Source: an uncultured Acidobacteriota bacterium
GTDB lineage: Bacteria; Acidobacteriota; Vicinamibacteria; Vicinamibacterales; CAVVIG01
Direction of reading: 5' to 3'
DNA length: 33,234 nt
NCBI GenBank assembly: GCA_902825985.1
Contig: CADEDC010000063.1
Span: 1-33,234 of the forward strand
The translations under genes were made by a program, and so were the position numbers. Shown here in pieces: positions 1-33,234 of the stretch; within the stretch, counting starts at the first letter, position 1, and every line of letters starts with the position of its first letter. Below the pieces are notes generated by a model. The model was not told where the DNA came from and ran no database searches. It worked only from the letters and a program-made list of their open reading frames with translations.

Positions 1-1
1 G

Positions 2-607
2 CAGCACGGCTTCTTCAAGGAATCGTTCATCGACGAGATGGCGCATGCCGCCGGCCAGGATCCGTTCGAGTTCCGCCGCCGGCTGCTCGGCGAGCAGCCG
101 CGGTTCAAGGTGGTGCTCGACAAGGTCGCCGCGATGTCCGGCTGGGGCACGCCGCTGCCCGGCGGCGAGGGGCGCGGCATCGCCATCTGCGAGAGCTTCG
201 GCAGCATCGTCGCCGAAGTGGTCCACGTGGCGGTGTCACCGGACGGGCGCCTGACGGTGCCGCATGTGTACGCCGCGGTGGATTGCGGCGACGTCGTCAA
301 CCCGGACAGTGCCATGGCACAGGTCGAGGGCGGCATCATCTTCGCCCTGTCCGCTGCGCTGCTCAGCGAGATCACCATCGACCAGGGTCGCGTCGTCCAG
401 ACGAACTTCCGCGACTACCCGATGATCCACATCGCCGACGCGCCGAAGGTGACCACGGCGTTCGTGCAGTCGGATGCGCCGCTCGGCGGACTCGGCGAAC
501 CGTGCGTACCGCCGCTCGCGGCGGCACTGACGAACGCCATCTTCGCGGCCACCGGTGTCCGCGTCCGCGAATTGCCGGTCAGGAAGACCTCGCTGCAGCG
601 CGCGTAG
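2..607 (+). CDS. Xanthine dehydrogenase/aldehyde oxidase family molybdopterin-binding subunit, C-terminal part (IorB-like)
   Basis: The frame is open from base 2 and ends at TAG 605-607, so about 201 C-terminal residues are present and the start lies off the left edge. The protein is the end of a molybdenum hydroxylase large subunit of the isoquinoline 1-oxidoreductase beta-subunit (IorB) type. Visible family signatures are [21 protein letters not shown], the [12 protein letters not shown] segment, the [12 protein letters not shown] helix and the GGLGEP loop, whose Glu corresponds to the family's active-site base. The terminal [19 protein letters not shown] is typical of the family. Such proteins bind Mo-cytosine dinucleotide, work with a small 2Fe-2S subunit and often act in the periplasm. 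The substrate cannot be read from this fragment, and any partner gene would lie upstream of the window. Confidence 0.88.
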
Positions 608-716
608 GCGGCCGGGTCGGCGAGCGGCCCGTCCCGGCCCCACCGGCGGCTCAGCGGCGGACCCGGCCACCTCGTGGCGGGCCGGCGGGGAGTATCCTTG
701 GATCAGAGTCTGGACC

Positions 717-3416
717 ATGGAAACGCTGACCCTGCCGGTGACCGGCATGAGCTGCGCCGCCTGCTCGGCCCGGGTGCAGCGCGCCCTCGAGGGCACGCCG
801 GGTGTCGGCACCGCCACCGTCAATCTGATGCTGCACAGCGCGGTCATCACGTTCGACCGGTCGACCCTGTCGCCGACCGACCTGGTGACGGTCATCGAAC
901 GCACCGGCTACGGGTCGTCGCTGCCGTTGCCGACGGAGACGGCGTTCGAGGCGCAAGCCGCCGCCGACCGGGCTGACGACGCCGAGTACCACGACCTGAA
1001 GCGGAAGTCGACCGTCAGCTTCGCGGCGGCGGCGCTCGGCATGCTGGTCTCGATGCCGCTGATGGCAGCTGCCGGCGGGTCGCACGGCCTGCACGGGGCA
1101 CCAACCGACCCGTTTCTCGCCTGGACCCATCGCGTGATCGACCCGGCGCTGTCGCGTGCAGTTCCCTGGCTCTACGTCCTGGATCGCGGCGCCCTGCGCT
1201 GGGCGCTGCTGGCGATGACGGCGGCCGTAATGGCGTGGGCCGGCCGGCACTTCTATCGCCGCGCCTGGAAGGCGCTGCAGCATCGTGCCGCCGACATGAA
1301 CACGCTCGTCGCCGTCGGCACCGGCGCGGCGTTCGCCTACTCGACGCTGGCAACGGTCGCACCGGGTTTTCTCGCCGCCCGCGGCGTCGTGCCAGACGTC
1401 TACTTCGAAGCGGTGCTGTTCATCATCGCGTTCGTGCTGCTCGGCAACACGATGGAGGCGCGCGCCAAGCGCCAGACGTCCGCCGCCCTGCGCGCCCTTG
1501 CGGACCTGCAGCCGAAGACCGCACGCCTGCTTCGCAACGGCACCGAGCAGGACGTCGCGGTCGAATCGGTCGTGCGCGGCGACATCGTCCTCGTGCGACC
1601 CGGCGAGCGCGTGCCGGTGGACGGGTCGATCGTCGAAGGCACGAGTGCAGTCGACGAGTCGATGCTGACCGGCGAGAGCCTGCCGGTGGCGAAGCGGCAG
1701 GGAGACGCCGTGTTCGGCGGCACCATCAACGGCACCGGCGGATTCCGGCTGCGGGCCGAGCACGTCGGAGCCGACAGCGCGGTGCAGCGGATCGCGAAGA
1801 TGATGCGCGATGCGCAGGGCTCGCGGGCGCCGATTCAGCGCCTGGCGGACCGCGTCAGCGCCATCTTCGTGCCGGTGATCCTGGCTCTGTCGCTGCTGAC
1901 GTTCGCCGGCTGGATCGCGTTCGCCGGCGGCGACGCCGTCTTGCGGGCGTTCGCCGCCGCCATCGCGGTCCTGATCATCGCCTGCCCGTGCGCGATGGGA
2001 CTGGCGGTGCCGACGGCCCTGATGGTGGCATCCGGCCGCGGTGCGGCGCACGGCATCCTCATCAAGGGGGGCGAGGCGCTGCAGCGGGCGGGCGCGCTGA
2101 ACACGGTGGTGCTCGACAAGACGGGCACCATCACCGACGGTCGTCCCTCGGTAACCGAGATCGTCGTCGCCGAGACGGCCGGCCCGCGGTCGGCAGCGCT
2201 CGACGCCAGAGGCCTGCTGGCGCGCGCCGCGTCGGTCGAAGTGGCGTCCGAACATCCGCTGGCCGATGCGATCGTCCGTGCGGCGCGGGAGCGAGGAGTG
2301 CCGCTCCGACCTGTGACCGGCTTCGTGTCGTATTCCGGCCTCGGCGCGGCCGGCGTCGTCGACGGCGAACGGCTGCTGATCGGCAACCGGGCGTTGCTGG
2401 CGCGCGAGAACGTCGCACTCGGCGGTCTCTCGGCCGAAGCCGACGCGATGAGCCGACGCGGACGGACGCCGATGTTCGTCGCCACCACCGTCGCTCCCGC
2501 GAGGGTCCTCGGACTGATTGCCGTCGCCGATCGGATCAAGCCGTCCAGCCGCGCCGCGGTGGCCCGGCTCAAGTCACTCGGGCTCGACGTCGTGATGCTG
2601 ACGGGCGACAACCCACAGACCGCGGCGGTCATCGCCCGTGAGGCGGGCATCGATCGCGTGGTCGCCGGGGTGCTGCCCGAAGGCAAGATGGCGGAGATCT
2701 CGCGGTTGAGAACCGCCGGCCGGGTGGTCGCCATGGTCGGCGACGGCGTGAACGATGCACCGGCGCTGGCCGGGGCCGATGTCGGCTTCGCAATCGGCAG
2801 CGGCACCGACATCGCCGTCGAAGCCGCTGATATCACGCTGATGCGCGGCGACCTGGATGGCGTGGCGACTGCGATCGTGCTCTCCCGCCGGACGATGACG
2901 ACGATGCGGCAGAATCTCTTCTGGGCGTTCGCCTACAACGTCGTCAGCGTGCCGGTGGCGGCGGGCGTCTTGTACCCGATGACCGGCCTGCTGCTGAGCC
3001 CGATCCTGGCGAGTGCCGCCATGGCGTTCAGCTCAGTGAGCGTCGTCGCCAACAGCCTGCGGCTGCGGACGGCCGCCATCGCCGCCCGCCGTCCGCTGCC
3101 GACCGAGGGCGGGCCGGCCACCAATGCCGCCGGCCCGGCCGATACCCCGATTCGAGAGGAGACATTCGTCATGGGCATCAACGACGCCGGCACCGCACCA
3201 GCAACGGTCATCCTGCACGTCGACGGCATGACCTGCGGCCATTGCGAACGGCACGTCGGCGAGGCACTCGGCAAGGTGCCGGGCGTTTCGGACGTCGCGG
3301 TCAGCCGGCAGACGTCGAGCGCGACGATGAAGGTGGCCGGGACGCCGGACCCCGGGGCGCTGGTGGACGCCGTCAAGGCGGCCGGTTACGAGGCGCGCGT
3401 CGAGCAGGTCGGCTGA
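717..3416 (+). CDS. copA: Cu(I)-translocating P1B-type ATPase CopA with a fused C-terminal CopZ-like domain
   Basis: An 899-residue copper-exporting ATPase. An N-terminal HMA domain carries GMSCAAC (Cys13, Cys16). The actuator TGES is at 318-321, the transmembrane CPC at 423-425, the phosphorylated Asp of DKTGT at 467 and GDGVNDAP from about 675. The YN pair (740-741) in TM7 and MxxSS (769-773) in TM8 mark the Cu(I) class. CopA proteins normally end soon after this helix. Here the frame continues through a Pro/Ala/Gly-rich linker into a second HMA domain with GMTCGHC (Cys840, Cys843), which resembles the soluble chaperone CopZ. An internal Shine-Dalgarno and ATG precede that domain and are listed separately. 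ATG 717 is chosen because the HMA domain begins there; the open frame extends upstream to 555 but that stretch has no domain. The 109-nt gap upstream shows no clear CueR-type operator. Confidence 0.95.
3157..3173 (+). promoter_or_regulatory. Internal Shine-Dalgarno and ATG inside copA
   Basis: AGGAG (3157-3161, within a longer GAGAGGAG) lies 9 nt before ATG 3171, in frame with copA and exactly at the boundary between the linker and the C-terminal HMA domain. Its placement at a domain border makes it a candidate internal initiation site rather than chance. Confidence 0.5.
3171..3416 (+). CDS. Possible CopZ-like copper chaperone from an internal in-frame start within copA
   Basis: An in-frame ATG at 3171 (codon 819 of CopA) would give an 81-residue protein with one HMA domain: [26 protein letters not shown] with Cys22 and Cys25, close to the usual length of free CopZ. 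It is preceded by AGGAG at 3157-3161 with a 9-nt spacer, as good a ribosome-binding site as any in the window. Either a separate copZ fused to copA by loss of the upstream stop codon, or the reading frame makes both a long ATPase and a free chaperone. Dual production is an inference from this site alone. E. coli copA is known to make a free metal-binding domain too, but from its N-terminus by ribosomal frameshifting. Confidence 0.5.
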
Positions 3417-3625
3417 TCCGCGGCGTTCACCCCATTTCAACGAACGCTGCTTCAGGTACTGTCGACGCGCGTCGCGCGACGGGATCGGCGTGGTGGTGCA
3501 CAGCAGGTGACCATGTCGTCGCTCAGGCGCTGACGAGCGCGGTAGCGCGCGGTCCGCAGATTGTCGTCGCCTGGGGGCGGGCACCTGCGCCGGGGCCGGC
3601 GACGATCCCGGTCGGTGACGAAGGA

Positions 3626-3650
3626 GGCCGGCGCGATCCGTGCGCCGGCC
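3626..3650. terminator. Bidirectional terminator hairpin between copA and the universal stress gene
   Basis: A perfect 9-bp GC stem (3626-3634 with 3642-3650) and a 7-nt loop lie between two convergent genes. There is no long T tract on either side. The rest of 3417-3668 shows no gene, only a 12-bp palindrome (CGACGCGCGTCG) near 3463. Confidence 0.5.
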
Positions 3651-3668
3651 CTCAGCTGATCGACGGCG

Positions 3669-4508
3669 CTACCCTGGGCGCCAGTTCGCCGGGACCGCGA
3701 GCACGATCGCGTCCTTGGCCTTGAGCACCGCGGTGGCAATCGCGCCAGGCGTGCCGCTCTCCACGGCACGCAGGCCCATCACGATGAGACCGGCGTGCTC
3801 GGCAACCGCGGCGTGATCGATCTCTTCCGCCACGTGACCGCGACGGACCAGGGTCCGGACCGTCTCGCCGATGCCCAGCTGTCTGGCATAGCTCCGCAGG
3901 CGCTGCTCCTCGTCGGAGTCAGTGCCGCTCGCGCCCACCACCGTGAGCAGCACGAGCGGCTGGCTGGCCAGTGCCGACAACTCGCGGGCGAGCGACAGCT
4001 GCGGTTGATTGGCCTCCGACAGATCGACGGCGGCCAGCACCGCGCCGGGGGTGAGGTGCGCCGCGTGCGGACCGAGCGTGACGATTTCGGTCTGGCCCGG
4101 CGGCACCAGCATCACCGGACACGGCGCCTGTTCGAGGAGGGCCGCACTGGTCGACCCGAGCAGCCACCGCGAAAGACCCGACTTCGAGTGCGTGCCGGCG
4201 ACGATCATGTCGGCGCCGGTGCTGCGCGCTTCGTCCAGTATCGCGTCGACCGGCTGGCCGAGCGTCACCTGAATCGCCCGGACGCTTGGCTCGCCGGCGT
4301 AGGTGGCACCCGCCGGCAGCAGCTCGCGAACCTGCGCCGCGAGCGTCGTTTCGGCCTGGCGCAAATCGCCCTTCGCGACGGTGAGGACCGACAGCTTCGC
4401 GCCGCACACGCCGGCCATGCCGAGCGCGTGACGGAGAATCCGGGGAGCCAGCGGTGACGAGTCCACGGCGCACAAGATCGATGTGAAAAGCGGCATGACG
4501 GCGGTCAT
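3669..4508 (-). CDS. Tandem-domain universal stress protein (UspA family)
   Basis: A 279-residue cytoplasmic protein with two Usp domains. The first (about 5-140) starts FTSILCAVDSSPLA and has the ATP-binding pattern G-2x-G-9x-G-S/T in GTHSKSGLSRWLLGSTSAALL, followed by APCPVMLVPP. The second (about 150-275) starts VLAAVDLSEANQP, but its nucleotide loop, GLRAVESGTPGAIATAVLKAKD, is degenerate, so probably only the first half binds ATP. ATG 4508 is preferred because AGGA lies 9 nt upstream; Met5 (4496) is an alternative. It is the last gene of a likely minus-strand transcript, 51 nt after the SDR gene. Usp proteins support survival under stress; the specific role is unknown. Confidence 0.9.
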   Translation of the reverse strand: MTAVMPLFTSILCAVDSSPLAPRILRHALGMAGVCGAKLSVLTVAKGDLRQAETTLAAQVRELLPAGATYAGEPSVRAIQVTLGQPVDAILDEARSTGADMIVAGTHSKSGLSRWLLGSTSAALLEQAPCPVMLVPPGQTEIVTLGPHAAHLTPGAVLAAVDLSEANQPQLSLARELSALASQPLVLLTVVGASGTDSDEEQRLRSYARQLGIGETVRTLVRRGHVAEEIDHAAVAEHAGLIVMGLRAVESGTPGAIATAVLKAKDAIVLAVPANWRPG

Positions 4509-4559
4509 TCTACGGGTTCCTGTCCTTTCTACGAACTGCGATCACCGGACACGTGGCCA

Positions 4560-5255
4560 TCAGTCCTCTTTCCATGGGTTGTTGGCGAAAATCGCAAGCT
4601 CGGTCCACAGCACGCGGCGCGGCATCGCGAGACCCGCGAGAATGGTGGCGGCGATGTCGCCGGCAAACAGCTTGTTCGGATTGTTGCGACCGGTGCGGCC
4701 GCCCCAGTTGGTCTGCACTTCCGAGGGGCAGATCGCGATGACGCGGATGCCGAAGGGACGCAACTCGGCCTGCCAGCACTGCGTGATGCCCCGGATCGCC
4801 CACTTGCTGCCGCCGTACGCGGTACCGCCCTTGCCGCCTTTCATGCCCGAGGTCGACGCGAGATTGACGATGTCGCCGCCACCCTGCGCCTTCATCATCG
4901 GAACGACCCGGTTGGTGAGATCGACCACGCCGAAGACGTTGGTGGCGAAGAGCGCTCGCATCTGGTCGACGTCGATGTCGCCAATCTCGGCGATGTAGCC
5001 GTAGGCGGCGTTGTTGACGAGGACGTCGATGCCGCCCATCGTCGCCCGGCAGGTCTCGACGGTGCGCGCATTGTCGGCATCGGCGGCCGAATCGGCGACG
5101 AGGCCGTGGGCGCCGGTCTCGGTCGCCACCTGCTGGATGCGCGCGGCATCTCGGCCGGTGAACACGACCTGGTGACCGGCCTGGCGGGCCTGCGCGACAA
5201 GGGCGGCGCCGATACCCTGGCTGCCGCCCGTGATCAGAAATCGGAGTGTCTGCAT
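4560..5255 (-). CDS. Short-chain dehydrogenase/reductase (SDR, classical type)
   Basis: A 231-residue protein covering a full classical SDR fold. The NAD(P) loop TGGSQGIG is at 9-16, the structural NNAAYG starts at Asn81, and the catalytic Ser134, Tyr147 and Lys151 have the normal 13- and 4-residue spacings. TGRDAARI after the second strand has an Arg (Arg35) that would suit NADP(H). The motif CPSEVQTNWGGR takes the place of the usual PGxxxT segment. The substrate cannot be predicted. The gene lies 47 nt downstream of the carbonic anhydrase gene and 51 nt upstream of the stress protein gene, all on the minus strand, so co-transcription is likely. The start has no strong Shine-Dalgarno but is fixed by the Rossmann strand immediately after it. 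Confidence 0.92.
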   Translation of the reverse strand: MQTLRFLITGGSQGIGAALVAQARQAGHQVVFTGRDAARIQQVATETGAHGLVADSAADADNARTVETCRATMGGIDVLVNNAAYGYIAEIGDIDVDQMRALFATNVFGVVDLTNRVVPMMKAQGGGDIVNLASTSGMKGGKGGTAYGGSKWAIRGITQCWQAELRPFGIRVIAICPSEVQTNWGGRTGRNNPNKLFAGDIAATILAGLAMPRRVLWTELAIFANNPWKED

Positions 5256-5302
5256 GGCCCGGGATTATGCCGGAAAAAGCGACGCGCCGGCGCCCGGGCG
5301 GA

Positions 5303-6013
5303 TCAGTGGTGAGCGGCGGCGCGCTCTTCGCGTACCGTCTCGTGGACGAATGCTTCGAGGGCCACACGATCCGACACCCAGGTGTCGTCGTAGAACTCGA
5401 CCATCCCGCTGGCCAGGTCGTGCTTGGCACCGACGATGGCCACCTCGCCGCTGCTGATCATCTGCTCGAGGATATAGCTGCGGTTCACGATCGTGCGCAC
5501 CGATCGCCGGATGTTGAGCTCGGTCACGTTCTCGACGAACTGCGCGTTGCGTGAGTTGCGGGCGATCGGATCGACGGTCTTGCTCTCCTCGTAGACCGCC
5601 GGCTGTATTTTCGACAGCAGCTCGGTGAGATTGCCGAGCTCGACGTGATCGCACGCGCCCTTGATAGCGCCACATGACGTGTGGCCGAGCACGACGATCA
5701 GCTTGGACCCGGCGATCTTGCAGGCGAACTCGAGGCTGCCGACGACGTCGGTGTTGACGACGTTGCCGGCGATGCGAATCGCGAAGATGTCGCCGAGCCC
5801 CTGGTCGAAAATCAGCTCCGTCGACGTCCGGCTGTCGATGCAGCTCAGGATGACCGCGAACGGCCACTGGCCTTCGCGAGTCTCGTTCGCCTGCTGCAGC
5901 AGGTTGCGGTTGATCTTCAGGTTGCTGATGAAGCGGACGTTCCCTTCCTTCAAGAACTGCAACGCCTTCTGGGGCGTAATCGTGCGCTGGGTTTCGAAAG
6001 TATGAGCTTTCAT
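5303..6013 (-). CDS. Beta-class carbonic anhydrase
   Basis: A 236-residue zinc enzyme interconverting CO2 and bicarbonate. Ligands and catalytic dyad are all visible: CIDSRT (Cys58, Asp60, Arg62) and HTSCGAI (His111, Cys114). The fold runs from KALQFLKEGNVRF to the C-terminal YDDTWVSDRV segment. No signal peptide is seen, so it should be cytoplasmic. It is transcribed divergently from the SulP-DabA-DabB genes across a 183-nt gap. This fits a role in handling inorganic carbon delivered by those transporters, although a cytoplasmic anhydrase can also dissipate a bicarbonate pool. The GGAG about 12 nt before ATG 6013 is a weak ribosome site. A 9-bp hairpin lies in the leader. Confidence 0.95.
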   Translation of the reverse strand: MKAHTFETQRTITPQKALQFLKEGNVRFISNLKINRNLLQQANETREGQWPFAVILSCIDSRTSTELIFDQGLGDIFAIRIAGNVVNTDVVGSLEFACKIAGSKLIVVLGHTSCGAIKGACDHVELGNLTELLSKIQPAVYEESKTVDPIARNSRNAQFVENVTELNIRRSVRTIVNRSYILEQMISSGEVAIVGAKHDLASGMVEFYDDTWVSDRVALEAFVHETVREERAAAHH

Positions 6014-6045
6014 AAGGATGAGTCACTCCGCAAACGTGATAAGAC

Positions 6046-6069
6046 CTCGCCGGTGGACGGACCGGCGAG
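6046..6069 (-). promoter_or_regulatory. Hairpin in the carbonic anhydrase leader
   Basis: A perfect 9-bp inverted repeat (6046-6054 with 6061-6069) with a 6-nt loop lies about 33 nt upstream of the carbonic anhydrase ATG. Farther upstream (about 6079-6103) is an AT-rich patch, TTTATAAAGATTACATTA on the minus strand, likely to hold the promoter; it is flanked by CGGGCCG/CGGCCCG arms. The hairpin would form in the 5' leader. No known riboswitch class is recognised. Confidence 0.4.
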
Positions 6070-6140
6070 CACGGGCCGACCGTAATGTAATCTTTATAAA
6101 CTTCCGGCCCGGAAGACAAGCACCAGTTCGCTCCACTCCT

Positions 6141-6169
6141 TTGACGCCACCCGGCGCCTGACGTAGAAT
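6141..6169 (+). promoter_or_regulatory. Sigma70-like promoter of the inorganic-carbon uptake genes
   Basis: TTGACG at 6141-6146 and TAGAAT at 6164-6169 are separated by exactly 17 nt, one of the best promoter matches in the window. Transcription would begin near 6176, about 20 nt before the small ORF at 6197 and about 535 nt before the SulP start. Confidence 0.6.
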
Positions 6170-6185
6170 TTATGCCCCTACGTCA
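6159..6185. promoter_or_regulatory. Operator-like inverted repeat over the -10 region
   Basis: TGACGTAG (6159-6166) and its exact reverse complement CTACGTCA (6178-6185) are separated by 11 nt, covering the -10 box and the predicted start point. A dimeric repressor bound here would block the promoter. No regulator gene is adjacent. Confidence 0.45.
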
Positions 6186-6196
6186 TCTGACCGTTC

Positions 6197-6646
6197 ATGA
6201 GCCACCAGCGGATATCCGTCTCGGCAGTGGTGACCCTCCTCGTCGCCGTTGTGGCGATGGGATCGCTGTTCGTGCCGTCGCGACTCCCGCAGGGCGGCCG
6301 CCGCCCGGGTGCACCGGCCCGGGTGTCCCGCACCGCGCAGCGTCTCGATACGGCGGACGCGACCAGTCACGACAGCGATCATCAGGAGCCCGCCGTCGTC
6401 GCCGCCGCCGTGCAGAGGCTGCTGCGGCTCCCCGGCGCCGCCCGGATCGCCGCTGCCGACGGCCGCCTGACGCCGCACGGCCAGACCGCGACGCCGCCTG
6501 CGGTATCGGCTTCTCTGCCGCTCGTCGACGCACGCCCGATCACCGGGCGGTGCATGGTCGGGCGCGGCGTGCCCGAGCTGTCGACACACCTCATCCGGTC
6601 AACGGTCGGGCGCGCCCCCCCGGGCGCCGTGCCTGCCGTCGCTTAA
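6197..6646 (+). CDS. Hypothetical exported or membrane-anchored protein
   Basis: A 149-residue ORF whose N-terminus has a hydrophobic segment (VVTLLVAVVAMGSLFV, about residues 10-25) after a short polar start, as in a signal anchor. The rest is Ala/Pro/Arg-rich and matches no family I recognise. Support comes from its position directly after a strong promoter-like sequence and from filling the gap before the SulP gene. Against it are the lack of a Shine-Dalgarno at ATG 6197 and low-complexity composition. It could instead be an untranslated leader. Confidence 0.35.
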   Translation: MSHQRISVSAVVTLLVAVVAMGSLFVPSRLPQGGRRPGAPARVSRTAQRLDTADATSHDSDHQEPAVVAAAVQRLLRLPGAARIAAADGRLTPHGQTATPPAVSASLPLVDARPITGRCMVGRGVPELSTHLIRSTVGRAPPGAVPAVA

Positions 6647-6678
6647 CCACCTTTCGTTAATCGGGATCGATCGATTCG

Positions 6679-6694
6679 GGGACGTGCGCGTCCC
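6679..6694 (+). promoter_or_regulatory. Short hairpin just upstream of the SulP gene
   Basis: GGGACG (6679-6684) pairs with CGTCCC (6689-6694) across a TGCG loop, 18 nt before ATG 6713. It may affect initiation at the SulP gene, which has only a weak AAGAGAG ribosome site. Confidence 0.3.
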
Positions 6695-6712
6695 GGTGTG
6701 TCCAAGAGAGCC

Positions 6713-8200
6713 ATGCATCATTACCGCTCGATGTTCAGCTACCCGAAGGAAGACTCGGTTGCCGGCGTTGTCGTCTTCCTCGTCGCCCTGCCATTGTGCC
6801 TTGGCATTGCCATCGCTTGCGGCGTGCCACCCGTTTCGGGCCTGATTGCCGGCATCGTCGGCGGCATGATCGTCCCGCTGATCAGCCGATCCGCGCTCTC
6901 GGTGACCGGTCCGGCGGCAGGCTTGACCTCCATCGTGCTGGTCGAAGTGCAGCACCTGGGCGGCCTGGAGCCCTTCCTCACGGCGGTCATCGTCGCCGGT
7001 GGCCTGCAGTTCCTGCTCGGCGTGCTGCGCACCGGGCGATTCACCGCGCTCGTCCCCTCTGCGGTCATCAAGGGGATGCTGGCGGCCATCGGCATCACGA
7101 TCGTCTGGAAGCAGTTGCCGGTCGCCTTCGGCGCGACCGGCGGCGTCTTCGACATTCCGAGTCAGTTCAACCTGGGCGCGGCGGTGCTCGCGACCCTGTC
7201 GCTCGCCATCCTGTACGGCTGGAAGTACACGCCGTTCGGCCGCTATGCCTTCATCTCGCCGGCGCTCGTCGTCGTGGTGGTGGCGAGCGTCGTCGCCGCC
7301 TTCATCCGCGACATGCCGGGCCTGGCGCTCGGCGCCCAGCAGTTCGTCGACGTGCCGCTCGGCGGCGTCAACGCGCTCTACGCCGCCCTGCCACGGCCCG
7401 ACTTCGCGGCGATCGCCAATCCCGCCGTGTGGGTGGCGGGCGCCACGATTGCCGTCGTGGCCAGCATCGAAACGCTGCTGTCGCTGCAGGCGGTCGACCG
7501 CCTCGACCCGCTGAAGCGCCACAGCCCGCCCGACCGCGAACTGCTCGCCCAGGGCACCGCCAACGCCCTCTCGGGCCTGCTCGGCGGCCTGCCGGTGACC
7601 GCCGTGATCGTCCGCAGCGGCGCCAACGTCGCGGCCGGCGGACGCGAGCGGATGTCGGCCCTGGTGCACGGGGTGCTGCTGTTGCTCGCCGTCGTCACGG
7701 CCGGTCCGCTGCTCAACACCATCCCGCTCGCCTGTCTCGCGGCGGTGCTCATCCAGGTCGGCTTGAACCTGTGCAAACCGGCGCTGTTCACGACCCAGAT
7801 CCGGCTCGGTCCACAGCAGCTCGCGCCGTTCGTCCTGACGATCGCCGCGGTGCTGGCGCTCGACCTGCTCAAGGGCGTCATCGTCGGCATCGTCGTCGGC
7901 ATCATGTTCGTGCTCTACGAGAATTCGCGGCGTGCGGTGGTCGCCGAACGCGACTCGGCTGGCGTCGTCCGCATGCGCTTCCGGCGCGATGGCACGTTCG
8001 TGTCGAAGCCCGGCATCGTCTCGACCCTTGACGATGTGGACGATGGCGAGACCGTGGTGATCGACGGCAACGGCGAGTACATCGATCACGACGTCAAGGA
8101 GGTCCTGGCGACGTTCCTGGAAGACGCCAAACAGCGCAACGTCAAGGTCTCGCTCGTCGGCATCGACCTCGGCCTCGCCAAGGCTGGCGGGGGCCACTGA
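6713..8200 (+). CDS. SulP family inorganic anion transporter, probable bicarbonate transporter
   Basis: A 495-residue inner-membrane protein of the SulP/SLC26 family. It begins with the family segment DSVAGVVVFLVALPLCLGIAIACGVPP, has SALSVTGPAAGLTSIV early on and about ten to twelve hydrophobic spans up to residue 400. A short STAS-like cytoplasmic tail (about 405-490) includes VVIDGNGEYIDHDVKEVLATF. SulP members carry sulfate, bicarbonate or other anions; cyanobacterial BicA is a bicarbonate member. The divergent carbonic anhydrase and the dabA gene starting 1 nt after its stop argue for bicarbonate, which is an inference. GTG 6698 is an alternative start; ATG 6713 is preferred because AAGAGAG lies just before it, although closely spaced. 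Confidence 0.92.
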   Translation: MHHYRSMFSYPKEDSVAGVVVFLVALPLCLGIAIACGVPPVSGLIAGIVGGMIVPLISRSALSVTGPAAGLTSIVLVEVQHLGGLEPFLTAVIVAGGLQFLLGVLRTGRFTALVPSAVIKGMLAAIGITIVWKQLPVAFGATGGVFDIPSQFNLGAAVLATLSLAILYGWKYTPFGRYAFISPALVVVVVASVVAAFIRDMPGLALGAQQFVDVPLGGVNALYAALPRPDFAAIANPAVWVAGATIAVVASIETLLSLQAVDRLDPLKRHSPPDRELLAQGTANALSGLLGGLPVTAVIVRSGANVAAGGRERMSALVHGVLLLLAVVTAGPLLNTIPLACLAAVLIQVGLNLCKPALFTTQIRLGPQQLAPFVLTIAAVLALDLLKGVIVGIVVGIMFVLYENSRRAVVAERDSAGVVRMRFRRDGTFVSKPGIVSTLDDVDDGETVVIDGNGEYIDHDVKEVLATFLEDAKQRNVKVSLVGIDLGLAKAGGGH

Positions 8201-8201
8201 C

Positions 8202-11144
8202 GTGAGCGGACACGCCGCCCCTGGTTCCGACGCCGGTCCGGTCGAACGCGCCCTGGCGCGGGCCGCGAACGTGCTGCCGGATCAGGGGCCGATCGGCGTG
8301 TTCGTTCATCACAACACCCTCCACGCCTATCAGCATCAGCCGTTTCACGACGGCGTCCAGGCGGGGGCGCGCGACCTCGGCGCGCGGCCCTATCTGAGCC
8401 TGGGCGAGTTCCGGGCAGCGTGGCGCAGCGGCCGCATCGAGGATCGCGACGTCTGGGAGGAAATCGACCGGGCGCTCGCCGGACGCGCCGACGGATGGCA
8501 ACTGCGTGGGCTCGAGCGGCGCCAGCTGTGGCACACCCTGCTCGTCAGCGATTGCGATCCGGAGGATGCGGCCGGTCTCGCCTTCACCGTCGAGTTCGGC
8601 CGCGCGCCGCAGTGCGCCGACCTGCCGCTGTGGCACGCCGCGCTCGCCCGCGTCACCCGCGGGCCGCGGCCGCAGCCGATCGACGAGCGGACGTTCCGGC
8701 GCCATCGCGACGTGCTGGTGGCGCTCGACGGCGACGACAGCGACGTGCCGGTGCACGCCGAACTGATCCGCCTGGGGTCTGGCTTCCTCGATCACGGACA
8801 CGCCCGGGTTGCGCTGCCGAGTCGCGAGCGTGGCTTCCTGCCCGCGGTCAGCGAGCTCTATGCGAACGGCGGTCCCGAGCCGCGTGCCTGTGCGGGGGTC
8901 GCCGCCGACATGCGGGCGCTGGCGCACGAATCAGCTGATGCCGTCGCCGTCATCCACCGGGCGCTCGGGCAGCTCGGCGTCCACGGCGCCGACGTCGAAC
9001 CGTTCGTGTTCGCGACCGCCCTGGCACTTCCCGGCTGGTCCGGCATGTTCTCGCGGCTGGAGCGCCATCCGCACGAGCATGTCTGCGACCGGCCGCCAAC
9101 GCTCGCCGAGTTCATCGCGGTGCGCCTGTTGCTCGAGCGCCGTGCCGTCGGTCAGGTCTGTTCCGGATTGCACCTGCCGATCGTCTGGCCGGAGCTGCGC
9201 CGGCACATCCCGCCGCCACCGGTGCGTCCGGCGATCCTGGACGCGGCGCTGCTGTGGCCGATTGCCCGATCGGCCGGCTGGTCACCCGCCGCGGTCGCCG
9301 ACTTGACGGACGCCGACCTCGACACCCTCTGGCGTGAATGCGCCGCATGCCCGCCGCTCATGCGGCGCCGCCTGTTCCATGAGGCGTACGAGCGCACCTA
9401 CCGGCGCTGGATTCTCGATGCGGTCGCAGCGCGCCGCGCACTGCCGCCCGACGGGTCGACCGAACGACCGCGGGCGCAGTTCGTCTTCTGCATCGACGAG
9501 CGGGAGGAATCCATCCGCCGGTCGATCGAGGAACAGCACCCGCTCTACCTGACCTTCGGGGTTGCCGGCTTCTTCGGGATCGCGATGGACTATCGCGGCC
9601 TGTACGACCGGGAGGCGGCCGCCTACTGTCCCGTGGTCGTCACGCCCGCCCACGAGGTGCACGAGCGCGCGGTCGCCACCGAGCTCAATTGGCACGACTT
9701 GCGGCTGCGCCTGCGGGACCGCTGGCACGACTGGGAGCGGCGGGCGGCCGCCGCGTCGCGGACGCTGTCCGGTGGCGCCGGCCTGTCGTTCCTGCTCGGA
9801 CCGTTCTCGGCCGTCAAGACGCTGGCGCAGGTGCTGGCGCCGCGCCGGCTGTCGGCCCTCGGCGATCAGGTCAAGTCGCGGGTTGCGCCGCGCCCGGCGA
9901 CGCGGCTGTCGGCGCTGCGGCCGGCCGGCGGGGCGGCGGCAGCGGTGGACGCCGGCCACGGCGCGGCCGCGGCGAAACCCGTCGGCTTCTCGCTCGACGA
10001 GGCGGCCGATCGGGTGACGTCGACGCTGCGCAACATCGGCCTCGTCCGCGATTTCGCGCCGATTGTCGTCGTCCTGGGTCACGGATCGACCAGTCTCAAC
10101 AATCCGCACGAGTCGGCGCACGACTGCGGCGCCTGCGGCGGGCGCCGCGGCGGCGCCAACGCCCGCCTGTTCGCCGACATGGCGAATCGTCCGGACGTGC
10201 GCGAGGCGGTCCGCCAGCGCGGCGTCGACATCCCGTCGGACGTCTGGTTCGTCGGCGCGCTGCACGATACCGCCGACGACGGCGTCTCGTACTACGAGCT
10301 CGAAGCCCTGCCGGCGTCGCACGCCACCTGCTTCCAGGAAGCCCACGCGGCGTTGGAGGCCGCCCGCCGCGAGAACGCGCTCGAACGCAGCCGCCGTTTC
10401 GACGATGCACGGCTCGACGAGCGTTCGGAAGAGGCCCTGAAGCACGTGCAGTCGCGCTCGACGCTGCTCGCCCAGCCGCGGCCCGAGTACGGGCACTGCA
10501 CGAACGCGGTCTGCATCGTCGGACGGCGATCGGTGACGCGCGGCCTGCACCTCGATCGGCGGGCATTTCTGGTCAGCTACGATCCGACCACCGACCCCGA
10601 CGATTCGGTGATCGAACGGATTCTCGCCGCCGTCGGTCCGGTCGGCGCCGGAATCAGCCTCGAGTACTACTTCTCGTCGGTCGACAACGAAACCTTCGGC
10701 TGCGGCACGAAGCTGCCGCACAACGTGACCGGCCTCATCGGGGTGATGAACGGCCATCAGAGCGACTTGCGGACCGGCTTGCCGCTGCAGATGGTGGAAA
10801 TCCACGAGCCGATGCGGCTGCTGCTCATCGTCGAGGCGACGCCGGCGGCGCTGCTGCGAGTCGCGTCACGCCAGCCCGAGGTCGCCGAGCTCGTCGTCAA
10901 CGCCTGGGTGCAGCTCGTCTCGCTCGACCCGGCGACCGGCGCGATGCAGGAATTCGTCGACGGCCGCTTCGTGCCGTACGTGCCGGAACCGACGCTGCTG
11001 CCGGTCGTCGACCGATCGCCGGAGTGGCACCTGCGGTCGCGCGCCCACCTGACGCCGGCGCTGGTGCGACGCGCGCTGCCGGCCGCCGCGGTCGGCCACG
11101 ACCGGCAACCCGGACACGAGCCGGCGGGAGCCCTTGGTGCCTGA
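8202..11144 (+). CDS. dabA: Inorganic carbon transporter subunit DabA (DUF2309/UPF0753)
   Basis: A 980-residue protein of the DUF2309 family, the peripheral, carbonic-anhydrase-like subunit of the DAB CO2-uptake complex. The putative zinc site is intact: Cys430 and Asp432 in FVFCIDEREESIRRS, His627 in VLGHGSTSLNNP and Cys642 in HDCGACGG. The spacing of two residues between the first pair and fifteen between the second matches characterised DabA. It is thought to hydrate CO2 to bicarbonate in one direction, driven through the ion-translocating DabB. The start is GTG 8202, 1 nt after the SulP stop, with a GGGGG run about 8 nt upstream. The stop overlaps the next gene by 8 nt, implying translational coupling. 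The length is at the long end for the family. Confidence 0.95.
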   Translation: MSGHAAPGSDAGPVERALARAANVLPDQGPIGVFVHHNTLHAYQHQPFHDGVQAGARDLGARPYLSLGEFRAAWRSGRIEDRDVWEEIDRALAGRADGWQLRGLERRQLWHTLLVSDCDPEDAAGLAFTVEFGRAPQCADLPLWHAALARVTRGPRPQPIDERTFRRHRDVLVALDGDDSDVPVHAELIRLGSGFLDHGHARVALPSRERGFLPAVSELYANGGPEPRACAGVAADMRALAHESADAVAVIHRALGQLGVHGADVEPFVFATALALPGWSGMFSRLERHPHEHVCDRPPTLAEFIAVRLLLERRAVGQVCSGLHLPIVWPELRRHIPPPPVRPAILDAALLWPIARSAGWSPAAVADLTDADLDTLWRECAACPPLMRRRLFHEAYERTYRRWILDAVAARRALPPDGSTERPRAQFVFCIDEREESIRRSIEEQHPLYLTFGVAGFFGIAMDYRGLYDREAAAYCPVVVTPAHEVHERAVATELNWHDLRLRLRDRWHDWERRAAAASRTLSGGAGLSFLLGPFSAVKTLAQVLAPRRLSALGDQVKSRVAPRPATRLSALRPAGGAAAAVDAGHGAAAAKPVGFSLDEAADRVTSTLRNIGLVRDFAPIVVVLGHGSTSLNNPHESAHDCGACGGRRGGANARLFADMANRPDVREAVRQRGVDIPSDVWFVGALHDTADDGVSYYELEALPASHATCFQEAHAALEAARRENALERSRRFDDARLDERSEEALKHVQSRSTLLAQPRPEYGHCTNAVCIVGRRSVTRGLHLDRRAFLVSYDPTTDPDDSVIERILAAVGPVGAGISLEYYFSSVDNETFGCGTKLPHNVTGLIGVMNGHQSDLRTGLPLQMVEIHEPMRLLLIVEATPAALLRVASRQPEVAELVVNAWVQLVSLDPATGAMQEFVDGRFVPYVPEPTLLPVVDRSPEWHLRSRAHLTPALVRRALPAAAVGHDRQPGHEPAGALGA

Positions 11145-12435
11145 CCTGCTACACCTGATGCTGGCGCTCGCGATCATCGCGCCGCTGCTCGCCGTGCCGG
11201 CGATCGGCGTACGCGTGCTGCTCGCCGACCGCTTCCCGGGTGAGGATGTCGCGTACAGGTTGTCGGCCGCCGGTTTGCTGCTGTCGACCCTCGCCAGCGT
11301 CGTCGTGTTCGGGTTCTTCGCCGGGGCGTTCGGCGAACCGGTGCGCGGCGAAATCGAGTTCGGGCGTTGGCTGCAGATCCACGACTACGAGATCCCGCTG
11401 GTGCTGCTCGTCGACCGGGTCTCGGTGACGATTTCGCTGTTCGCCGTCCTCCTGACGGTGGTCGTGGCGCGTTTCTCGCGCACCTACCTGCACAAGGAAC
11501 CGGGCTTCGTGCGCTTCTTCGTGCTGCTGGCGTTTTTCGCGACCGGCACGCAGCTCGTCGCGCTCGCCGGCGCGCTCGAGCTCTTCTTCGCCGGCTGGGA
11601 GGTCCTCGGCATCTCGTCGGCGATGTTCATCGGTTTCTTCCACGAACGCGACGAACCGGTCCGGTCGTCGGTGCGGGCCTTCGGCACCTACCGGTTCGCC
11701 GACGCCGGCCTGCTCATCGCGACCGTCGTGACCTTCGAGCTGCTGGGATCGGCGCGGTTCTCGGCGCTCGGCCGCGCCGGGACGTTGCCGGCCGCCGAGT
11801 CGACGCTCATCGCGCTGCTGTTCCTGCTGTCGGCGATGGGCAAGTCGGCCCAGCTGCCGTTCTCCGGCTGGCTGCCGCGCGCGATGGAAGGGCCGACGCC
11901 CTCGAGCGCGCTGTTCTACGGCGCCGTCTCGATTCACGCCGGGCTCTTCCTGCTGCTGCGCGTCTGGCCGGTCCTCGAGGTGTCGCCGGTGGCGCGCGCG
12001 GCCGGGGTCGTCGTCGGCCTGGCCACAGCGGTGTACGCGGCGCTGGTGGTCCGCGTCCACACGGATGCCAAGGGCGCGCTGGCGCACGCGACGCTCGCTC
12101 AGGTCGGCCTGATCGTCGTGGAGATCTGCCTGGGTTGGATCACGCTCGCCCTGGTGCACCTCGTCTGCCACGCACTGCTGCGGCTCGGCCAGTATCTGCG
12201 CGCACCAAGCCTGATTCACGACAGCCATCGGTTCGGCCATGCACACCATCGGCCGTCGCTGCTCGAGCGGGCGGCCCCGCGCCTGGCGGTGCGTGCGTAT
12301 GCCGCGTCGCTGCACCGTCTCCGCCTCGATGACCGGATCGACCAGGCGTTCTCGCCGGCCCTGACCGTGGCCCGGGCGATCGACCGGATCGATCGTCGCC
12401 TGCGGTCGGCGCTGTCACTGGACGGCCCGTCGTGA
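11137..12435 (+). CDS. dabB: NuoL-like membrane subunit DabB
   Basis: A 432-residue polytopic protein of the proton-antiporter (NuoL/M/N, MrpA) family, partner of DabA. Ion-path residues are present: Glu155 in LFFAGWEVLGISS and Lys236 in LLSAMGKSAQLPFSGWLPRAM, followed by EGPTPSSALFYGAVSIHAGLFLL. Hydrophobicity stops near residue 360 and the last 70 residues are His/Arg-rich and amphipathic, so it is shorter than many DabB proteins. The start is taken as GTG 11137, 6 nt after GGGAG (11126-11130); TTG 11134 would be too close. It overlaps dabA by 8 nt, and its stop overlaps the next ATG. Confidence 0.9.
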   Translation: MPDLLHLMLALAIIAPLLAVPAIGVRVLLADRFPGEDVAYRLSAAGLLLSTLASVVVFGFFAGAFGEPVRGEIEFGRWLQIHDYEIPLVLLVDRVSVTISLFAVLLTVVVARFSRTYLHKEPGFVRFFVLLAFFATGTQLVALAGALELFFAGWEVLGISSAMFIGFFHERDEPVRSSVRAFGTYRFADAGLLIATVVTFELLGSARFSALGRAGTLPAAESTLIALLFLLSAMGKSAQLPFSGWLPRAMEGPTPSSALFYGAVSIHAGLFLLLRVWPVLEVSPVARAAGVVVGLATAVYAALVVRVHTDAKGALAHATLAQVGLIVVEICLGWITLALVHLVCHALLRLGQYLRAPSLIHDSHRFGHAHHRPSLLERAAPRLAVRAYAASLHRLRLDDRIDQAFSPALTVARAIDRIDRRLRSALSLDGPS

Positions 12436-13583
12436 TGTTCCTCGACGCGTTGTCGGCGCCGTGGGAGACCCTGGCGTTCTGTCTGCTGCTGCTGCTCGCG
12501 CCGGTCGTCGCCGCGCCGCGGTCGCACCGCCCCCCGGTCTGGCATGCGGTCGCACTTGCCGGCACCCTCGTCGGCACGCTGTTCGTCGCCGACCCGGCGC
12601 TCGCCTTCCTGGCCGCGTCGTTGTCCGCGGGCATCCACGCGCTCAGCGCCTGGCCGTCGACGCGCACCGGTGCGGTGGCGCTCCTCGTGTCGGCGCTCCT
12701 GACCGTGGGGGTGGCGGCGGCGGTCGGCGCCGACCAGATTTCCGCGGCGTTCCTGCTGTCGACCGTCGCGGTGGCGATGCGGGCCGGTGCGATGCCGTTC
12801 CACGCCGGCATCGTCAGCCTCTGCGATCGCGCACCCCGCGTCCAGACGCAACAGCTGGCATCCACCATCGCGCTCGTCTTCATCCACCTGCGCTTCGTCG
12901 ATCATCACGACGAAGCGGTCGCCCTCGCTCCGATGATCGTGCGCTTCGGCGCCGGTGCGGCGTTTGCGGCGGCGTTGATGTCGACCGTCCAGCGCGACCT
13001 GCGCGGCTTCTTCCGCAGCACGACGGCGGTGCACGGCGGCATGGTGATCGCCGCCCTGGGGGCAGCCAGCCTGCACAACTATGCGGCGGCGCTGCTCGTC
13101 ACGGTGTCGGCCGGCCTCGGCCTCGGCGGACTCGGGATCATGATCGCGGCACTCGAGGAGCGGGTCGGCATCGTCACCTACAGCCGCGCCAACGGCCGCG
13201 GCGAGGCGTTTCCGCGGCTGGCGGCGGCGTTCGCGCTCTTCGGTGCGGCCAGCGTCGCGATGCCTGGCACGGCCGGGTTCGTCGCCGACGATCTGCTGCT
13301 GCACACGCTGTGGATGGAGAGCCCGGTGGGAACGGTGGTGGTCATCCTGGCGAGCGCCATGCTCGCCGTGTCGACGCTCATCTGCTACTCGCACGTGTTT
13401 CTCGGCAGGCCGACGGCCCTGCTGGCCCCCGACCTCATCCCGCGCGAACGGGTCGTCGCCGTCGCGCTGGCGGCGCTGCTGCTGGTGCTCGGTTTCGCGC
13501 CGGGGCTGTTGCTCTATCCAGCCGACGCGTTCCTCGAGACGGTCCCGACCATCGCGGCGTCACCGCGACCGGCCGGGCCGTGA
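12435..13583 (+). CDS. Second, divergent NuoM/NuoL-like membrane protein of the Dab operon
   Basis: A 382-residue polytopic membrane protein, mostly hydrophobic, resembling a worn antiporter-type subunit of complex I. LLSTVAVAMRAGAMPFHAGIVSLCDRAPRVQT lines up with the TM7 region of NuoM/NuoL, but Arg116 stands where those have the essential Lys. QRDLRGFFRSTTAVHGGMV matches the DLKRLIAYSSVSHMG region, again with Arg190 for Lys. MPGTAGFVADDLLL resembles the PGxxGFxGE motif. ATG 12435 overlaps the dabB stop (TGATG), so its translation is coupled to DabB. It may complete a short DabB, form a second ion channel or be an assembly subunit. Well-studied DAB systems need only DabA and DabB, so its role is open. 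Confidence 0.8.
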   Translation: MFLDALSAPWETLAFCLLLLLAPVVAAPRSHRPPVWHAVALAGTLVGTLFVADPALAFLAASLSAGIHALSAWPSTRTGAVALLVSALLTVGVAAAVGADQISAAFLLSTVAVAMRAGAMPFHAGIVSLCDRAPRVQTQQLASTIALVFIHLRFVDHHDEAVALAPMIVRFGAGAAFAAALMSTVQRDLRGFFRSTTAVHGGMVIAALGAASLHNYAAALLVTVSAGLGLGGLGIMIAALEERVGIVTYSRANGRGEAFPRLAAAFALFGAASVAMPGTAGFVADDLLLHTLWMESPVGTVVVILASAMLAVSTLICYSHVFLGRPTALLAPDLIPRERVVAVALAALLLVLGFAPGLLLYPADAFLETVPTIAASPRPAGP

Positions 13584-13658
13584 GGGGTGGGCGACGCGGC
13601 GCGGCGGCAGCGCGTCGTATCCTGTGGGCGACGCGGCGATGATGAGGCGATGTGTTCG

Positions 13659-14351
13659 ATGACCAAGCGACTGTGGATACTCGCGGCATTGTGCCTGGTC
13701 GCCGGCTCCGGTCGGGCGCTGGCGCAGGACACGATGGATGGGCAGCTGTGGATGCAGGTGCTCGCCCTCGGCCCGATCTCTCCGAACTGGCGGACGCACC
13801 TCGAGGTGCAGCCGCGAGTGTTCGATGACGCGTCCGAGCTCGGCCTGACCATCGTGCGGACCGCGATCGGTCGGCAGCTGACGCCGCGGGTCTCCCTGTG
13901 GGCCGGTCACGCCTGGGTGCCGCGGTCGCTGGGTCCGTCGACCACGCATGAGAACCGGCTCTGGCAACAGCTGTCGATCACGATGCCGCGGGCCGGCAGC
14001 TGGGCGCCGTCGGCGCGGATTCGGCTCGAACAGCGCTGGCTCGGGCAGTGGGACGACACCGTGCATCGATTGCGCCTGTTGGCGCGCGGCCAGCGTCAAT
14101 TCCATCCCGGTTCGCCATGGCACGTGGCGGTCTACGACGAGGCCATGATCACGCTCGATACGACCGCCTCGGGGCCGTTTCGCGGCTACGACCGCAACCG
14201 CCTGTTCGGCGGCGTCGGCCGGCGGCTGAATGCGACGTTCACGGCGGAGTTCGGCTACCTGTGGGAGAACTCGACGATTCGCGGTCCGGGGCAGCGGAAC
14301 GAGCACGTCGCGTCGGCGGTCCTGAACGTGAACTGGCCGCGGCGCCGATAG
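13659..14351 (+). CDS. DUF2490 family outer-membrane-like protein
   Basis: A 230-residue protein with a signal peptide (MTKRLWILAALCLVAGSGRALAQ) and then alternating amphipathic strands. Features are DGQLWMQVLALGPISPNWRTHLEVQPRVFDDASE near the N-terminus, RIRLEQRWLG in the middle and SAVLNVNWPRRR at the end, typical of DUF2490 beta-barrel proteins of unknown function. ATG 13659 is chosen with GATGAGG 11 nt upstream; ATG 13650 is possible but too close to that site. It follows the NuoM-like gene by 75 nt and may share its transcript. No function is established for the family. Confidence 0.75.
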   Translation: MTKRLWILAALCLVAGSGRALAQDTMDGQLWMQVLALGPISPNWRTHLEVQPRVFDDASELGLTIVRTAIGRQLTPRVSLWAGHAWVPRSLGPSTTHENRLWQQLSITMPRAGSWAPSARIRLEQRWLGQWDDTVHRLRLLARGQRQFHPGSPWHVAVYDEAMITLDTTASGPFRGYDRNRLFGGVGRRLNATFTAEFGYLWENSTIRGPGQRNEHVASAVLNVNWPRRR

Positions 14352-14931
14352 CCGCGACCGGTGACGGTGGCCGAGCGCTGCCGCCGCCGACGCGCCGGGC
14401 CGCCGGCGGTCGCCTGACCTTCAGCCGGGCCGCCCGCGTCGCCGCAGTGCCCCTCGGGCACCACTTGATGGACCCGGCTCGCCTCGCACTAGCGCGGTCA
14501 TCCGCTCGCCCTGGGAATCCAGACATTAATGTCGTCGTGAGCGCCTGAATCGACACTTGTGTGCTCGCAGGCGCCGATCGCGGCACCGGACGGCCCCGCT
14601 CGGCTGTCGGTGGTCGGTCCTCCGGACCGTTTCTGTCTGCTTCGATCGCCGCCGCGCTTCGCGGCGCAACCGGCCGATCCGACCTTGTTGTGTGGCTGTC
14701 CTGCCGCGCCATACACAAATGTCGGTTTGCCGCCGCGGTGGACCAGTGCCGGTTGCCCGGCGGAAGTCATTGAGTCCACTGGCGATATCTCGCGGATGAC
14801 GACCGTCCTGCTCAGCGGATCCGGTCTTGCGATGTGCCATGACCGTGTCGCGTTCCGTGAGGAGCCGCACCGCGCGGCGTATGTGTCGCCGCGGCTGAAA
14901 TCTCGCGGATTCGCGGGGAGGAGCAGCCCCA
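14352..14931. other. 580-nt gap without a convincing gene
   Basis: Several short ORFs occur on both strands but look like composition artefacts. Non-coding structure is visible: a 12-bp palindrome GACATTAATGTC at 14522-14533; a 7-bp inverted repeat GCGCCTG/CAGGCGC across about 14540-14575; a terminator-like hairpin at 14615-14640; a CGCCGCG-CTT-CGCGGCG hairpin at 14650-14666; an imperfect repeat TTGTGTGG/CCATACACAA at 14688-14718; and ATCTCGCGGAT repeated at 14787 and 14900. It probably holds the end of the upstream transcript and a long, structured porin leader or a small RNA. Confidence 0.5.
14615..14640 (+). terminator. Rho-independent terminator or attenuator upstream of the porin gene
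   Basis: CGGTCC-TCC-GGACCG (14615-14629) is followed directly by TTTCTGTCTGC, a pyrimidine-rich, T-containing tail, the nearest thing to a classical terminator in the window. It lies 264 nt after the DUF2490 stop and 292 nt before the porin ATG, so it could end the carbon-uptake transcript or attenuate the porin. Confidence 0.45.
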
Positions 14932-16173
14932 ATGTGCAGTGTCTGGAGTTTTGACCGTTCGCGGTCTTCGGCTGGTCGGTTGAAATCGTCCGTTCTCGCG
15001 GGTGTGTGCGCCGGCGTGTTGTCGGCCCAGCCCCTGTTTGCCGCGTCGCCGGCGTCGCCGACGCCCGCCCCGTTGTCCGCCGAAGCGACGCTGGCCAGCG
15101 CCGAGTCGGCGGCCGCCGAGGCTGCGGCGGCGTCTCAGGACGCCTCAGCGGATTCGGTCCTGGAGTTCTTCCGAAAGGTCGAGTTCTCGGGCATCGTCGA
15201 CATGTACTACACCTACAACTTCAACGAGCCGGCCACCGGTGAGTTCACGCCGTTGCGGAATTTCGACGTCCGCCACAACCAGTTCAGCGTGTCGCTGCTC
15301 GAATTCGCGATGAACAAGCCGGCGGTCGAGGACGACCGGGTCGGCTTCCGCTTCGACCTCCAGTACGGGCAGCTGGCGCAAATCTTCAACGGCGACCCGC
15401 TGGACAACAACGCGCTCGTCAACGTCCAGCAGGCCTATATCAGCTACCTGGCACCGGTTGGCAGCGGCCTGACCCTGGACTTCGGCAAGTTCGTCACGCC
15501 GGCCGGCTTCGAACCGACCGAAAGCAAGGACAACAACAACTACTCCCGCGCGTTCCTCTATGCGTTGGGGCCGTACTATCACGTCGGCGCGCGGCTGGCC
15601 TACACGGTCAACGACAAGGTCGCGGTCGGCGGCATGATCGTCAACGGCTGGAACGCCACGGGAGACAACAACTCCGGCAAGTCGGTCGGCGCGAGCATCA
15701 CGATCAAGCCGACGGCGAAGCTGACCATCATCGAGAACGTCATCGCCGGGCCGGAGCAGACCGACTCCGACGACATGCGGACGTTCTCGGACACCGTGGT
15801 GGCGGTGACGGTCAGCGACAAGGTGACGGCCGGCCTCAACTACGACTACGCCCTGGATGAGATCGACGGCGAGGGGATCAACTGGCAGGGCCTGGCGCTG
15901 TATCTGCGTGGCCAGATCACGCCGACCTTCGCCCTGGCGCCCCGCTTCGAGTGGTACAACGACGCCGACGGGTTCATCACCGGCACCCCGCAGGCGCTGA
16001 AGGAATTCACCATGACCGCCGAGGTGAAGCACTCGCAGGGCCTCATCTTCCGCGCCGAGTACCGGCGCGACTGGTCCGACGAGGACTACTTCGTGAAGAA
16101 CGGGCAGTCGGTGAACAACCAGAACACGTTCACCCTGGCGTTTGTCTACGGCTTCAGCTCGAAAGCGCCCTAG
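14932..16173 (+). CDS. Outer-membrane porin, OmpL-like beta-barrel porin-2 (BBP2) type
   Basis: A 413-residue protein. A basic N-terminus and a hydrophobic stretch (SSVLAGVCAGVLSAQPLFA, about 19-37) make a signal peptide, followed by an Ala/Ser/Pro/Glu-rich linker (about 40-70). Beta-strands then run from VEFSGIVDMYYTYNFNEP to TFTLAFVYGFSS. LDFGKFVTPAGFEPTESKDNNNYSRAFLYALGPYYHVGARLAY is the family's most typical segment. The barrel should sit in the outer membrane and pass small solutes. GGGGAGGAG (14915-14923) lies 8 nt before ATG 14932, a very strong ribosome site for an abundant protein. A long structured leader precedes it. Confidence 0.85.
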   Translation: MCSVWSFDRSRSSAGRLKSSVLAGVCAGVLSAQPLFAASPASPTPAPLSAEATLASAESAAAEAAAASQDASADSVLEFFRKVEFSGIVDMYYTYNFNEPATGEFTPLRNFDVRHNQFSVSLLEFAMNKPAVEDDRVGFRFDLQYGQLAQIFNGDPLDNNALVNVQQAYISYLAPVGSGLTLDFGKFVTPAGFEPTESKDNNNYSRAFLYALGPYYHVGARLAYTVNDKVAVGGMIVNGWNATGDNNSGKSVGASITIKPTAKLTIIENVIAGPEQTDSDDMRTFSDTVVAVTVSDKVTAGLNYDYALDEIDGEGINWQGLALYLRGQITPTFALAPRFEWYNDADGFITGTPQALKEFTMTAEVKHSQGLIFRAEYRRDWSDEDYFVKNGQSVNNQNTFTLAFVYGFSSKAP

Positions 16174-16271
16174 CGACGTCGCCCTGCCGGGCACTCTCCA
16201 CGTCGGCCGCTCGCCCGCAGATGACGGGCGCGCGCCGGCTGGGGATTGTCAGGGGACCTGAGACGAGACCG

Positions 16272-16300
16272 CCGCCGGCTTCCGCATGAGGAGCCGGCGG
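16272..16300. terminator. Bidirectional hairpin between the porin and the H1-like gene
   Basis: CCGCCGGCT (16272-16280) pairs perfectly with AGCCGGCGG (16292-16300) around an 11-nt loop, between two convergent genes. A short T-containing tail follows on the plus side. Confidence 0.55.
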
Positions 16301-16326
16301 TCGGTCTGATGCCTGCGGGGTGGGGC

Positions 16327-16854
16327 TCAGCGGCGGCGGATCGACTTCTTCGCCGCCTTCTTGACGGCCTTCCTCGGTGCCTTTCCCGCCGCCTTCTTCA
16401 CGGCCTTCTTCACAGCCTTCTTCAGCACACGTTTCGGCGCCGGCTTGCGGGCCGCGGCCTTCCGCGCCGGTTTCGCGGTGCGCTTCGCGGCCGCCGCCGT
16501 CCTTCCGGCGGCGTGCTTCCGGCCGTTACGGCTCTTGGCCGGGGCGGTCTTGGCCGTCTTGGCCGTCTTGGCCGCCGCAGCCTTCTGCGGTGACCGGGCT
16601 TTCGGAGCAGCCTTCGGCTTCGCGGCCACCCGGGCTTTCGGCGCGGCTGTCTTCACGGTCGGCGCGGCGGCGGGTGCGGCTTTCGTGCGCGCCGGCTTCG
16701 GGGCGGCGGGCGGCGCCGGCGTGGTCACGGCCGTCTGGATATCCGGATCGATGTCGTCGAGATCACCGTCGCCCGGCTCGAGGTCCGACAGCTCCGAACC
16801 GCCCAGGTCGTCGTCCGGCAATCCGAGCGCATCGTCGTCAAATTCGTCCTGCAT
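16327..16854 (-). CDS. Histone H1-like Lys/Ala/Pro-rich protein with an acidic N-terminal domain
   Basis: A 175-residue protein with sharply opposed halves. Residues 1-40 are strongly acidic (Asp/Glu repeats such as DDDALGLPDDDLGG). From about 45 to the end it is Lys/Ala/Pro/Arg-rich, with repeats of the type KTAKTAKTA and a C-terminal run of AVKKAVKKAAGKAPRKAVKKA type, as in eukaryotic H1 tails and bacterial AlgP/Hc-like proteins. It probably binds DNA or RNA without sequence specificity and compacts the nucleoid; the acidic head could self-inhibit or bind partners. The gene contains short tandem nucleotide repeats (GTCTTGGCC, three copies near 16550), which may change copy number. A promoter candidate lies at 16959-16987. 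Confidence 0.75.
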   Translation of the reverse strand: MQDEFDDDALGLPDDDLGGSELSDLEPGDGDLDDIDPDIQTAVTTPAPPAAPKPARTKAAPAAAPTVKTAAPKARVAAKPKAAPKARSPQKAAAAKTAKTAKTAPAKSRNGRKHAAGRTAAAAKRTAKPARKAAARKPAPKRVLKKAVKKAVKKAAGKAPRKAVKKAAKKSIRRR

Positions 16855-16958
16855 GTTCCGCCTCTTCGCCTCGTGGGAGGGCCGCCCCCCCTGTTTTTAC
16901 GCAATGGTCAGCGGACCGCTGGTGCCGCACCGCCACTCCGCATGATGTACGGGCGCTT

Positions 16959-16987
16959 AGCATGACCAACCTGGTCTGCCCAGTCAA
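16959..16987 (-). promoter_or_regulatory. Possible promoter of the H1-like gene
   Basis: On the minus strand TTGACT (16982-16987) and CATGCT (16959-16964) are 17 nt apart, upstream of the H1-like gene and just past the M64 stop codon. The -10 box matches only 3 of 6 positions. Confidence 0.35.
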
Positions 16988-16991
16988 GATG

Positions 16992-18404
16992 CTATCGGCG
17001 CGCGTACATATCGAGAATTGCCTCGATGGCGCGCCGACACACCACGCAGAAAGGCACGTCGTCGCGGGTGAACATGATGCAATCCGACTGCGGCCGGTAG
17101 TAGCCGCGCGCCTCGTAGTTCGCTCCCTCGAATGCGCCGACCAGGCCGCCGTGCGGCCGGCCATTCAGCAGCGCCGTGTCGCGCAGCATCTCGTCGCGGA
17201 AGAGGGCGTTCATCTCGGCCTCGGGCCGGTTCTGGGCGCGGATCTCGCGACGGCGCTCCTGCCGCTGCTTGGTGTCCCGCTCGAAGTCGTCCTTCGGCCA
17301 GGGCGTCGGCAGCGGCGTGCCCGGCAGGACGAGGTCCTTCCACTTCAGGCTGGCCGGGTCGAGCAGCGCCGTGACGTTCGGCTCCCACGGCTCGATCTTG
17401 TCCGTCGGCGGCAGATAGGCGACGTCGGAGGTGTAGTACTCGTCCGCCAGGCCGGCGATGTGATGGCCGAACTCGTGCACGAAAATGTAGGGTGCCCAGG
17501 CGCTGTCGGCGGCCACCGTCGCGTAGAGGTTGAAGATGCCGCCGCCGCCGTAGGTCGACGAGTTCGTCAGGATTTCGACCACTTCATACGGCGCATTCGC
17601 CGCAATCTCGCGGAATGCCCGATTCTCCATCGTCAGGATGTAGCGCTCCGAATCGAACGTGTCGTACGACGTCCCGAGCGGCGAGCTGCGGTGCAGCGTA
17701 CCGGATGGACGCGAGATGCCCGACTGCGCCGCCGCCGGCACCAGCCCCCAGACGTTGATGTCCTTCTCCCGCTCCTTGAACGGCGAGGTGCTGAAGAACA
17801 CCTTCAACAGGCGGCGGGCGTCCCGTTCGAACTTGCCACGTTCGCGCGCCGTGTAGCCGTCACCGAGAATCAGCAGGTCGAGCTTGTCTTCCGGCGACCC
17901 GGCCTTGTGCAACTCGATGAGCGGCCCGGCGGCGGCCGGTGGGATGCCGCGGACGATGAACTTGTCCGCCGGATCCAGGGTGAACGTCCAGACGTCGCGG
18001 AACTCGTTGCGGGCGTCGCGCTTGCGGACGGTGATGGTCGCGGTCCTGTCGACCGCCGGAAAACGTAACGATTCGGAGAACGTCCGGTGCATCTGCCGCG
18101 CTTCGCCGGTGGTCTCCCATTCGCCGTAGATCGACGCGAAGCCACGCGAATACAGCACGCGGCCGCTCGCGGCGTCGGCGACTTCGAAGAAGTACTTGCC
18201 GAGATTGGACCCGTCGATCGGCCTGGCCGGATTGCCCGGCCATGGCAGAGGCTCGACGACGATTCGGTCGAGGCTGAAGCGCTCCTCTTTGTCGGTGCCG
18301 GTATGGTAGTAATCGACGCGCATGGTCGCGGGGGCGGCCTGGCCCGGCACAGCCGCGGTCAGCGTCAGGATCAACAGCGTCAACGCCAGCGCCGCTCTTC
18401 TCAT
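16992..18404 (-). CDS. Secreted M64 family metallopeptidase (IgA-peptidase-like)
   Basis: A 470-residue protein with a signal peptide (MRRAALALTLLILTLTAAVPGQAA). An M64 N-terminal beta-domain follows (about 25-165: MRVDYYHTGTDKEERFSLDRIVVEPLPWPG). The catalytic domain has LDLLILGDGYTARE near 177 and the zinc motif HEFGHHIAGLADEY, with His310, Glu311, His314 and Asp321. This elongated HExxHxxGxxD pattern is the M64 signature. The C-terminus has CIMFTRDDVPFCVVCRRAI, with Cys residues seen in the family. It is probably exported and hydrolyses proteins outside the cytoplasm; the IgA link is only a family name. ATG 18404 is chosen over 18428 because GAGGGAG lies about 8 nt upstream and the signal peptide then starts properly. 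Confidence 0.92.
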   Translation of the reverse strand: MRRAALALTLLILTLTAAVPGQAAPATMRVDYYHTGTDKEERFSLDRIVVEPLPWPGNPARPIDGSNLGKYFFEVADAASGRVLYSRGFASIYGEWETTGEARQMHRTFSESLRFPAVDRTATITVRKRDARNEFRDVWTFTLDPADKFIVRGIPPAAAGPLIELHKAGSPEDKLDLLILGDGYTARERGKFERDARRLLKVFFSTSPFKEREKDINVWGLVPAAAQSGISRPSGTLHRSSPLGTSYDTFDSERYILTMENRAFREIAANAPYEVVEILTNSSTYGGGGIFNLYATVAADSAWAPYIFVHEFGHHIAGLADEYYTSDVAYLPPTDKIEPWEPNVTALLDPASLKWKDLVLPGTPLPTPWPKDDFERDTKQRQERRREIRAQNRPEAEMNALFRDEMLRDTALLNGRPHGGLVGAFEGANYEARGYYRPQSDCIMFTRDDVPFCVVCRRAIEAILDMYARR

Positions 18405-18505
18405 CGGTGACTCCCTCGCTGACACCATAGCATGCAGGTGGCGGCCGGCCGCCGCCGGCGGCGTCGATGGCCGGGCCGACTCGGACCGGTGACTGGAGTG
18501 CTGGT

Positions 18506-19609
18506 GTGGAGCGCCACGACGGATTGGATACCAACGGCCTCGTCGCCGGTCTGTTGCGCGAGCTGGCCGCGGTGCAGACCTCGACGCAGAAGAGGTGGGG
18601 CTACAAGCGCGCGGCGGACGCCATTCTCGCGCTCGACTCGCCGCTCGAGTCGTACGTGAGGGCCGACGGCACCGTGCGGAAGATCGCGAATGTCGGACCC
18701 TCGTCCGAGCGGATCATCCTCGAGGTCGTGCGGACCGGGTCGTCGGCGACGGTGGCGGAGGCGGTCGGGCTGTCGGGTGTCGATGCAGACGGCGACCGTC
18801 GGCGGGCGCACTTCCTGAGCGGTGCCCAGGTGGCCGCGGCGCTGGCCGACGACACGCTGGACGGCCCGTCGCTCGACGACTATCGCGGCGATCTGCAAAT
18901 GCACTCCACCTGGAGCGACGGCACGGTGTCCGTCGCCGAGATGGCGCGCGCCTGCCGGTCGCGTGGCTACGAGTTCTGCGCGATCACGGACCACTCCTAC
19001 GGTCTGCCGATCGCGCACGGCGTGTCCATGGCTGACCTCGCCCGGCAGCACCGTGAGATCGAGGTCGTGAACCGGCGCTACAGGGGTCGCTTCCGGGTGC
19101 TCAAAGGCATCGAAGCGAACATCCTGGGTGACGGGCGACTGGATATGAAGCCGGACGAGCTCGCCCGCGTCGAGCTCGTGGTGGCTTCACCGCACTCCGG
19201 ACTGAGGGTCGAGGCCGACCAGACGGCGCGCATGGTGACGGCCGTGTCGACCCCGGGCGTTCACATCCTGGGACACCCGCGGGGGCGCCAGATCGGGTCG
19301 CGCCCGGGCATCAGGGCCAACTGGAAGAAGGTGTTCGAGCGCGCGGCCAGGACCGGCGTCGCGATCGAGATCGACGGCGACCCGCGTCGTCAGGACATCG
19401 ACTACCGCCTGGCCGAGCAGGCGCGGGCCGCGGGGTGCTTCTTCGCGCTCGACAGCGATGCCCACGCGCCGGACGAACTCGGTTTCGCCGAAGTCGCCGT
19501 CGCCCACGCGCGCCTCGCCGGCCTGCCGATGTCCCGGGTCGTCAACTGCTGGCCGCTGGATCGGCTGCTCGAGTGGATGCACCTGCGATCCATATGGAGC
19601 GACCGCTAA
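18506..19609 (+). CDS. PHP-domain phosphoesterase with PolX-like N-terminal helical domain, no polymerase domain
   Basis: A 367-residue protein. Residues 1-80 (LLRELAAVQTSTQKRWGYKRAADAILALDSPLESY to GPSSERIILEVVRTG) resemble the helix-hairpin-helix 8-kDa domain of DNA polymerase beta/X. The PHP domain (about 125-350) has GDLQMHSTWSDG (His133), ITDHSYGL (Asp162, His163), KGIEAN (Glu203), ASPHSG (His230), GHPRGR (His257) and ALDSDAH (Asp318, His320), a nearly complete metal site with Gln for the first His. The central polymerase palm of full PolX is absent. It probably acts as a nuclease or phosphatase. GTG 18506 has GGAG 7 nt upstream; ATG 18467 is the alternative. Its 3' end overlaps the convergent methyltransferase gene. 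Confidence 0.88.
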   Translation: MERHDGLDTNGLVAGLLRELAAVQTSTQKRWGYKRAADAILALDSPLESYVRADGTVRKIANVGPSSERIILEVVRTGSSATVAEAVGLSGVDADGDRRRAHFLSGAQVAAALADDTLDGPSLDDYRGDLQMHSTWSDGTVSVAEMARACRSRGYEFCAITDHSYGLPIAHGVSMADLARQHREIEVVNRRYRGRFRVLKGIEANILGDGRLDMKPDELARVELVVASPHSGLRVEADQTARMVTAVSTPGVHILGHPRGRQIGSRPGIRANWKKVFERAARTGVAIEIDGDPRRQDIDYRLAEQARAAGCFFALDSDAHAPDELGFAEVAVAHARLAGLPMSRVVNCWPLDRLLEWMHLRSIWSDR

Positions 19610-20324
19610 TCACCTGGTGGCGCAGGCCGGCGGCGCGATCCAGCTTGGCCACGAGCGGCGGCAGCGGAACCGTGAACCGCCATTCGTCGGCGCGGCCGCC
19701 GGCGTCGAGAAAGGGGATCAGGTCACGCTCCCACCAGGGCGAGACGCCCTTGGCCAGCGGTTCGACGATCAGCACCTGGTTCCCGCATGCGGCGCGGTCG
19801 AGCAGGCGCGCCACCAGGCCGCGACGCGCCTCATCCGTCAATTCGTTCAGCGCAAAGGCCGCGAGATAGGCACGGCCCTTCGGCAACGGATCGCGACCGA
19901 TGTCGCCGATCACGGCACGACCGGCGAGTCCGAGGTCTCGATACGAACGGTTCGCCTCACCTACGGCCCACGGATGCCGGTCGACGCCGTGCAGCGCGGG
20001 CGGCCGCTCGCAGCGGCTCGCCCAGCCGGCGCCGGCGGCGCCGGTGCCGCAGCCGAGGTCGACGAGCGCGCCCGCCACCGACGAGGCGCCTGGCAGCTCG
20101 GCCGCGATTGCCCGCAACAGCAGGAAGTGCAGCGGCCCGTAGAAGAGCGCGAAGGCCGCACGCTTCCCGTTCCCCGACAACGCCGCACCGTCGCGGAGCC
20201 CGCCCCGCCGTTCGACGTAGGTGGACGAGAGCGCCCGCAGGGCGCGCGTCACCTCGCGGAACTGGAGATCGGCGAGGTGACGATCCTCGAGCGCCGCCAT
20301 CCATCCGTCGAGGCGACTGCTCAC
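19542..20324 (-). CDS. SAM-dependent methyltransferase, Rsm22-like
   Basis: About 260 residues from GTG 20324 (GGCGGG 6 nt upstream). The helical N-terminus, FREVTRALRALSSTYVERRGGLRDGAALSGNGKRAAFALFYGPLHFLLLRAIAAEL, resembles the ribosomal small-subunit Rsm22-like family (PF09243). A SAM-binding DLGCGTGAAG (89-98) follows, then ALHGVDRHPWAVGEANRSYRDLGL. The Cys motif of mitochondrial Rsm22 is not visible. The open frame extends to 20507, but that would run into the divergent PA2779-like gene, so a downstream start is preferred; ATG 20300 is another choice. Its last 68 nt lie opposite the end of the PHP gene. The methyl acceptor is unknown. Confidence 0.72.
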   Translation of the reverse strand: MSSRLDGWMAALEDRHLADLQFREVTRALRALSSTYVERRGGLRDGAALSGNGKRAAFALFYGPLHFLLLRAIAAELPGASSVAGALVDLGCGTGAAGAGWASRCERPPALHGVDRHPWAVGEANRSYRDLGLAGRAVIGDIGRDPLPKGRAYLAAFALNELTDEARRGLVARLLDRAACGNQVLIVEPLAKGVSPWWERDLIPFLDAGGRADEWRFTVPLPPLVAKLDRAAGLRHQVISGRSIWIAGASTRAADPAASS

Positions 20325-20360
20325 GCCGGCCCGCCGTTCCGCGCCACCGGCGGGCCACCG

Positions 20361-20396
20361 TATACTGATGCTCGCGCCCTGGGTGCGCGTAGGAGG
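20361..20396 (+). promoter_or_regulatory. -10 box and strong ribosome site of the PA2779-like gene
   Basis: TATACT at 20361-20366 is a 5-of-6 match to a -10 box; the -35 region is poor. AGGAGG at 20391-20396 is a perfect Shine-Dalgarno 5 nt before ATG 20402. The transcript would have a leader of about 30 nt. Confidence 0.5.
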
Positions 20397-20401
20397 TGTG
20401 G

Positions 20402-20794
20402 ATGCGTCTGCTTTGTCATCTGGTGGCTGCGATACTGATTGTGGGTCTTGGAACGGCGTCGGCCCAGGCCCAATCGCGTCACGTCGTGGCCCCCGGTTCT
20501 CTCGCAACCGCGGTGCGCCTGCAGGCCGAGGCGCAGGACGCGGATCGTGCGGCGGTGCAGCGCACCATCGCCCACCCCGACGTGCAGCGCGCGGCGGCGG
20601 CCGCCGGCATCGACATGGCCCGGGTGGCGGCCGCGGTCGGCACCATGGCGGCGGACGATCTCGCCCGGACGGCCACGGCGGCGCGCAGCGTCGACCAGTC
20701 GCTCGTCGGCGGCGCGTCGACCATCGTGATTTCGACCACGACGATCATAATCGGACTGCTGGTGCTGATCCTGCTGATCGTCGCGCTCGACTGA
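20402..20794 (+). CDS. PA2779 family small exported protein with Gly-Gly motif and C-terminal transmembrane helix
   Basis: A 130-residue protein with a signal peptide (MRLLCHLVAAILIVGLGTASAQAQ). A helical middle follows (about 45-100; HPDVQRAAAAAGIDMARVAAAVGTMAADDLART), then Gly103-Gly104 in SLVGGAST, and a very hydrophobic end (TIVISTTTIIIGLLVLILLIVALD). The VxxxLxxxGID...AVGTMxxDDL pattern and the GG before the last helix resemble the PA2779 family of Pseudomonas and others. That family is usually found, as here, beside a PA2778-type cysteine peptidase, whose gene starts 8 nt downstream. The family's function is unknown. The Gly-Gly fits the specificity of C39 peptidases, so it may be the peptidase's substrate; this is an inference. 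Confidence 0.8.
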   Translation: MRLLCHLVAAILIVGLGTASAQAQSRHVVAPGSLATAVRLQAEAQDADRAAVQRTIAHPDVQRAAAAAGIDMARVAAAVGTMAADDLARTATAARSVDQSLVGGASTIVISTTTIIIGLLVLILLIVALD

Positions 20795-20802
20795 TCGGCG
20801 CG

Positions 20803-22932
20803 ATGCCGGACGACCACCCCCGCCGGCGCGCCCAACGGCCCGAGGGCGCGTTGCGGGCTGGCCGGCTGCTGCTCGCGCTGCTGACGCTCGGCGCGCCGGT
20901 TCGCGCGGTCGCCGCCGAGCCGGGTGCGCCCGCCTCCTTCCTCGCCGTCCCGTTTCTTCCGCAAACCGAAGCGCTGTGCGGCGGCGCCGCCGCCGCGATG
21001 TTGTTCCGCTACTTCGGCGATCGACACGCCGACGTCGAGCAGTTCGCGCCGCTCGTCGACCGGACCCGTGGTGGCATCGCCGCCGACCGCCTGGTCGAGG
21101 CTATCGCGGCACGCGGCTGGCGGACCACGCTGTCGTCGGGAACGCTCGACGGGTTGCGCGCCGAACTCGCGCAGCAGCATCCGCCGATGCTGCTGATCGA
21201 GGACCGGCCGTCCCGCTACCATTTCGTCGTCGCCGTCGGCGCGGACGCCGCCCATGTCTACCTGCACGACCCGACCTGGGGCCCGCGTCGATCGATGCCG
21301 ATTGGCGAGTTCGCGCGCGTCTGGCGCGTCACCGCAAACTGGATGCTGACCGTCGCACCGGGCAGCCCGCCGGTGGCGACGGCGGCCCCGCCGATTGAGG
21401 CGGCGCTTTCGCCGGTGGCTTCGGCGGTGCGTCCCGCTTCCCCGGCAACGGCGTGCGACCGGGCCGTGGACGAAGCCGTGGACGCCGTCCGGGCGCAGGG
21501 CCTGGACGCCGCCGACCGCATCTTCGGCACCGTGCGGACGACGTGTCCCACGGCGTCCCGTCCGTTGAGCGAACTCGCCGGCATCCGTTTCGCGCAGCAG
21601 CGCTACGCCGATGCGATCGAACTCGCCGGCACCGCCGTCGACCTCGACCCGCACGATGCCTACGCATGGGACGTGCTTGGCTCGAGCCGCTTCGTGCAGC
21701 GCGACGTACCGGGCGCGCTCGCTGCCTGGAATGTCATTGGCCGGCCCCGTCTCGACCTCATACGCATCGAAGGCCTCGCGCACACGCGCTATGCGTTCGT
21801 CGCGCAGTCGCTGCCGCTGGTGCCGAACGCCGTGGTCACGGCGGACGCGTACCGCCTGGCCCAGCGCCGACTGGGCGATTTGCCAGGGCTGACGGCGGCG
21901 CAGCTGCGGCTGACGCCCACGGAGGACGGCTGGGCCGAGGTGACCGCGGCGGTGCTCGAACGCCAGTCGCTGCCCGACAACCGGCTGGCCTGGCTGACGT
22001 TCGGCGCCCGGACCGCCGTCGGCCGGGCGATTTCGGTGGAGGCGCCAGGATGGACCGGCCAAAGCGACCGCTGGACCGCCAATTGGCGCTGGTGGAACAA
22101 CCGGCCGCGGATCGCCGTCGGGTTCGCCGCGCCGTCAGCGGGGCGGATCCGCGGCGTCTGGCAGGTCGACGCCTCGTGGACCAAGCAGGCGTTCGCGAGC
22201 GGCGCCGGCCAGGCCGGCCAGCGGGAGACGCAGCAGCATGCCTCCCTGACCCTGTCGGACTGGATTCGGCCCGACCTCCGCTACACCGTGCGCGGCACCG
22301 TCGACAGCTGGCAGGACGACGGGATCACGGCGCGCGGCCGCACCGTGGGTACGGGACTGGCGCTCGAGCGTCACTTCGCCGCCGACCGATGGATCGTCAG
22401 CGCCGAAGGACGGGTGTGGTGGCCGGCAGATGCGAACCCGGCGCCACTGGCGGTCGCCAGCCGCCGTTTCCAATCGATTGACCTGCAGACCGCGGCGCGG
22501 TCGACGACGACGGACCGTGGCTTCGTGACGCTGACGACGCTCGGTACGCGTGCCGTGTCGGCCGCCGCGCCGCGCCTCCTCTGGCCGGGCGCCGGTGACG
22601 TCGACGCGAGATCTCCGATGCTACGGGCGCATCCGCTCACCCGTGATGGCGTCATCGACAGTCCGGCATTCGGCCGGCGCCTCGTCTTCGCATCGATCGA
22701 ACAGCGGCGCTGGTTCAATCGGAGCCCGATCCTTCGCGTCGCGGTCGCCGGTTTCATCGATGCCGCACGCGCGTGGCAGCCGGCAGACGGCGATCGGCGG
22801 CGACGGCTCGTCGTCGACGCCGGTGTCGGACTGCGTGTCCGCGTTCCGGGGCACGACGACGTGCTGCGAGTCGACTATGGACACGGCCTCCGCGACGGCG
22901 CCCACGTCGTCTCCATCGGCTGGGCCCGCTGA
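20803..22932 (+). CDS. PA2778-type C39-like cysteine peptidase fused to TPR, POTRA-like and Omp85-like beta-barrel regions
   Basis: A 709-residue protein. The signal peptide is about 1-38. A papain-fold C39-like domain (about 44-185) has Gln54, Cys59 (QTEALCGG), His140 (RYHFVVAVG) and Asp156 (LHDPTWG). TPR-like helices run about 220-300 (AELAGTAVDLDPHDAYAWDVLG type). A POTRA-like segment (about 320-390) reads ADAYRLAQRRLGDLPGLTAAQLRLTP. The remaining 300 residues are amphipathic strands, ending in FASIEQRRWFN, VAGFIDAARAW and DDVLRVDYGHGLRDGAHVVSIGW, which look like the last strands of Omp85/FhaC barrels. Family members in Pseudomonas are, as I recall, C39 plus TPR only. The peptidase would face the periplasm. 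It is translated 8 nt after the PA2779-like gene. Confidence 0.8.
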   Translation: MPDDHPRRRAQRPEGALRAGRLLLALLTLGAPVRAVAAEPGAPASFLAVPFLPQTEALCGGAAAAMLFRYFGDRHADVEQFAPLVDRTRGGIAADRLVEAIAARGWRTTLSSGTLDGLRAELAQQHPPMLLIEDRPSRYHFVVAVGADAAHVYLHDPTWGPRRSMPIGEFARVWRVTANWMLTVAPGSPPVATAAPPIEAALSPVASAVRPASPATACDRAVDEAVDAVRAQGLDAADRIFGTVRTTCPTASRPLSELAGIRFAQQRYADAIELAGTAVDLDPHDAYAWDVLGSSRFVQRDVPGALAAWNVIGRPRLDLIRIEGLAHTRYAFVAQSLPLVPNAVVTADAYRLAQRRLGDLPGLTAAQLRLTPTEDGWAEVTAAVLERQSLPDNRLAWLTFGARTAVGRAISVEAPGWTGQSDRWTANWRWWNNRPRIAVGFAAPSAGRIRGVWQVDASWTKQAFASGAGQAGQRETQQHASLTLSDWIRPDLRYTVRGTVDSWQDDGITARGRTVGTGLALERHFAADRWIVSAEGRVWWPADANPAPLAVASRRFQSIDLQTAARSTTTDRGFVTLTTLGTRAVSAAAPRLLWPGAGDVDARSPMLRAHPLTRDGVIDSPAFGRRLVFASIEQRRWFNRSPILRVAVAGFIDAARAWQPADGDRRRRLVVDAGVGLRVRVPGHDDVLRVDYGHGLRDGAHVVSIGWAR

Positions 22933-22958
22933 CCGACCAGGGGACCGCCGGCATCCAA

Positions 22959-22975
22959 CCGGCCGGAGGGGCCGG
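22959..22975. terminator. Short hairpin between convergent genes
   Basis: CCGGCC (22959-22964) and GGCCGG (22970-22975) around GGAGG, in the 47-nt gap between the peptidase-barrel stop and the small membrane protein stop. No T tract. Confidence 0.3.
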
Positions 22976-22979
22976 CGAG

Positions 22980-23321
22980 TCAGTAGGCGCCGTAGATCAG
23001 CAGGTAGGCCGTGTAGAGCAGCAGCAGGTTCGGAAAGGCGGCCCACCAGAAAGCGTGATGCCACTCGCGGCGTTGCACGGTATCGGTGGCGGCTGCGCCC
23101 GTCCAGCGGACGAAGGCGACCGCCAGCAGCTCGATGATGACCGCCGAGACCGTGCCGGTCACCAGCGTCGCCATCCCGTAGTCGGCCGGCAACTCTTCGT
23201 GACGACGCACGTACTGCCGAAGGCCGGCCATCCAGAGCCACGCCACGGCCAGCGTCCACCCCGCGGCAAGCAGGTGCAACGATTTCGCGAAGATGCGGAC
23301 GTGGGAATGGCGGGGAGTCAT
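22980..23321 (-). CDS. Small multi-pass membrane protein of unknown function
   Basis: A 113-residue protein with three predicted membrane segments: LHLLAAGWTLAVAWLWMAGL (about 15-34), MATLVTGTVSAVIIELLAVAFV (about 50-71) and FWWAAFPNLLLLYTAYLLIYG (about 91-111). It is rich in Trp and Tyr. I recognise no family. ATG 23321 has no clear Shine-Dalgarno. It stands alone, convergent with the peptidase-barrel gene. A 7-bp hairpin (23351-23371) lies just upstream in its likely leader. Confidence 0.6.
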   Translation of the reverse strand: MTPRHSHVRIFAKSLHLLAAGWTLAVAWLWMAGLRQYVRRHEELPADYGMATLVTGTVSAVIIELLAVAFVRWTGAAATDTVQRREWHHAFWWAAFPNLLLLYTAYLLIYGAY

Positions 23322-23350
23322 GCAGGTGTGGGCACGTGTACCGTTCTGTT

Positions 23351-23371
23351 CTCAAGATACACGGTCTTGAG
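23351..23371. promoter_or_regulatory. Inverted repeat upstream of the small membrane protein
   Basis: CTCAAGA (23351-23357) and TCTTGAG (23365-23371) are exact inverted repeats separated by 7 nt, 30 nt upstream of ATG 23321. It could be an operator or a leader hairpin. Confidence 0.35.
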
Positions 23372-23494
23372 CCGTTTCTACACACGGGCTGCGATGCCGG
23401 ACGGTCCAGCGTGCGCAATGCCGTACAACGACGCGTGTTCCATCCTCGCAAACCGGGCGGCAGCCACATTGCGAGAAATCCGGCGGTGCCTCAC

Positions 23495-23647
23495 ATGACC
23501 GTGCGATCGTTCGTCTTGCGTTTGTGCGCACTCGGCCTGCTCCTGCTGCTCAATGCCATGACCCCCCAGGCTGGCATCGTGGCACTCGCAAGCTGTCTCG
23601 CTCACCTGCCTGGCCCGGCCACGGCGGATCCCGACCAGACGGTCTGA
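23495..23647 (+). CDS. Possible small exported peptide
   Basis: A 50-residue ORF, MTVRSFVLRLCALGLLLLLNAM at its start followed by a short polar tail with one more Cys, looking like a signal peptide or small membrane peptide. There is no Shine-Dalgarno and no recognised family, so it may be chance. Confidence 0.2.
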   Translation: MTVRSFVLRLCALGLLLLLNAMTPQAGIVALASCLAHLPGPATADPDQTV

Positions 23648-23678
23648 ATCCGGGGCCAGCAGGGCGAGAACCTGAAGA

Positions 23679-24677
23679 CTAGCGGGATCCGTTGAGATCG
23701 ATGAAGGTCTCGACGAGCGTGCGGCTACGCCAGCCCCGCTCTACCTCGTCCAGCAGCATCCGATTGGCCCGTTCAACCGGCAGCGCATCCTTGTAGGGCC
23801 GCGGCGTGGTCAGCGCGTCGAAGACGTCGACGACCCCCATGATCTGCGCGAGGAGCGGTACCGCGTCCCCTCTGAGGCCGTCGGGATAGCCGCTGCCGTC
23901 CTGGCGTTCGTGATGGTGGCGGACGATCGGCCGGACGCGGCGCAGGGAGCGCAATTCGCCGCAGAGACGATCGCCGATGATCGTGTGCTGCTTCATCTGC
24001 TCGTACTCGTCGGTCGTGAGGCGATCCGGCTTGAGCAGGATGCGGTCGGGGATGCCGACCTTGCCGATGTCGTGCAGGAACCCGCCGAGCCGCAGGGCGC
24101 CGATCTCCTGGGTTTCGAGTCCCAGCGCCGTTCCGAGGGCCGCGGCGTAGCCGGCGAGACGCTGACAGTGCCCGTCGGTGGTGCCATCGCGCGCCTCAAT
24201 CGTCAGCGCGAGGCTGAGAATCACCGACTCGGCCGAGTCGAGCTCGTCCGTGTAGTGCTTGATGCGCAGCAGCGAGCGGACCCGGGCCCGCAGTTCCGGT
24301 TCGCTGAACGGTTTCGAGATGAAGTCGTCCGCCCCGACCTCCAGCCCCTTGATGCGGCTGTTCGTGTCGGCCAGGGCGGTGACCAGCACGACCGGAATGA
24401 GACGGGTGGCCGGATCGTCCTTGATGCGGCGGCAGGCTTCGAAGCCGTCGAGCTTCGGCATCAGCACGTCCATGAGGATGACGTCGGGCTGCTCCAGGGC
24501 CACGGCGTCGAGCGCTTCCTGGCCGTCATGCGCGATGCGCAGCCGGTAGCCATCCCGGCTGAGCAGACGTTCCATCAGCCGTCCGTTCGCCTCGAGGTCA
24601 TCCACCACGAGCACGCTGCTGGTGCGGTCGGCACCCCGCAGGTGTTCGGCGACGGATTGGTGCGTCTTCAGGGCCAC
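23679..24677 (-). CDS. Response regulator with HD-GYP domain (c-di-GMP phosphodiesterase, RpfG-like)
   Basis: A 332-residue cytoplasmic protein. The receiver domain (about 20-140) has Asp26-Asp27, phospho-acceptor Asp70 (LMDVLMPKLDG), Thr100 and Lys122. The HD-GYP domain (about 150-325) has His202-Asp203 in FLHDIGKVGIPD, HHHERQDGSGYPDGL with the GYP triplet at 263-265, and VVDVFDALTTPRPYK. It should hydrolyse cyclic di-GMP when phosphorylated by a histidine kinase, which is not encoded here. The start is GTG 24677 with a nearby GAGAGAG. A consensus TATAAT lies about 65 nt upstream on the minus strand. Confidence 0.93.
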   Translation of the reverse strand: MALKTHQSVAEHLRGADRTSSVLVVDDLEANGRLMERLLSRDGYRLRIAHDGQEALDAVALEQPDVILMDVLMPKLDGFEACRRIKDDPATRLIPVVLVTALADTNSRIKGLEVGADDFISKPFSEPELRARVRSLLRIKHYTDELDSAESVILSLALTIEARDGTTDGHCQRLAGYAAALGTALGLETQEIGALRLGGFLHDIGKVGIPDRILLKPDRLTTDEYEQMKQHTIIGDRLCGELRSLRRVRPIVRHHHERQDGSGYPDGLRGDAVPLLAQIMGVVDVFDALTTPRPYKDALPVERANRMLLDEVERGWRSRTLVETFIDLNGSR

Positions 24678-24740
24678 GACTCTCTCATCGGCAGATTGAA
24701 TCCAGGGTCCAATCGGACCGCAGCCCGATCGTCGCTAGGG

Positions 24741-24746
24741 ATTATA
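24741..24746 (-). promoter_or_regulatory. Consensus -10 box upstream of the HD-GYP gene
   Basis: TATAAT on the minus strand (reads ATTATA on plus), 63 nt upstream of GTG 24677, in an otherwise GC-rich gap. No good -35 is seen at 16-18 nt, so an activator or an extended contact may be needed. Confidence 0.5.
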
Positions 24747-24794
24747 AGTGCTTTCAGCGTAAGCAGTTACTGTTGAGGTTCAGCCGAGAACCGG

Positions 24795-25949
24795 TCACCG
24801 CAGGATACGGCCGAGCATCCGCAGCCAGTTGCCGTGGGTGATGGCGTCCACCTCGGCGTCGCTGTACCCGCGATTCGCGAGCGCGACAGCGACCCGCTGC
24901 AGGTCGGCGACGGTCTCGATGCCCTGCGGCGTCGCCTCGGCGCCGAAACCGCCGTCGAAGTCGGACCCGAACGCCACGTGGCGGGCGTTCCCGGCGAGCG
25001 CGCAAATGTGGTCGATGTTGCGCACGACGGTATCGATCCCGGCGGCATCCTTGGCATGACCATGACGCCGGCTCCAGCCCCGGACGAGAAAGGCGTTGAA
25101 CGGTACCTGCCCGACCACCCCGTCGCGCGCCACAATCGCCCGAATCATGTCGTCCGAGAGATGGCGATCGCCATCCACGAAGTGACGGGGGTTCGAGTGG
25201 CTGGCGATGATCGCGCCGTCGTAGCGCTCCACCGCCTGGAAGAAGGCTTCTTCCGCCATGTGGCTGGTGTCGAGCATCATCCGACGGCTGGCCATCCGAT
25301 CGAGCAGCTCCCGCCCCGATGCGGTCAGCGGTCCAGGCTCGAACGTGCCCCCGCAGTAGCGGGTCGACATCCACGCCGGCCCGATGATGCGCACCCCGGC
25401 GTCGTACCAGACGTCCAGTTCACCGGGTTCACGGACGGGATCGGCGTTCTCCATCAGCAGGACGAGGCCGATCCGTCGAAGCGACGAATCGCCGGCGTCG
25501 TCCCAGGTCGCCAGCACGCCGGCGAGATCGCGCTGGTCGCGGACGAGGCAGAAGCGGCTCGTCGGCTCCGTCAGCGCCTCGTACACAGCCAGTTGTCGGC
25601 GCGCAATCTGGTGCGCCTCCTCGGCGTTCGAGTAACGCTCGTTGAGATGACCGCTGAAACTCGAGACGGCCGGCTCGGTGAAGATGGTGGCGAAGATGAC
25701 GGCGACGCGGCCGTCGAGCCACTCGGGCAATCCGAGCATCGAGACGCCCAGCGCCTCACGAACGTCCATGGCGCCGATTTCGCGGGCCCGCGTCTCACGT
25801 GTCGACTGCCGATAGTCACGACCGGCACACAGCACGTTGAACGCGATGTCCTCGTGACCGTCGATGATCAACGGCCGCCGGCGATCGTCGATGGCTCCCT
25901 CCGGATCGTCGATGGCTTCCTCGGGGTCGTCGATGGGCTCGTCTGGCAT
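24795..25949 (-). CDS. Membrane dipeptidase-family zinc peptidase (M19)
   Basis: A 384-residue protein. Metal ligands and active-site residues of the renal dipeptidase family are visible: His32-x-Asp34 (IIDGHEDIAFN), Glu167 (LLMENADP), His230 (LDTSH), His251 (ASHSNPR) and Asp330 (FGSDFDGG). It hydrolyses dipeptides, possibly including D-amino-acid ones. No signal peptide is present, so it should be cytoplasmic. The N-terminal extension (1-22) is made of a repeated heptapeptide, IDDPEEA/IDDPEGA, encoded by a 21-nt tandem repeat. It begins 10 nt after the MATE stop, suggesting one transcript. Confidence 0.9.
   Translation of the reverse strand: MPDEPIDDPEEAIDDPEGAIDDRRRPLIIDGHEDIAFNVLCAGRDYRQSTRETRAREIGAMDVREALGVSMLGLPEWLDGRVAVIFATIFTEPAVSSFSGHLNERYSNAEEAHQIARRQLAVYEALTEPTSRFCLVRDQRDLAGVLATWDDAGDSSLRRIGLVLLMENADPVREPGELDVWYDAGVRIIGPAWMSTRYCGGTFEPGPLTASGRELLDRMASRRMMLDTSHMAEEAFFQAVERYDGAIIASHSNPRHFVDGDRHLSDDMIRAIVARDGVVGQVPFNAFLVRGWSRRHGHAKDAAGIDTVVRNIDHICALAGNARHVAFGSDFDGGFGAEATPQGIETVADLQRVAVALANRGYSDAEVDAITHGNWLRMLGRILR
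25883..25945 (-). repeat. 21-nt tandem repeat in the 5' end of the dipeptidase gene
   Basis: Three units (25883-25903, 25904-25924, 25925-25945) share the core GTCGTCGATGG/GATCGTCGATGG with a 21-nt period. The last unit is the most diverged. Being a multiple of three, copy-number change would keep the frame. Confidence 0.6.
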
Positions 25950-25959
25950 GGCGGCGGTC

Positions 25960-27387
25960 TCAGCGCAGCCCTTCCTCGACGAGGATCTCCTCGGACACCT
26001 GCTCGGCGAGCTTCTGGGTCGGCGTCAGCTTGCCCTTCTTCCAGTCGCCCTTCACGAACAGCGCGACGGCGAGCAGCGCCACGACGACGTTGGACAACGG
26101 AAACGCCAGCCAGATGCCGGTCTGCGCCAGCGCGGTGTGCTGGGACAGGAGGTAGGCCAGTGGGAACTGCAGCACCCACTGGGAGACGATCGCCAGGAGC
26201 AGCGCGGTCGTCATCTGGCCGGCAGCGCGGAACACGCCGGTGATCGCCATCTGGAGCCCCATGAAACCGAACGACAGCGCGACGATGCGCAGGAAGCGGG
26301 CGCCTTCGTCGACCACCGCCTGATCGGTGGGGACGAAGAACCGCGCCAGCGCCGTCGCGCCGGCGAACGTGGCCACGCCGACCGCCGACAGCACGGCGAA
26401 GGCAATCGCGGCGCTCAGCCGGGCAATCGCCGCCGCCCGCTCGATCTGTCCGGCGCCGATGTTCTGGCCGACCAGCGTCGCGGTCGACATCGAGAGCCCG
26501 AGCGCCGGAATGATCACGAAACCGAGGACGTTGCCGCCGATCCCGTAGGCGGCAATCGTCGTCGTCCCGAAGCTGGCGATGAGGAAGGTCATCACGGTCA
26601 GCCCGAGGGCGCGGGCCGACTGCTCGACGGAGGCCGGAAAGCCGAGGAGGAAGGCCTTCCTGATGAACGGCACGTCCGGGACGAAATCCCGGACGTGCAG
26701 ATGCACATGATAGCGGCCGGTCAGCAGGAAGAAGAGGCCGATCAGCATGGCGAGGCTCTGCGTTCCGAACGTCGCGATCGCCGCACCGGCGACGCCGGAT
26801 GCCGGGATCGGGCCCCATCCGAAGATGAACAGCGGATCGAGCAGGAAGTTCAGCAGCACGGTGCCGGCGACGATGACGAGCGGCGTCTTCACCTCGCCGA
26901 TGCCGCGCATGATCGCCTGGTACATCGTGAAACCGAAGACGAACACGAGGCCGATGAACGACCAGCGCATGAACTGGAGGGCGCCCGGGAAGACGGCGTC
27001 CGACACCCCCATCGCATGCAGGATGGTCGGCGCCAACGCATAGCCGATGGCGCCGAGCACGGCCGACGTAACCACCACCATCAGCAGCGTCTGGGCGGCG
27101 ATGTGATTCACCGCCGCGAAGTTGCGCGCGCCCATGTTCTGCGCGATCAAGGTCGAACCGGCGATCGCGAGGCCGGCGCCGAGCGCGATCATCAGAAAGG
27201 TGATCGGAAAGCTGACCGACACTGCGGCGACGCCGTCACCGCCGAGTCGCCCCACCCAGAACGCATCGGTGAGCTGATAGCCGCTCTGCAGCAGCGTCGC
27301 CATCACCACCGGAATCGACAGCTTCAGCAGTGAGCCGAGGATCGGCCCTTCGAGCAGGGCGTTCTTCTGAGCTGGCCGGACGGACAT
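25960..27387 (-). CDS. MATE family multidrug/solute exporter
   Basis: A 475-residue polytopic protein with the expected twelve hydrophobic spans and pseudo-twofold repeat. The first half begins LLKLSIPVVMATLLQSGYQLTDAFWVGRLGGDGVAAVS and includes NMGARNF. The second half begins FLLGFPASVEQSARALGLTVMTFLIASFGTTTIAAYGIGGNV and includes GQNIGAGQIERAA. MATE proteins export cationic drugs or other organic molecules using a sodium or proton gradient. The substrate is not predictable. AGAGG lies about 4 nt before ATG 27387. It probably shares a transcript with the dipeptidase gene. Confidence 0.93.
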   Translation of the reverse strand: MSVRPAQKNALLEGPILGSLLKLSIPVVMATLLQSGYQLTDAFWVGRLGGDGVAAVSVSFPITFLMIALGAGLAIAGSTLIAQNMGARNFAAVNHIAAQTLLMVVVTSAVLGAIGYALAPTILHAMGVSDAVFPGALQFMRWSFIGLVFVFGFTMYQAIMRGIGEVKTPLVIVAGTVLLNFLLDPLFIFGWGPIPASGVAGAAIATFGTQSLAMLIGLFFLLTGRYHVHLHVRDFVPDVPFIRKAFLLGFPASVEQSARALGLTVMTFLIASFGTTTIAAYGIGGNVLGFVIIPALGLSMSTATLVGQNIGAGQIERAAAIARLSAAIAFAVLSAVGVATFAGATALARFFVPTDQAVVDEGARFLRIVALSFGFMGLQMAITGVFRAAGQMTTALLLAIVSQWVLQFPLAYLLSQHTALAQTGIWLAFPLSNVVVALLAVALFVKGDWKKGKLTPTQKLAEQVSEEILVEEGLR

Positions 27388-27562
27388 GGCACCTCTGGGT
27401 CAGATGCGGCGGCATCGCCCGTCAACGATACCAGAGTGCCTGATACGTCCGGCGCTGGCGAATCGCTGCTCCGGGCCGTGTGCCATGGCTGCCGGCGGCA
27501 GCGGAGCGAATCGCCCTTCGGGCGGCGGCGGCCGGCTCGCGGCGCATGCCCGCGGGGCGATG

Positions 27563-27611
27563 AGAAGCGGACTGACGCGTGGCCTTAGAAGCGGACGAGA
27601 CGCGTGGCCTT
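27563..27611. repeat. 24-nt tandem duplication across the DUF5916 stop codon
   Basis: AGAAGCGGACTGACGCGTGG (first 20 nt of the copy at 27563-27586) and a near-identical copy with a one-base insertion and a few changes (27587-27611). The second copy encodes the C-terminal KATRLVRF and stop; the first lies just after the stop. Confidence 0.6.
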
Positions 27612-29945
27612 GACCGCAAACGACCGGTTCAACAGCGTTGAGCCGAGCCGTGCCGTGTCGCGGCCGTCGCTGTAGACGACGAACAGCTCGCTGCCGACGA
27701 TGTACTCCCAGCGCCACCGGATGCTCGAAGACATGGTGTGCGCATCGGCGTTGTACTGCAGCAGGCTGCTGACGAACATCCGGTTGGTCGGCGTGAACGT
27801 GAACCGGCTGGTCAACAGGCGCGCCGCGAAGCTCCCGACCGGCAGGTCGACCCAGGTCAGTGAAATGCCCGGTTCGATCGCGAACTGCGGCCAGAAGGCG
27901 ATACGCCCCGAGTACGAGGCGTCCTGCCGGCTGCCGTCATAGAGGCGAGCCGAGGTGATCGCCAGCCGGCCGGCGATTGGCCGCTGGTTGCCGAGCGAGT
28001 ACGCAGCGCCGACGCTGCGGTTCTGGTAGCCGCCGCCGATGACCGTCACGCCGGGTGCGATGCGGAAGTCCTGCGGCAGCAGCTCGTAGCCCTGGTTCAT
28101 CGTCACGGCGGCCTGGTCGCCGCTGTGGAACTCGACGGCGAAGCCGCCGTCGAAGGTGCGGTTCTCGACGCGCGTCGCAGCGGAGTTCGTGTAGTAGGTG
28201 ACCTGCGCCTCCCACGCCATCCGGCGGATGTAGCGATTGTTTCGCAATCGCGGACTGAACCGTGCGGCAACCAGGTCGCGACGAAAGTCCTGCCGCCGCA
28301 GGTAGCCGACCGCCGGCGAAAAGCCGGTGCCCACCAGCAGATGCTCGGCCGAGAGTCCGTAGCGGTCGCCGGCGTAGTCGATGCGCGCCCGGTAGCTTGG
28401 CGCGACACCGGTGCTGCCCGCCTTGTCGGTCGCGGCAACGTAGCCGAGGGCGGTCGTATTCTGCGAGAGGCGGAAACTGGCGTCGGCACCGAACAGCACG
28501 CCGGTGTCCTGACCGCTGCCGTTCGGCTGTCGTACCGTCGTGATCATGCCGATGTTGCTGCGCCGCAGGATGTCGCGGCGCAGCCGAACGGCCGAGAAGT
28601 TCGTCGCCGGCGCGTTGGCGGCCGCCTTCTCGCCGGTGTGAATGTTCAGGGCCGCAATGTCGAACCGGCCGGCCTTGCCGGTGACCCGGCCGCCAGCGAG
28701 CACCGGCAGCGTCTGCCCGTTCGCCAGGCCGATCTGCCGGCTGAAGAACATGATCGGCACGTCGTCGGTATCGCCGGCGCCACGACCCGCGAGGCCGCGG
28801 CCGCCGAAAGCGTAGATGCCCTGCCCTTCCAGGAAGAAGTCGCGCTTCTCCGGGAAGAGCAGGTTGAACCGCGTCAGGTTCACCTGCTGGACGTCTTCTT
28901 CGATCTGGGCGAAGTCGGTGTTGATCGTCACGTCGGCCGTCAGGCTCCGCGTCAGGCCGTACTTGAAATCGCCGCCGACGTTGCCGCTCGGGTCGTTGCG
29001 AAACGGCTGTGCCGCGGCGTTGTCGGTGGTCACCGAGGAAACGACGTACGGCTTGATCTCGATGTTCCGGGTGCGTGACGGTGTCACCAGGCCGTAGAGC
29101 GTCGCCGCCACCTGCATCTGCGCCAGGCCGGAGCCTCCGAACGCCGCCGGCATCGGCGTCACACCGGCATACTCGTTCTTCCAGCGGATGACCCGCCTGA
29201 AATTGATGCCCCAGACCTGCGGACCGCTGTCACGGTAGCGCAGCGACTTGAACGGGATCACCATCTCGGTCGACCAGCCACCCTCGAAGCGGGTCGATCG
29301 GACCTGCCAGATCGTGTTCCAGCTTTCGATGTACGTGCCGTCGGCGATCTGCTGCTCGCGCAGTCCGCCGAGCGGATTGGTCTGGAACAGGACACCGTTC
29401 CGCGAGTCGTGGAAGGTGTCGAGCACCAGCGTCATGCTGTCGCCGCCGTTGAAGATGTTGACGCTGTCGTGGCGCAGCTCGTTGGCGACGATTCGCTCCG
29501 GATGGCTGTCGTAGCACCGGGCCGAGAAGTAGAGGTTCTGATCGTCGTAGAGGATCCAGGCTTCGGTCCGCTCCGTCGCCGGCGCCCCCTCCTTGGGCAC
29601 CTGCTGCACGAAATCGCTGATCGGCAGCGTGCGCTGGTAGATCGGCTCGTCCAGACGGCCGTCGATTGCGAGCGGACGATCCAGCCGGTTGGCGCGGACC
29701 GCCACGCGTCCCTGCTCGTCCTGGGTTCGCACTGCCGGCGCAACCGGCTCGGGCGCCATCGTCGACGTCACGGGGGCGGCCGCACGGACGGCGGAGCCGC
29801 TGCCGGCGCTGCCACCCGCCGCCGCGGCGGTCTGCGCGAACGCCTGCCCGGACGCTGCGACGAGCGCGAACGAGAGTGCTGCCGCCGGAACGATCCGGCA
29901 GCCGATCGGTGGCATGGTGCAAACAGTGTAGGCGAGGTGACGCAT
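27585..29945 (-). CDS. DUF5916 outer-membrane beta-barrel protein with CBM9-like domain
   Basis: A 786-residue secreted protein. A signal peptide (hydrophobic about 17-37) is followed by an Ala/Gly/Pro-rich linker. A carbohydrate-binding CBM9-like beta-sandwich (about 80-260) begins RLDRPLAIDGRLDEPIYQRTLPISDFVQQVP and has AWILYDDQNLYFSARCYD and GGDSMTLVLDTFHDSRNG. The DUF5916 barrel (about 270-786) includes LFPEKRDFFLEGQGIYAFGG and ends in SFAVKATRLVRF. Proteins of this family are common in Acidobacteriota, Bacteroidota and Gemmatimonadota; their function is not established. ATG 29945 has GGGAGGA 11 nt upstream. It follows the 315-residue hypothetical gene by 26 nt, so both are probably co-transcribed. 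Confidence 0.9.
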   Translation of the reverse strand: MRHLAYTVCTMPPIGCRIVPAAALSFALVAASGQAFAQTAAAAGGSAGSGSAVRAAAPVTSTMAPEPVAPAVRTQDEQGRVAVRANRLDRPLAIDGRLDEPIYQRTLPISDFVQQVPKEGAPATERTEAWILYDDQNLYFSARCYDSHPERIVANELRHDSVNIFNGGDSMTLVLDTFHDSRNGVLFQTNPLGGLREQQIADGTYIESWNTIWQVRSTRFEGGWSTEMVIPFKSLRYRDSGPQVWGINFRRVIRWKNEYAGVTPMPAAFGGSGLAQMQVAATLYGLVTPSRTRNIEIKPYVVSSVTTDNAAAQPFRNDPSGNVGGDFKYGLTRSLTADVTINTDFAQIEEDVQQVNLTRFNLLFPEKRDFFLEGQGIYAFGGRGLAGRGAGDTDDVPIMFFSRQIGLANGQTLPVLAGGRVTGKAGRFDIAALNIHTGEKAAANAPATNFSAVRLRRDILRRSNIGMITTVRQPNGSGQDTGVLFGADASFRLSQNTTALGYVAATDKAGSTGVAPSYRARIDYAGDRYGLSAEHLLVGTGFSPAVGYLRRQDFRRDLVAARFSPRLRNNRYIRRMAWEAQVTYYTNSAATRVENRTFDGGFAVEFHSGDQAAVTMNQGYELLPQDFRIAPGVTVIGGGYQNRSVGAAYSLGNQRPIAGRLAITSARLYDGSRQDASYSGRIAFWPQFAIEPGISLTWVDLPVGSFAARLLTSRFTFTPTNRMFVSSLLQYNADAHTMSSSIRWRWEYIVGSELFVVYSDGRDTARLGSTLLNRSFAVKATRLVRF

Positions 29946-29971
29946 CCGGGGCCACGTCCTCCCGTAGCCGG

Positions 29972-30919
29972 CTACTCCATCGGCTGAGGTGTGCGGATGG
30001 ACTCGCCCGCGGCCACGCCGAACTGCCGGAACTTCCCATAGGTGGCCAGGCCGTCGATGCGGCTGCCATCCCGCCGCACGTCGTAGCGCTCACGCATGGC
30101 GACCGGCACGAGCAGGTCCAGCAGCGGCGCCGACTGATAGCTCACCTCGATGCTGGCGCGAACCGCCGGCTCTTCGCTCACCAGTTCGGAGATCAGCACG
30201 CGGCCGGTCGTCGGGTCGATGAAGAAGCGGCCGCGGCTCTTGATGCTGGCGCCGCGTGGCGAACGGATCACGGTGGGCGTCTCGCGCTCGCGATACTCGA
30301 TCGCCCAGACCTCCGCGGTGACGCGGAAGGGTGTGGCCGTGGCGACGGAGCCTGCGTCTCGGTCAGGCTGTCGCCGTGGTGCGGCCCGCTTGAACGCAAA
30401 CCGCCATTGATTGGCCGGGAGAAGGAAGGACAGTGCCAGCGTCGGCGTATTGATCGTCCGCTCGACAGTGCCGATGTTGAAACGAGCGCCTTCCTGAATG
30501 ATCCGGCGCAGCCGGTCCGTGGCGGTGGGCGAAGGCGACAGCAGGAGCGCACCCGTTCGCTCCTGACGATCGCGAATGGCACGACCGTCGACCGCGTAGA
30601 CGTCGCGATACTCGACGTAGTGCGCGGCACCGGGCGGCCTGACGAGCAGGAGATCCGAATCGAGTTCGCGATGGAGCGGAGGCTGGTCGCGGTCGGCAGA
30701 CGGCTGGGCCGGCCGGAAGTCCTGCACGTAGTGCTCGTCTGCCACGATGCCGGAGAGCCGCTGCTGGAACGTCTCCACGTAGACGCCGGCGCGGCGCAGG
30801 ACGTCGGAAAGTGATGGCTCCCGGGCGGCGAGTCCGACCTGGGCCGGTGATGCCGCGGCCAGCCATGCGCCGAGCACCACGGCACGCCGTCGCCGGAGAC
30901 ACCTCAGGACCGCCCTCAC
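29972..30919 (-). CDS. Hypothetical secreted protein
   Basis: A 315-residue protein with an Arg-rich start and hydrophobic stretch (AVVLGAWLAAASPAQVGLA, about 13-31) forming a signal peptide. The remainder is mixed alpha/beta with the segments DVLRRAGVYVETFQQRLSGIVADEHYVQDFRP, DSDLLLVRPPGAAHYVEYRDVYAVDGRAIRDRQER and SRGRFFIDPTTGRVLISEL. I have the impression of similar proteins in other Acidobacteriota genomes but know no family name or function. The start is GTG 30919. It precedes the DUF5916 gene on the same strand by 26 nt, which suggests a shared role at the cell surface. Confidence 0.75.
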   Translation of the reverse strand: MRAVLRCLRRRRAVVLGAWLAAASPAQVGLAAREPSLSDVLRRAGVYVETFQQRLSGIVADEHYVQDFRPAQPSADRDQPPLHRELDSDLLLVRPPGAAHYVEYRDVYAVDGRAIRDRQERTGALLLSPSPTATDRLRRIIQEGARFNIGTVERTINTPTLALSFLLPANQWRFAFKRAAPRRQPDRDAGSVATATPFRVTAEVWAIEYRERETPTVIRSPRGASIKSRGRFFIDPTTGRVLISELVSEEPAVRASIEVSYQSAPLLDLLVPVAMRERYDVRRDGSRIDGLATYGKFRQFGVAAGESIRTPQPME

Positions 30920-31072
30920 CCGGCCAGCATAAGTAATGTCCGCGTTCGCGTCGAGTACCGGACAATGTCGGCGTCGCGCGTCGGGGCCGCAGGTCAGGCA
31001 TCACCGGAACGGGGACGCGCGACAGGACGTGGCACCAGAATCGTCGGCGATGCCGCGGGAGCCGGTGAAACG

Positions 31073-31088
31073 GCCGGGCCGGCCCGGC
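31073..31088. repeat. 16-bp GC palindrome upstream of the hydrolase gene
   Basis: GCCGGGCCGGCCCGGC is a perfect palindrome in the 224-nt gap between the divergent hypothetical and hydrolase genes, 55 nt before ATG 31144. The rest of the gap shows no gene. Confidence 0.4.
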
Positions 31089-31143
31089 TGGTCGCTGCGC
31101 TTGCATGCAGCCTGCCTTGGACGCGACGTATCAAGGAGAGACG

Positions 31144-31977
31144 ATGCCTTTTGTGACTGTCGGAACGGAGAACGCCACTGACATTTCCCTGTATTACGAA
31201 GATCATGGCACCGGCGACCCGGTCGTCCTGATCCACGGATATCCCTTGAGCGGCACCTCGTGGGAGCGGCAGCTCCCTGCGCTGCTGGCCGCCGGATATC
31301 GGGTCGTCACCTACGACCGGCGTGGTTTCGGACGGTCGAGTCAACCCGCCACCGGCTATCACTACGACACCTTCGCCGACGATCTGCGGAAGCTGATCGA
31401 GACGCTGAAGCTCGACCATGTGTGCCTGGTCGGCTTCTCGATGGGCGGCGGCGAGGTGGCGCGCTACATCGGGAAGTACGGTTCCACCGGCGTGCGCAAG
31501 GCGGTGATCATCGGCGGCGTCCCACCGTTCCTGCTGAAGACCCCTGACAACCCCGAGGGGGTCGACCAGGGTGTCTTCGACGGCATCCTCAAGGCGGTCG
31601 CCACCGACCGCTATGCCTTCTTCTCCGAGTTCTTCGGCAACTTCTTCAACACGGACGTCCTGAAAGGATCGCGCATCAGCGAGGATGCGATACACGCCAG
31701 CTGGATCGTTGCCGCGCAGTCGTCACCCATCGCCAGCATCGCCTGCGTTCCGACGTGGGGTGAGGATTTCCGCGGCGACCTTGCACGCATCGACGTCCCG
31801 CTGCTCGTCATCCATGGCGACGCCGACCGCATCGTCCCGCTGGGCGCTTCGGGCGCCCGGACGGCAAAGCTGGTGAAAGGGGCACAACTCGAGATCGTCA
31901 AGGATGGTCCGCATGCGGTGAACTGGACGCACGCCGACGACGTGAACGCCAGCCTGCTGACGTTCCTGCGCCGCTGA
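31144..31977 (+). CDS. Alpha/beta hydrolase, non-heme chloroperoxidase-like
   Basis: A 277-residue protein with a full alpha/beta-hydrolase fold. The oxyanion loop is in VVLIHGYPLSG (about 27-37), the nucleophile is Ser99 in GFSMGGG, the acid is Asp228 in HGDADRIVP and the base is His257 in DGPHAVNWTH. The overall pattern (TYDRRGFGRSSQPATGYHYDTFADDLRKLI) matches the cofactor-free haloperoxidase/arylesterase group. Many of these are esterases in practice; the substrate is unknown. No signal peptide. AAGGAGA ends 4-5 nt before ATG 31144, so this start is firm. The stop is only 4 nt from the 3' end of the opposite-strand tRNA-Ser. Confidence 0.92.
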   Translation: MPFVTVGTENATDISLYYEDHGTGDPVVLIHGYPLSGTSWERQLPALLAAGYRVVTYDRRGFGRSSQPATGYHYDTFADDLRKLIETLKLDHVCLVGFSMGGGEVARYIGKYGSTGVRKAVIIGGVPPFLLKTPDNPEGVDQGVFDGILKAVATDRYAFFSEFFGNFFNTDVLKGSRISEDAIHASWIVAAQSSPIASIACVPTWGEDFRGDLARIDVPLLVIHGDADRIVPLGASGARTAKLVKGAQLEIVKDGPHAVNWTHADDVNASLLTFLRR

Positions 31978-31981
31978 CGGG

Positions 31982-32071
31982 TGGCGGAGGGAGAGGGATT
32001 CGAACCCCCGGAACCGTTCCCGGTTCAGTGGTTTTCAAGACCACCGCCATCGACCACTCGGCCATCCCTCC
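31982..32071 (-). tRNA. tRNA-Ser (anticodon UGA), CCA encoded
   Basis: Read on the minus strand, GGAGGGA (5') pairs with TCCCTCC (3'), followed by discriminator G and an encoded CCA (31982-31984). The D-arm GCCGAGTGGTC, the anticodon loop CTTGAAA with anticodon TGA, a long class II variable arm (GAACCGGGAACGGTTC type) and GGTTCGAATCC in the T-arm are all clear. The length of 90 nt with CCA suits tRNA-Ser. It reads UCN codons. Confidence 0.97.
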
Positions 32072-32117
32072 GCGTCGGCGCGCGCGCCCGATTCGGTCGG
32101 CGACCGGGCTGCCGACT

Positions 32118-32123
32118 ATTGTA
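32118..32123 (-). promoter_or_regulatory. -10 box of the tRNA-Ser gene
   Basis: TACAAT on the minus strand (ATTGTA on plus) lies 47 nt upstream of the mature tRNA 5' end, in the gap before the ThuA gene. The -35 is weak. Confidence 0.4.
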
Positions 32124-32160
32124 TCGTCCCGGTGCGCCACACGTCGCGACCTGGGGTATG

Positions 32161-32184
32161 CTCCCGGCGTCCTCTGTCCGGGAG
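32161..32184 (+). promoter_or_regulatory. Hairpin sequestering the ThuA-gene Shine-Dalgarno
   Basis: CTCCCGG (32161-32167) pairs perfectly with CCGGGAG (32178-32184) around a 10-nt loop. The right arm contains the only ribosome site (GGGAG, 32180-32184), 8 nt before ATG 32193. A TATGCT -10-like box (32157-32162) overlaps the left arm; if transcription started there the hairpin would be cut, so another start upstream would be needed. Confidence 0.4.
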
Positions 32185-32192
32185 CATCACCA

Positions 32193-33137
32193 ATGCGACA
32201 TGCCACTCCGTCCGGTGTCCGACTGTTCGCCATCGCGGCCCTCGTCGCCGCCTCTTCGCTGTTGACGCAGGGGGTCAGCGCCCAGCCGGCCTCAGCCAAC
32301 GCCCGCAAGAAAATCCTGTTCCTCACCTACCCCGGTGTCGGCGCCCCGGGATCGCATGGCCACGCCAGCTTGCCGATGGCCGAGGAGCAGGCGGTCGCCT
32401 ACGGCAAGGCCGCCGGTTTCGACGTGACGACGCTGAAGGGGTACGAGCCGGGCGTCGGCAAGCAGGACCTCTCCTTCTTCACGGCGGCGTACCTGAACCA
32501 GTTCGACGGCCTGATGGTCATGGCCAACGGCGACATCGGCATGACGGCGGTGCAGAAGAAGGCGATCGTCGACTTCGTCCGCAGCGGCAAGGCGTTCATC
32601 GGCGTCCACTGCGCGACGGTCATGATGTACGACTTCCCGGAGTACGGCGAGATGCTGGGGGCCTACTACTTCAACTCCATCTTCACGCCGCTTCTCGGCA
32701 ACGACGTCCCGGTGAACCAGCGCCGTGTCGGAATCCTCAAGGTCGAGGACCGATCGCATCCGGCGACGCGCATGTTCACGTCGAGCTGGCCGGTCGCCGA
32801 GGAGTTCTACACGTTCGCGACGGCGCCGTGGAACGCAGCGTCGCCCGAGCTCAATCTGTCTTCGCCGGGGAATTTCAAGGCCCCGATGGGCTTCTCGCGC
32901 GAGCGCGTGCACGTGCTGCTCAGCCTCGACTCGGAGGCGACGAACCTGGATGGGGCAAGTCCGCGGTCGCGCGTCCGCCGGGGCGGCGACTACCCGCAGT
33001 CGTGGTGGCGCAATTGGGGTGAAGGGCGGGTGTTCTACACGTCGCTCGGACACCTGCCGGAGACGTGGACGAACGACTCGGCATTCCGGGCCCACCTCAC
33101 CGGCGGCATCCGCTGGGCGCTCGGTCTCGAGAACTAG
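32193..33137 (+). CDS. Secreted ThuA-like domain protein
   Basis: A 314-residue protein with a signal peptide (MRHATPSGVRLFAIAALVAASSLLTQGVSAQ). A ThuA domain (class I glutamine-amidotransferase-like fold) covers about 40-310: KKILFLTYPGVGAPGSHGHASLPMAEEQAV, LNQFDGLMVMANGDIGMT, FVRSGKAFIGVHCATVMMYDFPEYGEMLG and the end GEGRVFYTSLGHLPETWTNDSAFRAHLTGGIRWALG. ThuA was named from trehalose utilisation and recent work on relatives points to sugar ketone chemistry, but the role of secreted members is not settled. GGGAG lies 8 nt before ATG 32193, within a hairpin. The stop codon touches a long inverted repeat. Confidence 0.92.
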   Translation: MRHATPSGVRLFAIAALVAASSLLTQGVSAQPASANARKKILFLTYPGVGAPGSHGHASLPMAEEQAVAYGKAAGFDVTTLKGYEPGVGKQDLSFFTAAYLNQFDGLMVMANGDIGMTAVQKKAIVDFVRSGKAFIGVHCATVMMYDFPEYGEMLGAYYFNSIFTPLLGNDVPVNQRRVGILKVEDRSHPATRMFTSSWPVAEEFYTFATAPWNAASPELNLSSPGNFKAPMGFSRERVHVLLSLDSEATNLDGASPRSRVRRGGDYPQSWWRNWGEGRVFYTSLGHLPETWTNDSAFRAHLTGGIRWALGLEN

Positions 33138-33223
33138 TCGCTAGTCCCCTGGAACCGTGATGACTCACATAATTCCCGGGCCGGGACTTATGCAAGTCAT
33201 CACGGTTCCAGGGGACTAGCGGC
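33137..33223. repeat. Long inverted repeat with nested hairpin, REP/REPIN or MITE-like
   Basis: 33139-33165 and 33195-33221 are 27-bp perfect inverted repeats (core CTAGTCCCCTGGAACCGTGA). One T-G wobble and one further G-C pair extend this to 33137 and 33223. Inside, after a 2x2 mismatch, CATAA pairs with TTATG and TCCCGG with CCGGGA around a single G, so nearly the whole 87 nt folds into one rod. It starts at the ThuA stop codon. It could act as a terminator, but its length and regularity fit a mobile palindromic repeat. No transposase is in the window. Confidence 0.8.
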
Positions 33224-33234
33224 CCGGCCGGGCC
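33221..33234. repeat. 14-bp GC palindrome at the window edge
   Basis: GGCCCGGCCGGGCC is a perfect palindrome adjoining the long inverted repeat; it may continue beyond the window as part of the same element. Confidence 0.4.

Follow-up and report, generated by a model that had tools for sequence, protein, structure and literature searches.

C39 peptidases cut after Gly-Gly, Gly-Ala or Gly-Ser, and grip the leader helix of the substrate through positions −4, −7 and −12, occupied by Val-4, Leu-7 and Leu-12 (PMC6363468). One of them, FapD, is located in the periplasm, and its catalytic Cys is required for secretion (PMC5557850). The Omp85 proteins of the outer membrane are marked by the lid-lock motifs (V/I)RG(Y/F) and (F/G)xDxG, the second of which starts with F in TamA and BamA and with G in FhaC (PMC4490367). 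A 2014 survey sorted these proteins into ten subfamilies and named a patatin-like, a WD40-like and a “metalloprotease” type, but its text contains neither the word C39 nor the word peptidase (PMC4104836). The enzyme domain of the Omp85 protein PlpD was at first taken to be secreted but proved to remain in the periplasm (PMC11116518). The papers on a further related pair, PA2778/PA2779, gave no function in the literature searched.

Here, we describe a gene cassette from an uncultured Acidobacteriota bacterium (contig CADEDC010000063.1), found in a stretch of 33,234 nucleotides that we refer to as the window. The two halves of its main protein are of known kind. Novelty, as far as this could be checked, lies in their combination, in its conservation and in the candidate substrate linked to it. 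A search of open-licence papers gave no account of a C39-Omp85 protein, so one may exist outside these. The cassette points to a cut-and-deliver system in the cell envelope of a kind that has not been described.

Domain architecture of the fused protein

The open reading frame at 20803-22932 on the + strand runs from ATG to stop in one frame and encodes 709 residues, which are predicted from sequence and model to form a signal peptide, a C39 peptidase, TPR repeats, one POTRA and an Omp85 barrel:

20803..20916, + strand: signal peptide region, residues 1-38 (hydrophobic helix 15-28, then a low-confidence region in the model)
20932..21372, + strand: C39 peptidase domain, residues 44-190 (Pfam PF03412, ComA peptidase profile match, invariant residues)
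20962-20964, + strand: catalytic Q54 (34/34 in the family alignment)
20977-20979, + strand: catalytic C59 (34/34)
21220-21222, + strand: catalytic H140 (34/34)
21268-21270, + strand: catalytic D156 (34/34)
21373..21441, + strand: flexible linker, residues 191-213 (pLDDT <50 at 192-209)
21442..21738, + strand: TPR domain, residues 214-312 (model helices 217-310, TPR matches)
21454-21456, + strand: C218, probable disulfide to C248
21544-21546, + strand: C248, probable disulfide to C218
21739..21969, + strand: single POTRA, residues 313-389 (strand-helix-helix-strand-strand in the model; TamA alignment from residue 313)
21970..22929, + strand: Omp85 β-barrel, residues 390-709 (model, Foldseek, VIA-align)
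22558..22671, + strand: loop L6 of the barrel, residues 586-623, with LRAH at its tip (model and alignment)
22624-22626, + strand: Arg608 in L6, lid-lock residue (34/34)
22753..22767, + strand: strand-13 motif F651-x-D653-x-A655, lid-lock partner of Arg608 (F and D 34/34, A 32/34)

An AlphaFold2 model made from 34 aligned sequences (pLDDT 87.8, pTM 0.85) contained a papain-like domain, a disordered linker (192-209), TPR helices (217-310), a POTRA-like unit (316-386) and the strands of the barrel (409-708). The preliminary description had proposed this order of domains from the letters alone and had named structure prediction as a check. Profiles, AlphaFold2, Foldseek and VIA-align bore the order out, and the papain-like domain, the POTRA and the Omp85-type barrel were all present in the predicted structure. 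The Foldseek and VIA-align matches were taken up by the barrel, and the assignment of the C39 and TPR domains comes from sequence profiles and the model.

Pfam PF03412 matched residues 56-185 (E 2.4e-8, 34.3 bits with a cut-off of 22), and a family profile searched against solved structures retrieved the ComA peptidase domain (E 5.9e-8) together with many TPR proteins. Weak TPR matches in Pfam fell at residues about 249-309. The Gln, Cys, His and Asp/Asn that make up a C39 active site are present as Q54, C59, H140 and D156, exactly the set named in the preliminary description; each was invariant in the alignment of fused homologues, whose 34 rows underlie the conserved-residue counts given here for the fused protein. 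The protein scored 47.4 bits against the PA2778 family NF033920, below the cut-off of 150. A PlpD-type patatin domain had no Pfam match in the window protein, which has the C39 domain instead.

The enzyme had been proposed to lie in the periplasm, and the signal peptide, also seen at the N-terminus of homologues, and the barrel support this placement. It is further supported by a pair of cysteines, since C218 and C248 co-vary (both present in 31 of the 34 rows, both absent in L038 and L062) and a disulfide between them would fit the periplasm. In most family members this pair and the catalytic residue are the only cysteines, three in all, and a C218-C248 disulfide is the simplest reading of the alignment. 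A periplasmic C39 enzyme is not in itself new; FapD is an earlier example (PMC5557850), and PA2778-type proteins are barrel-less cousins.

The outer-membrane barrel

A Pfam search with the barrel part alone gave no match, and the NCBIfam model Omp85_fam matched weakly (18.1 bits, with a cut-off of 200); the identity of the barrel was therefore decided by structure. The best 50 Foldseek matches listed were all Omp85 proteins (BamA, TamA, FhaC and CdiB), with a best E of 4e-13. VIA-align gave a Z of 22.7 to E. coli TamA (347 residues within 313-709), 22.6 to a barrel-only structure of E. coli TamA (277 residues) and 22.7 to D. radiodurans BamA (293 residues). The protein has two marks of the Omp85 superfamily, at least one POTRA ahead of the barrel (residues 313-389) and a barrel of the Omp85 fold.

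The barrel begins near residue 390, and 15 strands of at least three residues could be traced at 409-708 in the model. An apparent helix (residues 394-407, 21982-22023; pLDDT about 87-89) occupies the expected position of Omp85 strand 1, which in BamA makes up one side of the lateral gate. Of the 16-strand barrel named in the preliminary description, the Omp85 barrel itself stood, with 15 clear strands in the model and an apparent helix at the strand-1 position.

The Omp85 lid-lock pair, an Arg in L6 and an Asp in strand 13, is represented by R608 and D653, both present in 34 of 34 homologues. The surrounding residues diverge from the full TamA/BamA motifs, (V/I)RG(Y/F) and FxDxG, in that LRAH and FxDxA are found here, along with a single POTRA only. 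The GxDxG of TpsB proteins (FhaC) is likewise replaced by FxDxA. The C-terminal part had been compared to Omp85/FhaC; the Omp85 part of that comparison was right and the FhaC part was not, FxDx being the lid-lock motif of the TamA/BamA type (PMC4490367). By these residues, the fused protein represents a divergent Omp85 subfamily, nearer to the TamA/BamA type in its lid-lock trait.

The PA2779-like partner

A small gene lies 8 bases upstream of the fused gene:

20402..20794, + strand: PA2779-like partner, 130 residues (NF033919 35.4 bits with a cut-off of 40; alignment; AlphaFold2 pLDDT 84.4)
20708..20713, + strand: Gly103-Gly104 of the partner, proposed C39 cleavage site (extended, between helix 84-102 and membrane helix 111-129)

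Its product has a signal peptide, a helical domain predicted to be periplasmic, a Gly-Gly and a C-terminal membrane helix. The window partner falls short of the NF033919 cut-off, whereas relatives from the same cassette (e.g., those of G007 and G321) pass it. In the AlphaFold2 model, the signal helix is followed by four helices (31-102), an extended stretch (103-110) with the Gly-Gly at its start, and a hydrophobic helix (111-129).

In the partner alignment, G103 was conserved in 36/36 sequences and G104 in at least 90%, with one row (L065) shifted. When the partners were aligned on the motif, Gly-Gly was found in 36/36, a bulky hydrophobic residue at −4 in 94%, and mostly Ala or Val at −3. 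An LSxxEL-like motif occurs at −23 to −18, compared to −12 to −7 in classical leaders, a displacement by 11 residues, or about three helix turns outward. Such a shift retains the helix face, yet is a real difference from classical leaders. The tail beyond the Gly-Gly is strongly conserved across phyla, with an ISTTTIII core. A cluster of basic residues is common at the end of single-span membrane anchors; the partner tail ends without one.

Distribution and genomic linkage

Thirteen sequences from relatives of the source genome, including that of the window, were aligned. A single-sequence search of the genome contigs gave no match, and an alignment-based scan of the named genomes yielded 39 loci, some of them in the same genomes as the relatives in the 13-sequence alignment. 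Most of the loci belong to Acidobacteriota; others are from Gemmatimonadota, Eisenbacteria and Krumholzibacteriota, and single metagenome bins carried the labels Polyangiaceae and Deltaproteobacteria, which may be wrong. The same architecture is encoded as single open frames in more than 30 genomes, which belong to several phyla, so that the search suggested in the preliminary description for other Acidobacteriota found it there and beyond. (In two metagenome bins, L065 and L069, overlapping frames take the place of one intact fused gene, through frameshift or sequencing error.)

The partner was adjacent to the fused gene in 36 of the 39 loci (L060 included), and lay downstream rather than upstream of it in G030 and G042. 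The three loci without an adjacent partner were L057, in which the contig starts 89 bases ahead of the fused gene, L070, in which the contig ends inside it, and L063. In the last (L063:8884-10077), the fused gene stops just past the POTRA and no partner was found on the coding strand; it is probably a decaying copy. Among 21 genomes, the partner was present in 13/13 with the fused protein and in 0/8 same-family relatives without it, including with/without pairs inside one genus (G000 and G001; G022 and G008). The fused gene and its partner are gained or lost together. The fused protein had been described as a self-contained machine, a view that the data do not uphold, because a conserved partner comes along with it. 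A third gene conserved across phyla was looked for near the cassette and none was found, no full-length relative was found on plasmids, and a search for defence systems gave no match.

Other genes in the window include a carbonic anhydrase (5303-6013), a SulP-type permease, a DabA inorganic-carbon transporter subunit and two proton-antiporter-like proteins, which together (5303-13583) look like a carbon-uptake locus. An M64 (IgA-type) metallopeptidase is encoded on the − strand at 16992-18428, and frames resembling it also occur close to the cassette in three or four related loci. A methyltransferase-like gene (19542-20507, − strand) is transcribed away from the cassette. Its frame, taken from stop to stop, had matches at 13 other loci, a count possibly inflated by overlap with the partner gene on the opposite strand.

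Three gene arrangements

PA2779-like genes were surveyed with family profiles in 297 genomes of the window's phylum, and three arrangements were distinguished. Beside the fused C39-TPR-POTRA-barrel gene with its partner, there are eight split loci (L106-L113), in which the order is partner, C39 alone, and TPR-POTRA-barrel; the boundary between the last two genes corresponds roughly to linker 191-213 of the fused protein. The third arrangement (L101-L105 and L116) has a C39-TPR protein that carries a lipobox-like signal, and lacks a nearby barrel, similar to the PA2778 form. L119 (G106) adds to the split arrangement: its C39 and barrel genes are paired, at a distance of about 4 kb from the PA2779-like partner, which is on the opposite strand. 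A quick C39 tree, midpoint-rooted, without support values and thus a rough grouping only, separated the three arrangements. Partners in the split and lipoprotein-like clades mostly have Ala-Ala-Gly or Ala-Gly instead of Gly-Gly at the motif.

The split operons indicate, from gene order, that the three modules remain coupled when they are not fused. In these operons, the barrel gene stays beside the C39 gene, and the barrel is thus coupled to a peptidase that it cannot anchor covalently. The lipoprotein-like form shows that the predicted peptidase and its partner can exist without a co-encoded barrel. Two tandem PA2779-like genes stand beside a single C39 gene at L109, L113 and L105, as for one enzyme with several substrates, and PA2779-like genes without an adjacent C39 gene occur at L114 (G264) and L115 (G082).

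Proposed mechanism and alternatives

The explanation that we favor, and consider reasonably probable as a whole, is that a periplasmic C39 peptidase held at the outer membrane cuts the partner at its Gly-Gly, and that the barrel passes on or inserts a product. The fused protein would sit in the outer membrane through its barrel, with the peptidase, TPR and POTRA in the periplasm, and the partner would at first be lodged in the inner membrane, its helical domain facing the periplasm. The C39 domain would grip the helix ending at the Gly-Gly, as double-glycine peptidases grip leaders, while the TPR and POTRA held the substrate. A cut after the Gly-Gly would part the helical domain from the hydrophobic tail, and, in the least certain step, the barrel would pass on or insert one of the products. 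In favor of this mechanism are the domain architecture, the active site, intact in every homologue, the linkage and co-occurrence of the partner, the Gly-Gly in 36/36 partners with residues at −4 and −3 that resemble those of C39 leaders, its modeling as an extended linker, and the constant gene order of the eight split operons. PlpD is a precedent for an enzyme domain that stays periplasmic (PMC11116518). FapD, by analogy, supports a role for a periplasmic C39 enzyme in serving an outer-membrane pathway. Against it are the Ala-Ala-Gly or Ala-Gly motifs of other clades, the leader-like motif displaced by 11 residues, the partner tail ending without a basic cluster, and the lipoprotein-like version, which implies that the barrel is dispensable in some lineage. 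Processing of the partner by the C39 domain is the better-supported half, and is likely. Transport by the barrel, as export or insertion, is on weaker ground and somewhat doubtful; it should not be assumed, because the enzyme domain of PlpD proved to be periplasmic (PMC11116518). More tentative still is the full pathway of two components, in which an inner-membrane-tethered precursor would be cut by a peptidase built into an Omp85 protein that also exports or inserts the product, without ATP.

We considered the possibility that the barrel is an anchor only, and that the protein is a tethered periplasmic peptidase in which Omp85 transport has been lost. The cut would then free the helical domain of the partner into the periplasm, for envelope signaling or quality control. 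PlpD provides a precedent (PMC11116518), another kind of anchor, the lipobox-like signal, replaces the barrel in another clade, and the helix at strand 1 (394-407) and the Gly-to-Ala changes in the motifs could mean that transport was lost. However, the eight split operons keep the barrel as a separate protein, which makes covalent anchoring of the peptidase impossible there, and the lid-lock Arg and Asp are retained in 34/34 homologues; we regard a mere anchor as a plausible minority reading. It is unlikely that the PA2779-like protein is instead an uncut adaptor or inner-membrane anchor that docks via its Gly-Gly helix, with exported proteins encoded elsewhere as the substrates. The Gly-Gly is not strict across clades, the study of FapD did not establish the target of that enzyme (PMC5557850), and some partner-like genes have no C39 gene nearby (L114 and L115), but a single C39 gene accompanied by one partner gene or by two in tandem (L105, L109 and L113) resembles an enzyme with its substrates, and an extended, accessible Gly-Gly beside a helix suits a cut site.

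The order of leader helix, Gly-Gly and short hydrophobic peptide is also that of double-glycine precursors, and the 26-residue hydrophobic tail could be a bacteriocin-like active peptide, freed in the periplasm and delivered outward. Since the tail with its ISTTTIII core is conserved over phyla rather than diversified, and no third gene conserved across phyla was found nearby as a possible immunity gene, we consider this very improbable. A chance fusion or an assembly artefact has a negligible probability, given that the same open frame recurs across several phyla, in more than 30 genomes; an artefact of assembly as the source of the fusion was ruled out by independent homologues with the same single frame.

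Comparison with known systems

With a subfamily that is conserved, has its peptidase intact and is genetically linked to a candidate substrate, two questions become testable: which substrates periplasmic C39 enzymes such as FapD and PA2778 act on, and whether Omp85 proteins that bear an enzyme have any transport function. The uncharacterized PA2778/PA2779 pair of Pseudomonas now has a concrete mechanism to test. That pair (NF033920 and NF033919) resembles the cassette in that a C39 domain is followed by a tail and its gene neighbors that of a small protein with a signal peptide and a C-terminal helix, but PA2778, with a model length of 255 positions, lacks both POTRA and barrel. The patatin-Omp85 protein PlpD (type Vd) has the same layout of N-terminal enzyme, one POTRA and Omp85 barrel, with the enzyme domain in the periplasm (PMC11116518). 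It differs in being a lipase, in lacking TPR repeats, and in that no Gly-Gly partner gene has been described for it.

TamA, BamA and FhaC share the POTRA and the Omp85 barrel with the lid-lock Arg and Asp (Z about 19 to 22.7), whereas they carry more POTRAs and no enzyme domain, and the window protein has LRAH and FxDxA as its motifs. FapD of the Fap amyloid system is also a periplasmic C39 enzyme required by an outer-membrane secretion pathway (PMC5557850); however, it is a separate protein, its partners are unrelated, and its pore, FapF, is a 12-stranded trimeric barrel rather than an Omp85 protein. The PCAT/AMS exporters (ComA and LahT) have in common with the cassette the C39 domain and the Gly-Gly with a hydrophobic −4 residue in the presumed substrate. 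In contrast, their C39 domain is cytosolic and part of an ABC transporter, their leaders are N-terminal, and the spacing of the leader motif differs by 11 residues.
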